A DNA stretch of 64,000 bases from Flavobacteriales bacterium (lineage in GTDB: Bacteria > Bacteroidota > Bacteroidia > Flavobacteriales_D > Crocinitomicaceae), in contig CANFRV010000007.1 of the NCBI GenBank assembly GCA_947449575.1, forward strand, positions 1 through 64,000, given 5' to 3'. Positions 1 to 64,000 of the stretch are shown in pieces. Position 1 is the first letter of the stretch. Each line of letters begins with the position of its first letter. A program made the translations under genes and the position numbers. The notes under the pieces are model-generated. The model was given only the letters and a program-made list of their open reading frames with translations, was not told where the DNA came from and ran no database searches.

Positions 1-90
1 CAATCTTTCAAAGAACTATATAGAAACTAAATCTAAATACTATTTAAATAAAATCTGCTAATAAAACCATAGCGCGTTTGCTATGGGGGT
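1..90 (-). other. probable rRNA operon leader with hairpin and boxA-like site
   Basis: Read leftward, the leader begins with a perfect 7-bp hairpin, CCATAGC (67-73) pairing with GCTATGG (80-86), right at the predicted transcript start. It ends with GTTCTTTGAAAGATT at 2-16, which resembles the boxA antitermination site that precedes 16S genes in Bacteroidota. No coding sequence fits here. That a 16S gene follows just left of position 1 is inference. Positions 217-381, behind the promoters, are very AT-rich and hold nothing else I can identify. Confidence 0.5.
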
Positions 91-91
91 G

Positions 92-121
92 CAAAACTAA
101 TGATAATTTTTATTATAACAA
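92..121 (-). promoter_or_regulatory. rRNA-type promoter P1 (leftward)
   Basis: On the minus strand TAGTTTTG (92-99) follows TTG (119-121) with a 19-base spacer, a full match to the Bacteroidota promoter consensus. The predicted RNA starts near position 88 with a C-rich stretch. The downstream hairpin and boxA-like site suggest that it drives a 16S-23S-5S operon whose genes are outside the window. Confidence 0.6.
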
Positions 122-185
122 GCTAATTACTATAATAAAATCAATTTAAATCAAAAATCTTAAATATACGCTCGATTGCGGAGGA

Positions 186-215
186 CAAAGATACACACTC
201 TTTTCATATAAACAA
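186..215 (-). promoter_or_regulatory. rRNA-type promoter P2 (leftward)
   Basis: On the minus strand a TATCTTTG -7 element (186-193) lies exactly 19 bases downstream of a TTG -33 element (213-215). This matches the Bacteroidota housekeeping promoter pattern TTG-N19-TAnnTTTG. The bases after the -7 element are GC-rich (TCCTCCGC). It points out of the left end of the window, in tandem with a second promoter at 92-121. Confidence 0.6.
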
Positions 216-381
216 CAACCTTTTCAAAAATACTTTGTTGAAAACATTTATTTATACAGTAAATAGCTGATAATCTGATGTTTTTTTGTTAATTATTTTT
301 TTAAAAAAAGTCAAAAAAATAGTCGTAAATGCGAAATTACTGTCAAAAATATTTTGTAATTAAATTTCATTAGCGGTTGAC

Positions 382-2109
382 TTAATCTCTTTCACTAAAT
401 TCGGTTGAAATTTTTTCCATTAATATTTTGGTCTTTTCAAGCAAATTATCCTGCGCCAAACTATCAGAAGATAAGCCGTAACGAGCTTCTTCACATACTT
501 TTGTAACCTGAATTAATTCCTCCATCGTAGCCATTGAAACATTCTTGGATTTGAATTGATCTATTATTTCATTTTTAGTTAACCTGATCGAATTAGTCGT
601 CTTTAACTCTGCAGAACATAACAAAAATAAGGATTGCTGTATCGAAGAATAAAAATCATCTCTTCTTCCCTCTTGCATGAATTTTTCGGCTTGGAGAATT
701 TCAGACCAAGCTTGATCCGTACTAATTTGAGGTTGTAATCGCGTAACTTTAGAGGTTATCATTTCTTTCTTTTTTCTCTTTCCGAATAAAAATAGAAATG
801 CTACCAACAAAGGAGAAATGATTGAAACTAACAATAATGGAGAAGACATCAGGGAACTTGTCTCTCTTGTTTTTGAATATTCTTTGCCCTTTGCTAAAGG
901 TGCAGGTCCACCCGATTTATTGGCAGAAATAGGTATGTTTTTTGCGACAAAATTTGGATTTTCTTCTACTTTTATTAGTTTCTCATCATCCGTTAATGTA
1001 GTATATTTTTCTTTTGAAACATCAAAATAAGAAAAGGAAAAACTAGGGATTTTTACTTCTCCACTTTTCGCTAATTGTATATTGTAGGTATACATAATAG
1101 AACCCTGAGAACCTTGAATTCCGAAGCTAAAATCTTCATCAATAATTGGGTCTCCGTAGACAAGCATTCCATCTGGTAAATTTAATTTAGGAACTGGGGT
1201 GTCGTGAATATTGCCTTCCCCTGTTATTTCAATCTTCATCTCCATTATATCCCCCTGTTTAAAGGTGGTTTTATCGATGGATCTTGTGAATGAAAAACTA
1301 CCTACTCCGCCTGTAAAATCACTCGGTGCATTTGCTGGTAATGGGACAACATTGATATACAAGCCACTTGAAGTAAGCGCATAACCATCAAAGCCTGACT
1401 TTAAATTCATTTTAAAAGGTTTCACAAGTACCCTCCCTGTAACACTTGGGAAAAGAACTTGCTTATCATATTCAAAATAAAACATTGCATTTCCTTTCAC
1501 ATTCTTTTGCTCGATCATAATTTGTTGACTGGCTCCAATTTCATGTTTCTCAATTGCACCTTCCAATTCATACGATTGATAGTCTTCCAAATGTGTTGGA
1601 TTAAAATGAGTATACACTTTTGAACTTAAAATAAGCGGCTCACCCTCGAAGATTTTATCTTTCGATTTTTCAATCACACCAAAAGCAGGCTTCTTTATTT
1701 GTTTCATTGAAATATCCTCAGCAACAACCAGTTTCTCTTTCTCAATTTTAATACTTCCTTTATTGGAATGATAGACATTTCCTCTTTTAACATTCACATA
1801 GGCAGGGCCAAAAGAATACGTCCCTTCCTTTGAAATATACCCCGTAACAGAATGATAGTAGTATGTTTCTGACTTTCCTGTCACACCATCCATCTCTTGC
1901 TCCATACCATTCATGACATTATACCCTTGCACAAAAGCTGGCGGAAAAGTAATATCTATTTGACCACGTACGTTTGTTTTTACGGTCACTGAAATTTCTT
2001 CCCCCACTAATGCGCTCTTTGGATTTAAAATAAGTTGCACCATAGGCTTTTGAGCAGAACAGAATCCTGCTATAATTACACATGAAATGGTATTGATATA
2101 CTTCCACAT
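382..2109 (-). CDS. batD: BatD family aerotolerance protein
   Basis: Last gene of the Bat operon (575 residues from the chosen start). It has a signal peptide ending near FCSAQ and then a long extracytoplasmic beta-rich BatD/DUF protein region beginning VQLILNPKSALVGEEISV. A single membrane span lies near residue 440 (LLLVSIISPLLVAFLFLFG), followed by a basic stop and a cytoplasmic helical tail. BatD proteins are thought to act with the VWA proteins BatA and BatB at the inner membrane. The biochemical role is not established, and the link to oxygen tolerance comes from Bacteroides fragilis. A start at 2145 would overlap the upstream gene by 35 bases and bury the signal peptide. The ATG at 2109 leaves a 1-base gap and gives a clean signal sequence. 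Confidence 0.85.
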   Translation of the reverse strand: MWKYINTISCVIIAGFCSAQKPMVQLILNPKSALVGEEISVTVKTNVRGQIDITFPPAFVQGYNVMNGMEQEMDGVTGKSETYYYHSVTGYISKEGTYSFGPAYVNVKRGNVYHSNKGSIKIEKEKLVVAEDISMKQIKKPAFGVIEKSKDKIFEGEPLILSSKVYTHFNPTHLEDYQSYELEGAIEKHEIGASQQIMIEQKNVKGNAMFYFEYDKQVLFPSVTGRVLVKPFKMNLKSGFDGYALTSSGLYINVVPLPANAPSDFTGGVGSFSFTRSIDKTTFKQGDIMEMKIEITGEGNIHDTPVPKLNLPDGMLVYGDPIIDEDFSFGIQGSQGSIMYTYNIQLAKSGEVKIPSFSFSYFDVSKEKYTTLTDDEKLIKVEENPNFVAKNIPISANKSGGPAPLAKGKEYSKTRETSSLMSSPLLLVSIISPLLVAFLFLFGKRKKKEMITSKVTRLQPQISTDQAWSEILQAEKFMQEGRRDDFYSSIQQSLFLLCSAELKTTNSIRLTKNEIIDQFKSKNVSMATMEELIQVTKVCEEARYGLSSDSLAQDNLLEKTKILMEKISTEFSERD

Positions 2110-2110
2110 A

Positions 2111-2815
2111 TTACCAATCTTTACCTGACGTAGCTTCACCTTCATTCCCTTTTGTACTTCTAATCTTTTTTTTGGTTTCCTCTTCCTGTTTCAACAACTT
2201 ATCCAATATCTTATCCATTGTTTTTTTGGGAAGTTTCGAAGTATTTCCTTCCTCCTCTTTTTTATCATTAGGTGGAGGATTATCCTTCTTACCAGTATTA
2301 TCTTTCTTATCTTTTGGAGGTTGATTTTGATCCTTTTTCTGATCTTCTTTTGGATCTTCTTTTGGATCTTTTTTATCGTCATTTTTCTTCTGTTGGTTTT
2401 TCAATTGACGAATTGCTTCAGATAAATTATAACGTGTTTGCTCATCCTTCGAATTTTTTCTTAAAGCCTCTTTATATGAATCAATAGCTCCCTGATAATT
2501 CTTTTGCTTCATTCTAGCATTACCAATATTGTGAAATGTTTGAGCTTGATTTACATCGTTTTTATTGCTTTTGGCTGAATATATTTTTTCTGCCTGTTCG
2601 AATGCATCTGATTTGTATGCACTTTGCGCTATTTCATCTGAAAAATCAAGTTCTTTGGGAGCGTTTTTTTGAGCACTTTGATAATAACGTAAGGCCTTAG
2701 AATAGTCTCCCATTTTATACGAATTTCTGGCAACCATTAAAGAATCACGCCATTTCTGAGAAATCACATTGGAAGAAATTAAAAGTAATAAAATAAGACT
2801 AAGTATATTTTTCAT
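2111..2815 (-). CDS. TPR protein of the Bat operon (BatC/BatE type)
   Basis: A 234-residue secreted or periplasmic protein. It has a signal peptide (MKNILSLILLLLISSNVISQ) and about three tetratricopeptide repeats between residues 25 and 135, with motifs such as ALRYYQSAQKNAPKEL and AIDSYKEALRKNSKDEQTRYN. A strongly charged low-complexity stretch of Lys, Asp, Glu and Pro follows (about 140-195), then a short helical end. The TPR gene sits between batB and batD, the usual Bat order, and probably scaffolds the membrane complex. Only 1 base separates it from batB and from batD. The charged tract is encoded by short near-repeats around 2337-2385 and could vary in length between strains. Confidence 0.85.
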   Translation of the reverse strand: MKNILSLILLLLISSNVISQKWRDSLMVARNSYKMGDYSKALRYYQSAQKNAPKELDFSDEIAQSAYKSDAFEQAEKIYSAKSNKNDVNQAQTFHNIGNARMKQKNYQGAIDSYKEALRKNSKDEQTRYNLSEAIRQLKNQQKKNDDKKDPKEDPKEDQKKDQNQPPKDKKDNTGKKDNPPPNDKKEEEGNTSKLPKKTMDKILDKLLKQEEETKKKIRSTKGNEGEATSGKDW

Positions 2816-2816
2816 T

Positions 2817-3974
2817 TTAAATACGACGTTTTATAACTATAGATACAGCTTTTTTTGACCAAACAATGAATAGCAACCAAAAAATAATTGCAAAGAATAA
2901 AGGTACTTGATATCTATTCTCTAGTACATTGAACTCTAAATTATCAATTTTTGTTCGTTTCATGTGGTTAATTTGTGTTAAAAGATTAGAAAAGTCAGGA
3001 AAAGGCTCTGAACTCACCATAGAATAACCATTTGTTTTTGAAGCCAACTCCTGAATCAAAGAATCATTTACTTTTGAAATAATATTTTCACCTTGTGCTC
3101 CTACTTTATATCCTAATTCTGGCCGTTCAGGATTGTTGGGAATCAAACCTCCTAAAACGGTTCCTATACCTAATACACATACTTGGACATTTTTTTCATT
3201 TATTTCAGTTAGCACTTCCTCTGGATTTGCCTCGTGATTTTCGCCATCGGTCACTAAAATTATTCCCTTTGTGGTTTTAGCTTTTGAAAACATGTGTAGA
3301 GAAGTTTTCAATGCCTGAGAAACATTTGTACCTTGATTTGAGATCATCCCTGTTTCAATTTCATTGATAAATAATTTTGCAGCATGATAATCCGTGGTTA
3401 ATGGCAATTGAACATAAGCATTACCTGCAAAAATACAGATTCCCAATTTTTCTCCTTTTAAGCCATTCACGAGCTGAATTAAGGCTCGTTTTGAAACATC
3501 TAAGCGAGAAAGACCTTTCGCAATATCTTCCGTATTCATTGAATTGGAAATATCTAAAGCAACTACCAATTCCAAACTTTCAACCGTTCCCGCCACTTTT
3601 TTATTTCCATAAATAGGCTGCGCCATCGTTAATATTAGAAAAACGAATGCATTTCTAAAGAAAAAATACTTCAAAAATGAATGTACAGAAGAAACTGGCA
3701 TTAAAAAATATTGATATACTTTTTCGGGTGTATCTTTTACAAGTCGACTGGTACGATTTAAATTATAAAAATAGATCCCAATTATTGGAAGTAATAATAG
3801 GTTTAAACTCAAAAGAACAGGAAATTTGAACGCAAGATGGTTTGCTGAAGAATCACTATCGTGAAATCCGAAAATATTGAGCAGCAAAAGAAATGCACTC
3901 CAGAATAGTATTTCCCAAGCAATAACGCTGAAGAAAATATTTCTTTGTTTATATGTAAAAGCTAATCTATTCAT
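2817..3974 (-). CDS. batB: BatB, membrane-anchored von Willebrand A protein
   Basis: A 385-residue inner-membrane protein. Hydrophobic segments lie near residues 15-35, 50-70 and 100-120, then comes a VWA domain, and a C-terminal span lies near residues 355-375. The metal-ion-dependent adhesion site is intact: DISNS (DxSxS) near residue 141 and LVTDGEN further on. It follows batA with an 8-base overlap, so translation is probably coupled. BatA and BatB are the paired VWA proteins of the aerotolerance operon. Order and domain layout make the name safe, but the molecular target is unknown. Confidence 0.88.
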   Translation of the reverse strand: MNRLAFTYKQRNIFFSVIAWEILFWSAFLLLLNIFGFHDSDSSANHLAFKFPVLLSLNLLLLPIIGIYFYNLNRTSRLVKDTPEKVYQYFLMPVSSVHSFLKYFFFRNAFVFLILTMAQPIYGNKKVAGTVESLELVVALDISNSMNTEDIAKGLSRLDVSKRALIQLVNGLKGEKLGICIFAGNAYVQLPLTTDYHAAKLFINEIETGMISNQGTNVSQALKTSLHMFSKAKTTKGIILVTDGENHEANPEEVLTEINEKNVQVCVLGIGTVLGGLIPNNPERPELGYKVGAQGENIISKVNDSLIQELASKTNGYSMVSSEPFPDFSNLLTQINHMKRTKIDNLEFNVLENRYQVPLFFAIIFWLLFIVWSKKAVSIVIKRRI

Positions 3975-5004
3975 TGGTTTTGAATAAAATAGTTTTTAAA
4001 GACCATGTTATAATTGCCATTAAAAATGCCCAATTCAAAAATGCAGAAGGTGTTGCTGGCATTTCAGATTTGTATTTTTTATCTAACATTTTCGTTTTTT
4101 CTAATTTTTCGATTTCGCTATAAATCGTTTTTAAACCATCTTCATTTGCCGCTCTAAAATACTTTCCATTTGTTTTATTCGCAATATTGATGAGCGTATT
4201 TTCATCTATATCGACTTTCACATTTTCATATCGAATTCCAAAAGGCGTTGGAACGGGCGACAATGCTTCGCCATAGCTACAAACTCCGATCGTATATACC
4301 CTTATGTTTTTAACTTTGGCAATTTCAGCAGCCATATCTGGCGTAACTTGGCCCGAATTATTACTTCCATCCGTTAATAAAATAATAACTTTTGCAGATG
4401 TAGATAAACTATCATCTTTAAAACGTGCAACAGCCGTCCCTAATCCCGTTCCAATTGCAGTGCCGGGTTCCATGTTCTCGCCTGTGATTTCATCAATACG
4501 CTCTTTTAGAACGTCATAATCTAGTGTTGCAGGAGATGCTGTATATGCTTCACCGGCGTACAATACTAAACCAATTCGATCTCCTCTTCTGCCATCAATG
4601 AACTCTTTTGCTACCCTTTTGGAAGCTTCCATCCTATTGGGAACAAAATCTCTAGCGTACATGGACATCGAAACATCCATTGCTAAAATAATATCGATTC
4701 CGTTTTTATATTCTTCTTCACTATTTTCATCTGACGCCCAATCATAGGGTTTGGCCATTGCTACTATTAATAAAACGGCAATCACACCATAGAGAACAAT
4801 TATTATTCCTCTCAGCTGAGAAATCCAATCAGCACTTAAACCTCTTTGATCTTCCTCGCTTCTAGCAAATTTTAATTCCCCATTTTTATTTTTCTCATTT
4901 CTAATCATTAGAAATACGCAAAAAGGCACAAGAATCAATCCCCAAAGCCAAGCTGGAGATAGAAAATCATATTCCCATATACGTAAATTCCAATTAGTAA
5001 ACAT
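3967..5004 (-). CDS. batA: BatA, membrane-anchored von Willebrand A protein
   Basis: A 345-residue protein with two N-terminal membrane segments (about 15-32 and 63-85), a VWA domain and a C-terminal span. MIDAS residues are visible in ILAMDVSMSM (DxSxS) and LLTDGSNNSG, with the threonine-containing GTAIGTGLG between them. It is 40 residues shorter than BatB. It overlaps the upstream BatD-like gene by 11 bases and the downstream batB by 8, a strong sign of one co-translated unit. It is expected to act at the inner membrane with BatB and the MoxR ATPase. Confidence 0.9.
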   Translation of the reverse strand: MFTNWNLRIWEYDFLSPAWLWGLILVPFCVFLMIRNEKNKNGELKFARSEEDQRGLSADWISQLRGIIIVLYGVIAVLLIVAMAKPYDWASDENSEEEYKNGIDIILAMDVSMSMYARDFVPNRMEASKRVAKEFIDGRRGDRIGLVLYAGEAYTASPATLDYDVLKERIDEITGENMEPGTAIGTGLGTAVARFKDDSLSTSAKVIILLTDGSNNSGQVTPDMAAEIAKVKNIRVYTIGVCSYGEALSPVPTPFGIRYENVKVDIDENTLINIANKTNGKYFRAANEDGLKTIYSEIEKLEKTKMLDKKYKSEMPATPSAFLNWAFLMAIITWSLKTILFKTNE

Positions 5005-5962
5005 TTTCTACTTCTTTTGGGCTAGTTTGTTCAATAATTTCTTTTGCAATCTGAGAAAGGCGAAGCGCAATAATTTCTTCCGGGGAAGATTTTGCAAATT
5101 TCACCATATCAGACTGATCTAATATTTCGCCAATTGTTTCAATAGTATTTTTACTTAATCCTTTTTGAGTCAGCAAAAGTTTCGCTTCATATGTTGTTTT
5201 TTCGAGCAAATTAATTTCAAATCTTTTAGATAAGTAGGTCCTGAAAATAAATGAGAGTTCGACATAATGTTCTTTCAAGTTGCCGGTTGACCATAATTTC
5301 CGCTGATCTAACTGTTCAATAGCTAAAATTGTTTTTTTCATTAATGAAAGCTCAATTTTCACTGAATCCGTTTTACCTAACTTGGCCTTTTTAACTTTTT
5401 TATAAATGAAAAAACCTATAATTAGCGCTAACAAGGGATAAATCCACCACCAATTATCTGAGTGAAATTGCTTGATTGAAAAAGGAGCGTCGGGGATTTT
5501 AGCAAAAGACTCGCGAATATCATAGATGTCTTTTCCTTTTATTTCCTTCACCAATTTTACATTTACTATTGCGGAAGGGAAATCAATTTTTTTACCATTT
5601 AACAGCAATGAAGTATTAGAGATAATGAATGAACCTTCTTCCCAACCAGTAATTGTATATGTACCAAACCATTCTTTCTTTCCTGCTACTGTCAAAATAG
5701 TATCCGAAAAAGGGATGGCTATTTCAAGTTCAGATTTTTCTGTTGATTGCTTTTCCCCTGGTTTTAAATTTCTTTGAACAGGCAGTGCTTTTTGAAAAGG
5801 AGCATACACCACTTTTGAATTATCTTCCAACGTAAAGTGATACGTTAACATTATCTGTTGTCCAACTTCAATTTCATTGCTTTCAATAATTGTACTTCCC
5901 ACCTGAGAATATCCAGTTGAAATAGCTACAATCAAAAACACAGTATTTAAAAATAACCTCAT
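4994..5962 (-). CDS. BatD-like membrane protein of the Bat operon
   Basis: A 322-residue protein placed between the DUF58 and batA genes. It has an N-terminal signal peptide (ending near STGYSQ) and a beta-rich outer domain with an opening similar in style to BatD (VGSTIIESNEIEVGQQIMLT). One membrane span lies near residues 171-187 (WWWIYPLLALIIGFFIY) and a helical cytoplasmic domain follows. An uncharacterised gene of this layout is regularly found here in Bacteroidota Bat operons. It overlaps DUF58 by 4 bases (ATGA type) and batA by 11. The function is unknown. It probably belongs to the same membrane complex. Confidence 0.75.
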   Translation of the reverse strand: MRLFLNTVFLIVAISTGYSQVGSTIIESNEIEVGQQIMLTYHFTLEDNSKVVYAPFQKALPVQRNLKPGEKQSTEKSELEIAIPFSDTILTVAGKKEWFGTYTITGWEEGSFIISNTSLLLNGKKIDFPSAIVNVKLVKEIKGKDIYDIRESFAKIPDAPFSIKQFHSDNWWWIYPLLALIIGFFIYKKVKKAKLGKTDSVKIELSLMKKTILAIEQLDQRKLWSTGNLKEHYVELSFIFRTYLSKRFEINLLEKTTYEAKLLLTQKGLSKNTIETIGEILDQSDMVKFAKSSPEEIIALRLSQIAKEIIEQTSPKEVENVY

Positions 5963-6831
5963 CTACCTCTTCGCTTAAATAATGAAACTAGTGGTAAAAT
6001 AAAATTATCTGTTGTTGAAATATTGGCAAAATCAATTCCAGATTTTTTGAAATCAGTTAGAACAATTTCCTCTGATTTTCGGTAATTATCGGCATATTTC
6101 TCTCGCACCAGGGCAGAATTGCTATTCACCCACGTTTTTTCACCCGACTCAGCATTGAATAATTGAATTATCCCCATTTTAGGTAACTCATATTCCGCTT
6201 TATCATTGATGCGAATTGCCACCATATCGTGTTTTTTCTTACTTACTTTCAAACCTTCCATAAAATCATTTGAATCTATGAAATCACTAATAACAAAAGA
6301 AATACATCTTTTTTTCTGTGTATTCCTGAAAAACTTTAATCCTTCATTTAGATTTGTACCCTTGCTAAGAGGTTTAAATTCAATTAATTCTCTTAAAATA
6401 ATGAGCGCATGTTTTAAACCTTTTTCTGCTGATATGTATTTTTCTACTGAATCAGAAATAAATACCGCGCCTACTTTATCATTGTTATTAACGGCTGAAA
6501 AAGCTAGCACTGCTGCAATTTCTAGTGCCAATTCTTTTTTAGATTTCTCACCTGTGCCAAATTCTTTTGAACCTGATACATCTATAATTAGCATCACTGT
6601 TAATTCTCTTTCTTCCTCAAAAACTTTCACAAATGGACTATTAAAACGAGCGGTAACGTTCCAATCAATCGTTCTCACTTCGTCTCCCAGTTGATAATCA
6701 CGAACTTCACTAAAAGCCATTCCTTTCCCCTTGAACGCCGAATGGTATTCACCAGAAAAAACTTGCTTTGTCAATCCTTTCGTTTTGATTTCAAGTCTGC
6801 GGATTTTCTTTAAAAGTTCTCCTGTGTTCAT
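5959..6831 (-). CDS. DUF58 domain protein
   Basis: A 290-residue soluble protein. The DUF58 hallmark is clear near residues 40-65: GDEVRTIDWNVTARF, then FEEERELTVMLIIDVSGS, where a VWA-like DxSGS follows. DUF58 proteins are constant partners of MoxR ATPases and Bat VWA proteins. The role is probably as adaptor or substrate of the MoxR/VWA chaperone pair, which is inference from the family. A longer start at 6864 adds only a hydrophobic run unlike the family. The ATG at 6831 gives the usual MNTGELLKKIRRLEI opening, 43 bases after moxR. Confidence 0.88.
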   Translation of the reverse strand: MNTGELLKKIRRLEIKTKGLTKQVFSGEYHSAFKGKGMAFSEVRDYQLGDEVRTIDWNVTARFNSPFVKVFEEERELTVMLIIDVSGSKEFGTGEKSKKELALEIAAVLAFSAVNNNDKVGAVFISDSVEKYISAEKGLKHALIILRELIEFKPLSKGTNLNEGLKFFRNTQKKRCISFVISDFIDSNDFMEGLKVSKKKHDMVAIRINDKAEYELPKMGIIQLFNAESGEKTWVNSNSALVREKYADNYRKSEEIVLTDFKKSGIDFANISTTDNFILPLVSLFKRRGR

Positions 6832-6874
6832 TTTATGTATTAAAAGTAGGTTAATGAGGATCAACCTTTACCGA

Positions 6875-7906
6875 TTAAGGCACTTCAATTCTGTTTAAAA
6901 TTTTGTTGACGATATCAGAAGTGGTCATGTTTTCAGCCTCTGCTTCATACGTAAGTCCCATTCTATGTCTCATCACATCTGGAGCAACTGAGCGAATATC
7001 TTCCGGAATAACAAAAGCTCTATTTTGCAAAAATGCGAACGCTTTTGCCGCAATTGCCAAATTAATACTTGCTCTTGGTGAACAGCCAAAATCAATCATT
7101 GGTTGTAAATATCCTAAGCCATAGGATTCTGGATGACGCGTAGCAAAAACGATATCGACGATGTATTGCTCGATTTTCTCATCTAAATACACCTCTTTCA
7201 CTAATTCCCTGGCTCTTTCAATATCCGTTGCAGACATAATTTTTTTGACTTTGCTAAGTCCTTCAGGTCGAACATTTGTTCGAATAATTAGTTTCTCCTC
7301 TTCTTTTGTAGGATATCCTAAAAACACCTTCAACATAAAACGATCCACTTGCGCTTCAGGTAACGGATATGTTCCTTCTTGTTCGATTGGATTCATTGTC
7401 GCCATTACTAAGAATGGTTTTGGAAGAGAAAAAGTTTCATCACCAATCGTAATTTGCCTTTCTTGCATCGCTTCTAGCAGTGCACTTTGAACTTTCGCTG
7501 GAGCTCTATTTATCTCATCGGCCAAGACAAAATTAGAGAAAATAGGTCCTTTTCTGACCGTGAAATTTTCTGTTTTTTGACTATAAATTAATGTTCCTGT
7601 TACATCTGCAGGAAGCAAATCAGGCGTAAATTGAATTCTACTATAGGCAACATCTATTGCTTCAGAAAGCGTTTTAATTGCTAATGTTTTTGCTAAACCA
7701 GGAACACCTTCCAATAATACATGCCCATCTGCAAGTAATGCGATTAATAAGCGATCGATCATATATTGTTGACCAACAATTACATTCGAAATCTCTTGTT
7801 TTAATTGAGAGATTAGATAATTTTCTTGTTTAATTTTATCGCTTAACAAGCGCAACAATTCAGCTGGGTTGAGACTACTATTAACTGTATCTGACATAAC
7901 ATTCAT
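6875..7906 (-). CDS. moxR: MoxR family AAA+ ATPase
   Basis: First gene of the Bat operon, 343 residues. It carries a Walker A motif GVPGLAKT, a Walker B motif LADEINRAPAKVQ, sensor-type MATMNPIEQEG, and the C-terminal lid domain seen in MoxR/RavA ATPases. MoxR proteins act as chaperone-like ATPases that activate or assemble VWA-containing partners, and the partners BatA, BatB and DUF58 follow in the same operon. Translation may start at the first ATG (7906) or at the fourth codon (MSDTVNSS, 7897). I could not separate these. No strong consensus promoter is visible upstream. Confidence 0.92.
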   Translation of the reverse strand: MNVMSDTVNSSLNPAELLRLLSDKIKQENYLISQLKQEISNVIVGQQYMIDRLLIALLADGHVLLEGVPGLAKTLAIKTLSEAIDVAYSRIQFTPDLLPADVTGTLIYSQKTENFTVRKGPIFSNFVLADEINRAPAKVQSALLEAMQERQITIGDETFSLPKPFLVMATMNPIEQEGTYPLPEAQVDRFMLKVFLGYPTKEEEKLIIRTNVRPEGLSKVKKIMSATDIERARELVKEVYLDEKIEQYIVDIVFATRHPESYGLGYLQPMIDFGCSPRASINLAIAAKAFAFLQNRAFVIPEDIRSVAPDVMRHRMGLTYEAEAENMTTSDIVNKILNRIEVP

Positions 7907-8008
7907 TTAATTGAAGTTGCAAAATTGTTAAAGATTCCTCTAAAGTGCTTGTTTTTGCTGTTAAATAATGTTAACATTGACGCCTCATAATGAATAACTA
8001 CCGTTAAA

Positions 8009-8371
8009 ATGGAATTAAGAACTTGCCAAGAATGTAATCAAAAATTAGCTGGAAGAAAAGATCAAAAATTTTGCTCAGATTATTGCAGAAACACCTATAA
8101 TAATCGATTAAATGAAGATGCTACTAAATACATAAGGCGAATTAATAATATTTTAAGAAAAAACAGGAGAATATTAGATCAATTAAATCCCAGAGGGAAA
8201 AATACAGTAGATGGTATTACATTAGCTGAGGAAGGCTTTAATTTTCACTATTATACCAACGTTTATAAAACTCAAAAAGGAGCTGCCTATTATTTTTGCT
8301 ACGATCAAGGGTATTTGAAAATGGATAATGATCAGTACATGTTAGTTCAAAAACAAGATTACGTGAAATAA
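8009..8371 (+). CDS. small zinc-ribbon protein, unknown function
   Basis: A 120-residue protein with an N-terminal treble-clef or zinc-ribbon-like cysteine set: C6 and C9 (CQEC) with C22 and C26 (FCSDYC). A basic helix rich in Arg and Asn follows, then a C-terminal part ending in aromatic-rich residues. Short proteins of this plan are common but uncharacterised in Flavobacteriia. The cysteines predict zinc binding and possibly nucleic-acid contact, which is inference. It is transcribed divergently from moxR and stands alone, with no operon partner. Confidence 0.7.
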   Translation: MELRTCQECNQKLAGRKDQKFCSDYCRNTYNNRLNEDATKYIRRINNILRKNRRILDQLNPRGKNTVDGITLAEEGFNFHYYTNVYKTQKGAAYYFCYDQGYLKMDNDQYMLVQKQDYVK

Positions 8372-8517
8372 CAAATTGACGTAAAATATAGGTTCGACAG
8401 ATAAAAACGAGTCAACGTGATTAAACTAAGCAAAAAAGACGTTAAAAGAATGTTATTTTTCTTTCAATTTTAAAAATTTCATTTTAAATTTACTTTTTAA
8501 AAGTAAAAAAGTCCTTT

Positions 8518-9375
8518 ATGAAAACTAAAAAAATATTAGTGCTTTTAATTGTTGTAGTAAGCACAAGCATCTCTATTATTGGTTGTAAAAAGAAAAACAC
8601 TGCAGTAACGGATGTTGATACAAGTGCCGCGTCAGATAACAGCACCGCAGATGCTGCTTTCAATGATGTACAAAATATTTCAGACCAAGCAGCCAAAGGA
8701 GCATTGGTTTTTTATTCTACTTTGTATAATGGAACTGATTCTCATATCGATGCAACTTCAGCAAAATCAAGTTGTGCGACGATTACCCATGATTCAATTT
8801 CCACTCCACATATACTAACGATTGATTTTGGCGCGACTAATTGCTTGTGCACAGATGGTAGATATAGACGAGGAATAATTAATGTTTCTTATACCGGCCA
8901 TTACCGCGACAGTGCATCTGTGCACACGACAACTTTCACGAATTATTTTATCGATAATAACCAACTTTTGGGAACAAAAACGGTCACTAATAATGGCCAT
9001 AATTCAAGTGGGCATCTAACGTTTACGATTGTTGTTGATGGACAAGTAATAAAAGCGAGTGGAGGCGGAACGCATACGTGGCAAGCAAATCGTGTGAGAG
9101 AATGGATGGAAGGTGAAAGCACTTCTGCATGGTTGGATGATGTATATACAATAACTGGCTATTCGACAGGGACATCCGTTAGTGGCGCAACCTATACTTC
9201 TATTATCACGACCCCTTTGCATAGAGCTTTAAGTTGCAAATGGTTTAATTCTGGAGTTGTTGAAGTGACACCCGCAGGTAAACCAGCAAGAATAATTAAT
9301 TATGGTGGCGGAACATGCGATAATCAAGCAACTGTAACTATTGGTGGAACTGTTTATCCGATCACTTTGCATTGA
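8518..9375 (+). CDS. putative lipoprotein, unknown function
   Basis: A 285-residue protein with a lipoprotein signal: a hydrophobic stretch ending SISIIG and then Cys23, followed by KKKN. The body is rich in Thr, Ser, Gly and His, and has repeated short beta-like segments (for example ASGGGTHTWQANRVREWMEG). Four or more cysteines in the mature part may form disulfides. I recognise no family with confidence. It is likely anchored in the outer membrane or periplasm. It stands alone and ends 69 bases before a convergent acetyltransferase gene. Confidence 0.7.
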   Translation: MKTKKILVLLIVVVSTSISIIGCKKKNTAVTDVDTSAASDNSTADAAFNDVQNISDQAAKGALVFYSTLYNGTDSHIDATSAKSSCATITHDSISTPHILTIDFGATNCLCTDGRYRRGIINVSYTGHYRDSASVHTTTFTNYFIDNNQLLGTKTVTNNGHNSSGHLTFTIVVDGQVIKASGGGTHTWQANRVREWMEGESTSAWLDDVYTITGYSTGTSVSGATYTSIITTPLHRALSCKWFNSGVVEVTPAGKPARIINYGGGTCDNQATVTIGGTVYPITLH

Positions 9376-9424
9376 GGGGGTTAGGTTGAGGGAGAGATTT
9401 AGGTTGAGGTAGAGTTTGAGATTT
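9376..9424. repeat. G-rich 18-bp tandem repeat between convergent genes
   Basis: Two copies of an 18-base unit starting TTAGGTTGAGG (9381-9398 and 9399-9416), with a degraded third copy after them. They follow immediately after the lipoprotein stop codon. The strand asymmetry (almost no C on the plus strand) resembles the 14-base repeat after frr at 52626-52663. No ORF or hairpin terminator is visible in the gap. Confidence 0.6.
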
Positions 9425-9444
9425 AGAATGAAATTGAAGCTTAA

Positions 9445-9939
9445 TTACGTTAGCTTTTTTTTCATTACAAAATCTTCCATAAAGAATCCATTTCCTATAT
9501 CTATATTTTCTTCGTAGGTAATTTCAAAACCCAATTTCAGATAAAAATCTGTTGCTTTGTTGTAGCGATTTACATTAAGAACGAAATAATTTGACTTATT
9601 TTCAATTGCTATTTGCTCTGCTTTATCCATCAATATTTTTCCGGCACCTAGTCCTTGCGATGAAGGAAGAACATAAATCTTATGTAATTTCGTTTCACCT
9701 GCTACTGGAAAATTATTTTGAACCCCTATAAACCCAATATCGATGTCATTGTGCGTCAACATATAAAATAATTGACCCTCCTCTATTTGCTGCTTCAAAG
9801 TTTCTAGATTATACATCCAGTCAAGCATGAATTCTATTTGAGAAGCAGAAAGAATCTCTTTAAAAGTATCAGGCCACGTTAATTTTGCAATTTGTCGCAC
9901 TCTCAGTACATCTATTTTCTCAAGTTTTTGAAGTTCCAT
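9445..9939 (-). CDS. GNAT family N-acetyltransferase
   Basis: A 164-residue GCN5-related acetyltransferase. The acetyl-CoA binding motif A is visible near residues 91-105 (LPSSQGLGAGKILMDKA, with Q-G-L-G-A-G), followed by the NRYNKATDFYLKLGF motif B typical of the fold. The acceptor substrate cannot be predicted. Such proteins acetylate small molecules or protein N-termini. The length is normal and the gene looks intact. It lies 21 bases from the 3' end of the upstream subtilase gene on the same strand, so the two could be co-transcribed. Confidence 0.85.
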   Translation of the reverse strand: MELQKLEKIDVLRVRQIAKLTWPDTFKEILSASQIEFMLDWMYNLETLKQQIEEGQLFYMLTHNDIDIGFIGVQNNFPVAGETKLHKIYVLPSSQGLGAGKILMDKAEQIAIENKSNYFVLNVNRYNKATDFYLKLGFEITYEENIDIGNGFFMEDFVMKKKLT

Positions 9940-9960
9940 GAATACGATGAAAAAAGCCTT

Positions 9961-12144
9961 TTATTCTTTAATAAAAGAAAGTTGAACAGACTTACCATCA
10001 ATTATCAAACGTAGAAAATACATTCCAGATTTTAACGACGAAACGTTTATTGAACCATCCACTTCTTGATTTACTATACTTCTTTTTCCATCTACCGTAA
10101 TCAACTCAATTTGCTGTATTTCACTTGCAGCAGAATGGAAAATAAATACCTTTTCATTTGTCGGATTTGGAAAAATAGAAAGATCTACAGATTTTGCTAC
10201 TTCATTTACACTTAAACCTTGCGTAATCAAAGCTAATTTGACCGCAGCATAGGCATTGAGTTTTCCCCATCCCCAAGTAAAGCTGCCATCTACTGGTATA
10301 ATACCTGTTCTATTATCAGTTCTCGCCGTTTCAATGATTATTTGTTTCACCTGCGCTGCTGTCAGATAAGGATTCGCTTCCAAAATAAGTGTAACAACCC
10401 CTGTGGTCATTGGCGCGGACATGGATGTTCCTGAAAAGCGCGCAAAAGGATATGTTCTACCATTAAAAACCACAGACGTCAATAAAGAATAACTATTATC
10501 TGTATACGAACTGATGGATGAACCAACATTAACTCCTGGAGCAGATATATCCGGTTTTACTCGTTCATCTAGGGTTGGGCCGCGGCTCGAAAAACTAGCA
10601 ATTGCACCTCCCGATAATGTGGTACCACTTGCGTTATAATATTCTGAAGCATGCGCTGCAACAGAAATTATTTTCTCTGCACATGCTGGTTCTCCAATTC
10701 CATAATTCGCATCACCCGCCACATATCCGCTGCCCAATGAAGAAAATGCTAATCCCCAGTTTCCTACATCATTCATTAATTCAACAATATTCCAATAATG
10801 AACGGTGCCTGATGTGGCAGTAGATTTCATTACAATTTTCAAACTTGTATTAGTACATTTGACACGTAATCTCATTTGAGGACGACCATTTAAAGGATGT
10901 GCAGCATCGGCAGAAATATTATAAAATATTGTATCCACACCTGTTACCATAAAAGTATCAATATACGTTGAAGTGGAGGAAGTTGAAAAATAAGGAGTTT
11001 GATTTAATAACACGTTCGATGCATTTAAAACATTTAAACCAGCAGAAAATGAATTCCCTACTTCTCCCCACATAGATAAACTTTGTCCCCACATGGTAGG
11101 ATAGCCCGAATAAGGATTGAAAGTAACACGAGATTTAATCGTATCATTTGCAAAAGATTTTTTTATATGGAAATTTACCGCCCCGTTATTACCAGCTGAA
11201 GTACAAAAAACCACCCCTAAATCTGAATAATTATTTAGCGCTTGACTTAAAAGAGAATTTCCATCCAGTGTTCCAATATAATATAATCCCCAACTTTGGT
11301 TGATTACTAAACGTTTACTTTCACTAATTGACTTTTGGTACATCCAAGAATAAGCGTCCAAAACAGAAGCATCATCCACGAGAAATGTAGTAAATAAATA
11401 TTGAGCATCATAGCCAACTCCTCTATAAGCAGTTCCTGCACCGCCTCCACCAGAAATACCAGCCACATGCGAACCATGCGTTGCATAACTGTAAATGTTG
11501 GCAGTATCTGCTTGAGCAGCATCTAATTCAGCGGGAGTATCGTATTCTGTTCCATATGCAAAACCAGCAGGAGTTGGACCAGAAGTTTTATATTGATCCC
11601 AAGCTGCTAAAACACGCGATGCAACCATGGCAGTATCATAAAACATAGGATGAGAATAATCAAACCCCCAATCAGTAATACCAATTAATACATTTTTACC
11701 CGTGTAGCCATGCGGTAAATCAATTCCTAAATGCACGGAATCCGCTTTTACATCTTTGACCGCTTTATCAAGATCTGGCTTAACTTTAGAAGCAATTTCT
11801 AAATACGAAAGTTCAGGTATTTTTAAAGAAGCCTCCAAGTTACTTAAGGGTAATTTTAAAGAAACGATATCCTTAATTTTCGATCCAAAAATAATTCCAT
11901 TTTCAGTTATATTCGCAGCATTAAAAGCCGGAGTTACTTTACAAAGTACCGAAATAAAATATTCCCCTTTTAGTTTATAAATTGGAAATTGCGTCATTAA
12001 ATAATCATTCGGAACACCTTTATTCTCAGAAAGAACAGATTTTAGAACTTGTAAATCAGCTTTTGTGTTTCCTGAGAAGATCGCTTGAGAATTAGAATAA
12101 AAAGATCCAAGAAAGATCCAAAGTAATAGCGTTTTATTCATCAT
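9961..12144 (-). CDS. secreted subtilisin-like serine protease with T9SS sorting tail
   Basis: A 727-residue S8 family peptidase. It has a signal peptide (MNKTLLLWIFLGSFYSNSQA) and a short pro-region. The catalytic triad is Asp in IGITDWGFDYSHP, His in YATHGSHVAG and Ser in FSGTSMSAPM. A large insert of about 200 residues lies between His and Ser. The C-terminal 80 residues form a type A T9SS sorting domain (LSIFPNPTNEKVFIF, then SGMYFLRL), so the enzyme should be exported through type IX secretion and released or anchored at the surface. The ATGs at 12144 and 12141 give a proper signal peptide. The first ATG at 12207 adds 21 unlikely residues. A near-consensus -7 element (TACCTTTC, one mismatch) lies at 12163-12170 on this strand. 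Confidence 0.9.
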   Translation of the reverse strand: MMNKTLLLWIFLGSFYSNSQAIFSGNTKADLQVLKSVLSENKGVPNDYLMTQFPIYKLKGEYFISVLCKVTPAFNAANITENGIIFGSKIKDIVSLKLPLSNLEASLKIPELSYLEIASKVKPDLDKAVKDVKADSVHLGIDLPHGYTGKNVLIGITDWGFDYSHPMFYDTAMVASRVLAAWDQYKTSGPTPAGFAYGTEYDTPAELDAAQADTANIYSYATHGSHVAGISGGGGAGTAYRGVGYDAQYLFTTFLVDDASVLDAYSWMYQKSISESKRLVINQSWGLYYIGTLDGNSLLSQALNNYSDLGVVFCTSAGNNGAVNFHIKKSFANDTIKSRVTFNPYSGYPTMWGQSLSMWGEVGNSFSAGLNVLNASNVLLNQTPYFSTSSTSTYIDTFMVTGVDTIFYNISADAAHPLNGRPQMRLRVKCTNTSLKIVMKSTATSGTVHYWNIVELMNDVGNWGLAFSSLGSGYVAGDANYGIGEPACAEKIISVAAHASEYYNASGTTLSGGAIASFSSRGPTLDERVKPDISAPGVNVGSSISSYTDNSYSLLTSVVFNGRTYPFARFSGTSMSAPMTTGVVTLILEANPYLTAAQVKQIIIETARTDNRTGIIPVDGSFTWGWGKLNAYAAVKLALITQGLSVNEVAKSVDLSIFPNPTNEKVFIFHSAASEIQQIELITVDGKRSIVNQEVDGSINVSSLKSGMYFLRLIIDGKSVQLSFIKE

Positions 12145-12283
12145 AGTAAAGTTTAATATGTGGAAAGGTACGGAAAATTTTGAGATTACGAAACAGGTCC
12201 AATTCACAAAACTTAACTTTTCATCTTCCGTTTATTTGCGTAATAATATGTATTTTTAAACACACAAACTTTTAATACGTCCA

Positions 12284-13300
12284 ATGAATTCTATTTCACA
12301 AAAAAAGCATTGCTATCCTATTACAGAAAATATCAATAATTATTTGAAGAAATATGGAAGGAAAGTCGAGTTGCCATTATCCTACGAATATTTACTTCAA
12401 TATACAGAATCTTTTCCCGTAGGAAAAACACTTTGGATTGCAGTGATGTATCCTGCTGATATTTTTCAACAAATAAACAAAGGACTGTGCTATGTATACT
12501 CATTATTAAAAACAGATGGTGATATTTCTGTCATTGAGCATTTGAGAGTTGACAGCGTTGATTTTTGTTTGTTTGGAAATTCGAATCCTTTTCGAATCAA
12601 AATAATTAATAATTTCAATGATAATTACGATTATTTTTATGTGAAGAAAACCGATATTTCTCGCATACTGGGATTAGAATTAGAAGATATTTTGTCACCC
12701 AATCGAATAAATTATTTTGTGGATGAAAACACCTTAATTGAAGAACATATTTCCGGCATTCCAGGAGATGATTTTATATCCACTGAACTAACGCATCCAA
12801 AAACAAACAAGACACGTTTGGCAAAAGAATTTATCAAATTCAATGAACGATGCTTTTACACATTATTAGGAGATATGAGATCGTACAACTATGTGGTGGA
12901 AATAACGCATGATTTTGATGATGTTCAATACAGAATCCGGGCGATTGATTTTGATCAACAATGTTATGAAGGAAATAAAAAAATATATTTACCTCAATTT
13001 TACAAGGAGAATAATAAGCTAGTGAAACTAGTCACTGATTTATTAAACCCACAGACCATAAATCAGTATCAAATTGAGGAAAGATCAAGAATTGCCAGAA
13101 GGTTGAAACATTCGAGGTATATTCTGAAAGATTTATTTGAAACCATTGAAAGAGAAGAGCTTTCCACGGAAAAAAAAATAAAGGAACTAAAAACAGCCTT
13201 ATCTTCTCACCATAATGACCCCCGTTTTTTGGAATGTACAACCATGGCAAGAGTGCTAAAACTGCATTTAGTATCTCTAAGAAAAGTGGTTAGTAAATAA
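12284..13300 (+). CDS. unknown protein with kinase-like catalytic motifs
   Basis: A 338-residue soluble protein. I do not know a named family, but several features fit the protein-kinase-like/aminoglycoside phosphotransferase fold in the right order. These are a possible beta-3 lysine in YFYVKK (about 118-122), a hinge-like TLIEEHISGIPGDDF (150-164), a catalytic-loop match G-D-x4-N (G196, D197, N202), and a metal-binding IDFD (221-224) in the place of DFG or DFE. The C-terminal third is helical and basic. The gene stands alone and is divergent from the subtilase. Kinase activity is inference from motif spacing, and the substrate is unknown. The coding region looks intact. Confidence 0.6.
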   Translation: MNSISQKKHCYPITENINNYLKKYGRKVELPLSYEYLLQYTESFPVGKTLWIAVMYPADIFQQINKGLCYVYSLLKTDGDISVIEHLRVDSVDFCLFGNSNPFRIKIINNFNDNYDYFYVKKTDISRILGLELEDILSPNRINYFVDENTLIEEHISGIPGDDFISTELTHPKTNKTRLAKEFIKFNERCFYTLLGDMRSYNYVVEITHDFDDVQYRIRAIDFDQQCYEGNKKIYLPQFYKENNKLVKLVTDLLNPQTINQYQIEERSRIARRLKHSRYILKDLFETIEREELSTEKKIKELKTALSSHHNDPRFLECTTMARVLKLHLVSLRKVVSK

Positions 13301-13490
13301 TGATCCAAATTGTCCTAAAAAAATAAAAATAACTCTTCCAAAACCTGTCTTTCATAAGGTCAAATAGTAAATTTTGTCCTATATAAAAGGATTAAAAATA
13401 CAAATCAAATGTCTGAAAATCAATTATTTTAATATTATTTTTTAAAAAAATAGGTCTCTGAAAATAACAACTGGAAAATCCTAAAACTAC
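13301..13490. other. gap with two TTGTCCTA motifs
   Basis: AT-rich intergenic DNA without an ORF. Two plus-strand copies of TTGTCCTA lie at 13310-13317 and 13374-13381. The second sits in the context AAATTTTGTCCTATATAAAA. The same motif recurs in other gaps of the adhesin island (20668, 20874, 25564). Confidence 0.5.
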
Positions 13491-13519
13491 TTTTAAAAAG
13501 ACTACATTCCGTATCTTTG
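13491..13519 (+). promoter_or_regulatory. promoter for a possible small RNA
   Basis: TATCTTTG at 13512-13519 is a perfect Bacteroidota -7 element. Upstream is only a weak -33 candidate, TTTT at 13491-13494. No start codon with an open frame follows before the terminator at 13571. Confidence 0.45.
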
Positions 13520-13524
13520 TATCC

Positions 13525-13605
13525 GTAGTTATAGTTTATTAGTTAGGTACTTTATTTAATAGTAAAGGTTAAAAAAGCTTTCCGATGATTAGGAAAGCTT
13601 TTTTA
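13525..13605 (+). ncRNA. candidate small RNA of about 80 nt
   Basis: A perfect -7 element (13512-13519) and a strong terminator hairpin (13571-13604) bracket about 80 bases with no ORF. This is the simple layout of a free-standing small RNA. It lies between the convergent ends of the unknown gene at 12284 and the OmpA gene at 13620. The alternative is that the hairpin is only the shared terminator of those genes and the -7 match is chance. No known RNA family is recognised. Confidence 0.35.
13571..13604. terminator. bidirectional rho-independent terminator
   Basis: A perfect inverted repeat, AAAAAAGCTTTCC and its complement, around the 8-base loop GATGATTA. T-runs follow the hairpin on both strands. 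It can end transcription of the leftward adhesin-PorP-OmpA operon and of anything coming rightward from 13300. Confidence 0.85.
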
Positions 13606-13619
13606 ATTTATATTAAATT

Positions 13620-15734
13620 TTAATCAATGCTTACAACTACAATAGTTGTCCTTCTGTTTTTCCAATGTTCTTCTTCAGAACACTTTACATTATCAGCGCA
13701 TTTGTTTAGAAGTTTTGATTCACCATACCATTTTCCAATTACTCTATCTTTTTTCACTCCTTTCGAAACTAAATAAGCTATACAACTTTGGTTTCTCTTT
13801 TTAGATAAATTCATGTTAAATTCAGCCAACCCTCTGCTATCAGTATGCGAACTTAACTCAATTTTAACATTTGGATTTTCTTTTAAAAAGGCAACTACTT
13901 TATTTAATTCCACTTTCGATTCTGGTTTGATATTCCACTTGTTATAATCATAATTCAAATCTTTTATTGCTAAAACAGCGCCCACTTCAATTTTATTCAA
14001 TCCGATAGTAGAAGCAATAACTTTGTCTTTTGTAACGGATGAAAAAGAAGTTTTGGAATAAATATAATTTGCATGACTTACACGCACTTCAAATTCATTA
14101 TTTCGAGGTAATTTCAATTCAATTAATCCTTTCTCATTCGTAGTAACTGAAATTATTTCATTTGTCTTTTTATTTACTATTTCAACTTTTGCGTTCCGCA
14201 AATTCTGCTTTGTTTTTTCGTCTACAATCGTAAGCGCTATATCTACATTGGAAACTAAAACAAAATCCTTGAAGGTTGAATCACTGGCAGTTTTTCCAAC
14301 AGTAGAATAATCTTCTTTTACAGTTTCAAATTCTTGTTGATTTATTTCAAACGAATAGGAGCTATTTTTTTCTCCATTAAATTCAAACTTTCCATCTTTA
14401 TCCGCAAAAATAGTTGAAATCACACTCCCCTCTTTTTTCACAATAACAGGTATCGCTTGAATTTTTTCTGTATTCAAATCTGCTACTATTGTTCCCACAT
14501 AAACAAACTCCAGACGATTAATAACAACACTATAAATGTTATCGATAAACTCTCCCCTATTAGAAGAAAAATAACCCGTCTTTTCAGTTTTATCTAACAC
14601 CAATGAAAAATCATCTCCATTCGAATTTAAATTCGCCCCTAAATTAAGTAAATCTGACGCTTTTTCATTCGAAAAGAGAACAGAGAAAAGGTCCAAACCT
14701 CCTAGACCAGGATGTCCATTGCTTGAAAAATAAAGTTTATTTTTTTGAGGAAAAGGAAACATTTCATTGTCAACTGTATTGATCACATTTCCCGCATTCA
14801 CAGGTTCTGACCAATCATCATTGTTTTTTGTTGAATACCAAATATCCGCTTTCCCAAAACCACCTGTTCGATTAGAACTGAACCATAACGTTTTTCCATC
14901 CTCAGATAAAAAAGGTTGAGCTAAAAAGAATTCAGGTGAATTATAGGTAAAAGCAGTTTCGGTTTGTGTATTCTCATCAAAAATAAATAGACCCGTTGTT
15001 GTTAGATTCACGTCTTTTGTGCTTGGGTAATTTTTAGAAAAATACCACACTCTATTCAAGCTATCATAGTAAGCTGTTCCATCATGTCTCGGAGTTTCTA
15101 AAAATTTTAGCTCTTCCACCTTTGCATCCTCTTTTTGATAGATATACATATTTAAATACGGAGAATTGTCAAAAGTCGATTTCCTATATGCGACATTTCT
15201 TGCGGAAGAAAAAGCAATCCCTTTCGGATGATAAATCGCATTGAAATCGCCAGTTCCAGAATTAAAATCTACGTTAGTTATTTTATAAACAGAAGTGTCT
15301 TTGCGGATTTCACTCCAGACATCTCCATTTTTATAGTGATCTAAAAGCATTTTTCTAGAATCTACACTATTTACTACAATTTGACTAGACATTATTTCCT
15401 TAGCACGATCATAAAAACCCAAAAAGAGACTCAATTGAAAGTACGAATACGCATCATCAAAAGTATATTTTTCACTTTGACTAATCCGTCCTAAAACATA
15501 GTATTGAAAATTATAATCCCTACATTTCTCTGATGAAACTAAAGCATGTCTATAGACTTCTTCATGATCGGAAACTTTAACACCATCCTTTTGAATTAAT
15601 TCTTTGTAAATAGGATTTGCCTCCCCAAAGCGATAAAGTTTGTAATACATTTCTGCTTGATTCACCTTTAAATTCTGAGCAAGACTAGTAAATGAGAGAC
15701 TAATTAAGCAACTTAATACTAAAAATATTTTCAT
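13620..15734 (-). CDS. OmpA family protein with TPR and PD40 propeller (PorE-like)
   Basis: A 704-residue envelope protein. It has a signal peptide, an N-terminal TPR-like helical region (about 20-150), and a WD40-like PD40 propeller (about 165-420, for example DGKTLWFSSNRTGGFGKADIW). One or two carboxypeptidase-regulatory-like beta modules follow (about 425-590). The C-terminal OmpA peptidoglycan-binding domain carries IELSSHTDSRGLAEFNMNLS. This is the layout of PorE and of the OmpA proteins encoded beside PorP/SprF and type B T9SS adhesins. It probably tethers the outer-membrane partner complex to peptidoglycan. It is the last gene of the trio, 20 bases after the PorP/SprF gene, and is followed by a strong terminator. 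Confidence 0.85.
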   Translation of the reverse strand: MKIFLVLSCLISLSFTSLAQNLKVNQAEMYYKLYRFGEANPIYKELIQKDGVKVSDHEEVYRHALVSSEKCRDYNFQYYVLGRISQSEKYTFDDAYSYFQLSLFLGFYDRAKEIMSSQIVVNSVDSRKMLLDHYKNGDVWSEIRKDTSVYKITNVDFNSGTGDFNAIYHPKGIAFSSARNVAYRKSTFDNSPYLNMYIYQKEDAKVEELKFLETPRHDGTAYYDSLNRVWYFSKNYPSTKDVNLTTTGLFIFDENTQTETAFTYNSPEFFLAQPFLSEDGKTLWFSSNRTGGFGKADIWYSTKNNDDWSEPVNAGNVINTVDNEMFPFPQKNKLYFSSNGHPGLGGLDLFSVLFSNEKASDLLNLGANLNSNGDDFSLVLDKTEKTGYFSSNRGEFIDNIYSVVINRLEFVYVGTIVADLNTEKIQAIPVIVKKEGSVISTIFADKDGKFEFNGEKNSSYSFEINQQEFETVKEDYSTVGKTASDSTFKDFVLVSNVDIALTIVDEKTKQNLRNAKVEIVNKKTNEIISVTTNEKGLIELKLPRNNEFEVRVSHANYIYSKTSFSSVTKDKVIASTIGLNKIEVGAVLAIKDLNYDYNKWNIKPESKVELNKVVAFLKENPNVKIELSSHTDSRGLAEFNMNLSKKRNQSCIAYLVSKGVKKDRVIGKWYGESKLLNKCADNVKCSEEEHWKNRRTTIVVVSID

Positions 15735-15754
15735 GTGTTTACGTTTTTTTTATT

Positions 15755-16690
15755 TTAAAAATACCTTGGTGAACCAAATGCCTTTTTACGATTTATGCTG
15801 TAATTGAGCATTATTTCATGCGAACCTGAATTATTAATTCTACTTAACCCATTGGTCACAAAGTCAAAAGAATATCCAAACATCAATGATTCTTTCATTT
15901 GAAAAGCAATATTTATTCCTACTGATTCATTGAATCTATACATTCCTCCAATCCAAAACTTTTTATAAAAGAACAAATTGGCATTTACATCTGCTGTTAC
16001 TGGCGTATTTTCGGCCATTTTAACCAAGACACTCGTCTTTAAATCAACTACAGAATTTAGCGGAAAAACATATCCTGCTGTAAGGAAATAATGCCTTTTT
16101 GTAAATGAATTACTCAATGTAACTGCATTATTTTTTAAACTTGTCTCAAATAAACGCGGTACGCTCAGTCCTGCAAAAAATCTTTCCGTGTAATAATACA
16201 ATCCCACGCCAGCATTTCCTTTAAATTGGGAAAAAGTCGCTAAATATTGAACATCTGTGGGGTCATGTGCTATCAATTTAGTATTGTCAATTGATAATTG
16301 CTCACCACCTCCTGAAACGCCCAGATTTAATTTTCTGAAATGTTTAAAATTCAAAGTGTAGGAATAATCACCATAAAAACTTGTTCTATTTTTTGAGCCA
16401 ATTGCATCATTACTCATGTGCAATCCCAATGCCATATTTTTCTTTTTTATCGGCGAATTCATTGATATAAACTGACTCTTTGGAGCTCCTTTAATTCCAA
16501 CCCATTGACTCCTCACAACTCCAGTGACACTAAAATCACCCCTACTTCCAGCATAAGCCGGATTATATTGCAAAGGATTAAACATATACAAACTACTTTG
16601 TTCATCTTGTTGAGAAATTGAGCTAAAAGACAATAACATCAAAAAAGATAAAGTGACTGTATTTATTTTATTTACATTCATAACTTTCAT
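15755..16690 (-). CDS. PorP/SprF family outer-membrane protein
   Basis: A 311-residue protein with a signal peptide (ending FSSISQQ) and the PorP/SprF family opening: SLYMFNPLQYNPAYAGSRG, then VRSQWVGIKGAPKSQ. The rest is alternating beta-barrel-like sequence with an aromatic C-terminus (FGSPRYF). Members of this family work with type IX secretion. The paralogues encoded next to an adhesin with a type B C-terminal domain are needed to export or attach that adhesin. It lies 8 bases after the adhesin gene and 20 before the OmpA gene, so all three should be made together. Confidence 0.92.
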   Translation of the reverse strand: MKVMNVNKINTVTLSFLMLLSFSSISQQDEQSSLYMFNPLQYNPAYAGSRGDFSVTGVVRSQWVGIKGAPKSQFISMNSPIKKKNMALGLHMSNDAIGSKNRTSFYGDYSYTLNFKHFRKLNLGVSGGGEQLSIDNTKLIAHDPTDVQYLATFSQFKGNAGVGLYYYTERFFAGLSVPRLFETSLKNNAVTLSNSFTKRHYFLTAGYVFPLNSVVDLKTSVLVKMAENTPVTADVNANLFFYKKFWIGGMYRFNESVGINIAFQMKESLMFGYSFDFVTNGLSRINNSGSHEIMLNYSINRKKAFGSPRYF

Positions 16691-16698
16691 TTTATTTA

Positions 16699-19600
16699 TT
16701 AATATCTAATTAATTCAAGATAACCTGACGTAGGTTTATTTCCATCATGATAGTCAATAAGGAAGAAGTATGTGCCATTTGGTAAGTATTCATTTCCAAC
16801 AGTGATTCCTTCATTTGCTTTCCCATCCCAATCATCTAGGTATGGTAATGCAGAATAGACTATATTACCCCATCTATTATACAATTGAACTGAAACTTTT
16901 GGATCTAAATTCAAAATCCACGTTTCATTTTTCCCATCGCCATTTGGAGTAATTATTTCTGGAATTATGCCATCACAATTTATTGAAACTTTAAGTGAAT
17001 CTGAACATCCTAGTGAATCTATAACTACAACTAAATATTCACCACTACCAAGATTTGTATTTATATTTCCCACATACGAATTAGACCAAACGTAGGAGTA
17101 AGATCCAATCCCATATGTTGCTAAGACAACCGCTGAACCATTTTGCTGACCGCAAGCTGAAGATGTTTGAGAACTCAAACCTAATTGAATAGAATCAAGA
17201 TAAACAAAGACATCTAGACTCAAAGCACTTTCACAACCGGCAACCGTTTGGGTAGCATAATAATGTGTACCATTTGTTAAAACTGTTCCACTAGCCAATA
17301 AGATTCCTGAGATTGAAGCATCATACCAAAGAATGTTTGTCCCTGATAAAGTAGTCAAATCCGCTATGGTTGAAGCAGTATACTTACAAAAACCTTGGTT
17401 TAAATTTCCTGTTGGAGCAATTGGAGTATCCTTTACAACGATAGCAACTGTTGAGGTTGCATCTCCGCATGGTGAAATGCCGGGAACTGTATATGTAATT
17501 GTTGCGGTTCCTGCGCCAACTGCTAAAACATCTCCTGTTAATGCATTTACGGTTGCTACAGTAGCATCTGATGTTGTCCACGTCCCTCCAGTAACCGTTG
17601 ATGATACGCTAGTTGAATTACCAGAACATAGAGTAGAAGATACAACGTTAGCAGTTCCGGCATCAGCAGCTTGAGTTACGGTGACACTTACCGATGAACT
17701 AGCATCTAAGCCTGAACAACCAGCAGTTCCAAGAACTGTATATGTGATTGTAGCTGTTCCTGCGCCAATTGCTAAAACATCTCCCGTTGTTGCATTTACG
17801 GTTGCAACTAAAGCATCGGATGTACTCCAAGTTCCTCCAGTAACCGTTGATGATGCAGTAGTCGAACTTCCTGAACATAAATTAGCATCTAAAACAGAAG
17901 CAGTGCCTGCATCGGCAGCTTGAGTAACTATTATATTTACTGAAGTTGTTACATTACCACATGGAGACGTGCCCAGAACTGTGTAGGTGATTGTAGCCGC
18001 TCCTGCGCCAATTGCTAAAACATCTCCCGTTGTTGCATTGACGGTTGCAACTAAAGCATCTGATGTCGTCCAAGTTCCTCCAGCAACCGTTGATGATGCG
18101 GCAGTAGAACTACCCGAACATAAAGTAGCATCTACTATAGAAGCAGTACCTGGGTCGGAAGCTTGAGTTACGGTGACATTTACTGTTGAGTTAGCATCTA
18201 AGCCTAAACAACCAGCGGTTCCAAGAACTGTATATGTTATTGTAGCTGTTCCAGCGCCAATTGCTAAAACATCTCCTGTTACTGAATTTACAGTTGCAAC
18301 TAAAGCATCGGATGTACTCCAAGTACCTCCTGCAACCGTTGATGATGCAGTAGTCGAACTACCAGAACACAATGCAGCATCTAAAACAGATGCAACACCT
18401 GCGTCAGCAGCTTGAGTTACGGTGACACTTACCGTTGAACTGGCATCTAAGCCTAAACAACCAGCGGTTCCGAGAACGGTATATGTGATTGTTGCAGATC
18501 CTGCTCCTATTGCTAAAACATCTCCCGTTGTTGAATTTACAGTTGCAACTATAGCGTCTGATGTCGTCCAACTTCCTCCAGCAAGCGTTGACGATACAGA
18601 AGTCACACTACCAGAACATAAAGTAGCATCTAAAATAGAAGCAATACCAGCATCGGCAGCTTGGGTAACTGTTATACTTACAGACGAAGTTGCATCAACA
18701 CATGGTGAAACACCGAGAACCGTATAGGTGATAGTCGCAGATCCGGCACCAATTGCCAAAACATCACCTGTTACTGAATTTACAGTTGCAACTAAAGCAT
18801 CTGATGTACTCCAAGTCCCTCCGGAAATCGTTGAAGAAACGCTTGTCGAACTGCCAGAACACAATGTAGCATCTACAACAGAAGCAGTACCTGCATCGGC
18901 CGCTTGAGTAATCGTTACACTTACTGAAGAAGTTGCATCTGCACATGGTGAAACACCCAGAACGGTATAGGTAAATGTAGCTGTTCCTGCGCCAATTGCT
19001 AAAACATCTCCCGTTGTTGCATTTACGGTTGCAACTAAAGCATCGGATGAACTCCAAGTTCCTCCAGCAACCGTTGATGATGCAGTAGTCGAACTTCCGG
19101 AACATAAATTAGCATCTAAAATAGAAGCAGTGCCTGCATTTGGAGCAGCGTGAACAGTAATAGAAAAAGTTTTTACACAAGAGCCATCATCATATGAAAT
19201 GGTAGCTGAAACATCGGATAGTGAACTGCTGGGGGTAAAATTACCTAAAACATCTATTGAGCCGGCAGCAACTGGCGTAACAGCCCAAGTTCCTCCTGAA
19301 GCACCACCTACCTGTGAATATACTGATGAAGCTGAACCAGCACAAACGTCTGTTGACCCTGAAATTACTATTGGGCAACAAATATCGACCAAACCGCCTG
19401 ATAGTTCAATATATAAAGGAGAAATTGCACCACCATTCCCGTCAACGACAAGAAAATAGTTATTTCCAGGTATTAACCCAGATAAATTAAACTGTTCATT
19501 CGAACTACTTCCCGCACTGGGTATATAGCGTGGACTAGTATATGTATCATTTATACCATCAATAGGACAACCGCCTGCAGGCACAGTCTGACTGCCCGAT

Positions 19601-20433
19601 ACACAAGCATCTGTTTCATTAACAATGAGTGTTTGAATTAGATTTTGGACCCCTGATATTGTTAATTTAGCTGTTGTTCCAGAAGGCTGAAAAACAAACC
19701 AAGCAGAATTATTCTTAAAACCATTCCAATTACAACCTCCAGGATAAGGAGCTATCGTATTCGGGTCATTTACATTTCCAGTGTAACCAGAAATTGTTGC
19801 TTTAACAACAGAAGATTCTCCCATGCATTGAGGGAAAGCGCAGCTATCGTTAATTGTAGTAGCAGTTATATCATTTACAACGATTGCCGGACCAAAAACT
19901 AAATCAACGGAAACAAAAGCAATTTCGAAACTAGTAGCTTCAATAATTTCTAGCACCCAACTTCCATTTGGGTTTTCGCCATTTACTGCTGAAAATGCAT
20001 TTGCATTTGTCGTTCTGTAATAACCAATATCAAATGGCTCTTGAGTTGAGGCAGAAGGAAATGTCAAAATATTATCATCTCTATATTTTATGTCTACATT
20101 TTTAGCTGTGGTTGCGTTAAAATTTGGATTTTCAAGAATTGAAATTTCCGTTCCTGAAGGAGAAATAAGTCGAATCCTATACGTCGTTAAATTTACAGAC
20201 GTTCCATCCCCCAATTTCAGATTAACCTGTTTTAAAACAGTACCACCTGCGGATAAAGGAGCAACCAATCCTGAAACTACAATTGTCCTTGACAATGCAG
20301 AAGACCATGAAGCATTAGTAACGGAATTCCAACTATTATAAGCCTGCCCACTATTATTGCTAAATGTTTGACTTAAACTCGTAAATGAGAAAATTGGAAT
20401 TACCAGCAATAATAAAAAATACTTTTTTTTCAT
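16699..20433 (-). CDS. large repeat adhesin with type B T9SS signal
   Basis: A secreted surface protein of 1244 residues. It starts with a signal peptide (MKKKYFLLLLVIPIFSF) and a jelly-roll domain like the proprotein-convertase P domain (about 25-180, ending NGENPNGSWVLEI). Then comes a region paralogous to the product of the gene at 23924, and seven tandem Ig-like (Big2-type) repeats of 81-83 residues marked by TWSTSDALVATVN and TGDVLAIGAG. A short module follows, then a gliding-motility-type C-terminal domain (EIITPNGDGKNETW, LYNRWGNIVY). The last is the type B T9SS signal. The PorP/SprF and OmpA genes directly downstream are its likely outer-membrane partners. Starts at 20469 and 20433 are both possible; the shorter one begins at the signal peptide. 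Confidence 0.9.
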   Translation of the reverse strand: MKKKYFLLLLVIPIFSFTSLSQTFSNNSGQAYNSWNSVTNASWSSALSRTIVVSGLVAPLSAGGTVLKQVNLKLGDGTSVNLTTYRIRLISPSGTEISILENPNFNATTAKNVDIKYRDDNILTFPSASTQEPFDIGYYRTTNANAFSAVNGENPNGSWVLEIIEATSFEIAFVSVDLVFGPAIVVNDITATTINDSCAFPQCMGESSVVKATISGYTGNVNDPNTIAPYPGGCNWNGFKNNSAWFVFQPSGTTAKLTISGVQNLIQTLIVNETDACVSGSQTVPAGGCPIDGINDTYTSPRYIPSAGSSSNEQFNLSGLIPGNNYFLVVDGNGGAISPLYIELSGGLVDICCPIVISGSTDVCAGSASSVYSQVGGASGGTWAVTPVAAGSIDVLGNFTPSSSLSDVSATISYDDGSCVKTFSITVHAAPNAGTASILDANLCSGSSTTASSTVAGGTWSSSDALVATVNATTGDVLAIGAGTATFTYTVLGVSPCADATSSVSVTITQAADAGTASVVDATLCSGSSTSVSSTISGGTWSTSDALVATVNSVTGDVLAIGAGSATITYTVLGVSPCVDATSSVSITVTQAADAGIASILDATLCSGSVTSVSSTLAGGSWTTSDAIVATVNSTTGDVLAIGAGSATITYTVLGTAGCLGLDASSTVSVTVTQAADAGVASVLDAALCSGSSTTASSTVAGGTWSTSDALVATVNSVTGDVLAIGAGTATITYTVLGTAGCLGLDANSTVNVTVTQASDPGTASIVDATLCSGSSTAASSTVAGGTWTTSDALVATVNATTGDVLAIGAGAATITYTVLGTSPCGNVTTSVNIIVTQAADAGTASVLDANLCSGSSTTASSTVTGGTWSTSDALVATVNATTGDVLAIGAGTATITYTVLGTAGCSGLDASSSVSVTVTQAADAGTANVVSSTLCSGNSTSVSSTVTGGTWTTSDATVATVNALTGDVLAVGAGTATITYTVPGISPCGDATSTVAIVVKDTPIAPTGNLNQGFCKYTASTIADLTTLSGTNILWYDASISGILLASGTVLTNGTHYYATQTVAGCESALSLDVFVYLDSIQLGLSSQTSSACGQQNGSAVVLATYGIGSYSYVWSNSYVGNINTNLGSGEYLVVVIDSLGCSDSLKVSINCDGIIPEIITPNGDGKNETWILNLDPKVSVQLYNRWGNIVYSALPYLDDWDGKANEGITVGNEYLPNGTYFFLIDYHDGNKPTSGYLELIRY
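17430..19145 (-). repeat. seven in-frame Ig-like repeats of about 245 bp
   Basis: Seven consecutive units of 243-249 bases inside the adhesin gene. They are highly similar at the DNA level and come in two subtypes: one with SPC and 81 residues, the other with GCLGLDA and 83 residues. The similarity would allow loss or gain of units by recombination. The repeats also create false open frames on the opposite strand. Confidence 0.9.
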
Positions 20434-20911
20434 TTTTTTAAGTGTATTAATTTTCTTTAAGTATACCATAATATAAACAGGTGTAAAATTTGAAGTAATC
20501 TAGAAATGAAACATAAAAATTAATCTATCACTAAAATTAGAAATAAATCAGATCAAATCAATTTAAAAGAAATATCTTGTAATGAAATGAAATATATAAA
20601 ACACTAAAGGCTAAATAGATAAAAAATAAAAGGATTTCGATAAATAAAAAACATTATCTTTAAAAAATAGGACAATTTCACAAAAAACTAAATCTTATTA
20701 ATTCCCTAATGTGTTATTAATCTTTCTAAAAAAGCTTAAAAGGAATGAATTCTTCAAAGAACAAAAATCCATACATCAAAAATTTAAACTACTGAAATTC
20801 AAACAAATAATTGATTCAAGTAATATTAGATAATATTTCTAAAGCTAAAAAATCAGTTGATTTGAAGTAATTTTAGGACAAATAACATGTATTCTACAAA
20901 AATGTCCCACT
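20434..20911. other. AT-rich divergent intergenic region with TTGTCCTA motifs
   Basis: About 480 bases between the leftward adhesin gene and the rightward unknown gene at 20912. No ORF or RNA gene is recognised. Minus-strand copies of TTGTCCTA lie at 20668-20675 and 20874-20881. No full Bacteroidota promoter consensus is visible for either gene, so control by an alternative sigma factor or an activator is possible. Confidence 0.5.
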
Positions 20912-22273
20912 ATGATAGGAAATAAACTTTACAATCTCATTAAAGATTTGAGCACTACTCAAATGAAAAGTTTAACTACAGAATGTCGGAACAGCAATGA
21001 CAAACGGTTGATATTATTCTATAAGTATTTAACCAATCAAGAGAACACCTTAAAAAATTTAAATAATTACCTTGATAGAGAAGTCATCAAGATGTGGCCC
21101 AATTCTTCACTAAAAGAAAATGAATTAAAAGCGCGAAGATTATCTAGTTTCTATTCCATATTGATTGAAAAAATAATTCTAGCTGAATACCTAGAGAGTA
21201 ATTCAAGCATTCGCAATATTCTACTCGCTAATTCAATTGTTAAAAATGGAAATATCGACTTGGTGAATTATTATTATGACAAAGCATATTTAAAATCGAT
21301 CAAGGAAGAAGATAAGCAAAACCAAATTATAGGTTTAAAAGGAAAAATCCAGATGGTCTATGCTTCTCAAAATGAGAAAAAGATTGAAAATGCCTTAACC
21401 TTTAACAAAGAAGTTATTGAATTAACTGAGAGCAATTTTAAAGACTCTATTTCTGAATACTACTCGAATATTTCAAATATTTTTTTAGAAAAAAACTCGC
21501 TTGTAAAAGATGACAAAAGTAAGTATGTCAAAGAAATAGAAAGTTATCTTGTAAAATTTGATGATCCATTATTAAAATCTTCCCTTCATACATCGCTGGC
21601 AAAACTAAATTTTGACACAGATACATTATTATATCATTTTTTAGAAGCTGAAAAACTTTTAGAATCTGTTGAAGAAAAAGACAAAGTGTATTATGATTTG
21701 CAGAGAAAACTATACTTTTTAGAACTGCGATTAAACTTCTTTAGTGGAAAAGGAGTCGATGAATTAATTCTAATAACCGAAAATATATTCAAGGAAGGCA
21801 ACAAATTTTCTATCATAAACAATAATACAATTTTCTATCGAATTTTATTTAAAATATTGGACAATAAACTAGAAGAAGCCAATAAATTTCTGGAAACGAA
21901 TCATATCTATTTCAAAGGAGAAGGAAAAATGTTGGAACAATTTTTACAGGCAGTGATTTTTGAAAAAACAAATGAACCTAAAAAAGCAATTCAACTTTTA
22001 CAACCAATTATTTATTCATCCAATTATTTCATGTCCGTTTTTTCAAGGTTGTTAGTCATTAAAATTTACTCTGAACAAAATAATTTGTCGCTACTAAAAT
22101 CTTTATTAGATTCTACTCAAAGATATCTTTCAATTAACTATGACAATCCATTAGGTATGGAATCTCATTTATATGTATTATCCATGTTAAAAAACAAACA
22201 AATAAAAACGAAAAGCAAAAAAGGAACTGAAATTCCAAAACTCACCATATTTCATAAATATTTATTGGAATAA
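20912..22273 (+). CDS. unknown helical protein of the adhesin island
   Basis: A 453-residue protein with no signal peptide or membrane span. It is rich in Lys, Asn, Leu and Glu and appears almost entirely alpha-helical. Helix pairs resembling degenerate tetratricopeptide repeats occur in it (for example around YYYDKAYLKSIKEEDK and KAIQLLQPIIYSSNYF). I recognise no family. It is cytoplasmic by sequence. A rightward membrane-protein gene follows 70 bases downstream, and both sit between T9SS cargo genes, so a regulatory or scaffold role for that system is a guess from context only. Confidence 0.65.
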   Translation: MIGNKLYNLIKDLSTTQMKSLTTECRNSNDKRLILFYKYLTNQENTLKNLNNYLDREVIKMWPNSSLKENELKARRLSSFYSILIEKIILAEYLESNSSIRNILLANSIVKNGNIDLVNYYYDKAYLKSIKEEDKQNQIIGLKGKIQMVYASQNEKKIENALTFNKEVIELTESNFKDSISEYYSNISNIFLEKNSLVKDDKSKYVKEIESYLVKFDDPLLKSSLHTSLAKLNFDTDTLLYHFLEAEKLLESVEEKDKVYYDLQRKLYFLELRLNFFSGKGVDELILITENIFKEGNKFSIINNNTIFYRILFKILDNKLEEANKFLETNHIYFKGEGKMLEQFLQAVIFEKTNEPKKAIQLLQPIIYSSNYFMSVFSRLLVIKIYSEQNNLSLLKSLLDSTQRYLSINYDNPLGMESHLYVLSMLKNKQIKTKSKKGTEIPKLTIFHKYLLE

Positions 22274-22343
22274 AAGTGCCTTAATTAGGTAGAAATCAAA
22301 ATAAATAATCTAAATTTAGCCTAGTTATAGCACGGGACCAAAT

Positions 22344-23609
22344 ATGACATTCAAACAATTTTATTTATTAAGTTTAATTGGAATTACCTTTTTTGGGTTT
22401 ATTATTCTCTTTTTTATTTGGCTTTCGAATAGGGAAGTTGATAAAAACAAAGACTATAAAGGGATCTTATATATTTCTCTTGCCTTTTTATCGTGGACCT
22501 TTGTTGGTTTATATAAATACAATGATAATCAGGTAATAAACTTAAGCAGTGTAATCAATGATCGGGTAATTTCTGCCTTTAGTAACTTATTTTTATTTGC
22601 GTCACTTCCCTATTTTACCAATGCGTTTCATCAAATAAGATACCGGTTTTCCTTTTTTAGAAATCGAGAGCAATGGGTAATAAATGTTTTTATTGCCTTT
22701 ACCATTATTACCACTGTTTTTAGCTATGCAGACAGGTACGGCGAAGATTTACCCTCGTTCTTACATTATATAATCATCTCCATCGATTGCTTGATTTCCA
22801 TCGGAATTTTCTCTTTAATAGGTTATGCCCTCTTTAAATCGCTCACAAAAGTCATTTACAATAGGTCTATACATATTATTTTCATTGTCATTTTCATACT
22901 ATTACCCCTAACACAGATTGTTTTACCTTTGTCTAAAATTTTCCCTGAGCAATTAAGCTTTTTTTATCCCTATGCTTTAGTTTTATTTTTATTCAGTATT
23001 TCATGCCTCATTTGTGTAATGAATGCATATTTTTTATTGTATTTCTCACTAGTAAAAAATTCAAAGTCTATTAATCTGCATGAAAAGAATCCTTTATTTG
23101 AGCAAGAAGTTGTTGCAGTTAGCAAAATAGAATTTTCATTCAATGAGACCTTGAAAACATATGAAATGACATTAACCGTCCTTGATAATTTCAAAAAAGA
23201 AATTGAAATATCTAAATCATACAATAAACTAATGAAACCATTGGCTCATTGGGTTTTGTTTTCTTTATCAAGAAGGAAGAACGTTTTTCTCTCAGAAAAT
23301 GATATATCTGTAACAAAATTTAGAATGGTTGAATTTTTTAATAAAGATTCTGAACTTAAAATAAACCAAGAACAGATTTTTATCAATAACGGAGGATCAT
23401 TTTCGCTAAAATTGGACAGTGAAAACATTACTATTAATAATCCAGAAGTATTCAAAAAATCTTTCATATTTCAAGAAATCTTTAAAAAGCATGCTATTTG
23501 CTTTATCTCGAAACAAGAAATTGAAAAGGAAAACTTGAAAAACAGTAAATTTTTCGATAAGTACATGATAAAGAAATTTGATGAACTTTACAACTCTATT
23601 TTCAATTAG
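22344..23609 (+). CDS. unknown membrane protein with seven-span sensor-like N-terminus
   Basis: A 421-residue protein. The first 240 residues hold about seven hydrophobic segments (near 8-27, 42-60, 82-98, 112-130, 142-166, 175-197 and 207-236). A soluble cytoplasmic part of about 180 residues follows (FNETLKTYEMTLTVLDNF onward). The layout resembles 7TM sensor proteins of Bacteroidota, but I see no histidine kinase, DNA-binding or cyclase motif in the C-terminal part. It lies 70 bases after the helical protein gene at 20912 and may be co-transcribed. A near-consensus -7 element (TAAATTTA) lies at 22311-22318. Confidence 0.65.
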   Translation: MTFKQFYLLSLIGITFFGFIILFFIWLSNREVDKNKDYKGILYISLAFLSWTFVGLYKYNDNQVINLSSVINDRVISAFSNLFLFASLPYFTNAFHQIRYRFSFFRNREQWVINVFIAFTIITTVFSYADRYGEDLPSFLHYIIISIDCLISIGIFSLIGYALFKSLTKVIYNRSIHIIFIVIFILLPLTQIVLPLSKIFPEQLSFFYPYALVLFLFSISCLICVMNAYFLLYFSLVKNSKSINLHEKNPLFEQEVVAVSKIEFSFNETLKTYEMTLTVLDNFKKEIEISKSYNKLMKPLAHWVLFSLSRRKNVFLSENDISVTKFRMVEFFNKDSELKINQEQIFINNGGSFSLKLDSENITINNPEVFKKSFIFQEIFKKHAICFISKQEIEKENLKNSKFFDKYMIKKFDELYNSIFN

Positions 23610-23882
23610 GCAAAGAGAATAAATTTATTTCCTTAAATTCTAACTATTCGAAATTTCAAGACCTCCACCATTTTTTAGTAGTTGAAAACCATTTTAAACA
23701 CGTTTAATGATAAATTTTGTATCCTATAAAAGTACTTTTTCAATAAATAAAGGAAAGTATACCTAAAATTTAAATCCGATTTTCAATAATATAAATAACA
23801 TAATGAACTAATTATCAATAATTTAATTCATTTCATTGCATTACATAACCTTAGATTGACTTCATAAAAAAGCACACTTGCG
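23610..23882. other. intergenic region, no gene seen
   Basis: AT-rich DNA with no ORF or terminator-like hairpin. A variant of the island motif, TTGTATCCTATAAAAG, starts near 23717 on the plus strand. Nothing else is recognised. Confidence 0.5.
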
Positions 23883-23890
23883 TAATTTTG
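23883..23890 (+). promoter_or_regulatory. -7 promoter element for the adhesin paralogue
   Basis: TAATTTTG is a perfect TAnnTTTG match. The nearest upstream TTG (23856-23858) has a long 24-base spacer. The predicted RNA start near 23895 excludes the ATG at 23888 and supports translation from 23924. Confidence 0.5.
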
Positions 23891-23923
23891 GTATTCAAAA
23901 CAACATCTGGATCCAGAATAGCA

Positions 23924-25417
23924 ATGAAAAGAAATAGAAGAAAACTGCGCAAGGAAATATTAGTTATAATATCTATTATTATTTCAACTAGTTTAAACGC
24001 GCAAACATTTAGTAATAGTTCTGTATCAGCGTATGACACATGGAATACTAGTAATTCATGGGCTACTGCTCTAACAAAAACCATCACAGTCAGCGGATTA
24101 GCAACACCATTGGCATCAAGTTCAAATGTTTTAAAACAAATTAATCTAACTTTTGGTGACGGGACACATTCCACTCTGAGCTTATCGTCATTTTCCATTC
24201 GTTTAAAATCTCCTGCTGGTACAATAATAAATGTCGTCACCGCTGGTTCAATAACTGCCACATCCATTACTAATTTTAATGCAAAATATAGAGATGATGC
24301 ATTATTAAATTTTCCAGGCGATTCCTATGGTGAACCTTTTTCCATTGGTTACTTCCGAGTTAGCACTGCTAATTCTTTCTCTAATTTTAATGGCGAAAAT
24401 CCAAATGGGTCTTGGACATTAGAAATTGCTGAAAACACAGCCTCTGAGATTGCTTTTTCAAAAGTTGAATTAGTGTTTGGAGCGCCATTCACCTATACCA
24501 ATATTACGGCATCCACATTAAACGATAATTGTTCAACACCTCAATGTATGAGTAGTACCGACATTGTAAAATCAACAATAACAGGTTATACAGGGAGTGC
24601 AGCAAACGATCCAAATGTCGGTTCTCCTCTTCCGAGCGGATGTGACTGGAACGGTGCAAAAAATAATTCAGGCTGGTTTTATTTCAGGGCAAATTCTACA
24701 ACCGCCAAAATTACAATCTCTGGAGTTTCTGCAGTAATTCAGGCAATCGTTATTAACTCCACGAGTAAATGTAGCGCAGGAAGTCAAACGGTACCGACTG
24801 GAGGATGTCCTTTAAATGCAGTAAATGATACTTATTTAAGTCCAAGATACACTTCGTCCTCAGGATCATCAAGAAACGAGCAATTTAATTTATCTGGACT
24901 CACAATTGGAAGTGATTATTATTTAGTGATCGATGGAAACGGGGGAGCTAGTTCAAATTTATACATAGAAATGACTGGAAATACCGGGTCATGTATAACC
25001 GTTTTGCCCATTGAACTCATTAATTTTGAAGGTACTGAAGGAAACACACTGTATTGGAATACAGCCTCTGAAATTAATAATGATTATTTCATCGTAGAAA
25101 GATCAGTTGATGGTATTAACTGGATTGATGTAAATAAAATATCTGGAATGGGAAACTATCGTGAATATCAAAGTTATGATTTAGTAGATAGGAACTATAG
25201 TAGAAATGCCATAAATTATTACCGCCTTTCGCAAGTAGATTCGGATGGATTTACAAAAGTATATCAAGACTTAATTCAAGCAATTGATAACAGAGATAGG
25301 AACAAAGAAGTAGTAAAAGTTATAAATCTTTTAGGGCAAGAGGTGGAAATAAATAGCACAGGTGTATTGATTTACATATACTCAGATGGAACAATAAAAA
25401 GAATAGTAAATAATTGA
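23924..25417 (+). CDS. secreted paralogue of the adhesin N-terminus
   Basis: A secreted protein of 497 residues. After the signal peptide (ending STSLNAQ), residues 20-360 closely follow the N-terminal part of the 1244-residue adhesin. Shared landmarks are the P-domain-like jelly roll with NGENPNGSWTLEIAE, the CDWNGAKNNSGWFYF segment and SSGSSRNEQFNLSGL. The Ig repeats and type B tail are missing. Instead the protein ends with a fibronectin-like module (LPIELINFEG, YYRLSQVDSDGF) and a short tail, VINLLGQEV to YIYSDGTIKRIV. That tail resembles a reduced T9SS type A C-terminus. It probably arose by duplication of the adhesin 5' half with a different end. The start at 24 bases or more after the predicted transcript start is preferred over 23888. 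Confidence 0.85.
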   Translation: MKRNRRKLRKEILVIISIIISTSLNAQTFSNSSVSAYDTWNTSNSWATALTKTITVSGLATPLASSSNVLKQINLTFGDGTHSTLSLSSFSIRLKSPAGTIINVVTAGSITATSITNFNAKYRDDALLNFPGDSYGEPFSIGYFRVSTANSFSNFNGENPNGSWTLEIAENTASEIAFSKVELVFGAPFTYTNITASTLNDNCSTPQCMSSTDIVKSTITGYTGSAANDPNVGSPLPSGCDWNGAKNNSGWFYFRANSTTAKITISGVSAVIQAIVINSTSKCSAGSQTVPTGGCPLNAVNDTYLSPRYTSSSGSSRNEQFNLSGLTIGSDYYLVIDGNGGASSNLYIEMTGNTGSCITVLPIELINFEGTEGNTLYWNTASEINNDYFIVERSVDGINWIDVNKISGMGNYREYQSYDLVDRNYSRNAINYYRLSQVDSDGFTKVYQDLIQAIDNRDRNKEVVKVINLLGQEVEINSTGVLIYIYSDGTIKRIVNN

Positions 25418-25683
25418 TACTATTTTAACAAGTTGATTTCGATTTCTATATTTCGATTTCTATATCTCCATTTCAAAATATAAAATATCAAAACCCAATT
25501 TTTTTTGATATTTGGAAACCATTAAGAAATGTGAATTTTACGTAAAACGATTCAAATAATCAATAGGACAATATACAAATTTGTTTAATTCTATAGTCAA
25601 CTAATCAATTGTTAATAAACTACTTACTTTATTACAAATGATTACATCACATCATAATTTTACTTTTCCTTACCAACTTGACG
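25418..25683. other. intergenic region with short tandem repeat and TTGTCCTA motif
   Basis: A 14-base unit, GATTTCTATATTTC, is repeated at 25441-25454 and 25455-25468 with one mismatch, right after the upstream stop codon. A minus-strand TTGTCCTA copy lies at 25564-25571. No ORF or clear terminator is seen. Confidence 0.5.
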
Positions 25684-25691
25684 TAAATTTG
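25684..25691 (+). promoter_or_regulatory. -7 promoter element for the SprB-repeat adhesin
   Basis: TAAATTTG matches TAnnTTTG exactly. It lies 34 bases before the ATG at 25726, giving a leader of about 30 bases. The -33 region is poor (TTTT at 25664-25667). Confidence 0.5.
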
Positions 25692-25725
25692 ATATACTAT
25701 TTTACGAATCCTTTTTTATAAAAAA

Positions 25726-28700
25726 ATGAAAATTATTCAAAGCATAAAAGCAAGAGTGATATTAGTGATGGTATTGGTAAATATTATTGCAATGACTGGT
25801 CATTCGCAGGTAGTGATTAATGAGGTTATGCATAAACCTGGGCCAACCACGTCAACAAATCAAGGTTTTAGTAGAAAAGAATACGTTGAAATATACAATA
25901 AAGGATGTTCTGCTGTAGATATTAGCTGTTGGGTGCTTGGCTCTGCTAACATGGGGCTTTCAACAGTATCGAATCCTACCTACATTGGTGCTTTTCAATT
26001 TCCGTCAGGAACCATTATTAATCCAGCTCAACATTTGGTCATTGGAGGAATTTTATCTCAAGATGGGACTGCATACAGTGCCGCTGACATCGATTTTGTA
26101 ATTGCAAATTATGTAGGATCCAACACCTGTGACCCTAACACGAATTGGTTGCTACCAAACGGAGATGGATGGGTAGCCTTGTATAATAATACTGGCACCC
26201 CTACTGATGCGGTTTATTGGTCATTTAGTTCAACAGCACCGAATTTAAACACTGATGACGATTTCGCAAGTAATCCCTGTGTTCCTGGAGCATGTTCAGG
26301 AATCACTTCCCTAAAGTCAGCGCGCCAAATAGCCATTTCGAATCCATCGGCTATTACATATGCAGGAACTGCTACATCTAATAACAAAACCTTTAGTAGA
26401 GTGCCAGATGGAGGAACTTGGCAAAGAGATATAGTGCAAAGTATTACAGGAACACAATGTAATAATGGAGCCTGTTCTTCGGCAGCATCATTTGCGATTA
26501 CATCATCTGTTGTTCAACCCACGTGCGGTAGTCCAAATGGAAGTATTACAATTACACCAACAACTACTGGAACGTACACCTATACTTGGACGCCTAATGT
26601 TTCTACGACCAACTCTGCTATTAATTTAGCAGCAAACTCCTATTTAATTCATATAGATAAAGGTGGATGTACAAAAGATACCACGATTACGCTGATAAAC
26701 GGAAGTTTTCCAACAGCAATTGCTAGCACCGTTACAAATCCAGATTGCGGGCTAAATAATGGACAAGTTATTTTAGGAGCCGTAACAGGAGGAACTGCTC
26801 CTTATCAATACAATTTTAATGGTTTAGGATATTCATCGACTGTCAATTACACGAATTTAGCTGCTGGTACATATACTCTCATTGTAAAAGATAATAACGG
26901 ATGTACATCTGCGACTGCAAGCATAGTATTAACAGCTTCAAATGGCCCAACAGCAATTGTGGTGAACCCCACGAATCCAGGTTGTGGACTAACGAACGGA
27001 CAAGTAGGTTTAGGAACTGTGACAGGAGGTACTTCACCTTATCAATACAATTTTAATAGTTTGGGATTGTCAGCAGCAACAACCTTTACAAATTTATCTG
27101 CTAGTACCTACACGCTAACCGTTCAAGATGCCAACGGATGTATTTACACCGCACCAAATATAGTGCTGACTTCCGGAACTGGACCTACAGCAATCGCTGT
27201 AACAACGACAAATACAGGTTGTGGTGCTTCTACAGGACAAGTCAACTTAGGAGCTGTAACAGGAGGAACTCTGCCCTATCAATATAATTTTAATAGTACA
27301 GGATTATCAGCAACGACCAGTTATACAAGTTTATCTGCAGGTTCCTATACATTAATTGTTCAAGATGCTAATGGATGTAACTACAACGCACCAAATATTG
27401 TCCTCACATCCGGAAGCGGTCCATCGGCAATCGCGGCAACAATAATTAATGAAAGTTGTGCACTAGCAAATGGTCAAGTTACATTGGGTGCTGTTACAGG
27501 AGGCACTGCGCCCTATTTGTATAATTTCAATGGATTAGGGTATTCGTCTGCTAATACTTATTCAAATTTATCCGCAGGTTCATATTCATTAATAATTCAA
27601 GATGCCAGCGGTTGCACCTATACTTCACCTTCAATTGTGCTAACCAATGCAACAGGACCAACGGCGATTTCTACGACTTTTTCTAATGAAACTTGTAATC
27701 TTTCAAATGGACAAATTACACTTGGACTTGTCACGGGTGGAACACCCTCATTTCAATACAATTTAAATGGATTAGGTTTTTCAAGCACAACTAGTTACAC
27801 GAATTTAATCGCTGGAACTTATACCTTGATACTAAAAGATCAGAATGGATGTACCTTCAATGCACCCTCGATAGTATTATCTAACACAGTAGGTCCCACA
27901 TCTGTTGTTGCTACACCAACTGCTAGCACATGTAATTTAAGTAATGGTAGTATTTTAATTGGATCAGTGACAGGAGGATTAGCACCTTATCAATATAATT
28001 TTAATTCATTAGGATATTCAACAGTTACAAGTTTTTTAAATCTGGCTGCCTCCTCCTATACATTGAGTGTTCAAGATGGAAATGGTTGTGTTTATGTTTC
28101 AACGCCCATCATTATATCCAATACTGGTGGACCAAATGATTTAGTAATTACGACAACAGGAGCCGCATGTGATAATACGAATGGCCAAATTTCAATCAAT
28201 AACACAACTGGAGGGATTATTCCGTACACCTACAGTATTGATGGAGTAACCTTTTCCAATGCGGTTACTTATCCCAACTTATTACCTGGTAATTATACAG
28301 TTAGTGTTAAAGATGGGAATGGATGTGTGTACAGTGAAAGTTCAATCATCAGCAGCAGTTCTTCCCCCATTGCAAATTTTAATTATTCGCCTGCTGTTAT
28401 AAAAAATGAAGATGAAGATGTTTCTCTCATTGATGAAAGTGCTGGTACAATTGTTTCCTACGAATGGTTTGTTCCTGATGGAACTCCGAGCACGAGCACA
28501 GCTCAAAATTTCAATACAAAATTTTTAAATTTTGATGAAGGATTTTATCCAATGACCTTGATTGTCATGAATGAATTTGGTTGTTATGACTCGATTACCA
28601 AATATATTGAACGGAGGATTGATCCGATCATCTATATTCCAAACACATTTACGCCAGATGGTGATGCACATAACAATCGCTGGCAATACTCATTAACAGG

Positions 28701-28905
28701 GCTTGACCTGATTAGTTTTTACATGACCGTTTACAATAGATGGGGGGAAATTGTCTGGGAAACAACCGATCAAAAAGCAGCATGGGATGGATTCTACAAA
28801 GGTAAAATGGTTCAAGCAGGAACTTACTCTTGGGTATTAAATGCCAAAGATAATCTTGAAGATAAACATCTACAATTCGTAGGATCTTTAAATGTCATTT
28901 ATTAA
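25726..28905 (+). CDS. lamin-tail/SprB-repeat surface protein with type B T9SS signal
   Basis: A 1059-residue secreted protein. It has a signal peptide (ending TGHSQ) and an N-terminal lamin-tail-like domain (VVINEVMHKPG, EYVEIYNKG; about 30-235). Eight tandem SprB-type repeats of about 79 residues follow, with motifs NGQVTLGAVTGGTAPY, LSAGSYTL and QDANGC. A PKD-like domain comes next (about 880-960), then a gliding-motility C-terminal domain (YIPNTFTPDGDAHNNRW, VYNRWGEIVWE). SprB repeats occur in gliding adhesins and other T9SS-exported filaments. It therefore looks like a surface adhesin. Unlike the 1244-residue adhesin it has no PorP/SprF gene beside it. Confidence 0.9.
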   Translation: MKIIQSIKARVILVMVLVNIIAMTGHSQVVINEVMHKPGPTTSTNQGFSRKEYVEIYNKGCSAVDISCWVLGSANMGLSTVSNPTYIGAFQFPSGTIINPAQHLVIGGILSQDGTAYSAADIDFVIANYVGSNTCDPNTNWLLPNGDGWVALYNNTGTPTDAVYWSFSSTAPNLNTDDDFASNPCVPGACSGITSLKSARQIAISNPSAITYAGTATSNNKTFSRVPDGGTWQRDIVQSITGTQCNNGACSSAASFAITSSVVQPTCGSPNGSITITPTTTGTYTYTWTPNVSTTNSAINLAANSYLIHIDKGGCTKDTTITLINGSFPTAIASTVTNPDCGLNNGQVILGAVTGGTAPYQYNFNGLGYSSTVNYTNLAAGTYTLIVKDNNGCTSATASIVLTASNGPTAIVVNPTNPGCGLTNGQVGLGTVTGGTSPYQYNFNSLGLSAATTFTNLSASTYTLTVQDANGCIYTAPNIVLTSGTGPTAIAVTTTNTGCGASTGQVNLGAVTGGTLPYQYNFNSTGLSATTSYTSLSAGSYTLIVQDANGCNYNAPNIVLTSGSGPSAIAATIINESCALANGQVTLGAVTGGTAPYLYNFNGLGYSSANTYSNLSAGSYSLIIQDASGCTYTSPSIVLTNATGPTAISTTFSNETCNLSNGQITLGLVTGGTPSFQYNLNGLGFSSTTSYTNLIAGTYTLILKDQNGCTFNAPSIVLSNTVGPTSVVATPTASTCNLSNGSILIGSVTGGLAPYQYNFNSLGYSTVTSFLNLAASSYTLSVQDGNGCVYVSTPIIISNTGGPNDLVITTTGAACDNTNGQISINNTTGGIIPYTYSIDGVTFSNAVTYPNLLPGNYTVSVKDGNGCVYSESSIISSSSSPIANFNYSPAVIKNEDEDVSLIDESAGTIVSYEWFVPDGTPSTSTAQNFNTKFLNFDEGFYPMTLIVMNEFGCYDSITKYIERRIDPIIYIPNTFTPDGDAHNNRWQYSLTGLDLISFYMTVYNRWGEIVWETTDQKAAWDGFYKGKMVQAGTYSWVLNAKDNLEDKHLQFVGSLNVIY
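26500..28374 (+). repeat. eight in-frame SprB-type repeats of about 237 bp
   Basis: Eight consecutive coding units, each with a conserved Cys near its start (PDCGLNNGQ type) and a Gly-Cys in the DxNGC motif. The first and last units are the most divergent, the usual pattern for repeats that expand in the middle. Confidence 0.85.
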
Positions 28906-29173
28906 CACCAAAATAATTAATATAACCTCAGGTTCTGCGTCAAAAGAAAATCCAACGTTTCTGACAATACACTACTTAGTAGAAGCTATAAAATCAAAAA
29001 AATGACCTCTATATTTTTTTTTAGTATTTTATTTCCAAAACTAGCTAGCTCACAACTAACTGAAAATAAATGCATTAATAAAATAAGTGTAAATTATCTT
29101 CAAAAAATAGAATTGTAATCATTTGAATTAAAAAAAAAATACTATTTTAGAAGTGAGTGAAAAAAGAAAAAGT

Positions 29174-29560
29174 ATGAAAACGATCACAACTGAAGGAGTA
29201 AAAATTACGGTTACAACAAAATTTAGAGCTGATTTATCCCAAGTAAATGAAAATAGATTCTTTTTCAATTACCATATTGAAATGGAAAATAATAATGAAA
29301 ATTCACTGCAATTAATGCACCGTGATTGGTACATTTTTGATTCCTTAAACAAAGCTAGCATAGTTAGCGGAGAAGGCGTGATTGGGGAACAACCTATTTT
29401 AAATCCAAGAGAAACATTTTCATACACAAGTGGCTGTGAACTTACATCTGAACTAGGCAGAATGAGAGGGTTTTACACCTTCAAAAATCAATTAACGGGT
29501 CAATTAATTCAAGTTTTTATTCCAACTTTCGATTTAGTATACCCTGCGAAATTAAATTAA
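29174..29560 (+). CDS. apaG: ApaG domain protein
   Basis: A 128-residue protein formed by one ApaG (fibronectin-III-like) domain. The family glycine motif is GEGVIGEQP, followed by NPRETFSYTSGCEL and MRGFYTF near the C-terminus. ApaG proteins are linked to Co2+/Mg2+ efflux in enterobacteria, and the domain is also found in F-box proteins. The biochemical role remains unclear. An upstream GTG at 29153 would add seven charged residues. The ATG at 29174 gives the normal family length and beginning. The gene stands alone. Confidence 0.85.
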   Translation: MKTITTEGVKITVTTKFRADLSQVNENRFFFNYHIEMENNNENSLQLMHRDWYIFDSLNKASIVSGEGVIGEQPILNPRETFSYTSGCELTSELGRMRGFYTFKNQLTGQLIQVFIPTFDLVYPAKLN

Positions 29561-29669
29561 GACGAAGTATGAAAAGTTGCTAGATATTTAGAAATAATAC
29601 TATAAGTATTTATTTTAGCCTTAGGACATTCATCTTTTGTATTTACATTTACACCTCAAATCACACTTT

Positions 29670-31055
29670 ATGAAATTATTTTACTACAGCTCAATTATCC
29701 TACTTTTATGCTCTTGCGGCTCAATAGAACCAACCGCCCCAGAAATAATCGTAAAGACAGTACCTATTATTATTCAACCTGCCTCTACAGTTGTTGTGCC
29801 TATAAAGATTAATTTAACACCCTATTTTAAGGATACTGACAAATCGATTCCCAAAAAATTCACAGGTAAAGAAGAAAATTGCGAAGATGTTAGTTTTTCG
29901 TATTTTTTCCAAAGAGACCCTATTGTATTCAAAGGATCTGGAAATTCCATTTTATTTGATGTTGACGGACGATACTCCTTAAATATAAATTACTGTGCTA
30001 AATGTACTGACTTATTTTCAGCGCAGCCTCATTGCATAACACCTAGGCTGTACGTAAGTTGCGGAAATAATGGAGAGCCCATGAGGAAAGTGGAAGTTGG
30101 TTATACAACAGCAATTAAATTAACTCCCGATTTTAAATTGAAAGCCAAAACCAACTTGCGTAAATTTGAAACAATAGATCCTTGTGAAATTAGTGTTTTT
30201 AAATATGATGCAACTTCTTTATTAAAGAAAGAAGTCACCAAAGTATTAAAAGGATTGGAATCTGATATTGATAAGCAAATTGGAAGTGTAGACTTAAAAT
30301 CCGAAGCAGAAAAAGCTTGGAAAATCTTAGCAGAACCAATCACTCTAGGTAAATATGGTTTCTTTAGCGCAAATCCAACTAAAATAGGATTTGACAGTTT
30401 AAAATTCACGGGAAACATTGCAACAGCAAATTTTTCCTTATCGCTAAACCCAAAATTAACAACAAACATTCAAAATACAAAATCGATTGCTTTACCTAAA
30501 TTGAGTGATGTTCCGGAAAGTAATGGTTTTAATATTACACTTGATGTTATAGCTACCTATGATTCATTATCCAAAATCATGACTAGTGAATTAAAAGGTA
30601 AAGAAATTGACTTAAAAGGTAAAAAAGTAATGTTCGAATCGATTGAAATTTTTGGGGCATCTAATCAGCAAGTTAGTTTAAAAATAGGATTTTCAGGATC
30701 AAAAAAAGGTACGCTTTTCTTACTGGGAACACCTACATTTAATCAAGAAAGTCAAATTGTTTCTTTTCCCGATTTATCTTTTGATCTAAACACAAAAAGT
30801 GCCCTTCTAAAATCGGCAAAATGGCTGTTTAATGATAAAATTACGGATGCTTTGCGCACAAGTTCAATAATTGATTTGAAACCACATCTCACAACGTTAA
30901 AGCAATTGGTAGAAAAACAATTGAATGCAGAAGTTCAAACAGGTATCTTTTTAAAAGGAAAAATTAAGGAATTGAAAATGCAAGGGATTTATCCAAACAA
31001 TGACAACTTAATTTTAAGGATTAATTCAACAGGATTGCTTTCTTTGGAAATGTAG
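29670..31055 (+). CDS. DUF4403 family lipoprotein
   Basis: A 461-residue protein with a lipoprotein signal (FYYSSIILLLCSCGSIEP, lipobox LCSC). The mature part matches the DUF4403 pattern: an N-terminal proline-rich segment with IIIQPASTVVVPIKINL and a long beta-rich body in two similar halves. A region of low charge contains LTPDFKLKAKTNLR. The fold is thought to resemble lipid-binding tubular domains, but function is unproven. It is probably anchored at the outer membrane. An earlier ATG at 29637 lies outside the signal peptide. It is monocistronic. Confidence 0.75.
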   Translation: MKLFYYSSIILLLCSCGSIEPTAPEIIVKTVPIIIQPASTVVVPIKINLTPYFKDTDKSIPKKFTGKEENCEDVSFSYFFQRDPIVFKGSGNSILFDVDGRYSLNINYCAKCTDLFSAQPHCITPRLYVSCGNNGEPMRKVEVGYTTAIKLTPDFKLKAKTNLRKFETIDPCEISVFKYDATSLLKKEVTKVLKGLESDIDKQIGSVDLKSEAEKAWKILAEPITLGKYGFFSANPTKIGFDSLKFTGNIATANFSLSLNPKLTTNIQNTKSIALPKLSDVPESNGFNITLDVIATYDSLSKIMTSELKGKEIDLKGKKVMFESIEIFGASNQQVSLKIGFSGSKKGTLFLLGTPTFNQESQIVSFPDLSFDLNTKSALLKSAKWLFNDKITDALRTSSIIDLKPHLTTLKQLVEKQLNAEVQTGIFLKGKIKELKMQGIYPNNDNLILRINSTGLLSLEM

Positions 31056-31305
31056 AGGGAAATATTTTTAGCAGTCTAAATGGGAGGAAAATCACTAAGA
31101 AACTGCTTTACCATTGCAATCGTATGAGAATATTTATGTCTTACGATATGTCATGAATTTACTTCATGCTGGATTTTGAAATATTTTTTCTTTCAAAAAT
31201 ACTAGTTTCTTTTTTCTAATATATTCATTCTCATAAAGTTGAATGTAATATCTAAATCTAGTTACATTCTCAAAAAAAAAGACTAGTAATAAGCAAGAAA
31301 TGATA
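31056..31305. other. intergenic region with nested inverted repeats
   Basis: No ORF is present. An 87-base element at 31201-31287 has near-perfect 15-base outer arms (ACTAGT plus a T-rich run, 31201-31215, pairing with 31273-31287). An inner perfect 8-bp stem pairs GAATGTAA (31241-31248) with TTACATTC (31262-31269). It may be a structured RNA or a small mobile-like element. It is described further as a finding. Confidence 0.5.
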
Positions 31306-31313
31306 TAACTTTG
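31306..31313 (+). promoter_or_regulatory. -7 promoter element
   Basis: TAACTTTG is a perfect TAnnTTTG match 45 bases before the ATG at 31358. No good -33 element is visible at the usual distance. Confidence 0.45.
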
Positions 31314-31357
31314 CTGATCAAATTATAGAGTGGAAACGTTATATTAAAATCCAAAGA

Positions 31358-31630
31358 ATGAAAAAATTTATGCTAGATATCCAACTAATTGGATTAGACA
31401 ACGAAACAAGAATGCAACTGCTCCCTGAAGAACAAAAGATTCTAAAAGAATTAGAGGAAAATGGAACGGTCGTAGATAATTTCATTAAACTTGATGTGTC
31501 AGGTATTTTTATGGTGGTAATGGCTGCGGATATGGATGATGTGCATTCAAAATTATCAACTTTACCTTATTATCCGTTCATGAAAATAGAAATTGTTCCT
31601 ATTAGAGTTGTTAACAGCGTTAATCAATAG
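31358..31630 (+). CDS. small muconolactone-isomerase-like (ferredoxin-fold) protein
   Basis: A 90-residue protein with the pattern of dimeric alpha-beta barrel proteins of the muconolactone delta-isomerase-like/YCII type. A helix LLPEEQKILKELEENGTV is followed by strand-forming GIFMVVMAADMDDV and the common ending LPYYPFMKIEIVPI. Such proteins are usually small dimeric enzymes or binding proteins. The substrate here is unknown. The gene is complete and stands alone, with a -7 promoter element 45 bases upstream. Confidence 0.65.
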   Translation: MKKFMLDIQLIGLDNETRMQLLPEEQKILKELEENGTVVDNFIKLDVSGIFMVVMAADMDDVHSKLSTLPYYPFMKIEIVPIRVVNSVNQ

Positions 31631-31712
31631 AATTAAACTAGCTTCTCAGTCATTTTTTTTAGACAATGAAAAATATTTCCAAGAAAATTAACAACTTTCA
31701 GATGAATCAAAA

Positions 31713-32213
31713 ATGAAAATAAAATTAATTATAGTTCCCATTTTCCTCTTTAGTTTTCAGTTAATCTTCGGGCAGATTAATAATGATTTTTCGAAAGAAT
31801 TACCAAAAAATACAGGTTGGGTTAACGACTTTGAAAACATTTTTAGCACTGGTCAAGAAAACTCATTGGATAGTATATTATCTGCTTTTGAGAAAAAGAC
31901 AACCATAGAAATTGCAATTATTACTATTCCAAAAATAATGACCACTGCAGAGAATTTTGATAATCTCGTTGTACAAATTTCAAATTATTGGGGACTTGGG
32001 AAAAAAGATAAAAACAACGGGATTCTAATTGGTGTATCAAAAGGTCTTCGAAGTATTAGAATTTCAAATGGTTTAGGGATTGAATCAATTTTAACCGATG
32101 AGCAAACGAAGAAAATTATTGAAAATACAATTATTCCAAATTTTAAAGTAGAAAACTATTACCAAGGAACACTGAAAGGCATAGCAGAAATTATTAAAAA
32201 TCTTGACCATTGA
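31713..32213 (+). CDS. secreted TPM domain protein
   Basis: A 166-residue protein with a signal peptide (ending FQLIFGQ) and one TPM domain: TGWVNDFENIFS near residue 35, EIAIITIPKI, then a central NNGILIGVSKGLRSIRISNG. TPM (YgcG/Psb32-like) domains have been linked to membrane-protein quality control, and some show phosphatase activity in vitro. Here there is no C-terminal membrane span, unlike many YgcG proteins, so it is probably soluble in the periplasm. It stands alone. Confidence 0.8.
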   Translation: MKIKLIIVPIFLFSFQLIFGQINNDFSKELPKNTGWVNDFENIFSTGQENSLDSILSAFEKKTTIEIAIITIPKIMTTAENFDNLVVQISNYWGLGKKDKNNGILIGVSKGLRSIRISNGLGIESILTDEQTKKIIENTIIPNFKVENYYQGTLKGIAEIIKNLDH

Positions 32214-32306
32214 CCAAAAACTGAACGTTGAAAATCTCAGTATAATCAATTTTCAATCGCTTAATTCAGTTCTAATTACATCACAAAACATTTTTTACCT
32301 ACGATA

Positions 32307-33086
32307 ATGATAGAAAAAATAGAAAAAATAAGAAAGAGAATTGAACCCTTGCGACAAGAAATAATAAATCATCAGGTTTATTCTGCTATTAAAGATGTTG
32401 AGGATCTAAAGATTTTTATGCAATATCACGTATTTGCTGTGTGGGACTTTATGTCTTTATTAAAAACACTTCAAAACAATCTTACTTGCACAACAGTGCC
32501 ATGGTTTCCAAAAGGCTCCGCTGACACGAGACATCTTATTAACGAAATCGTTGTAGGAGAAGAGTCAGACGTTGATCTAAATGGTATTCGAAAAAGTCAT
32601 TTCGAATTATACCTGGATGCTATGAATCAAATTGGAGCTGATACTTCTGTAATTAATAATTTTATCGCAGAATTAAAAAACACGGGTGACTTTAATTCAG
32701 CTTATACTATTTCTGAGACGCCACAAGAAGCTCAAGACTTTGTTAACTTTACATTTAAAATTATCGACAGTAATAAAAATCATTTACAATCAGCCATTTT
32801 CACATTTGGACGAGAAGATTTGATTCCAGGAATGTTTATCTCTATTGTGAATGATATCTATAAAAACGTACCTGAAAGTGTTTCTGTTTTTAAATACTAC
32901 CTTGATAGACATATTGAAGTTGACGGTGATCATCATAGCCATCTTGCTTTGAAAATGACATCCAACCTTTGCGGTGAAAATAATAATTCATGGGATGAAG
33001 CGGAAATGGCAACAATTGAATCTTTACAAAAACGTCTTAACTTGTGGGATGGAGCGTACAAACAAATACTCAAAAGAAATTCCTAG
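32307..33086 (+). CDS. DUF3050 family protein (heme oxygenase-like fold)
   Basis: A 259-residue soluble protein with the DUF3050 pattern. It opens with EPLRQEIINHQVYSAIKD, then FMQYHVFAVWDFMSLLKTLQ, VVGEESD and the C-terminal HIEVDGDHHSHLALKMT. The histidines and acidic residues in the helical bundle (H of QYHVFAVWD, E of GEESD, H of DGDHHSH) are placed like metal ligands of heme-oxygenase-like di-iron oxidases. Metal binding is plausible but unproven. It stands alone and is convergent with the DEAD-box helicase gene. Confidence 0.8.
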   Translation: MIEKIEKIRKRIEPLRQEIINHQVYSAIKDVEDLKIFMQYHVFAVWDFMSLLKTLQNNLTCTTVPWFPKGSADTRHLINEIVVGEESDVDLNGIRKSHFELYLDAMNQIGADTSVINNFIAELKNTGDFNSAYTISETPQEAQDFVNFTFKIIDSNKNHLQSAIFTFGREDLIPGMFISIVNDIYKNVPESVSVFKYYLDRHIEVDGDHHSHLALKMTSNLCGENNNSWDEAEMATIESLQKRLNLWDGAYKQILKRNS

Positions 33087-33188
33087 TAAAGCGGGACTAT
33101 TATTGATAAATATATAGTTAGTTTACAGCTCTTTTAATTGCAAATCCATATGAGGCCCAAGTTCTTTTTGCTCTTTAGGCACAGAGAA

Positions 33189-34514
33189 TTATTTTTTCTG
33201 ACCTCTAGTTTTTGGCTTTTTGTACTTTTTCTTGATTTCAATCTTATAAGAACCACCCAAATTAACCTTGGTATTTTTCTTTTTCTTTTCTTGAAATGCA
33301 CCACGAGAATCTTTAATTGTTGCTTCTGGAGAATAATTAACTCCTGGAATAACTGGTTTTTCTTGCTCGATTAAAACATCTGAAATTTCAACTTCTTCAG
33401 GAAATGAAACCATAGGAATTTTCATTTTCATCATTTCTTCAATCTCCACTTGCAGCTTCTCCTCCGCTTTGGTAATAAACGAAATTGCGATTCCATCTTT
33501 ATCAGCACGACCCGTCCTCCCAATTCTATGTATATAATTCGATGAGTCATCTGGCATATCAAAGTTGATAACATGCGTAACATCAGAAATATCAAGTCCT
33601 CTAGATACCAAATCTGTTGCAATTAATCCTCTATTTGTGCCATCTTGAAATTGTCTCAACGCTCCAAACCTGAAATTCTGAGATTTATTAGAATGAATGA
33701 TTCCAAACTGATCTGGGAATTTTTCAGAAATAATTTCATGTACTAAGTCGGCCAACCTTTTACTTCCTGTAAAAACGAGTACTTTACTCATTTCAGGGTT
33801 TTTCTCAAATAAATGAATTAATAAATTAACCTTCGTGTAAAAATTTGCAACAGGATACCCTGATTGAATAATTTTTTCTAAAGGCGTTCCATGCGCTGCC
33901 GCTTCTATTAATTGTGGATTATTGAAATAATTATCAATTATTAAATCAACATCATCTTCCATCGTAGCTGAAAACAGTAAATTTTGACGTTTTTCAGGCA
34001 TCAACTCCAAAATATTTTTCAATTGCGTACGAAATCCTAAATTAAGCATTTCATCCATTTCGTCAATGACTAATTTCTGAATCGCTTTCAACTTCAAAGT
34101 ACCACTCAATGATAAATCTAACATTCGGCCGGGTGTTGCTACAAGAATATCTAACCCATGCATTAACATGGTTTTTTGAGTATTAATATTCGCACCACCG
34201 TAAACACCTCCAACGCGCACACTCATGTATGTCGTCAGTTTCTCCACTTCTTCAACAACTTGAATAACAAGTTCACGCGTAGGCACCAGAATGATAACTC
34301 GAGGCTCTATTTGATTTGAATATTTTAATAAATTTAATATCGGTAAAAGGAATGCTAACGTTTTACCTGTTCCCGTTTGCGCTAATCCAACAACATCTTT
34401 CCCCGACATTATCACTGAAAATGCTTTTTCTTGAATCGTTGTAGGATTTTCAAAACCTAAATCCTTTATGGCTTTTAAAAGCTGCTTACTCAAATTCAAT
34501 TCACCAAAAGTCAT
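33189..34514 (-). CDS. DEAD-box RNA helicase
   Basis: A 441-residue ATP-dependent RNA helicase with both RecA domains. Motifs in order are the Q motif (GFENPTTIQEKA), AQTGTGKT, PTRELVIQ, TPGR, IDEMDEMLNLGF, SAT, VFTGSKR, RGLDI and HRIGRTGR. Motif II reads DEMD instead of DEAD. The C-terminal 60 residues are Lys-rich, as in RhlE-type proteins that act on rRNA or mRNA structure. The first ATG at 34586 lies upstream of the predicted transcript start; the ATG at 34514 gives the normal MTFGELNLS start. Confidence 0.9.
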   Translation of the reverse strand: MTFGELNLSKQLLKAIKDLGFENPTTIQEKAFSVIMSGKDVVGLAQTGTGKTLAFLLPILNLLKYSNQIEPRVIILVPTRELVIQVVEEVEKLTTYMSVRVGGVYGGANINTQKTMLMHGLDILVATPGRMLDLSLSGTLKLKAIQKLVIDEMDEMLNLGFRTQLKNILELMPEKRQNLLFSATMEDDVDLIIDNYFNNPQLIEAAAHGTPLEKIIQSGYPVANFYTKVNLLIHLFEKNPEMSKVLVFTGSKRLADLVHEIISEKFPDQFGIIHSNKSQNFRFGALRQFQDGTNRGLIATDLVSRGLDISDVTHVINFDMPDDSSNYIHRIGRTGRADKDGIAISFITKAEEKLQVEIEEMMKMKIPMVSFPEEVEISDVLIEQEKPVIPGVNYSPEATIKDSRGAFQEKKKKNTKVNLGGSYKIEIKKKYKKPKTRGQKK

Positions 34515-34536
34515 GCTGTTTTTTATTAATATTCCA

Positions 34537-34568
34537 CAAAGATACTCCCTATTTGTGGTTATGTCAAA
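34537..34568 (-). promoter_or_regulatory. consensus promoter of the DEAD-box helicase
   Basis: On the minus strand TTTG (34565-34568), 20 bases and then TATCTTTG (34537-34544): both elements match the Bacteroidota consensus. The transcript should begin near 34533, about 20 bases before the ATG at 34514. Confidence 0.7.
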
Positions 34569-34845
34569 AGAATGTAGACAAAACACTTTTAGATTTTAAA
34601 TTTTAAACTTAAAAGACTCAATATTTAATGATTTTAAAGCTTCTTACATTGACTATCTTTTATCCAATCAAACATATTCTTTTGAACTACTATTTCTTTT
34701 ATCTTAAAAAGGCTACTATCTATAATATAATAGTCTAAAGTCTTTATTGCTATCAACAATTAATAGCGCATAAGTATCTCATTTTTCACGAAAAAACAAT
34801 GCGATTCAACTTACTTTTATCTTACTGAAAACTGTCTTAGAAAAG
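34569..34845. other. divergent intergenic region, no gene seen
   Basis: AT-rich DNA between the helicase and phosphatase promoters with no ORF and no RNA gene recognised. No clear TAnnTTTG element was found for the rightward phosphatase gene. Confidence 0.4.
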
Positions 34846-36078
34846 ATGAACGAAAAACTCGTCAAAGAATTAGAAAATCAATTAAAACTAAAAGATTTTA
34901 AATTAAATTCTTTGTTAGAGATTACAAATGCTATTAATTCTAATCAACCTGTTGATCAATTAAGCCGAATTTTTGAATTTATTTTAAAGGAGCAATTGGG
35001 ATTCGATAAATTCATACTTTTTAACAAACAAGATGATTGGAATTGTATGTTGAAAGTTGGATTTAGGGGGAAAATTAAAGATATTGATGTAGTGCGTGAC
35101 CTCTTTCGTTTTAAAGATATTACAGTAATCGAATCTTCACCCTCGATTATCTTAAATGAGTTTGACATTGTCGTTCCGATTTTACATAAGGAAGTTCCTC
35201 TCGCCTACTTACTGATTGCCGGACTAGAACATCAAAAGCTTAAAGTTTCTGAAACGATGAGCAATATGAGTTTTATTCAAACACTGGTTAACATCATAGT
35301 AGTTGCCATTGAAAACAAACGAATGGCCAAGGCAACTATAAAGCAAGAACGCTTGAAAAAAGAACTAGAAGTTGCTTCTGAAATGCAAAAGCTACTTTTC
35401 CCTGCGGACTTACCTTCTAATAAAAGAATGGATATTTCTGCTAAATATAAACCACGTCATGAGGTCGGAGGAGATTATTATGACTTTATACCGCTTGGAG
35501 AAGAGGAATATATTCTATGTATGGCGGACGTTTCTGGCAAGGGGATTAGTGCCGCATTATTAATGGCCAATTTTCAGGCAACTATACGAACAATCTTCCA
35601 TTACCAACGTTTTGACATGGAATTCTTAATGAAAGAGCTCAATCAAAAGGTCATGACGAGCGCTAAAGGAGAAAAGTTTATTACCTTTTTTATAGCTCAT
35701 TACAATGCCGATACACGCATATTGAAATATATAAATGCAGGACATAATCATCCGTTCATCACGAATGGAAAAAATGTGAAAATGCTTGATTTAGGAAGTA
35801 TTGGGTTAGGTATGATGGATGAATTACCGTTTTTAAATGTGGGGGAAATTGTTCTAAAACCGAATACTACTTTAATATTATACACCGATGGAGTAGTTGA
35901 ATTAGAAGATCTGAATGAAAATTATTTTGGTTTAGATCGATTGGTTAAAATGGTACATAGTTATTACCCTCTTAAAATGGAAGATTTAAATAATTTGATT
36001 TTTTCAAAATTAGACGAATGGCGTGGACCTTTGAAATTGGTTGATGACACAGCTATTTTTAGTTGCCGTTTCTTTTAA
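34846..36078 (+). CDS. GAF-SpoIIE serine phosphatase (RsbU type)
   Basis: A 410-residue soluble protein. An N-terminal helix leads into a GAF-like sensor region (about 15-155), then a coiled linker (KQERLKKELEVASEMQKLL), then a PPM/SpoIIE phosphatase domain (about 175-410). Metal-binding motifs are seen in EVGGDYYDF, CMADVSGKGISAALLM and LYTDGVVEL. RsbU-type phosphatases act on anti-sigma-antagonist proteins or other phospho-serine partners. No such partner gene is adjacent. The gene end overlaps the 3' end of the opposite SGNH-like gene by 20 bases. Confidence 0.88.
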   Translation: MNEKLVKELENQLKLKDFKLNSLLEITNAINSNQPVDQLSRIFEFILKEQLGFDKFILFNKQDDWNCMLKVGFRGKIKDIDVVRDLFRFKDITVIESSPSIILNEFDIVVPILHKEVPLAYLLIAGLEHQKLKVSETMSNMSFIQTLVNIIVVAIENKRMAKATIKQERLKKELEVASEMQKLLFPADLPSNKRMDISAKYKPRHEVGGDYYDFIPLGEEEYILCMADVSGKGISAALLMANFQATIRTIFHYQRFDMEFLMKELNQKVMTSAKGEKFITFFIAHYNADTRILKYINAGHNHPFITNGKNVKMLDLGSIGLGMMDELPFLNVGEIVLKPNTTLILYTDGVVELEDLNENYFGLDRLVKMVHSYYPLKMEDLNNLIFSKLDEWRGPLKLVDDTAIFSCRFF

Positions 36079-37012
36079 TCAAAGAATCAACTTTTTTCAA
36101 CTCCTCTTTCAGGATTTTCGTGTACAATAAAGAAGCTTTTTTGTTCAAATGCACTATATCAAACCACGAATCAATTGTCTTAAATTGGTTAAACTCCTTT
36201 GCATTAAAGTCGATGTATGGAATATGATTATTTTCACAAAAAGACTTAACGCGAAAAGAAGCATGTTCAAAATTTTTCGGATAATAATAATGAGGACCAT
36301 ATATAATTATTAGTCGCACATTATTTTTCCTACAAACCAAATTAGTCGCTTGAAGGATATTCAAAAACTCATCGTTAAATTTTGTGTATTTTATTTTTTG
36401 CTGTATTTTTTTTCCCTTTAACACTTTGACACTATCATAAATGGTCGGGTAAAGTGGCGTATAATTTTCATGCGTATCATCGCAAATAGATTGTAATTGA
36501 TTCGTCGCCAACAAAAAATTCTCTCCGTTAAATTTATAACTAGAAAGTAAAAACTTATATTTTTCAAATGGACTTTTGCTGTCAATTCGATCTTTGATAA
36601 ATCCTACTTTGTCATAATAATATTTTAGGTAAAAAACATTATCAATTAAATCCGATTTATTTTCAATGTATATATCTTCTGCTTCTAGGTTTAATATCAA
36701 TACTTTTCGAGGTAATTTCTTGTATTTTTCCATCAGATGAATGACACAAGAATTATAATAAAAATGTTTTCCTTTGGAAGCGACATTTAAGACATTTTTT
36801 CCGATTGAATCAGTATTTATCATACTTGAAACTCTCGAAGAACCTAAAAAAATAGTGTCTGCGTTTTGGAATTTTAAATAATAATTCAAATCACCTCCAC
36901 TGTGCTTGCAGAAATTATTTTCATACAAATCCCTCAATTTCGCACTTGCTATTCGATCAATAATCAGAATTGAGAAAAAAATAACAGCGATTTTGATCAA
37001 TGTTTTTTTCAT
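36059..37012 (-). CDS. SGNH/DltD-like protein partnered with MBOAT
   Basis: A 317-residue protein with an N-terminal membrane anchor (KIAVIFFSILIIDRI). The body fits the SGNH hydrolase fold: a block I-like TIFLGSSRVSS with the candidate nucleophile Ser near 57, central VLILNLEAEDIY, and a C-terminal WFDIVHLNKKAS with Asp and His spaced like the catalytic D-x2-H. Proteins of this kind (DltD, AlgX/AlgJ, PatB) work with MBOAT acyltransferases outside the membrane to move acyl groups to cell-surface sugars. The MBOAT gene ends 2 bases upstream, strong evidence for a working pair. The acceptor is unknown. Confidence 0.7.
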   Translation of the reverse strand: MKKTLIKIAVIFFSILIIDRIASAKLRDLYENNFCKHSGGDLNYYLKFQNADTIFLGSSRVSSMINTDSIGKNVLNVASKGKHFYYNSCVIHLMEKYKKLPRKVLILNLEAEDIYIENKSDLIDNVFYLKYYYDKVGFIKDRIDSKSPFEKYKFLLSSYKFNGENFLLATNQLQSICDDTHENYTPLYPTIYDSVKVLKGKKIQQKIKYTKFNDEFLNILQATNLVCRKNNVRLIIIYGPHYYYPKNFEHASFRVKSFCENNHIPYIDFNAKEFNQFKTIDSWFDIVHLNKKASLLYTKILKEELKKVDSLIKRNGN

Positions 37013-37014
37013 GA

Positions 37015-38424
37015 TTAAAATTGAAAGTAAATAAACTGTCCACCTTCTGCTCTTCCAAGAAAGACAATACTAAAAAATAAAAGAATGCAAAAAGGGTAAA
37101 AAATATACTGAGGAATTTTCGTCAAAGTCGCCAATGGCATTTTCTTCAGGTATAGTTCAACCATTAGTAAAATAAAAATGCCGAGAAATACAAAATTATA
37201 GCGATTATCAGATAAAAAGAAGAGAAAATCTCTCCAATCTAGCGTAAAAATACGACCATAAATAGTATACAATTGGTGAACATTTTCAATTCTAAATGAG
37301 ATAAAAATGAATGTAATAATTAAAAAAGTACTTACTGTTTTAAGAATCCGAATGAGAGAAAAACGCGTAGCAATGTTTAATTTAAAAACTCTTTCACACA
37401 CCATCACTAATCCATGCAGAAATCCCCAAATAATAAAATTATACGATGCCCCATGCCATATTCCAATAATGACAAATGCTATAAAAAGATTAATGTAGGT
37501 TCGATATGCTCCTTTTCTATTTCCACCCAAGGGAATATAAATGTAATCTCTAACCCAATTGGATAAAGAAATATGCCATCGTTTCCAAAAGTCAGAAACA
37601 GATTCTGAAAGGAATGGTGAATTAAAATTTGCCATCAATTGAATGTCAAATAATTTCGAAATACCAATCGCCATAAAAGAATAACCGGCAAAATCGGTGT
37701 AGATTTGAAAAGTAAATAGCAAGGCGCCATAAGCCAAATTCCCACCTGTTTTTCCCTCCAAGTTATCAAATATCGAATCAACTATGAAAGCAGCATTATC
37801 TGCAATCACTACTTTTAAAAACAATCCCCATACTATATAAAAAATTCCAATCTTCAAATGATTCGAAGTAAAGTTGAACTGTTTCTTTTTGAGTTGAGGC
37901 AATAGTTGACTTGCTCTTTCTATGGGGCCTGCTACTAATTGAGGGAAATAAGTAATATATAACGAAAAATAGAAGAAATTTCTTTCCGGTTTTATATCCT
38001 TTCTATAAACGTCAATTGCATAACTAATCGATTGGAAAGTATAAAAACTAATTCCCATAGGTAAGAGAATATTCATTTCAGGAATGACGTAATCAATTCC
38101 TATTAAAGCTAATACTTGTTGAGAAATTAATAAAAAGAAACCGATGTACTTAAAAGAAAAGAGTATTGCTAAACTTAGAATTAAACTCAAAACAATCCCT
38201 TTACGACTCCTTTTAGGATTGTCCGAACTTGTTAAATAAAGAGATATATAAAAATCAATGATGGTTGTCAACAATAACAAGAGTATATATATTGGATTCC
38301 AATACATATAGAAAACATAGCTTGAAATTAGCAATAGAACCCATTTCTTATTATTGGGTAAAAGCCAAAAAATGGCAAAAACAAATAGTAAGAATAAGAA
38401 AAAATCAAAGCTGTTGAATAACAT
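37015..38424 (-). CDS. MBOAT family O-acyltransferase
   Basis: A 469-residue polytopic membrane protein of the membrane-bound O-acyltransferase family (AlgI/DltB/PatA type). It has about 10-12 hydrophobic segments. The family signature includes LVAGPIERASQLLPQ, a conserved NFNSPFLSESVSDFWKRWHIS stretch, and the active-site His in IGIWHGASYNFIIWG near residue 325. Such proteins pass acyl groups across the inner membrane for O-acetylation of exopolysaccharide, peptidoglycan or teichoic acid. It lies 16 bases after porU2 and 2 bases before the SGNH gene, so surface acylation linked to T9SS-attached material is an attractive inference. Confidence 0.9.
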   Translation of the reverse strand: MLFNSFDFFLFLLFVFAIFWLLPNNKKWVLLLISSYVFYMYWNPIYILLLLLTTIIDFYISLYLTSSDNPKRSRKGIVLSLILSLAILFSFKYIGFFLLISQQVLALIGIDYVIPEMNILLPMGISFYTFQSISYAIDVYRKDIKPERNFFYFSLYITYFPQLVAGPIERASQLLPQLKKKQFNFTSNHLKIGIFYIVWGLFLKVVIADNAAFIVDSIFDNLEGKTGGNLAYGALLFTFQIYTDFAGYSFMAIGISKLFDIQLMANFNSPFLSESVSDFWKRWHISLSNWVRDYIYIPLGGNRKGAYRTYINLFIAFVIIGIWHGASYNFIIWGFLHGLVMVCERVFKLNIATRFSLIRILKTVSTFLIITFIFISFRIENVHQLYTIYGRIFTLDWRDFLFFLSDNRYNFVFLGIFILLMVELYLKKMPLATLTKIPQYIFYPFCILLFFSIVFLGRAEGGQFIYFQF

Positions 38425-38440
38425 TTATCTACCAAAAAGA

Positions 38441-41400
38441 TTAACGAAGAATATACATTTTCCCGAAATCTTTCGTAAAATGGGAATCGGCACCAGAATC
38501 ACGATGTTTGATATCTTCGCCTCCTATTCGGCACTTTACTCTGTATAGATAGACTCCATTTGCTAATGGGTCACCAAATTCATCTGTTCCATTCCAATCA
38601 TAGGTAGAAATATTACGACCTATATAAATTTGGCCCAATTCGGATTCAGTAATTTCACGAACAACCTTTCCTGTCACGGTCATAATTTGAATAATCATAT
38701 CTTGAGGCACTTCCGTACCTGTCAATGTAAACACAAAACGTGTGCTAGTGCTAAACGGATTTGGATAATTCATAAGATACGTGATGGAAGATTCACGAAT
38801 AATCTCAAATGAAATTTTATATTGAATATCTCCTGACAAATTGCCACTTCTATCCGAACCTTGCACCAGTAAAGAATACTTTCCGTCTACTTCAAAGGAA
38901 GCTGGGAAAATTATTTTAAATCGTTTATTCGTTAAATCAGCAGGAATCCATTGCATAATAACATTTCCCGATCCATCCATAAATGGAATTTTTTTCTGAA
39001 CACCATCTGGTCCTGTTAAATAAACCCCAAATCTTGCCGTATCCGCGACATTATCCATGATCAATAATGGATTCTCATCCTTCAAAGTGATGTATATTTC
39101 GCTGCTTGGAGAAACAATATCACCATTCAAGATATGTCTTCCATCAAAAGTTACATCAAGAATTGGATTAATATCATCCTTTCCAACGTAAAATGGGATT
39201 TGAAGTAAATTATTAAAATGTTCTTGTTCTGGTTGATCAGTAATATATAAACTTCCTGCCACATATGGATTTACCTCCATCCAAAGAGAGTTTATTCCCA
39301 CTAGACCTATCGTCGAAAACTCTATCGTATCTCTAAAAACTTCATTTACCACCAAGGAATCTTGTCGAAGATATGCAATTGGATGTTTGACATGAGCATT
39401 GTCTTCCACCCAATATTTTACCAACAATGAATCCATATCGATCGTGAAAATATTTTTTATATCAATTGCAAATTTGACGATTTCACCTTCATTTAAAGTG
39501 TCTTTAGAAGGTAGCCAAGTATAACCATTCGTAGCATCAATAGCTGCTTCTGGGACCGGCTCAAACAAAACATGCCATCTATCTACCTGGGCTGGATTGG
39601 GCACAAAGTAAGAGGTGTCAAAATAATTAGCTTCTAATTTTATGTAAGGATAAAGAGAAGCGTCGACCATAGTATTTAAATCTACTATAGAATCATTGTG
39701 CGTAAACAACGTGTCGATCTCATATTGAAATGCTTGCTCATGATTGTAGACTTTTATTTTTAATTCAGTGCTATCACTAGGTGTAAGATCTAAAGGGTCT
39801 TGTTTCCAATACACATTCCCCCATTTACTTGCTGGTCCAATTAAAGTAGATGTTTCAGCACCTTCCCCAAGAACTTTTTCTAGAGCTATATTATAATCAA
39901 TAACATCAGAACCTGTTAATGCAAATCGTTCAATTACACTGTTAGGGTCTCCTTTTTTGCAAAAGAAAGAAAAAGGGAGATTAGGTCTTCCTGGTACAAT
40001 ACTATCAGAACCTAAACTCGCAAAAACATCATACATTGTAGGATAACCTGCAACACTTGGATAATACGTATTCCACCAATCATACCTCGCACCCATAGTG
40101 GTGTATATAAGTAGATAAAATCCATCTGGGACTTGATTTAGGACTAAATCTCTAAAAGAATTTAAATAAGTAGCTGAATTTGTGGGGTAGACAAAATGAT
40201 ACATCGTACGAGCAGAGCATGCACCGTTGTCATTTTGATTTCCAAAATTATGCGTTAAGTTCTCTCCCGTAGGCACATATCTTGTTCCCCATGGAATATG
40301 CGTAATAGGATCAATAATGACCACCATAAGAGAAGGTGTTAAGACACAATATGCGCCTTCAATTTTTTGACCATTTAAATAAGATGCACACACACCGTAT
40401 GCACTATGCACGAACGATCTTAAAGTATCAGGAGGATCCACTGTAAATTCGCGCTCTCTTGTTGCTCTATTATAAATAATATTATTAAATCCATTTTTCT
40501 TAAATTGAAAGAAATGTTCCTGTCCCCAACCCGTTTTGCCTATAATATATTGAAAAGACCTTTCTCGCCAATCATACACACTGCTATCAATCGATACTCT
40601 CCAAAAATAAACAGTGCTGTCTGTACAAACTAATTTTGAGTACATATTAGTTGCAACTGATTTCCATTCAGAAGGATTTACTTCCTTCACGCCTCCAAGG
40701 CCCGAAACGTTTGCATAACGCCATTCTGGACTATTAAATAAATCTGTCGTATCAATTTCAAAACGATACGTATTGTAAGCAGCGACAGGATTAATCGTGG
40801 AGGCTTTAACCGTAACACTGTCGATTGGTACAACCGCAAAATCGTAAGGAATGACCGGCAGGATTCCATCAATATCAATAAAAAGCGTCTTCGTTATCCT
40901 ATTATTTTCTATTTCATCATATTGTTCTGGAATTACTGAAGGAATATCAGCAGCTACAGTAATGTTATTAATACCGACACCAATGTTATTTTGCAAAGCC
41001 ATCGTGTAATGAATAGTATCCTTATAATTTAATCTTGGAACACGGACTTCATAAATAGAATCTACGCTTAATAGTGGGAAATCTCTTCTAATCTCAACAG
41101 TAAAAGTATCAACGATCGCTCGTCCTAAGTTGGTTAAAACAATACTAACGGTAATTGAATCAACAGTTAAATCCAAATCTTCAGGTGAAAAAGAAACTTT
41201 ATCCGCTGTAAGTTCAATTTCAGGATTTTCATGCCAATTCAATCTCAATAGCGGGTCTCCCAGTAAATTCATTTGCATGGCGGTCGTTTCATGAATTATA
41301 CTGTTGCCGTTTGTTACTTGCAACGTGTCAATGGTATTACTCAACTGCTCTGAAAGCGTTTTACCATACCCCCAATAACTAAACTGAGCGTATAAATCGT

Positions 41401-43618
41401 TGGAAAAAGTATTTAAAGGTTGATCTAGCCCATCTGCATCAGATCCAATAAAAGCAATAGCTCCCTCTTGAGGAAGATTAACAAATCGCTCAGAAACCGA
41501 AGGAGTAGCAGTATTGACAAACATATTTCCTGCCCAACATGAATTTGCAAGCACAACCGGATATTTCCCCACATTATTCCATTCAGAGGCTACATCAATA
41601 TTGATGTCAAATCCGGAGGCAACTGCTGGCGCAGCATGTCCAAAAAAGGTCATTAAGGAAACTCCTTTTTGAATTCTATTGGTCACAATAGAAAGCAAAT
41701 CTGGATCGATCGGAGCTGAAGAAGTTTTAAAATAACTCTGCACATTTCCTGCATAATTAGAATCTTCGATAGTTGCTTTCATTGAATTTAAAAAGCCTCT
41801 AAATGTGCTTTGCTGTGTTAAATTCAAACCTCCTCCAAAATGTAAAACTTGTTTTTGCCAGTCTTTTTCATCTGAATTATATACAGAATTTGGATCTTGT
41901 TGCAATTCAAATTCCTTCACTTTACTTAAATAATCCGTCAATTCAAGATTTGTTTTTACCGAAATTCTTCCTGTTGGGATTAAAGGTTTCCAGGTGCTTC
42001 CCGTCAAATAAGAAGTAATTGCAACATCACTTGCTGGCTCTCCAAAAGTAGGAACACCATTCATAGCATAACTTGAAGTGTTTGTCCTAGAGCCTGGTGA
42101 ACCATATGGCCAACCACTATCCGCAATAGAAATTCCTTTACCTACCAGAAATAAAGCAACAGGTTTCTTTGTTGCCCCATTATACATTAGATGTGAAAAT
42201 CTTCTTATCGCATTAATATGTTTATTAATACCTCCTCCAAATTGTAAGTACAATTCTTCCACATTAGCCATAATTGTGGAGTAAGAGCCTCCTGCAATGG
42301 ATTGTCTATATGTTTGGTAATCAATAACGGAGGTGCTTAATTGTGAGTGATAAATCAATAGTAAAGCAGAATCTGCGTTGAGTGCAGAATAATCCGTGAA
42401 AATACCAGTTCCATTGACCATTTTTAATGTTGTGACAGGAATTAGAGACGAAAAATCTCGAATAACAACTTGTTGATTGACCCCACTCAAGCTATTAGGA
42501 ATCAGCGTGCTATAACCTGCACCATATGCAGATATACTTGCTTTGATTGGCATACTCCCTAGCACAAAAACAACAGGATTGTTTACAATACTATTCGTAA
42601 AATCTAATCTTATTTTTGACCCTAAAGTAGCATTAACTATCTGAAAATTTCCCAAAGAAGTGCCGTCTAGAGTTACTTTTTTTGGATAGGTTATAGCCCA
42701 ATAATTTAAAGATTGATAATCCGTCGCTGCACCTTGATCACCAATAATCGACCACTTGAGAGGAGTCAATCCATCTGTCAATATATTACTAGAAAAAGTT
42801 TGGTCAGCGAAAATCCCTTGATAATTGGAGGAAATTTGATCAAATAGTAACAAATCGGAACTTCCAATTTTCCAATTCATGTGATGATTTTCAAATGGAG
42901 GATCTACAGGGGCATCAGAGTTAGTGGTTGAAATCCCTTTAAAAGTTGCACTTGGAGCATCACTTCCAGTGTAAGGAGAATTGGTTGCTACATTTAAAGC
43001 TAATGTGTACCCAGACGCACCATTTACTGGAGCTAAGCCAAAACCCTCTCCAGGCATAAATAAGGAACTAGCCGCAAAAGAAATTCTACCACCGCCCAGA
43101 TTATAATAAGTCCCATAGTAAGACTCTACTTTTTGAATAATATAATTGGCCGGTGTATAAGAAGAGTAACTAACATCTGATTCGACAGTATACCTCAAAT
43201 TTGATGTGGATGAATTCCATGTAAAAAAATAATTTATGGTATCATTTACCAGACTGTATGAAGGATTTCCAATTTTAGTGGGGTCTTGATATAACGTTGA
43301 ATCCAACCAACCATCATTTTTTTGAGCATAGAATAAAATATAATCTCCTGGATCAATACTTGAATCGCCGCCATCTTCAATGTGCAAAGGAACCTCCTTT
43401 TCACGTCCAAAAATCTGAATATTTTGAGCACTAAAAGTAGTAAGTGGAATCCCTGAAGCATTCAAGGCTGCATAATCCAATTTATAAATCCCTGTATTTA
43501 CAATTGGAAAAGTAAAATATTTTTGGTCATAAGAAATCCATTCGTTCCCATAAATCTGAGATAAAACATCAGAACCAAATGACAAGACAAGAAATAAAAA
43601 TAGTACTATTTTTTTCAT
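38441..43618 (-). CDS. porU2: PorU2-like type IX secretion sortase (C25 peptidase family)
   Basis: A 1725-residue secreted protein, longer than classic PorU (about 1160-1280). It has a signal peptide and a beta-rich pro-like region, then a gingipain-type C25 peptidase domain (about 430-800). The catalytic pair is visible as His in TFFGHAAPAVASGF (near 660) and Cys in VVLANSCWAGNMFV (near 691). Long repeats of Ig/CARDB-like beta modules follow. The C-terminal FlgD-like module (NYPNPFSTSTRFVFTL, NGVYLYRV) resembles a sorting tail. PorU removes the C-terminal signal of T9SS cargo and transfers it to a surface anchor. PorU2 is a lineage variant encoded after PorV2, 2 bases apart. Which cargo it serves is unknown. 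Confidence 0.85.
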   Translation of the reverse strand: MKKIVLFLFLVLSFGSDVLSQIYGNEWISYDQKYFTFPIVNTGIYKLDYAALNASGIPLTTFSAQNIQIFGREKEVPLHIEDGGDSSIDPGDYILFYAQKNDGWLDSTLYQDPTKIGNPSYSLVNDTINYFFTWNSSTSNLRYTVESDVSYSSYTPANYIIQKVESYYGTYYNLGGGRISFAASSLFMPGEGFGLAPVNGASGYTLALNVATNSPYTGSDAPSATFKGISTTNSDAPVDPPFENHHMNWKIGSSDLLLFDQISSNYQGIFADQTFSSNILTDGLTPLKWSIIGDQGAATDYQSLNYWAITYPKKVTLDGTSLGNFQIVNATLGSKIRLDFTNSIVNNPVVFVLGSMPIKASISAYGAGYSTLIPNSLSGVNQQVVIRDFSSLIPVTTLKMVNGTGIFTDYSALNADSALLLIYHSQLSTSVIDYQTYRQSIAGGSYSTIMANVEELYLQFGGGINKHINAIRRFSHLMYNGATKKPVALFLVGKGISIADSGWPYGSPGSRTNTSSYAMNGVPTFGEPASDVAITSYLTGSTWKPLIPTGRISVKTNLELTDYLSKVKEFELQQDPNSVYNSDEKDWQKQVLHFGGGLNLTQQSTFRGFLNSMKATIEDSNYAGNVQSYFKTSSAPIDPDLLSIVTNRIQKGVSLMTFFGHAAPAVASGFDINIDVASEWNNVGKYPVVLANSCWAGNMFVNTATPSVSERFVNLPQEGAIAFIGSDADGLDQPLNTFSNDLYAQFSYWGYGKTLSEQLSNTIDTLQVTNGNSIIHETTAMQMNLLGDPLLRLNWHENPEIELTADKVSFSPEDLDLTVDSITVSIVLTNLGRAIVDTFTVEIRRDFPLLSVDSIYEVRVPRLNYKDTIHYTMALQNNIGVGINNITVAADIPSVIPEQYDEIENNRITKTLFIDIDGILPVIPYDFAVVPIDSVTVKASTINPVAAYNTYRFEIDTTDLFNSPEWRYANVSGLGGVKEVNPSEWKSVATNMYSKLVCTDSTVYFWRVSIDSSVYDWRERSFQYIIGKTGWGQEHFFQFKKNGFNNIIYNRATREREFTVDPPDTLRSFVHSAYGVCASYLNGQKIEGAYCVLTPSLMVVIIDPITHIPWGTRYVPTGENLTHNFGNQNDNGACSARTMYHFVYPTNSATYLNSFRDLVLNQVPDGFYLLIYTTMGARYDWWNTYYPSVAGYPTMYDVFASLGSDSIVPGRPNLPFSFFCKKGDPNSVIERFALTGSDVIDYNIALEKVLGEGAETSTLIGPASKWGNVYWKQDPLDLTPSDSTELKIKVYNHEQAFQYEIDTLFTHNDSIVDLNTMVDASLYPYIKLEANYFDTSYFVPNPAQVDRWHVLFEPVPEAAIDATNGYTWLPSKDTLNEGEIVKFAIDIKNIFTIDMDSLLVKYWVEDNAHVKHPIAYLRQDSLVVNEVFRDTIEFSTIGLVGINSLWMEVNPYVAGSLYITDQPEQEHFNNLLQIPFYVGKDDINPILDVTFDGRHILNGDIVSPSSEIYITLKDENPLLIMDNVADTARFGVYLTGPDGVQKKIPFMDGSGNVIMQWIPADLTNKRFKIIFPASFEVDGKYSLLVQGSDRSGNLSGDIQYKISFEIIRESSITYLMNYPNPFSTSTRFVFTLTGTEVPQDMIIQIMTVTGKVVREITESELGQIYIGRNISTYDWNGTDEFGDPLANGVYLYRVKCRIGGEDIKHRDSGADSHFTKDFGKMYILR

Positions 43619-43620
43619 CT

Positions 43621-44715
43621 CTACTTAGGTTTGTTTAACTTTATTCGTAAGGAAATAACATGAGAATATAAGGCAACTGATGCATCACCAATATCCGTAA
43701 AAGCATAATCCAAATGAAAATTTTTGATATTTAATCCTACACCGATATTAGGTTGCACATTCAATTTTTCAGTATCATCATAATTTTTTACATATTGAAT
43801 ATTGGAAATACCAGCACGAATAGCAAAATAAGTTTTGAAACCAAATTCAATTCCCATATGCGGATCAAAGGAAAACAGTTTCGTTTTCATCAAGGTATTT
43901 CTTCTGCCATCAGATGTCATATCCAGGTTTATTTCACTGGCAACATAAACGCCTTGTTTTCCAAGATTAAATTTTCCATAAGACGCAAAAATAAACCTCG
44001 GAAGCGTTATTTCTAGCCCATTTTTTGGTAGTTCATTTCCTGTCTTAATAAACACTTCTTGCATTTGAGAATCAAGATTAAAAACCCACGCATTAAAAGT
44101 AGACGTAACATCTCTAGACATTATTCCAAACTTAAAATTTTTGACATAATATTGAGCGCCAGCATCCAGACCAAACCCCCATGACTTGGCAAAATCGCCG
44201 ACTTTTCTATTAATTAATTTAAAATTACCCCCAACACTAAGTCCTTTAATCCTTAATTTTCTGGCATAGGAAAACAAAAAAGCATAATCTGCCGCTGTAA
44301 AAGTTGTTATTTTCGTATAGTCGACATTTCCTTGCTGATCAATTAGTTGAGTCGTATTTGGAATATCGTCAACTGCAAAGCGTATAGCTGAAAAACCAAC
44401 CGTACTTTTTTTATCAATTGCGTGGGATAATCCTAAATAATCATATTTGGCAATTCCTCCAAAATACTCAGAGTGCATTAAGCCAACCTCCAACCACTTA
44501 TTAACTTGTGTCAATCCTGCAGGATTCCAATAACCAGATGTCACATTTCCAGTTTGAGCGACTACCGAATTAGCCATTCCAAGAGCATCAGCCCCTATTC
44601 CAATCGCTAAAAATTCATTGGAATATTTTGGTGCAACTTTATCTAATTGAGCAAATGTATCGAAACCATGCAGTAACACTGAAACGAAAGTAATATTTAA
44701 AAAAATTAAACGCAT
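43621..44715 (-). CDS. porV2: PorV2-like T9SS outer-membrane protein
   Basis: A protein of about 364 residues with a signal peptide (ending GFDTFAQ) and the PorV/LptO family beginning FLAIGIGADALGMANS, then VTSGYWNPAGL. The rest alternates like a FadL-type 14-stranded barrel. PorV carries T9SS cargo from the translocon to the sortase PorU. Here the gene precedes porU2 by 2 bases, as expected for the PorV2-PorU2 pair. The ATG at 44715 begins at the signal peptide; ATGs at 44721 and 44742 are also in frame. A long inverted repeat lies just upstream at 44735-44768. Confidence 0.85.
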   Translation of the reverse strand: MRLIFLNITFVSVLLHGFDTFAQLDKVAPKYSNEFLAIGIGADALGMANSVVAQTGNVTSGYWNPAGLTQVNKWLEVGLMHSEYFGGIAKYDYLGLSHAIDKKSTVGFSAIRFAVDDIPNTTQLIDQQGNVDYTKITTFTAADYAFLFSYARKLRIKGLSVGGNFKLINRKVGDFAKSWGFGLDAGAQYYVKNFKFGIMSRDVTSTFNAWVFNLDSQMQEVFIKTGNELPKNGLEITLPRFIFASYGKFNLGKQGVYVASEINLDMTSDGRRNTLMKTKLFSFDPHMGIEFGFKTYFAIRAGISNIQYVKNYDDTEKLNVQPNIGVGLNIKNFHLDYAFTDIGDASVALYSHVISLRIKLNKPK

Positions 44716-44734
44716 AATCATTTTTTTTCCACAC

Positions 44735-44768
44735 AAGAACACTATTTTTCATAAAAAATTGTGTTCTT
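44735..44768. repeat. long inverted repeat upstream of porV2/pssA
   Basis: AAGAACAC (44735-44742) and ATTTTT (44744-44749) pair with AAAAAT (44754-44759) and GTGTTCTT (44761-44768), with one T-T mismatch and a 4-base loop. It sits in the divergent region between porV2 and pssA. No T-run follows on either strand in the right place, so it is more likely an operator or RNA stem than a terminator. Confidence 0.6.
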
Positions 44769-44852
44769 TGCCTGATTCAATCATAGTAAAGACGTAAATA
44801 TAACTCTTTACGTTGATACTTTGACGTTAAAAAAAATATTTATAGGCTAAAG

Positions 44853-45689
44853 ATGTTCAATATACCCAATTTATTTACTGCAGCCAATCTGCTTTCAGGC
44901 GTTTTTTCAATCATCTTCGCACTTATGGGAAGAATTGACCTTGCTCCTTTTTTGATATTTGCGGGCGCAATTTTTGACTTTTTTGATGGATTCTTGGCTA
45001 GAAAATTGAATCAGTCGGGCGAACTTGGAAAACAGTTAGACTCGTTGGCAGATATGATCACGTTTGGATTAGCACCCGGAATCTTCATGATGGTTGTAAT
45101 GATCATTTCTCTCACAGATCTGAAAAGCGAAATTTTAAGTCCCAACTTCAATTCTCATGTAAATTTCATACTCACTAATTGGAAAAATGCGGTGTTTTAC
45201 GACGTGCCAAATGAAATGAACAATAGTTTAAAATACACCCCTTTTTTAGCACTATTTATTCCGTTTATGTCTATGTTTCGACTTGCAAAATTTAATATTG
45301 ATACAAGGCAATCAGAATCATTTATAGGTTTAAATACTCCCGCAAACACAATTTTTTTTACTACTTTTCCATTGGTTCTTTTAATCGAATTTAGTCAAAA
45401 AGGATACCAAGACGCTTGGATTAATATGATTTTCCAGCCAGGATTTTTCATTGTTGTAATTGGCTGCATGTCACTCCTTCTAATATCAGAAATACCGATG
45501 TTTTCTTTAAAATTTAAACACTTTAAGTGGCAAGGAAATCAGATTAGATTTTCTTTTTTAATAATTTGTGGATTATTAATCGCTTTTTTATTAGTATGGT
45601 CTATTCCATTAATTGTACTTTTGTACCTTGTACTATCATTTATTGATAATAAGTTAAATAAAAAACAAACACATGAAATTCAAAGCTGA
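44853..45689 (+). CDS. pssA: CDP-diacylglycerol-serine O-phosphatidyltransferase
   Basis: A 278-residue integral membrane enzyme that makes phosphatidylserine, the precursor of phosphatidylethanolamine, from CDP-diacylglycerol and serine. The CDP-alcohol phosphatidyltransferase motif is complete: D45-G46-x2-A49-R50-x8-G59-x3-D63-x3-D67. About eight hydrophobic segments follow the usual PssA plan. Translation ends 17 bases inside the purS gene, so the two are likely co-transcribed. It is divergent from porV2. Confidence 0.92.
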   Translation: MFNIPNLFTAANLLSGVFSIIFALMGRIDLAPFLIFAGAIFDFFDGFLARKLNQSGELGKQLDSLADMITFGLAPGIFMMVVMIISLTDLKSEILSPNFNSHVNFILTNWKNAVFYDVPNEMNNSLKYTPFLALFIPFMSMFRLAKFNIDTRQSESFIGLNTPANTIFFTTFPLVLLIEFSQKGYQDAWINMIFQPGFFIVVIGCMSLLLISEIPMFSLKFKHFKWQGNQIRFSFLIICGLLIAFLLVWSIPLIVLLYLVLSFIDNKLNKKQTHEIQS

Positions 45690-45924
45690 AATTGATGTAA
45701 TGCCATTAGACGCATTATTAGACCCTCAGGGAAAAGCAGTATCAAACAGTATGCAAAACATTGGCTTACCAGAAATTAGTGGAGTTCGCATCGGAAGACA
45801 TATCCGACTTTTTATTGATGCGACATCAAAAGCAGAAGCAGAACAAAAAACAGAAGAAGCGTGTAAGAAATTACTTTCGAATCAAATTATGGAAAGTTAT
45901 ACATACTCGGTAACTGAAGGGTAA
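45673..45924 (+). CDS. purS: PurS, FGAM synthase subunit
   Basis: An 83-residue protein with the PurS pattern: KFKAEIDVMPLDALLDPQGKAV, then SGVRIGRHIRLFID and a helical end. PurS is the small subunit of formylglycinamide ribonucleotide amidotransferase and bridges PurL and PurQ in purine synthesis. It overlaps pssA by 17 bases. purQ and purL are not in the window, so the gene is separated from its partners here. The length is normal. Confidence 0.9.
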   Translation: MKFKAEIDVMPLDALLDPQGKAVSNSMQNIGLPEISGVRIGRHIRLFIDATSKAEAEQKTEEACKKLLSNQIMESYTYSVTEG

Positions 45925-46005
45925 ATCCTCTCGGATTTATTGATTTCACATGAATAAACTACGGTATTATGACCCAAGTCATGTTATCTCCCACATTTGA
46001 AACGT

Positions 46006-46013
46006 TACCTTTA
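46006..46013 (+). promoter_or_regulatory. possible -7 element
   Basis: TACCTTTA matches TAnnTTTG at seven of eight positions, 24 bases before the ATG at 46037. The -33 region is weak. Confidence 0.3.
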
Positions 46014-46036
46014 TCTGAATACTTAAAATATAGAAT

Positions 46037-47014
46037 ATGTCAGAAAAAATTGAAACACCAAAAAGAGGCAACGGTGCCTTTATTATTATTATACTTCTAT
46101 TATTGATTGGATTAGCTTATATGGCTACCAAGGTGTCTAGTAAAAATGCCGAATTCAATAACTGCTCCAATGAAAATAAAGAATTGAAGGCTGATATGGC
46201 AGGAATGAATCAAATGCTGAAAGATATCGGGTTTAATCCTGAAGAAATGTCTAATGATTTAACGAAAAATTTTAGCGAAATGCTAAAAACATATGATGAA
46301 TTGATTAAAAAGGACGCAAGTAAAGCGGATAGTCTAAACGTACAGAAAGACAAAATCATTGAGCTAATGAAAGATTTGGCAAACTCCAAGAAAAATGGAA
46401 GTTTAGATGCTAGAAAAATTGCTCAAATGACGCGTGAAAACAATACACTTAGAAATATCATGAAAGGCTATGTAGTGCAAATTGATTCATTAAATACGTT
46501 GAACAAAAAATTAGGATCGGATTTAGATGAAACAACAAATAAATTATCTTCAACTGAGACAGAGCGAGATAATTATAAACGCGATGCTGAAGTGTACGGA
46601 GAGAAAGTGAAGATTGGTCAAAAACTTCAAGCCTTTAGTATTAACACCACAGGTTTGAGAATGAAATTAAACAATACAACTGAAGCTAGTGATAAAGCTA
46701 AAAGTTGTGTACAAATTCGCTCGAGTTTTACCATCTCAGAAAATTCATTAGCAAATGCTGGAACAAAAACGGTGTACATGCAAATCATTGATCCTGATGG
46801 GAAAACGCTTCAGGCAAAATCAAGTAATACAGTTCAATTAGAGCAAGGAACTATAGCTTATTCAGATAAAAAAGAGATCGATTACAATAATCAAAGTATC
46901 GACTTATCCATTTATTATGATTTAAAAAATAAAGAAGCTATAAAAGGAAATTACAAAGTGAAAATCTATTGTGACGGTTTATTAATTGGATCGGATAGTT
47001 TCTCTTTGAAATAA
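46037..47014 (+). CDS. membrane-anchored coiled-coil protein, unknown function
   Basis: A 325-residue protein with a short cytoplasmic start and one membrane span (GAFIIIILLLLIGLAYMAT, about 13-31). A long coiled coil follows (about 40-190, rich in Glu, Lys and Asn). The C-terminal beta-rich domain (about 195-325) includes VYMQIIDPDGKTLQ and NYKVKIYCDGLLIGSD. Similar single-span coiled-coil proteins occur in Bacteroidota without a known role. The C-terminal domain is likely periplasmic. The gene is followed by a good terminator. Confidence 0.7.
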   Translation: MSEKIETPKRGNGAFIIIILLLLIGLAYMATKVSSKNAEFNNCSNENKELKADMAGMNQMLKDIGFNPEEMSNDLTKNFSEMLKTYDELIKKDASKADSLNVQKDKIIELMKDLANSKKNGSLDARKIAQMTRENNTLRNIMKGYVVQIDSLNTLNKKLGSDLDETTNKLSSTETERDNYKRDAEVYGEKVKIGQKLQAFSINTTGLRMKLNNTTEASDKAKSCVQIRSSFTISENSLANAGTKTVYMQIIDPDGKTLQAKSSNTVQLEQGTIAYSDKKEIDYNNQSIDLSIYYDLKNKEAIKGNYKVKIYCDGLLIGSDSFSLK

Positions 47015-47030
47015 ATACAGGATTTTCATG

Positions 47031-47071
47031 GTAACGGATTGGTTATTTAAACTTAACCGTTACTTTTTTTT
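47031..47071 (+). terminator. rho-independent terminator
   Basis: GTAACGG (47031-47037) pairs with CCGTTAC (47057-47063), with an inner GGTT/AACC stem, and is followed by eight T (47064-47071). It ends the transcript of the coiled-coil gene. Confidence 0.8.
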
Positions 47072-47105
47072 ATTAAAATTTAGAGACACATACGTTTCTT
47101 TATTT

Positions 47106-47113
47106 TAATTTTG
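47106..47113 (+). promoter_or_regulatory. -7 promoter element of the RRM gene
   Basis: TAATTTTG is a perfect TAnnTTTG match between the terminator at 47031 and the ATG at 47153. The -33 candidate (TTTA at 47079-47082) is weak. Confidence 0.5.
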
Positions 47114-47152
47114 TCAACGTTAGGTTTTATTATTAGAAATTATTTAGGTTAG

Positions 47153-47569
47153 ATGGTTAATTTATTTATTGCAAATCTGGATTGGGATATTACTTCAGAA
47201 GATTTAGAATCAACTTTTTCTGCATTTGGTCCAGTTACGTATGCTCATGTGGTATATGACAATGCAACAAAAAGATCAAAAGGATTCGGTTACATCGAAA
47301 TGGTAGAAACAGATCATGGTATTAATGCCATAAATGCATTAAACGGCATGGATATTAATGGCAGGAAATTAGATGTTAAAATTGCTTCTCCAAAAGGGAA
47401 TCGACCTCCAAAAAGCATCCAAAAACCAGTTGCAAAAAAAGTAGAAAAAAAAGCTTTTAACAAATTTGATAGTCGTCAAAAGCCCTACGCACAAAAAGAA
47501 AAAGTAGTGATCAAACCTAATCCCGTCGAAAGAGATAGCGATGGCAAAGTAATTCGTAAAGAAGATTAG
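47153..47569 (+). CDS. RRM-type RNA-binding protein
   Basis: A 138-residue protein with one RNA recognition motif. RNP2 is LFIANL (residues 4-9) and RNP1 is KGFGYIEM (about 43-50), both with the aromatic residues needed to stack on RNA. The C-terminal 55 residues are basic and disordered (Lys, Pro, Arg rich). Small single-RRM proteins are common in Bacteroidota, where they can act as global post-transcriptional regulators. It has its own promoter element. The crotonase gene follows 32 bases downstream. Confidence 0.88.
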   Translation: MVNLFIANLDWDITSEDLESTFSAFGPVTYAHVVYDNATKRSKGFGYIEMVETDHGINAINALNGMDINGRKLDVKIASPKGNRPPKSIQKPVAKKVEKKAFNKFDSRQKPYAQKEKVVIKPNPVERDSDGKVIRKED

Positions 47570-47601
47570 GAAAAGTATTTTCAATTAATAGTTAACATAT
47601 T

Positions 47602-48375
47602 ATGACTGAAGCAATCGAACAAGGTCACGTTCATTCTGAAATTAGCGAAACAGGAATAGCTACGATTGAATTTGGGCATCCATCCAGTAATTCACTTCCA
47701 GGAAAAATACTACAAAAACTTGCCGATACAATCAATTTAATGGGCGAAAACCAAAAAGTAAATGTCATCATTCTCCGTTCCTCGGGCTCCAAAGCTTTTT
47801 GTGCAGGTGCAAGTTTTGATGAATTGATTTCCATCAAAAACTTAGAAGTAGGGAAGATCTTTTTTTCAGGTTTTGCTAACGTAATTAATGCTTGTAGAAA
47901 AAGTCCAAAATTAATTCTAGGGAGAGTTCAAGGAAAAGCAGTTGGAGGTGGTGTTGGTATCGCATCTGCTGTTGATTATTGTTTTGCTACAAAGCATGCA
48001 GATGTAAAACTTTCAGAATTAGCTGTAGGAATAGGTCCTTTTGTTGTTGGACCGGTGATCCAGCGAAAAATAGGTTTATCAGCTATGAGTCAATTAGCCA
48101 TTAATGCAAGCGAATGGCGAACGGCAAATTGGGCATGTAAGCATGGTTTATATTCGGACGTATATGATACAGAAGAAGAAATGGATGTTGAACTAAATAA
48201 ATTAGCTGATAAATTGGCTACTTCAAATCCAGAAGCAATGTCTAAATTAAAATCTATTTTTTGGGAAGGCACCGACCATTGGGATAGTTTATTAATTGAA
48301 AGAGCAGAAATAAGTGGAAAACTAGTATTATCAGACTTCACAATTCAGGCTATCAATTCATTTAAAAATAAATAA
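47602..48375 (+). CDS. enoyl-CoA hydratase/isomerase (crotonase) family protein
   Basis: A 257-residue crotonase-fold protein. The oxyanion-hole segments are clear: KAFCAGASFDEL (about 66-77) and GKAVGGGVGIASAVD (about 112-126). One acidic residue in LSELAVGIGPF could be catalytic. The second Glu of typical hydratases (the AMEMVLTG region) looks replaced by SAMSQLAIN, so isomerase or another activity is possible. The substrate is a CoA thioester, but the pathway is not given by the neighbours. It lies 32 bases after the RRM gene. Confidence 0.82.
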   Translation: MTEAIEQGHVHSEISETGIATIEFGHPSSNSLPGKILQKLADTINLMGENQKVNVIILRSSGSKAFCAGASFDELISIKNLEVGKIFFSGFANVINACRKSPKLILGRVQGKAVGGGVGIASAVDYCFATKHADVKLSELAVGIGPFVVGPVIQRKIGLSAMSQLAINASEWRTANWACKHGLYSDVYDTEEEMDVELNKLADKLATSNPEAMSKLKSIFWEGTDHWDSLLIERAEISGKLVLSDFTIQAINSFKNK

Positions 48376-48438
48376 ATGGTACTAAATGACCGTTAATTGG
48401 ACATTTATACGTAAAAAAGGAATCTTTTTTAAAAATCG

Positions 48439-48470
48439 TTTGTTAATAAACTCTAGAAGTTATATCTTTG
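48439..48470 (+). promoter_or_regulatory. strong promoter of the rplM-rpsI operon
   Basis: TTTG (48439-48442), 20 bases, then TATCTTTG (48463-48470): both elements match the Bacteroidota consensus fully. The start region CACCCCC is identical to that of the rRNA promoter P1 at the left end of the window. Confidence 0.75.
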
Positions 48471-48472
48471 CA

Positions 48473-48516
48473 CCCCCAATTTGGGGTTATTGTCTTATTT
48501 AATTAATAAATTTATT
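48473..48516 (+). promoter_or_regulatory. short rplM leader with 5'-terminal hairpin
   Basis: The predicted RNA opens with CCCCAATTTGGGG (48474-48486), a small hairpin at the very 5' end, then an AT-rich stretch to the GTG start at 48517. It could stabilise the mRNA or act in control of the operon. A ribosomal-protein binding site is possible but not shown. Confidence 0.45.
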
Positions 48517-48972
48517 GTGGATACATTAAGTTACAAAACCATCTCTGGAAACGTAGCAACTGCTAATAAGCAGTGGTTTGTAGTAGATGCTGAGGGCCAA
48601 ACTGTTGGTCGCTTGGCGAGTAAGGTTGCGAAATTGATCCGTGGGAAACACAAAGTCAACTTCACACCTCACGCTGATTGTGGCGATAACGTTATCGTTA
48701 TCAATGCAGAAAAAGTATCTTTTTCAGGTACTAAACTTGTTAACAAAGAATACGTTCGATATACAGGATATCCTGGTGGACAACGTTTCACGTCAGCAGA
48801 AGAGATGTTAAAAAAACATCCAGAACGTTTGATTGAGAAAGCTGTTAAAGGTATGTTGCCTAAGAACAAGCTTGGAAGCCGTTTATTCACTAATTTAAAA
48901 GTGTATGTAGGTGGAAAGCATGATCAAGAAGCTCAAAAACCGCAAGTATTTAACCTTGATACATTCAAATAA
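48517..48972 (+). CDS. rplM: 50S ribosomal protein L13
   Basis: A 151-residue large-subunit protein. The family features are WFVVDAEGQTVGRLASKVA, FTPHADCGDNVIVINAEK and GYPGGQR, then AVKGMLPKNKLGSRLF. The start is GTG at 48517 (MDTLSYKTI), which gives the normal Bacteroidota length and N-terminus. The in-frame TTG at 48481 lies inside the leader hairpin and is rejected. One base separates the stop codon from rpsI, the conserved L13-S9 pair. Confidence 0.96.
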   Translation: MDTLSYKTISGNVATANKQWFVVDAEGQTVGRLASKVAKLIRGKHKVNFTPHADCGDNVIVINAEKVSFSGTKLVNKEYVRYTGYPGGQRFTSAEEMLKKHPERLIEKAVKGMLPKNKLGSRLFTNLKVYVGGKHDQEAQKPQVFNLDTFK

Positions 48973-48973
48973 A

Positions 48974-49360
48974 ATGGAAGTAATAAACGCATTAGGAAGA
49001 AGAAAAACATCTGTTGCTCGTGTTTACCTATCAAAAGGTACGGGAGCAGTAACTGTAAATAAAAAAGATTATAAGGTAGCATTCCCTATAACTGTTCTTC
49101 AAGCAAAAATTGAACGTCCTTTTCAATTAACAGATACTATCGGTCAATATGACGTAGCAGTAAATGTATTTGGAGGCGGTATCAATGGCCAAGCAGAAGC
49201 TATCCGTTTAGGAATTGCTCGTGCTTTGGTGAAAGTTGCTGAAGAAAATAAAACGTTGTTAAAAGCTGAAGGCTTGATGACACGTGACCCAAGAATGGTT
49301 GAACGTAAAAAACCAGGACAACCGAAAGCTCGTAAGAAATTTCAGTTCTCTAAACGTTAA
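48974..49360 (+). CDS. rpsI: 30S ribosomal protein S9
   Basis: A 128-residue small-subunit protein. It begins MEVINALGRRKTSVARVYL, contains the central NVFGGGINGQAEAIRLGIARAL, and ends with the basic tail RKKFQFSKR that reaches the decoding centre. The ATG at 48974 gives the proper N-terminus. An upstream in-frame ATG at 48911 lies within rplM. It is co-transcribed with rplM. The structured rpsB leader follows. Confidence 0.97.
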   Translation: MEVINALGRRKTSVARVYLSKGTGAVTVNKKDYKVAFPITVLQAKIERPFQLTDTIGQYDVAVNVFGGGINGQAEAIRLGIARALVKVAEENKTLLKAEGLMTRDPRMVERKKPGQPKARKKFQFSKR

Positions 49361-49380
49361 TACTTTATTTTGGCGATTGT

Positions 49381-49436
49381 TTAGTACCCAAGCATTAGAG
49401 CACCCGCAATTTGCCCCTCTTATGCTGACATACTAA
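49381..49436 (+). promoter_or_regulatory. structured RNA leader before rpsB (candidate)
   Basis: Three nested complementary pairs: TTAGTA (49381-49386) with TACTAA (49431-49436), AGCAT (49391-49395) with ATGCT (49422-49426), and AGAG (49397-49400) with CTCT (49417-49420). The C-rich apical part is unpaired. It lies 30 bases before the rpsB start, where feedback control by S2 acts in other bacteria. That it binds S2 is inference. Confidence 0.5.
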
Positions 49437-49465
49437 AGGAACGTAAACAATTAAAACACATTAAA

Positions 49466-50299
49466 ATGTCAAAAATAACTTTTGAAAAATTATTAGAAGC
49501 AGGTGCTCATTTTGGTCACCAGAAAAGAAAATGGAACCCGGCAATGGCGCCGTATATCTTTGAAGAAAAAAAAGGTATCCATATCATTGATTTAAATAAG
49601 ACAATAGCGCATCTTGATCAAGCTTGTGCGGCAATGAAACAAATTGCTAAGTCGGGTAAAAAGATTCTTTTCGTTGCTACAAAAAAACAAGCAAAAAATA
49701 TCATCACTGATAGTGTAAAAGACTTAAACATGCCTTACGTTACTGAACGTTGGTCAGGTGGAATGTTAACAAACTTTCAAACAACTCGTAAATCTATTCG
49801 TAAAATGTCAATTATTGACAAAATGAAAACAGATGGTACTTGGGAAACTTTGAATAAACGTGAACGTCTTTTTAAACAACGTCAACGTGATAAATTAGAG
49901 AAAAACTTTGGTTCTATCGTTGATATGACTCGTCAACCAGCTGCAATTTTTATTGTAGATATCTTGAAAGAGCATATTGCTTTAGCTGAAGCTAAACGTT
50001 TGAATATCCCAACTTTCGCAATGGTTGATACGAATTCAAATCCTCGTTTAGTAGATTTCCCTATTCCTGCAAATGATGATGCTACTAAATCAATTTCTAT
50101 TATTATGGAAGCGATTTGTGACTCTATCAGAGAAGGTCTAGAAGATCGTAAAAACTCTAAAGATAAAGCTGATGCTGACGATGAGACAGCTGCAACAAAA
50201 GAAGCTAGTGCTGAAAAAGCGGTTGAAGTGACTGCTGAAGCAGATGTTGAAGTAGTTGCTGAAAAACCAGCGACTGAAGAAACAGAGAAAAAAGATTAA
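49466..50299 (+). CDS. rpsB: 30S ribosomal protein S2
   Basis: A 277-residue small-subunit protein. Family features are LLEAGAHFGHQKRKWNP, VTERWSGGMLTNFQT and NIPTFAMVDTNSNP. The last 45 residues are an acidic tail rich in Ala, Glu and Asp, longer than in Escherichia coli and typical of some Bacteroidota. rpsB and tsf are adjacent (15 bases), the conserved pair. The upstream gap carries a candidate RNA leader. Confidence 0.97.
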   Translation: MSKITFEKLLEAGAHFGHQKRKWNPAMAPYIFEEKKGIHIIDLNKTIAHLDQACAAMKQIAKSGKKILFVATKKQAKNIITDSVKDLNMPYVTERWSGGMLTNFQTTRKSIRKMSIIDKMKTDGTWETLNKRERLFKQRQRDKLEKNFGSIVDMTRQPAAIFIVDILKEHIALAEAKRLNIPTFAMVDTNSNPRLVDFPIPANDDATKSISIIMEAICDSIREGLEDRKNSKDKADADDETAATKEASAEKAVEVTAEADVEVVAEKPATEETEKKD

Positions 50300-50314
50300 T
50301 TTAACTTTCTAAAT

Positions 50315-51154
50315 ATGGAAACTATGGCAATTACAGCGTCAGAAGTTAATAAATTACGTCAACAAACAGGTGCAGGTATGATGGACTGCAAAAACGCACT
50401 TGTTGAAGCAAATGGCGATTTTGAAGTAGCTACAGATTTACTTCGTAAAAAAGGTCAAAAAATAGCTGCAAAAAGAGGAGATAATGATGCAAACGAAGGT
50501 TTTGTTTTAGCTCAGGCTTCTTCAGATTCTAAAACAGGAGTTATCATGACACTTAATTGTGAAACAGATTTCGTTGCCAAAAATGCAAGTTTTGGTACAT
50601 TTGTTCAGTCATTAATGGATATTGCTCTTTCAAACAAACCTTCTACAACAGAAGAAATGAAAGCTTTAAAATTTGATGACAAATTATCAGTAGAAGAAAA
50701 AATCGTTGAACATATTGGTGTAATTGGTGAGAAATTAGTTCTTTCAAATTATTCTTTAATTTCAGCTGATAAAGTTGTTGCTTACAATCACCCAGGAAAT
50801 CAATTAGCTACAATTGTTGCTTTAAATAGTGGTTCTGAGGTGGCTGAAGATGCTGGGAAACAAGTTGCAATGCAAGTTGCTGCAATGAATCCTTTAGCTT
50901 TAAACAAAGAAGGTATTGATCAATCTACTATCGACCGTGAATTAGAGGTTGGTAAAGAATTAGCAATACAAGAAGGTAAACCAGCAGAAATGGCTGATAA
51001 AATTGCTCAAGGACGATTAAATAAATTCTTTGCTGAAAGCACTTTATTAAGTCAACCATTTGTGCGTGACAACAAACTTTCAGTTGAACAATTTTTAAAT
51101 TCATCTGAAAAAGGATTAACTGTTGTTGATTTCAAACGTTTCTCTTTAAGTTAA
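50315..51154 (+). CDS. tsf: elongation factor Ts
   Basis: A 279-residue nucleotide exchange factor for EF-Tu. The N-terminal domain is clear (VNKLRQQTGAGMMDCKNAL, then LRKKGQKIAAKR), as is the core with NCETDFVAKN. Start codons at 50315 and 50324 (MAITASEVN) are both possible; the second resembles the family better. It follows rpsB closely and is followed by a terminator. Confidence 0.97.
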   Translation: METMAITASEVNKLRQQTGAGMMDCKNALVEANGDFEVATDLLRKKGQKIAAKRGDNDANEGFVLAQASSDSKTGVIMTLNCETDFVAKNASFGTFVQSLMDIALSNKPSTTEEMKALKFDDKLSVEEKIVEHIGVIGEKLVLSNYSLISADKVVAYNHPGNQLATIVALNSGSEVAEDAGKQVAMQVAAMNPLALNKEGIDQSTIDRELEVGKELAIQEGKPAEMADKIAQGRLNKFFAESTLLSQPFVRDNKLSVEQFLNSSEKGLTVVDFKRFSLS

Positions 51155-51170
51155 GATAAAATAAAACTAT

Positions 51171-51203
51171 AAAAAAAGCTGGATCTATGATCTGGCTTTT
51201 TTT
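51171..51203 (+). terminator. rho-independent terminator after tsf
   Basis: An A7-GC arm and a GC-T7 arm surround an inner GATC/GATC stem. The 3' arm is the T-run. It ends the ribosomal operon before the pyrH promoter. Confidence 0.8.
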
Positions 51204-51302
51204 ATGAAGAATTTTTACAGAAGATAAAATAGATTCGCCCAAAGTGCTATATAAATTAATCCTTAAAAGTCTTTTGTCGTGAAGTCTTTTGTCTAAAATA
51301 AC

Positions 51303-51310
51303 TATATTTG
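51303..51310 (+). promoter_or_regulatory. -7 promoter element of pyrH
   Basis: TATATTTG is a perfect TAnnTTTG match 22 bases before the ATG at 51333. TTTG copies upstream (51273-51276 and 51288-51291) do not have ideal spacing. Confidence 0.55.
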
Positions 51311-51332
51311 CATCACCTCAAAGAAAAAAACA

Positions 51333-52040
51333 ATGAAATACAAACGTATACTCTTAAAGCTCAGCGGTGAATCGCTAATGGGTGACAAACAATTTGGAAT
51401 TGACAACAATCGACTAAACGCTTATGCGAATGAAATTAAAGAAATTCACGATTTGGGAGTTGAAATTGCAATTGTAATCGGTGGAGGGAATATTTTTAGA
51501 GGAGTGCAAGCGGAAGAAGGTGGAATGGATAGAACGCATGGAGATTACATGGGTATGCTAGCGACAATGATTAATAGTATGGCATTACAAGCTGCACTAG
51601 AATCAGCAGGCGTAAGCACTCGTCTTCAATCAGCCATCGAAATGAAAGAAATTTCTGAACCTTTCGTTAGAAGAAGAGCTGTTCGTCATTTAGAAAAAGG
51701 TAGAGTTGTCATTTTTGGTGCCGGTACTGGAAATCCATTTTTTACGACAGATTCTGCAGCCTCTTTAAGAGCAATTGAAATTAATGCTGAAGTTATTTTA
51801 AAAGGAACCCGCGTTGATGGTATTTATACAGCAGACCCGGAAAAAGATAAAACTGCCACCAAATATGACTTCATTACATTTGATGATGTTTATAGCAAGG
51901 GTTTGAATGTAATGGACATGACTGCTTTTACTCTTTGTAAAGAAAATGATTTACCAATCATTGTATTTGACATGGACACACCTGGGAATTTCAGGAAATT
52001 AATGGAAGGGAATCAAGTTGGCACAATTGTGAGGAATTAA
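51333..52040 (+). CDS. pyrH: UMP kinase
   Basis: A 235-residue bacterial-type uridylate kinase that phosphorylates UMP to UDP. Family motifs are [21 protein letters not shown], the [14 protein letters not shown] helix and [16 protein letters not shown]. It has its own promoter element and a terminator upstream. frr follows 18 bases later, the usual pyrH-frr pair. Confidence 0.96.
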
Positions 52041-52058
52041 AATTGAAAATTAACGAAA

Positions 52059-52622
52059 ATGGTAGAAGATCTTCAAATGATTTATGACGATTTTAGAAGT
52101 TCAGGAAAAAAAACTCTTGAACATTTAGAATCTGAACTTCAAAAAATTCGCGCAAGCAAAGCAACTCCTTCTATGCTGCAAAGTGTAATGGTTGAATATT
52201 ATGGAGTACCTACTCCACTCTCAAAAGTAGCGAATGTAAATACAATGGATGCCCGAACATTGACAGTTCAAGCGTGGGAAAGAAATATTTTAAATGACAT
52301 CGTAAAAGCCATTATAAATGCAAATTTAGGATTTGCACCGCAAAACAATGGAGAAATGATCATCATCAACGTACCTGCTTTAACAGAAGAACGTAGAAGA
52401 GAACTCGTTAAAAGAGGGAAATCAGAAGGCGAAAATGGAAAAGTGGTTATCAGAAATCACCGAAAAGATGCAATCGATATGGTGAAAGATCTAAAAAGCG
52501 ATGGTCTCTCTGAGGATATGGCGAAAGATGCTGAGGGCGAAATTCAAAATATTACCAATCACTATATTAAAAAAATTGATGATCTTATTGACTCGAAGGA
52601 AAAAGACATTATGACGATATAA
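52059..52622 (+). CDS. frr: ribosome recycling factor
   Basis: A 187-residue protein that splits post-termination ribosomes with EF-G. Family features are LEHLESELQKIRASKATPSM, VEYYGVPTPLSKVANV, the central VPALTEERRRELVKR and a helical C-terminus. The start at 52059 gives the typical N-terminal helix. A 14-base tandem repeat begins right after its stop codon. Confidence 0.96.
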   Translation: MVEDLQMIYDDFRSSGKKTLEHLESELQKIRASKATPSMLQSVMVEYYGVPTPLSKVANVNTMDARTLTVQAWERNILNDIVKAIINANLGFAPQNNGEMIIINVPALTEERRRELVKRGKSEGENGKVVIRNHRKDAIDMVKDLKSDGLSEDMAKDAEGEIQNITNHYIKKIDDLIDSKEKDIMTI

Positions 52623-52625
52623 GTG

Positions 52626-52663
52626 GGTATTGGGTGTTAGGTATTGGGTGTTAGGTATTTGGG
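52626..52663. repeat. 14-bp G-rich tandem repeat after frr
   Basis: About 2.6 copies of GGTATTGGGTGTTA between the convergent frr and OmpA genes. The plus strand contains four GGG runs (52625-52627, 52632-52634, 52646-52648 and 52661-52663) and almost no C. No normal hairpin terminator is seen in this gap. Confidence 0.7.
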
Positions 52664-52691
52664 TTGAGTTAAAATATCGAATCAATTAAAT

Positions 52692-53876
52692 CTACTGTAC
52701 TTTGATTTCCACTCTCCTATTCATCTGCTCTTCATACGCCAATTTGGGTTTTGGATAAATCGGTCTAGTATTTCCAAAACCAACGGCTGTCATTCGATCC
52801 TTATTTATCCCATTACTCACCAAATAATTGTACACCCTTTTTGCACGTGCTTCTGAAAGTCTCTGACCGGCAAATGAATTGTCATCTAGAGCAAATACAT
52901 GCCCTTGAATTTCGATTTTGACCTCAGAATTTAATGCCATAAAATCTTTTAATCGTTGCAATTTTCCTTCAGATGTAGGAGTGAAATCACTTGACCCAGG
53001 ATGAAATTCTATTTCTTCAATCTGTAAACTTTTTCCCTGTTTCAATGGCTCTAACCAAATTGTAAATTCACTCTCTAAATTCGCTACTACATTCTCGGTT
53101 CTGTCCGCAAAGAAATATCCTTTGGCATCACATTTAATGGTTACTTTTCCGTTTTTTGAAATAACAAAATAGAAATCACTTCCCATATACAAGGCAGAAA
53201 CAGTTTTTAATCCTGATATCGTTAAATTTGAAATAACAGGAAAACCAGTTGCAGCATCTCTCACAACGACATGAAAGGCAGGAGTAAATTCATCATCTCT
53301 CAAATCAACTACCTTGGTTTCCCCTTTGCTATTGGGATCAGAGTTATTTAAAACCTCATAATTAAACACAAGTTTTAGTCGCTCTTTGCTTTTTTCAACG
53401 GTATTAAATAACAAAATTATTTTTTGACCTTCTCGTAACTCTAGAGAATATAATTGATCTTCATTTGGGGTTTTGTTCAACGCTACACTCGAACTAGATG
53501 ACTTGATTATTAAACGTTTAATATCTGCAATACCTCTATGGATTTCATCACAAACATCATTTAAACTTTGTTCAAAGATGACCATTTGTATGAATCCTGT
53601 ATTAATTGACGCATCCAAATTAATAACTCCATCAAACGGCGCAATAAATGAACACCAAATAGAATTATTTTCTGCAACGCTGTCCAAAGAAGGATAGGCT
53701 GCAATATCTTTAATGAAGCCTCCTTGCCCTGTAAATTGAATTGAAAAAACCCCTGGTTCAATGATGTTTATGCTTCCATCACAATCTGAAATTACCTCAG
53801 AAACAAAATTTTCCTGTGAAAAACACTGTATTCCACTAGAAATTATTATCAGAAAACAAAGTAAAGCTTTTTTCAT
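52692..53876 (-). CDS. OmpA family outer-membrane/periplasmic protein
   Basis: A 394-residue protein. It has a signal peptide (MKKALLCFLIIISSGIQCFS) and an N-terminal beta-rich domain (about 25-190). A small carboxypeptidase-regulatory-like module follows (about 195-275), then a C-terminal OmpA domain (about 285-394) with IEIQGHVFALDDNSFAGQRLS and ending MNRRVEIKVQ. It should bind peptidoglycan through the OmpA part. A perfect -7 element at 53891-53898 excludes the earlier ATG at 53927 and fixes the start at 53876. Confidence 0.85.
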   Translation of the reverse strand: MKKALLCFLIIISSGIQCFSQENFVSEVISDCDGSINIIEPGVFSIQFTGQGGFIKDIAAYPSLDSVAENNSIWCSFIAPFDGVINLDASINTGFIQMVIFEQSLNDVCDEIHRGIADIKRLIIKSSSSSVALNKTPNEDQLYSLELREGQKIILLFNTVEKSKERLKLVFNYEVLNNSDPNSKGETKVVDLRDDEFTPAFHVVVRDAATGFPVISNLTISGLKTVSALYMGSDFYFVISKNGKVTIKCDAKGYFFADRTENVVANLESEFTIWLEPLKQGKSLQIEEIEFHPGSSDFTPTSEGKLQRLKDFMALNSEVKIEIQGHVFALDDNSFAGQRLSEARAKRVYNYLVSNGINKDRMTAVGFGNTRPIYPKPKLAYEEQMNRRVEIKVQ

Positions 53877-53890
53877 AGCAAGTGAATGTA

Positions 53891-53898
53891 CAAATATA
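53891..53898 (-). promoter_or_regulatory. -7 promoter element of the OmpA gene
   Basis: TATATTTG on the minus strand, 15 bases before the ATG at 53876. A TTTG copy at 53925-53928 is too far (26 bases) for the usual spacing. The leader would be very short. Confidence 0.5.
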
Positions 53899-54060
53899 CT
53901 AAATGATTTAAAAAAAATAAAACACAAATGGAATTATAAGTGAAATTAAAGTGTTTAATTACGAATCTAACGAATAGGTTATTAATACGTTACGTGTAAA
54001 CGAAATAATTTGAACTTTTATCACAAACAGTTGTACCGTGTAAAAACTAAAATTTAAAGT

Positions 54061-54594
54061 ATGAAAAAAGTACTAATTATTGTGTCTGTAATTTTCCTAA
54101 ATAACTCAATTACCCTTTCTCAAACAAAATCAATCGCCCATAGAAGTCATAGTGGAAATGACTACTCAGAAGGATTCAAAAGTAATGACAACTTTGGAAT
54201 AAATCTTGATTATCAATATGAAATGGAAAAAAGGATGCTTCAAATAGATTCCGTAAATTTCTACCTTAGGCGAAAAAATGAAATGTCTAACATCCACCTG
54301 TATGAAATAGACAGTGTCGTAAAACTTTCAGATACTAGCATCATTGAAATGTCTTACAATAGAAAAGATACCGTCTATCTTAATCCATACATTGAACATA
54401 AATCAATTGAAGAAATTGTAACACTTTATCCAAAAAAAATCACATTAATAGGTTTTGACGAAAAGAAACTAAAAAAGGAAAATAAAAAAGCCAAATCAAA
54501 TAATCAAAATGGAATCCATTGGTTAGTTGGATTCATAGTGATTTTAGGGATCACCTTTTCTTCTATAAATTTAAAATTTCATGGTAGAAAATAG
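54061..54594 (+). CDS. unknown secreted or membrane protein
   Basis: A 177-residue protein with a signal peptide (ending ITLSQ), a polar middle with many Asp, Asn and Tyr, and one C-terminal hydrophobic segment (WLVGFIVILGITFSSI, about 150-166). The last residues are basic. It is probably anchored in the inner membrane with the middle part in the periplasm. No family is recognised. The DoxX-like gene follows 33 bases later and may be co-transcribed. Confidence 0.6.
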   Translation: MKKVLIIVSVIFLNNSITLSQTKSIAHRSHSGNDYSEGFKSNDNFGINLDYQYEMEKRMLQIDSVNFYLRRKNEMSNIHLYEIDSVVKLSDTSIIEMSYNRKDTVYLNPYIEHKSIEEIVTLYPKKITLIGFDEKKLKKENKKAKSNNQNGIHWLVGFIVILGITFSSINLKFHGRK

Positions 54595-54627
54595 TTGATT
54601 TAAAAATACTAAAAACTGATTACCAAT

Positions 54628-55788
54628 ATGTTAAAATCATTTTACATTCGATTTTGCGGCGTATTTATCACCATATTTTCCCTCACTATTCTTCCCGGTT
54701 TTATTTCTATCGGAATCGTGAAAAACATACTTCTCTTTTTTCTTAATCCACTTCTTAGAATAATAGACGCGAAAAATATTGAATCCGATTCTAAAGAAAT
54801 GTACCATGTTGTAATTATATACCTAATTCTTTCAATTTTCGCAGCCTCCATTTGGGGTATTATTTTAAGAGCAAGAAAAAATGAAGGTTCACTTTATTAT
54901 TGGACCCACGTGATTTCTGCCTATATTTTATCATTTTTTCTATTTGTATACGGCTTCAATAAGGTTTTTAAACTTCAATTTTATATTCCTGAACCAAATA
55001 CTTTATACACACCTCTGGGTCAGCTCTCAAAAGACATCCTCTTTTGGTCAAGTATGGGCAGTTCGCATAGCTACAATCTTTTTATGGGATTAGTAGAGAT
55101 CATTCCTGCACTATTACTTCTTTTTAGAAGAACGCGAATGCTAGGAGCAGTAATTTCTTTCACTGTTTTACTCAACGTTTTAATGATCAATTTTGGTTTT
55201 GATATCTCTGTAAAAATTTTATCCTCCTTCTTACTCTTTTTATCGCTAGTTATACTTGTTCCCTATGCAAAAAAACTTTTTTCATTCTTTTTTCAAGTAA
55301 ATAATAAAGTCCCTAGATCAACGCTTTCTTTTGAGGTAGAAAAAACCAAAAAACTGATTATTTTTAAAAGTTGTATTATCTGTTGTATTCTCTTCGAAAC
55401 TTTATTTACTTATTTTAATACAAATAATTTCAATGACAACATGCAAAATCGACCATTATTTCACGGAGCCTATGAAGTACTTAATGCTCCTAATTCAACA
55501 TCTCAATTTGGAAATCTGCAGCAAATAAAACGCATATTCATGCATAGAAAAGGCTTCTTCATTATTCAATTTCAAGATGATAAAATGAAAGATTTTCAAA
55601 TGAAAACCAATACCTTGACAAATACAATAGATGTTTATACTGTCAATAAAAAAATGACTCTTAAAATTACTCCTACAGAAATCATTTGGAATGAAAAAAA
55701 CGCACCCGTCCATCTACCAATAAAAAAACTAAATTGGGAAAAATTACCCTTACTAAGAGATGAATTTCATTGGATTTCAGAATTCTAA
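54628..55788 (+). CDS. DoxX-like polytopic membrane protein
   Basis: A 386-residue membrane protein. About seven hydrophobic segments lie in the first 235 residues. The central part resembles DoxX-like proteins: FVYGFNKVFKLQFY, then YNLFMGLVEIIPALLLLFRRTRMLGAVISF. The C-terminal 120 residues are a soluble domain with a short span near 250-265. The function of such proteins is not known in Bacteroidota. It may be co-transcribed with the preceding unknown gene. Its 3' end overlaps that of the opposite dehydrogenase gene by 4 bases. Confidence 0.65.
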   Translation: MLKSFYIRFCGVFITIFSLTILPGFISIGIVKNILLFFLNPLLRIIDAKNIESDSKEMYHVVIIYLILSIFAASIWGIILRARKNEGSLYYWTHVISAYILSFFLFVYGFNKVFKLQFYIPEPNTLYTPLGQLSKDILFWSSMGSSHSYNLFMGLVEIIPALLLLFRRTRMLGAVISFTVLLNVLMINFGFDISVKILSSFLLFLSLVILVPYAKKLFSFFFQVNNKVPRSTLSFEVEKTKKLIIFKSCIICCILFETLFTYFNTNNFNDNMQNRPLFHGAYEVLNAPNSTSQFGNLQQIKRIFMHRKGFFIIQFQDDKMKDFQMKTNTLTNTIDVYTVNKKMTLKITPTEIIWNEKNAPVHLPIKKLNWEKLPLLRDEFHWISEF

Positions 55789-57878
55789 TACTCTAACAAA
55801 TCACCAATTGCTTTTTTTACTTTTTCGCTATTTGTTAAAAGTTCCGCTTCTAAAATGGAATTCAAGGGTATTGCAGGCGTATCCATAGAACCAACGATTA
55901 AAACTGGAGCGTCTAAGTGTTTAAAATTATCTCTTTGAATCCTTCCAGCAAGTCCTAGTGTAAACGTTGACTCAATTGATTCTTCCGTTACTAAAAGTAC
56001 TTTACCGTGATTTTTTGTGACCCTATTAATCGTTTCAAAATCAAGAGGATTTAAAGTTCTTAAATCCACAATTTCTACTTTTCCTTCAAATACTGAAGAA
56101 GCTTCTAAAGACCAATAAACTCCTCTTCCATAGGTGATTACAACACAACTTTCGCCTGATTTCGTGAATTCCACATTGGCTTCTTGAACAATTCTCGCTT
56201 TTCCAAAAGGTATCACATATTCATCATCAGGTTCGATAGACATTGCCCCTTCTGTACCAGGTATTTTAGACCAATATAACCCTTTATGTTCCAACATAAC
56301 AACTGGATTAGGATCGTAATATGCCGCTTTCATTAACCCTTTTAAATCTGCTCCAGTTGAAGGATAAGCTACTTTAATCCCTCTGATATTTGTCAAAATG
56401 GATTCAACGCTTGAAGAATGGTAAGGACCACCTGATCCATAAGCACCAATTGGAACACGAATCACGCAACTTACCGGCCATTTTCCGTTAGACAAATAAT
56501 AAGACCTACTAACTTCTGTAAATAATTGGTTTAATCCAGGCCAAATATAATCTGCAAATTGAACTTCGACAATTGGTTTTAATCCAACAGCTGACATTCC
56601 TACCGTACTTCCGATAATAAAAGCTTCCTGAATAGCCGTATTAAAAACACGGTCATCTCCAAAAGTTTGCGCTAAAGTGGCAGCTTCTCTAAAAACACCC
56701 CCTATTCTTGCTCCCACATCTTGACCGTACAACAATGCTTCTGGATGCTTACTCATTATTTCGCGCACTGCAAAAAGAGCACTATCGACCATAACAGTCT
56801 TCTTTTTCCCGATTGGTGAACGTTCTCCTTTTTCCTCCGTAATTGGAGTTGGTGCAAATATATGATCTAATACTGAGTCCGGTGAAGGGTCTTCAGCATT
56901 TAATGCTTGTTCGTATGCTACATCAATGTCGTTTCTTATTTCCGATTCAATTCTCAGAAATTCATCTTCTTCTATACCTTCTTGAAGAAGTACAGCTTTT
57001 AACTTTGGATACGGATCAGCTAAAACAGCCTCCTCTAAATCATCTCGATACCATTCTTTTCTAACACCCGAAGTATGATGTCCGAGCAAGGGCACTTTTG
57101 CGTGAACAATAAAAGGTCTACGTTCTTTCCTTACAATTCCAAAAACTTCTTTTATGGTTTGATAAGATAGATCAAAATTACTTCCATCAATAGTGCGCAC
57201 TTCAATCCCATTAAATCCTTCAGCGTATTTACTAATATCCTGAGCGCGAGTTTCTTCGGCACTTGCAGAAATATCCCATCCATTATCTTGTACCAAAAAC
57301 ACGATGGGAAATTGTTTTAAAGCGGCCATTTGCAAAGCTTCAGAAACTTCGCCTTCTGTGCAAGATGCATCTCCCAAAGAACAAACTACGACTGGGTTTT
57401 CTCCCTTATAATCAATTGAAAGACCTGTTTTTTCTTTGTATTGCAGCCCCATTGCAATACCTGTGGTAGGTATCGCTTGCATGCCTGTGGCTGAAGACTG
57501 ATGAATGATTTTTGGCATATCCTCTCTATCCAATGAAGGATGAGAATAATAGGTTCTTCCACCAGAAAACGGATCGTCTTTTTTAGCGAAAACTTGTAAC
57601 ATCAATTCATACGGCGAAATTCCAATACTCAGAAGAATACTATCATCGCGGTAATAAGGGGAAACCCAATCTTGCGGATTTAATTGCATACCAACAGCGA
57701 TTTGAATTGCTTCATGTCCACGAGATGTTGCATGCACATATTTTGCCGTAATTTCCTTATTCGCTTCAAATTTTTCAGCCATTGTTTTAGCCGTACACAT
57801 TAATCGAAATGCTTCAATCAACTTATTTTTAGCTGTTTTAGCTGAACTTTTTTTAGTCTTCACACTCGTTTCCGCCAT
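55785..57878 (-). CDS. 2-oxoacid dehydrogenase E1, fused alpha and beta subunits
   Basis: A 697-residue thiamine-diphosphate enzyme. The alpha part (about 1-345) carries the cofactor site GDASCTEGEVSEALQMAAL and FLVQDNGWDIS, and the phosphorylation-loop-like YYSHPSL. The beta part (about 355-697) carries ALLYGQDVGARIGGVF and VLLVTEESIESTF. In Bacteroidota this fused E1 serves the branched-chain 2-oxoacid (2-oxoisovalerate) complex with E2 and E3 encoded elsewhere, feeding branched fatty acid synthesis. Pyruvate as substrate cannot be excluded. A perfect -7 element lies 23 bases upstream. Confidence 0.9.
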   Translation of the reverse strand: MAETSVKTKKSSAKTAKNKLIEAFRLMCTAKTMAEKFEANKEITAKYVHATSRGHEAIQIAVGMQLNPQDWVSPYYRDDSILLSIGISPYELMLQVFAKKDDPFSGGRTYYSHPSLDREDMPKIIHQSSATGMQAIPTTGIAMGLQYKEKTGLSIDYKGENPVVVCSLGDASCTEGEVSEALQMAALKQFPIVFLVQDNGWDISASAEETRAQDISKYAEGFNGIEVRTIDGSNFDLSYQTIKEVFGIVRKERRPFIVHAKVPLLGHHTSGVRKEWYRDDLEEAVLADPYPKLKAVLLQEGIEEDEFLRIESEIRNDIDVAYEQALNAEDPSPDSVLDHIFAPTPITEEKGERSPIGKKKTVMVDSALFAVREIMSKHPEALLYGQDVGARIGGVFREAATLAQTFGDDRVFNTAIQEAFIIGSTVGMSAVGLKPIVEVQFADYIWPGLNQLFTEVSRSYYLSNGKWPVSCVIRVPIGAYGSGGPYHSSSVESILTNIRGIKVAYPSTGADLKGLMKAAYYDPNPVVMLEHKGLYWSKIPGTEGAMSIEPDDEYVIPFGKARIVQEANVEFTKSGESCVVITYGRGVYWSLEASSVFEGKVEIVDLRTLNPLDFETINRVTKNHGKVLLVTEESIESTFTLGLAGRIQRDNFKHLDAPVLIVGSMDTPAIPLNSILEAELLTNSEKVKKAIGDLLEY

Positions 57879-57900
57879 CTTATCTGTTACACTATTTTAT

Positions 57901-57908
57901 CAAAGATA
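57901..57908 (-). promoter_or_regulatory. -7 promoter element of the E1 dehydrogenase gene
   Basis: TATCTTTG on the minus strand, 23 bases before the ATG at 57878. The -33 position shows GTG (57929-57931) rather than TTG, with a 20-base spacer. Confidence 0.55.
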
Positions 57909-58121
57909 ATGAAATCAACATGAATAATCACTTTAATTATTGGGGCAAATGTTAATTTTTAAAATAGAATACTCCAAAAACCGCAGTTCAATTAAAAAAT
58001 ACAGGCAGATAATGATCCCATTTGGATAGGAAAAACTGGTTTTCTGGTATTTAAGTGATTAATTCAAAAAAAAATGCAAACAGAAAGACAAACTATTCGT
58101 GAAAAATGTATGATTGGTTAC

Positions 58122-58129
58122 TATATTTG
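58122..58129 (+). promoter_or_regulatory. -7 promoter element of the MazG-like gene
   Basis: TATATTTG is a perfect TAnnTTTG match. The predicted RNA start near 58134 leaves the ATG at 58157 as the first usable start and rules out 58106. Confidence 0.55.
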
Positions 58130-58156
58130 CTCTTGTTCAAAATAAAAAACCAAACA

Positions 58157-58549
58157 ATGAAAATTCAAGATACTATTAAAGCGGTGGAGATTTTCCATGA
58201 TGCTTTTGGCATTAAAAACAACTATCAACCTACCATTGAAATATCCATCAATGATATTGAACTTCGTCACAGATTGATGGCCGAAGAAAATGAAGAATAT
58301 TTAGAAGCTGCAAAAAATGGTGATATCGTTGAAATTGCTGATGCACTGGGAGATCAATTGTATATTTTATGTGGAACTATTTTGAAACATGGTTTACAAG
58401 ATAAAATAATTGAAGTTTTTGAAGAAATTCAACGTTCAAACATGAGTAAATTAGATGAAAATGGAAAGGCAATCTACAGGGAGGATGGGAAAATAATGAA
58501 ATCAGAATTATATTTTCGTCCGGATATTAAAGCAATCTTAGAAAGATAA
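58157..58549 (+). CDS. MazG-like nucleoside triphosphate pyrophosphohydrolase
   Basis: A 130-residue all-alpha NTP pyrophosphohydrolase (MazG/HisE-like). The metal-binding pattern is visible in LMAEENEEYLEAAK (ExxE-type) and EIADALGDQLYILCG (ExxD). Such enzymes hydrolyse NTPs or damaged nucleotides to the monophosphate. A second MazG-type gene occurs at 61682. The promoter element at 58122 fixes the start at 58157. Confidence 0.78.
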   Translation: MKIQDTIKAVEIFHDAFGIKNNYQPTIEISINDIELRHRLMAEENEEYLEAAKNGDIVEIADALGDQLYILCGTILKHGLQDKIIEVFEEIQRSNMSKLDENGKAIYREDGKIMKSELYFRPDIKAILER

Positions 58550-58682
58550 ATAGTTAACCACAGAGTTATTCAGAGTCAATTCACAGATTATCACAGAGTT
58601 TTTTTAAACTATTTCGACTCAAAAAAAACGTTGAGGAACGCTGTGTCGAACTTCGTTTCAATCTGTTTTAATAGAACAACCA

Positions 58683-59117
58683 ATGAAATCTTTCAATCTT
58701 AGAGTATACGGCTTATTGATCAATGATAGAAATGAAATTTTAATTTCAGATGAGAGAAGAAATGGACATTCTTTCACCAAATTTCCTGGTGGTGGTTTAG
58801 AATTTGGAGAAGGACTTCTAGATGGACTAAAACGTGAATTTCAAGAAGAATTATTGATTGAAATTGAAGTGGAAGAACTGTTTTATGTAAACGATTTTCA
58901 TCAAGTATCTGCGTTTAATGACAACCATCAACTAATTAGCTTTTACTATTTTGTGAAGTATGATTCTTGGTCAAAGATTGGCCTTACTAAATATGAAATT
59001 CCCCTGACTTCAGATGGAGAAAAACAGCGATGGATGCCCATTATTGAGCTTACTGAACATGATTTTACTTTTCCTATTGATAAAATCGTCCTTGAAAAAC
59101 TGAGGAGTTCATTTTAA
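58683..59117 (+). CDS. NUDIX hydrolase
   Basis: A 144-residue NUDIX enzyme. The Nudix box is nearly complete: GGGLEFGE, then LKREFQEELL, matching G-x5-E-x7-R-E-x2-E-E with Leu in place of the late Gly. It hydrolyses a nucleoside diphosphate linked to some group X; the substrate cannot be predicted. The gap before it (58550-58682) holds CACAGAGTT-type short repeats common in Bacteroidota spacers. It ends 2 bases from the convergent ABC transporter gene, leaving no room for a hairpin terminator. Confidence 0.88.
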   Translation: MKSFNLRVYGLLINDRNEILISDERRNGHSFTKFPGGGLEFGEGLLDGLKREFQEELLIEIEVEELFYVNDFHQVSAFNDNHQLISFYYFVKYDSWSKIGLTKYEIPLTSDGEKQRWMPIIELTEHDFTFPIDKIVLEKLRSSF

Positions 59118-59119
59118 CA

Positions 59120-60880
59120 TTAAATCCTACTTTGATACGTAAACAATTCAAAGTATCTACCTTCTTTCGCTATCAACTCATCATGAGTTCCTTGTTCAGC
59201 AATTTTACCATGTTCAATAACTAAAATTTGATCTGCTTGACGTATTGTACTCAATCGATGGGCAATCACAAACGTTGTTCTATCTTTGATTAATTCTGAT
59301 AAACTCCTTTGAATTAATGATTCACTTTCAGTATCTAAATTAGAAGTTGCTTCGTCCAAAATAAAGATACTTGGATTTGCTAAAATAGCTCTTGCAATCG
59401 TAATACGCTGACGTTGTCCACCTGAAAGCTTCACTCCTCTTTCCCCGATAACTGTATCTAAACCTTCGTCAAAACGATCCGTAAATTCATTTACATACGA
59501 CGATTTCACTGCGAAATCTAATTCCTCTGTGGTTGAATCTGGTCTTGGGAAAAGTATGTTTTCACGAATAGTTCCCTGAAACAAGAAATCATCTTGTAAA
59601 ACCACCCCTAAATGATTTCTATAACTAGAAAGACTTACTTTCGATAAATCTTGTCCGTCGATAGTAATTTTTCCTGAACTTGGATTAAGAAAAGTTGCCA
59701 CTAATCCTGCAATAGTAGATTTTCCAGACCCAGATGAGCCAACCAAGGCTGTTACTGAACCCGCAGGTGCAGAAAAACTAATATTATGCAATACTTCCTT
59801 TTGTTCTTCGTAGCTGAATGACACATTTTCAAAAATAATATCTCCTTTTATTTTATCCACTTTAGTTGGTCGCTCCACTTCATCATCCTCAGGATGCATA
59901 TTCATGATTTCTTGCGTTCTTTCCAAACCTGCAAAAGCTTCTGTAATCTGACTTCCAATATTACTCATTTGAACAATTGGCGCAATCATGAATGCCAATA
60001 AAAACATAAACTCTAAAAAATCACCAGACGTTATTTGACCATTAATCATGTAATAGCCTCCTAATCCCATTACTTCTGCAGAAGCGATTCCAATTAAAAA
60101 AGTGGAAGAACTAGTAATCATAGAGGTTGCGGTTAAACTCGCTTTCACATTTTGAAACAAATCATCTGCTCCTCTTTCAAAAATTTTATTTTCTTGCTTC
60201 TCTGCATTAAATCCTTTAATAACTCTAACACCGTTTAATGATTCTGTTAACCGACCCGTTACATCCGCATTTATTTTTCCTCTATTTTTAAAAATAGGTC
60301 GAATTTTTCCAAAAGCTTTCATGGCAACAAATGCAAAAACACCGATTGGCAATAAAGTGGATAAGGTCATCATCGGATTAATCTTAATCAACAAAACCAG
60401 CGCAATAACCGATGTTAAAGTACCCCCAATCAGCTGAACTAGTCCAGTACCAATTAAATTTCGAACCCCTTCAACATCCGACATTATTCTCGAAACTAAT
60501 GCCCCACTTTTATTATTATCAAAATAACTAACTGGCAAAGAAAGAATTTTCTTTTGAACTTGTACTCGTAATTGAGAGATTAAATTTTGTGCTTCTACAC
60601 TCAGGATTATCGTTAAAAAATAAGAAGTAATTGCTTGAATACCAATTGCTAAAACGACTTTCACAATCAATTCAATTAAATTTTGAAAATCTCTATTGGG
60701 AACAATCTGATCTAATAACTCTTTTGTGGCAAGTGCAGGATACAAACCTGCCAATCTGCTGATAACGATTAAAATTAGTCCGAATGAGATCAACTTTCTT
60801 CTCGGCCAAATAATCGATTTAAAAACAGAATTTAATGTGACCGTTTTTGTTTTTGCTGGATCTACAGTTTCTTTCTTCAT
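59120..60880 (-). CDS. ABC exporter, fused permease and ATPase (MsbA type)
   Basis: A 586-residue half-transporter. It has six membrane helices in the first 320 residues and an ATPase domain after 340 with Walker A GSSGSGKST, signature LSGGQRQR, Walker B IFILDEATSNLD and the His switch IAHRLS. It acts as a homodimer in the inner membrane, likely flipping or exporting lipids, lipid-linked sugars or drugs; the substrate is unknown. The DEAD-like gene ends 57 bases upstream on the same strand. Confidence 0.9.
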   Translation of the reverse strand: MKKETVDPAKTKTVTLNSVFKSIIWPRRKLISFGLILIVISRLAGLYPALATKELLDQIVPNRDFQNLIELIVKVVLAIGIQAITSYFLTIILSVEAQNLISQLRVQVQKKILSLPVSYFDNNKSGALVSRIMSDVEGVRNLIGTGLVQLIGGTLTSVIALVLLIKINPMMTLSTLLPIGVFAFVAMKAFGKIRPIFKNRGKINADVTGRLTESLNGVRVIKGFNAEKQENKIFERGADDLFQNVKASLTATSMITSSSTFLIGIASAEVMGLGGYYMINGQITSGDFLEFMFLLAFMIAPIVQMSNIGSQITEAFAGLERTQEIMNMHPEDDEVERPTKVDKIKGDIIFENVSFSYEEQKEVLHNISFSAPAGSVTALVGSSGSGKSTIAGLVATFLNPSSGKITIDGQDLSKVSLSSYRNHLGVVLQDDFLFQGTIRENILFPRPDSTTEELDFAVKSSYVNEFTDRFDEGLDTVIGERGVKLSGGQRQRITIARAILANPSIFILDEATSNLDTESESLIQRSLSELIKDRTTFVIAHRLSTIRQADQILVIEHGKIAEQGTHDELIAKEGRYFELFTYQSRI

Positions 60881-60937
60881 GTGCTCATTTCATCTAAATT
60901 CATTCCAAAAAAGGACTTCTGCCATTAAGACATACTT

Positions 60938-61591
60938 TTATTCTTCTTCTTGCGAATTATTTTCTTCTTCCTCTTTTTCTTCGATCACTATCGTGGTTGG
61001 AAAAGCCATGAACAATTCAGATGCTTTTTTCATTCGATCAGTTAATTGATCATTGATCATAATATACTGACATCTTTTAATACTTTCTGTCAATCTTAAA
61101 ATATCCGTTTGTGAGCCTGCTTTTAAAATTGCTTCCGCATCATCTAAAATAAGCATTTTCACTTTTGCCAAATTCAATCCATTGTGAATATACATTTCGT
61201 ATAATCTTTTTGCTGTGCCAATGACAATATCAGCACCAACGTAAAGAGCAATTCTTTGTTGAACTTTATGTCCTTTATCATGAGCAATAACAGTCAATAA
61301 ATCCATTCTTCTTCCCAATTTTAAAAACTGAGCTTCCATTTCAAGTGTTTTTTCTTTGTCAGTAACGATAATAATAGCTCTAGGAGCATCGTCTTCCGAT
61401 TGTTTTTCTAAGCGCTGTAAAACCCCTGACACAATTGCCGTAGATTTCCCACAACCTTTTGGACCTATGGCAATAAAATCTTTTCCTTCTTTTATTCGAG
61501 AGATTGTTTTTTGCTGAAATTCAGTTTGATTCTCAAAACCAGCATCTATCATTGCCGTTTGAAGAATTTCATTGTATTTTTTGAGAGACAT
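60938..61591 (-). CDS. single-domain DEAD-box-like ATPase
   Basis: A 217-residue protein with only the first RecA domain of a DEAD-box helicase. A Q-motif-like GFENQTEFQQKT and a Walker A variant GPKGCGKST are followed by a TPGR position reading GTAKRL, motif II reading LDDAEA instead of DEAD, and no SAT. The C-terminus is a Glu-rich tail. The second helicase domain is absent and no remnant of it is found downstream. The coding frame is intact, so it is probably a real short family rather than a broken gene. ATP binding is plausible; RNA unwinding is not. Confidence 0.7.
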   Translation of the reverse strand: MSLKKYNEILQTAMIDAGFENQTEFQQKTISRIKEGKDFIAIGPKGCGKSTAIVSGVLQRLEKQSEDDAPRAIIIVTDKEKTLEMEAQFLKLGRRMDLLTVIAHDKGHKVQQRIALYVGADIVIGTAKRLYEMYIHNGLNLAKVKMLILDDAEAILKAGSQTDILRLTESIKRCQYIMINDQLTDRMKKASELFMAFPTTIVIEEKEEEENNSQEEE

Positions 61592-61653
61592 GGAATCTGT
61601 TTTTTGAGTATAAAATTATTTCCTTTTAAACTCGATTTTGTTATTATTTAGTA

Positions 61654-61661
61654 CAAAGGTA
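61654..61661 (-). promoter_or_regulatory. -7 promoter element of the DEAD-like gene
   Basis: TACCTTTG on the minus strand is a perfect TAnnTTTG match, between the mazG stop and the ATG at 61591. The -33 region is not consensus. Confidence 0.45.
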
Positions 61662-61681
61662 CGACTTTCTAATGCAGTACT

Positions 61682-62014
61682 TTATTTATCTTTTAATTTG
61701 TCATTTGAATGATGGCGATCGTTATCTCGTGCCGCTTTCTTTTCCATATTATTTTTCAACGCACTTTCCAAATCAACTCCTGTTTGATTCGATAAACAGA
61801 GCAACACAAAAAGCACATCGGCCATTTCCTCGCCGAGGTCCTTGTTTTTATCACTTTCCTTCTCACTTTGTTCTCCATAACGGCGCGCCATTATTCGAGC
61901 AACTTCGCCTACTTCTTCCATCAAAAGAGCCATGTTTGTCATTTCGTTAAAATAACGAACTCCATATTTTTTTATCCAATTATCAACTGCAACTTGCGCT
62001 TCCTTTATTTCCAT
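61682..62014 (-). CDS. MazG family nucleotide pyrophosphohydrolase
   Basis: A 110-residue protein of the short MazG-like group. The metal site is in LLMEEVGEVARIMARRYGE (E-E-x2-E) and LGEEMADVLFVLLCLSN (E-x2-D). It probably dimerises and removes pyrophosphate from dNTPs or aberrant nucleotides. It follows dtd by 9 bases and so belongs to the rsgA-dtd-mazG unit. Confidence 0.88.
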   Translation of the reverse strand: MEIKEAQVAVDNWIKKYGVRYFNEMTNMALLMEEVGEVARIMARRYGEQSEKESDKNKDLGEEMADVLFVLLCLSNQTGVDLESALKNNMEKKAARDNDRHHSNDKLKDK

Positions 62015-62023
62015 ATAAAAAAA

Positions 62024-62476
62024 TTATTCTCTATTTTTTGAATCGATTGAAATCGTAACCGGGCCATCATTGATCAATGACACTTGCATGTCAGCACCAA
62101 AAACTCCTGTTTCGACTTTTAACTGAGTTTGAATTTTTAACTGCTCAGTAAAATATGCATAAAGCGGAATGGCAATTTCTGGCCGCGCCGCTTGAATATA
62201 GCTAGGTCTATTTCCTTTTTTAGTTGATGCAAAAAGAGTAAATTGAGAAATCAATAAAATAGAGCCCTTCACATCTTGAATTGAAAGATTCATTTTTCCC
62301 TCTTGATCTGTGAAAACTCTTAATCCATTAATTTTTTGAATGAGCCAATCAGCGTCACTTTTTTCATCTTCATTTTCGATTCCAACTAAAATTAAAAATC
62401 CGTGATCAATCTGACCTTTCACTTCATTATAAATTTTCACGGAAGCCTCCGTAACTCTTTGTAAAACAATTCTCAC
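62024..62476 (-). CDS. dtd: D-aminoacyl-tRNA deacylase
   Basis: A 150-residue enzyme that frees tRNAs from wrongly attached D-amino acids. The two catalytic motifs are present: SQFTLFA (about 78-84) and NDGPVTISID near the C-terminus. The N-terminus MRIVLQRVTEASVKI is typical. It overlaps rsgA by 4 bases and precedes mazG by 9, so the three are translated as a unit. Confidence 0.95.
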   Translation of the reverse strand: MRIVLQRVTEASVKIYNEVKGQIDHGFLILVGIENEDEKSDADWLIQKINGLRVFTDQEGKMNLSIQDVKGSILLISQFTLFASTKKGNRPSYIQAARPEIAIPLYAYFTEQLKIQTQLKVETGVFGADMQVSLINDGPVTISIDSKNRE

Positions 62477-63426
62477 GAATGCTCTATTTTTTTACGGTGA
62501 ATTTCATTTTCATCTTCCGTCATCAATTGATAATAGGTTGTATATCGACTTTCAGAAATTTCACCTGTTTCTAATGCAGCCTTCACCGCACATTTTGGCT
62601 CATTCAAGTGCTGACAATTATTGTATTTACATTCATTCAAGAAATGACGCATCTCTGGAAAATAATGAGAAATAACTTCTTTTTCCAAATTAACGACTCC
62701 AAAAGCTCTTATTCCAGGAGTATCCACAATATAACCACCAGAAGCTAATTTAAACATCTCAGCAAACGTTGTTGTATGTTTTCCTTGTTGATTTGCCTGC
62801 GATATTTCTCCAATACGCAAATCTAGTGAAGGATCTAAAGCATTCACCAAAGTACTTTTGCCAACACCACTGTGACCCGAAATCATCACCTGATTCTCCT
62901 TAATTTCTTCCTTTAAAAAATCAATATTATCTTTTTTATCCGCAGAAATTTTATAGCATTTATACCCCACTTTTTCATACATATAGCACAAAGCATCAAT
63001 GTATTCAAGCTCATACGGAGTATAGGTGTCAATTTTATTAAAAAGAAGAGTAGCAGGAATTCTAAATGATTCAGCCGAAACAAGAAAGCGATCGATAAAT
63101 GCCAAATGAGTGACAGGAGCCGCGGTGGTTACCAGCAAATACGCTCGATCAACATTGGCCGCTAAAATCTGCATTTGTTTACTCAAATTGGTAGATTTTC
63201 GGACGATATAATTTCGTCTTTCATCATAATCCAAAATAATACGATTCCCTTCTTCATCCATCGAATCAGAAACAGTAACTTGATCACCTACCGCAATTGG
63301 ATTCGTTGTTCGTAAATTACTCATTCTCATTTTACCACGAATACGACAATTTACAATCGAACAATCCTCTAATTCCACGATGTACCATTTCCCCGTAGAC
63401 TTTAATACTTTCCCTTTCAACGCCAT
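62473..63426 (-). CDS. rsgA: ribosome small-subunit GTPase RsgA
   Basis: A 317-residue circularly permuted GTPase that acts late in 30S maturation. An N-terminal OB domain is followed by the permuted motif order: G4 NKID (about 129), G1 GHSGVGKST (about 183) and G3 DTPG (about 230). A zinc site near the C-terminus has the pattern C-x4-C-x-H-x5-C. It heads the rsgA-dtd-mazG operon. A near-consensus -7 element (TATCTTTA) lies at 63433-63440 on this strand. Confidence 0.95.
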   Translation of the reverse strand: MALKGKVLKSTGKWYIVELEDCSIVNCRIRGKMRMSNLRTTNPIAVGDQVTVSDSMDEEGNRIILDYDERRNYIVRKSTNLSKQMQILAANVDRAYLLVTTAAPVTHLAFIDRFLVSAESFRIPATLLFNKIDTYTPYELEYIDALCYMYEKVGYKCYKISADKKDNIDFLKEEIKENQVMISGHSGVGKSTLVNALDPSLDLRIGEISQANQQGKHTTTFAEMFKLASGGYIVDTPGIRAFGVVNLEKEVISHYFPEMRHFLNECKYNNCQHLNEPKCAVKAALETGEISESRYTTYYQLMTEDENEIHRKKIEHS

Positions 63427-63565
63427 AGATTGTAAAGATAATTATTTTGGACATTAGATAGTAGATTTTTAAAAATTAGACCTACAATCTTTTACATTGA
63501 AAAAAAAATCAAACGAATAATTACTTGTCGATGCTCTAATGTCTAAAAATCTAATCTCTTTTTAG

Positions 63566-63573
63566 TATCTTCG
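63566..63573 (+). promoter_or_regulatory. possible -7 element of gldA
   Basis: TATCTTCG differs from TAnnTTTG at one position and lies 19 bases before the ATG at 63592. No TTG is found at normal spacing. Confidence 0.35.
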
Positions 63574-63591
63574 CAATTCAAATTAACAGAT

Positions 63592-64000
63592 ATGTCAATT
63601 GAGGTAACAAATCTTTCAAAATTTTACGGTGAACAAGCAGCGGTTCGCGATATATCTTTTTCGGTTGCAAAAGGAGAAATAGTTGGTTTTCTAGGGCCAA
63701 ACGGAGCAGGAAAATCTACTACAATGAAGATAATTACAGGATTTATTCCATCTTCTTCAGGGGAGGTGAAAGTTTGTGGTTTACCTGTTGATGTGGATTC
63801 ATTAGATACGCGCCAAATTATTGGTTATTTGCCAGAGCATAATCCTTTGTATCTAGATATGTATGTCAAAGAATATTTAGAATTTGTAGCTAAAATTTAC
63901 AAAATGTCAAATGTCCGCGATCGAGTTTCTGATATGGTAAAATCGGTTGGACTTGAAGTGGAGCAAAACAAAAAAATTGGTGCTTTGTCGAAAGGATATA
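63592..64000 (+). CDS. gldA: GldA, gliding-motility ABC transporter ATPase (partial)
   Basis: The first 136 codons of an ABC ATPase; the gene runs off the right end. It begins MSIEVTNLSKFYGEQ and carries Walker A GPNGAGKST. The segment IGYLPEHNPLYLDMYVKEYL is characteristic of GldA rather than of general exporters. With GldF and GldG it forms an ABC transporter needed for gliding in flavobacteria. The signature motif and Walker B lie outside the window. Homologues also occur in non-gliding relatives. Confidence 0.85.
   Translation, partial: MSIEVTNLSKFYGEQAAVRDISFSVAKGEIVGFLGPNGAGKSTTMKIITGFIPSSSGEVKVCGLPVDVDSLDTRQIIGYLPEHNPLYLDMYVKEYLEFVAKIYKMSNVRDRVSDMVKSVGLEVEQNKKIGALSKGY

Follow-up and report, generated by a model that had tools for sequence, protein, structure and literature searches.

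A variant sortase gene, porU2, adjoins an exchangeable slot for probable surface-glycan O-acyltransferases in Crocinitomicaceae

Results

The window, that is the whole stretch of 64,000 nucleotides of a Flavobacteriales contig that was analysed, contains a leftward run of four genes coding for a PorV/PorQ-family protein, a variant type IX secretion system (T9SS) sortase, an MBOAT acyltransferase and an SGNH-type partner (Table 1). An earlier note on this DNA had described these genes as lying 2, 16 and 2 bases apart, and this agrees with the open frames on the minus strand, although for porV2 an alternative GTG start at 44742 is likewise open. The gene identities proposed there are also upheld, as PorV2 and PorU2 both score above their NCBIfam cut-offs and the MBOAT is recognised by its Pfam model. 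On the far side the run meets a SpoIIE-type phosphatase gene, which the SGNH gene overlaps by 20 bases at the SpoIIE 3' end. The genes are individually ordinary; their arrangement is rare, and it is part of a wider and apparently undescribed pattern.

Table 1. Features of the porU2 locus, in positions of the window
Feature	Position	Strand	Remarks
porV2, PorV/PorQ-family outer-membrane protein (putative T9SS PorV2)	43621..44715	-	ATG start; NF052325 479 bits against a cut-off of 325
porU2, variant T9SS sortase, C25 peptidase domain	38441..43618	-	1725 aa; NF052324 660 bits against 450
PorU2 His661 codon, putative catalytic His	41636..41638	-	Invariant column; coordinates computed from the frame
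PorU2 Cys694 codon, putative catalytic Cys	41537..41539	-	Invariant column; coordinates computed from the frame
MBOAT O-acyltransferase	37015..38424	-	469 aa; PF03062 E 2.5e-28
MBOAT C-terminal acyl-shuttle motif FIYFQF (FxYxxF)	37018..37035	-	Motif per PMC12148441
SGNH/DltD-like acyltransferase partner, N-terminal membrane-anchor helix	36059..37012	-	317 aa; residues and predicted fold
SpoIIE/PP2C-type phosphatase gene, far side of the slot	34846..36078	+	PF07228 E 4e-37
CDP-alcohol phosphatidyltransferase (PssA-like) gene, divergent from porV2	44853..45689	+	PF01066 E 8e-18

PorU2 carries a full C25 domain (Peptidase_C25, PF01364, E 1.4e-46), in which His661 and Cys694, 33 residues apart, are invariant among six aligned congeners, and its C-terminus gives a weak match to a sorting-like domain (22.6 bits against a cut-off of 23). 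The protein is not the canonical PorU, as it reaches 158 bits with NF033707, where the cut-off is 420; the canonical PorU of the same genome is encoded on a separate contig (C22) and scores 1256 bits with this model. In the order, porV2 adjoins porU2 in 119 of 133 deduplicated loci. The literature searched holds no description of the function of PorU2 and PorV2, nor of an MBOAT combined with the T9SS. Three loci (L176, L245 and L270) have tandem porU2 pairs. The PssA-like gene that is divergent from porV2 (position -2, loci L037-L236) is present in 107 of the 112 readable loci with an adjacent porV2, which makes it the most conserved neighbour, far above the MBOAT. Archaetidylserine synthase is among its weak NCBIfam matches, recalling archaeal protein-sorting systems, but the gene could be merely the housekeeping PssA.

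For the MBOAT, the nearest solved structure is DltB (E 1.1e-24), and His284 and His324 do not vary across an alignment of 30 MBOATs. The protein ends in the six residues FIYFQF, in agreement with FxYxxF, the C-terminal acyl-shuttle motif of MBOAT-SGNH pairs, which was shown for PatA and belongs to a published acyl-relay mechanism (PMC12148441). The SGNH partner matches no family in Pfam or NCBIfam, and a profile search against solved structures gave nothing significant, the fold matches having come from the predicted model alone. The label "SGNH/DltD-like" given to it earlier is nevertheless borne out by Ser59, Asn108, Asp285 and His288, which are common to 12 aligned relatives (one row partial), and by an AlphaFold2 model (pLDDT 90.6) for which Foldseek matches GDSL acylhydrolases, DltD and PatB. 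By its sequence, then, the pair is a regular member of the MBOAT-SGNH class, probably of the normal surface-polymer O-acyltransferase type. I rejected a true DltB/DltD pair, as the MBOAT scores 155 with the DltB model against a cut-off of 375 and no ligase or carrier gene (DltA/DltC/DltX) is found among its neighbours in the window. Besides the copy at the locus, the genome encodes five MBOATs. The partners of a second MBOAT clade (L141:4314-8417 in G158; L140; L004, which is contig C17 of the genome itself) carry GNC where the serine motif GSS would be expected, and are without Asp-x-x-His; they may represent a cysteine variant of such partners, which in G158 occurs alongside an AMP-ligase and a carrier protein.

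Among the 138 loci of the order, the succession porU2-MBOAT-SGNH in the same order and direction is found in four genomes only, namely this one, two congeners (G153 and G155) and a member of another genus (G234), while in the sister species G157 a fragment of the beginning of the MBOAT gene still follows porU2. The recurrence in two congeners and one other genus indicates that the arrangement is not due to chance, and an insertion unique to this genome, which would have spoken against the earlier proposal of a coupling between sortase and acylation, can be dismissed. Conservation of the four-gene order across Bacteroidota, on the other hand, is not observed: most relatives are without it, for which reason I also discard a conserved four-gene operon, and among 40 PorU2 loci outside the order there is no MBOAT and a single AT3 (acyltransferase-3) gene, at +1. 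Most relatives have a SpoIIE-type phosphatase gene or other genes facing porU2; a SpoIIE-type gene faces it directly in 39 of 138 deduplicated loci, and this is taken as the ancestral state in the family Crocinitomicaceae. Pairs of the same MBOAT-SGNH clade lie elsewhere in other genera, beside Ham1 and isocitrate dehydrogenase genes, and some are near glycosyltransferase and asparagine-synthase genes. Several metagenome-assembled genomes titled Chryseobacterium gleum, Chitinophaga pinensis or Actinomyces viscosus hold loci of the Crocinitomicaceae type and are misnamed records.

Within the genus, the content of the slot 3' of porU2 differs from species to species. The MBOAT-SGNH pair is present in this genome, G153 and G155. 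In G157, where PorU2 is 96% and the SpoIIE protein 98% identical to those of this genome, DNA homology with the window ends 80 bases into the MBOAT and restarts at the end of the SpoIIE gene; between these points the first ~27 MBOAT codons are kept, after which come transposase-like sequence (by eye) and, among other genes, one of the GT2 kind. In G158 the slot holds an AMP-ligase, a carrier protein (ACP), a different MBOAT and its partner, all on the strand opposite to porU2, and in G159 the same end (the MBOAT end) of such a set is seen before the contig stops. G150 and G151 have an AT3 gene instead, the copy in G151 being cut by the contig end, and in G160 and G154 the slot is empty. These states alternate inside a nine-row clade of the PorU2 tree. 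The GC content of the cassette is 28-30%, against 36% for porU2, and falls to 24-27% in two relatives. As the AT3 proteins are mutually only 25-31% identical (apart from G150 and G151, at 48%), they do not represent one inherited gene.

Some further observations concern the same junction. The slot of G157 also contains a 71-aa frame (L139:15540-15755) which by eye resembles ribosomal protein L20 and is possibly a pseudogene or a stray copy. In several relatives (L137:1569-2495, L147:10108-11034) a gene for an LpxD-like hexapeptide-repeat acyltransferase (by eye) directly precedes SpoIIE, a position from which it is absent in the window. In another family of the order, f3, porU2 is followed either by a multi-membrane-span protein or, in genomes related to these, by a convergent AT3 gene (L053, L056, L107 and L112 versus L054, L055, L108-L110, L113 and L114); the multi-membrane-span protein has no Pfam match and is GT-C-like by eye, and the genes further downstream are the same in most of these loci.

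Over the Flavobacteriales as a whole, an MBOAT or AT3 gene occupies the +1 or +2 position of porU2 in 18 of 138 deduplicated loci, and these acyltransferases of the 3' flank belong to two unrelated superfamilies. In all loci of the order taken together, 22 of 309 genes at +1/+2 are of these two kinds, as opposed to 6 of 2077 at the other positions of these loci (Fisher P 3e-15, a value that takes no account of relatedness and should not be read literally). From genome density, ~0.64 such genes would be expected at +1/+2, on the basis of 6.9 such genes per genome in 60 genomes of the family and an assumed 3000 genes. By parsimony, the PorU2 tree requires at least 7 changes of state, losses being counted as well as gains, and the significance of 7 events is only borderline (P 0.04) on the supposition that such genes are five times as frequent in acquired DNA as in the genome. 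The AT3 profile had been seeded from genes adjacent to porU2, and the contrast was therefore repeated with Pfam models: in 60 genomes of the family, among the matches listed (to the same extent for both genes, coordinates compared by eye), an acyltransferase lies within 3 kb downstream of 7 of 50 PorU2 genes and of 0 of 57 canonical PorU genes (P 0.004). Collapsed to genera, the same contrast among the matches listed is 3 of 22 versus 0 and is not significant (P 0.23).

The majority of porU2 slots have no acyltransferase. Where one is present, it mostly faces porU2 from the opposite strand (L140/141, L057, L171, L225, L047 and the f3 family), so that shared transcription is not the common feature of these loci, and co-transcription is weakened as the link between the genes. 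At the acyltransferase-bearing loci L171, L225, L057 and those of the f3 family, porU2 is not adjoined by a SpoIIE gene, and the bias thus tracks porU2 and not its usual neighbour. Of the coupling between sortase and acylation genes that was proposed earlier, the adjacency stands; the operon as a conserved unit does not, given that most relatives are without it, the genes are exchanged and the enzyme is mostly encoded on the opposite strand.

Discussion

The explanation that I consider somewhat better than an even bet is that the MBOAT and the SGNH protein form a normal acyl-relay enzyme, encoded in an exchangeable slot for surface-glycan tailoring genes beside porU2. The MBOAT would take an acyl group, probably acetyl, from a donor in the cytoplasm and load it onto the FIYFQF tyrosine, from which the membrane-anchored SGNH protein would receive it on Ser59 before handing it to a hydroxyl group on a glycan of the periplasm or, as I presume here, of the cell surface. 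The slot that the pair occupies, between porU2 and the facing gene, has repeatedly gained and swapped probable surface O-acyltransferases in Flavobacteriales, mostly in Crocinitomicaceae, in the form of MBOAT-SGNH pairs, a Dlt-like four-gene set or AT3, with a glycosyltransferase set in one species instead. It may thus work like a serotype-conversion cassette site that adjoins a sortase gene. The decorated glycan is probably displayed together with the T9SS cargo and possibly carries it, and a functional tie to PorU2 may exist. The recurrence would be explained most simply if the decorated glycan and the product of PorU2 shared the cell surface; perhaps they are the same molecule.

The latter possibility is the core of the earlier proposal, in which the pair acylates the anchor, a glycan or lipid, that receives the cargo from PorU2, and PorU2 uses or requires this anchor in its acylated form. 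A sortase for an acylated glycan anchor is one possible reading of the recurrent neighbourhood bias: the genes form a tight co-directional run, acyltransferases recur beside porU2 and, among the matches listed, not beside canonical porU, and the linking sugar of the T9SS is N-acyl- or aminoacyl-tailored by Wbp/Vim enzymes (PMC7468200). However, PorU2 persists without a neighbouring acyltransferase in most relatives, including G160, G154 and, after loss, G157, both the orientation and the family of the acyltransferases vary, and the precedent is one of N-acylation and not of an MBOAT-SGNH pair. Moreover, VimA is the known marker of that linking-sugar pathway, and with TIGR03019 as a proxy no VimA-like gene was found above the cut-off in 12 genomes of the genus including this one; three weak matches were recorded among the 12. 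I therefore regard this proposal as rather doubtful. In a broader version, a speculation that I would put forward with little confidence, PorU2 would attach a set of T9SS cargo to a glycan or glycolipid of the surface, and the exchangeable cassette would determine how this molecule is acylated, allowing species to change the chemistry of their protein anchor or coat by exchanging the slot, for instance under phage pressure.

Alternatively, the convergent junction of porU2 and SpoIIE may be a harmless landing site, and with surface-sugar genes being over-represented among acquired genes everywhere, the neighbourhood would be uninformative on function. Such hitch-hiking would fit the many slots that are empty or hold unrelated or housekeeping genes, the transposase-like remnant in G157, the GC content of the cassette below that of porU2, and the lack of significance in the genus-collapsed control. 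Yet it does not account easily for two unrelated acyltransferase superfamilies recurring at +1/+2 while being almost absent from the rest of these loci, nor for acyltransferases at loci without a SpoIIE partner, and I consider it unlikely. Less probable still is that the pair O-acetylates peptidoglycan or a secreted polysaccharide unrelated to the T9SS, as PatA/PatB and AlgI/AlgX do, and is merely co-transcribed with porU2. The motifs are the same as in PatA/PatB, a PatB-like fold is among the matches, and pairs of the same clade sit away from porU2 in other genera; but the five other MBOATs of the genome could do such work, and the recurrence beside porU2 would be left unexplained.

The bias of O-acyltransferases towards porU2 and, among the matches listed, not towards canonical porU offers a concrete lead on what PorU2 works on, hinting at a link between surface-sugar decoration and protein anchoring. 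Outside the oral pathogens, few anchors of T9SS cargo are known. If this bias is real, protein sorting would be joined to the diversification of surface glycans, a matter of relevance to phage resistance and to the surface identity of Bacteroidota in fresh water and the sea.

Sortase-like enzymes are encoded near genes for exopolysaccharide or lipid synthesis in exosortase/PEP-CTERM and archaeosortase clusters as well, although the enzymes and signals are unrelated and the gene links in those systems are far more conserved. With PorU/PorV of Porphyromonas gingivalis and its A-LPS linking sugar (Wbp/Vim), the locus has in common the conserved His and Cys of the C25 domain, an adjoining PorV-like gene and a sorting-like domain at the C-terminus of the sortase itself; PorU2, in contrast, is a separate family of ~1725 aa that coexists with a canonical PorU, and N-acylation in the Wbp/Vim system is carried out by other enzymes, whereas the locus described here has an MBOAT-SGNH pair. 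This pair resembles PatA/PatB, AlgI/AlgJ/AlgX and DltB/DltD in the two histidines of the MBOAT, its FxYxxF end and an adjoining SGNH protein with an N-terminal membrane helix and catalytic residues, and differs in that its operon is without DltA, DltC or DltX and in that it sits beside a T9SS sortase gene. As to the slot itself, it is a fixed chromosomal site next to porU2 at which no prophage was seen, and its likeness to the serotype-conversion cassettes (O-antigen O-acetyltransferase; gtrA/gtrB/gtr-type) is by analogy: in both cases small AT3, MBOAT-SGNH or glycosyltransferase sets that decorate surface sugars appear to be exchangeable.
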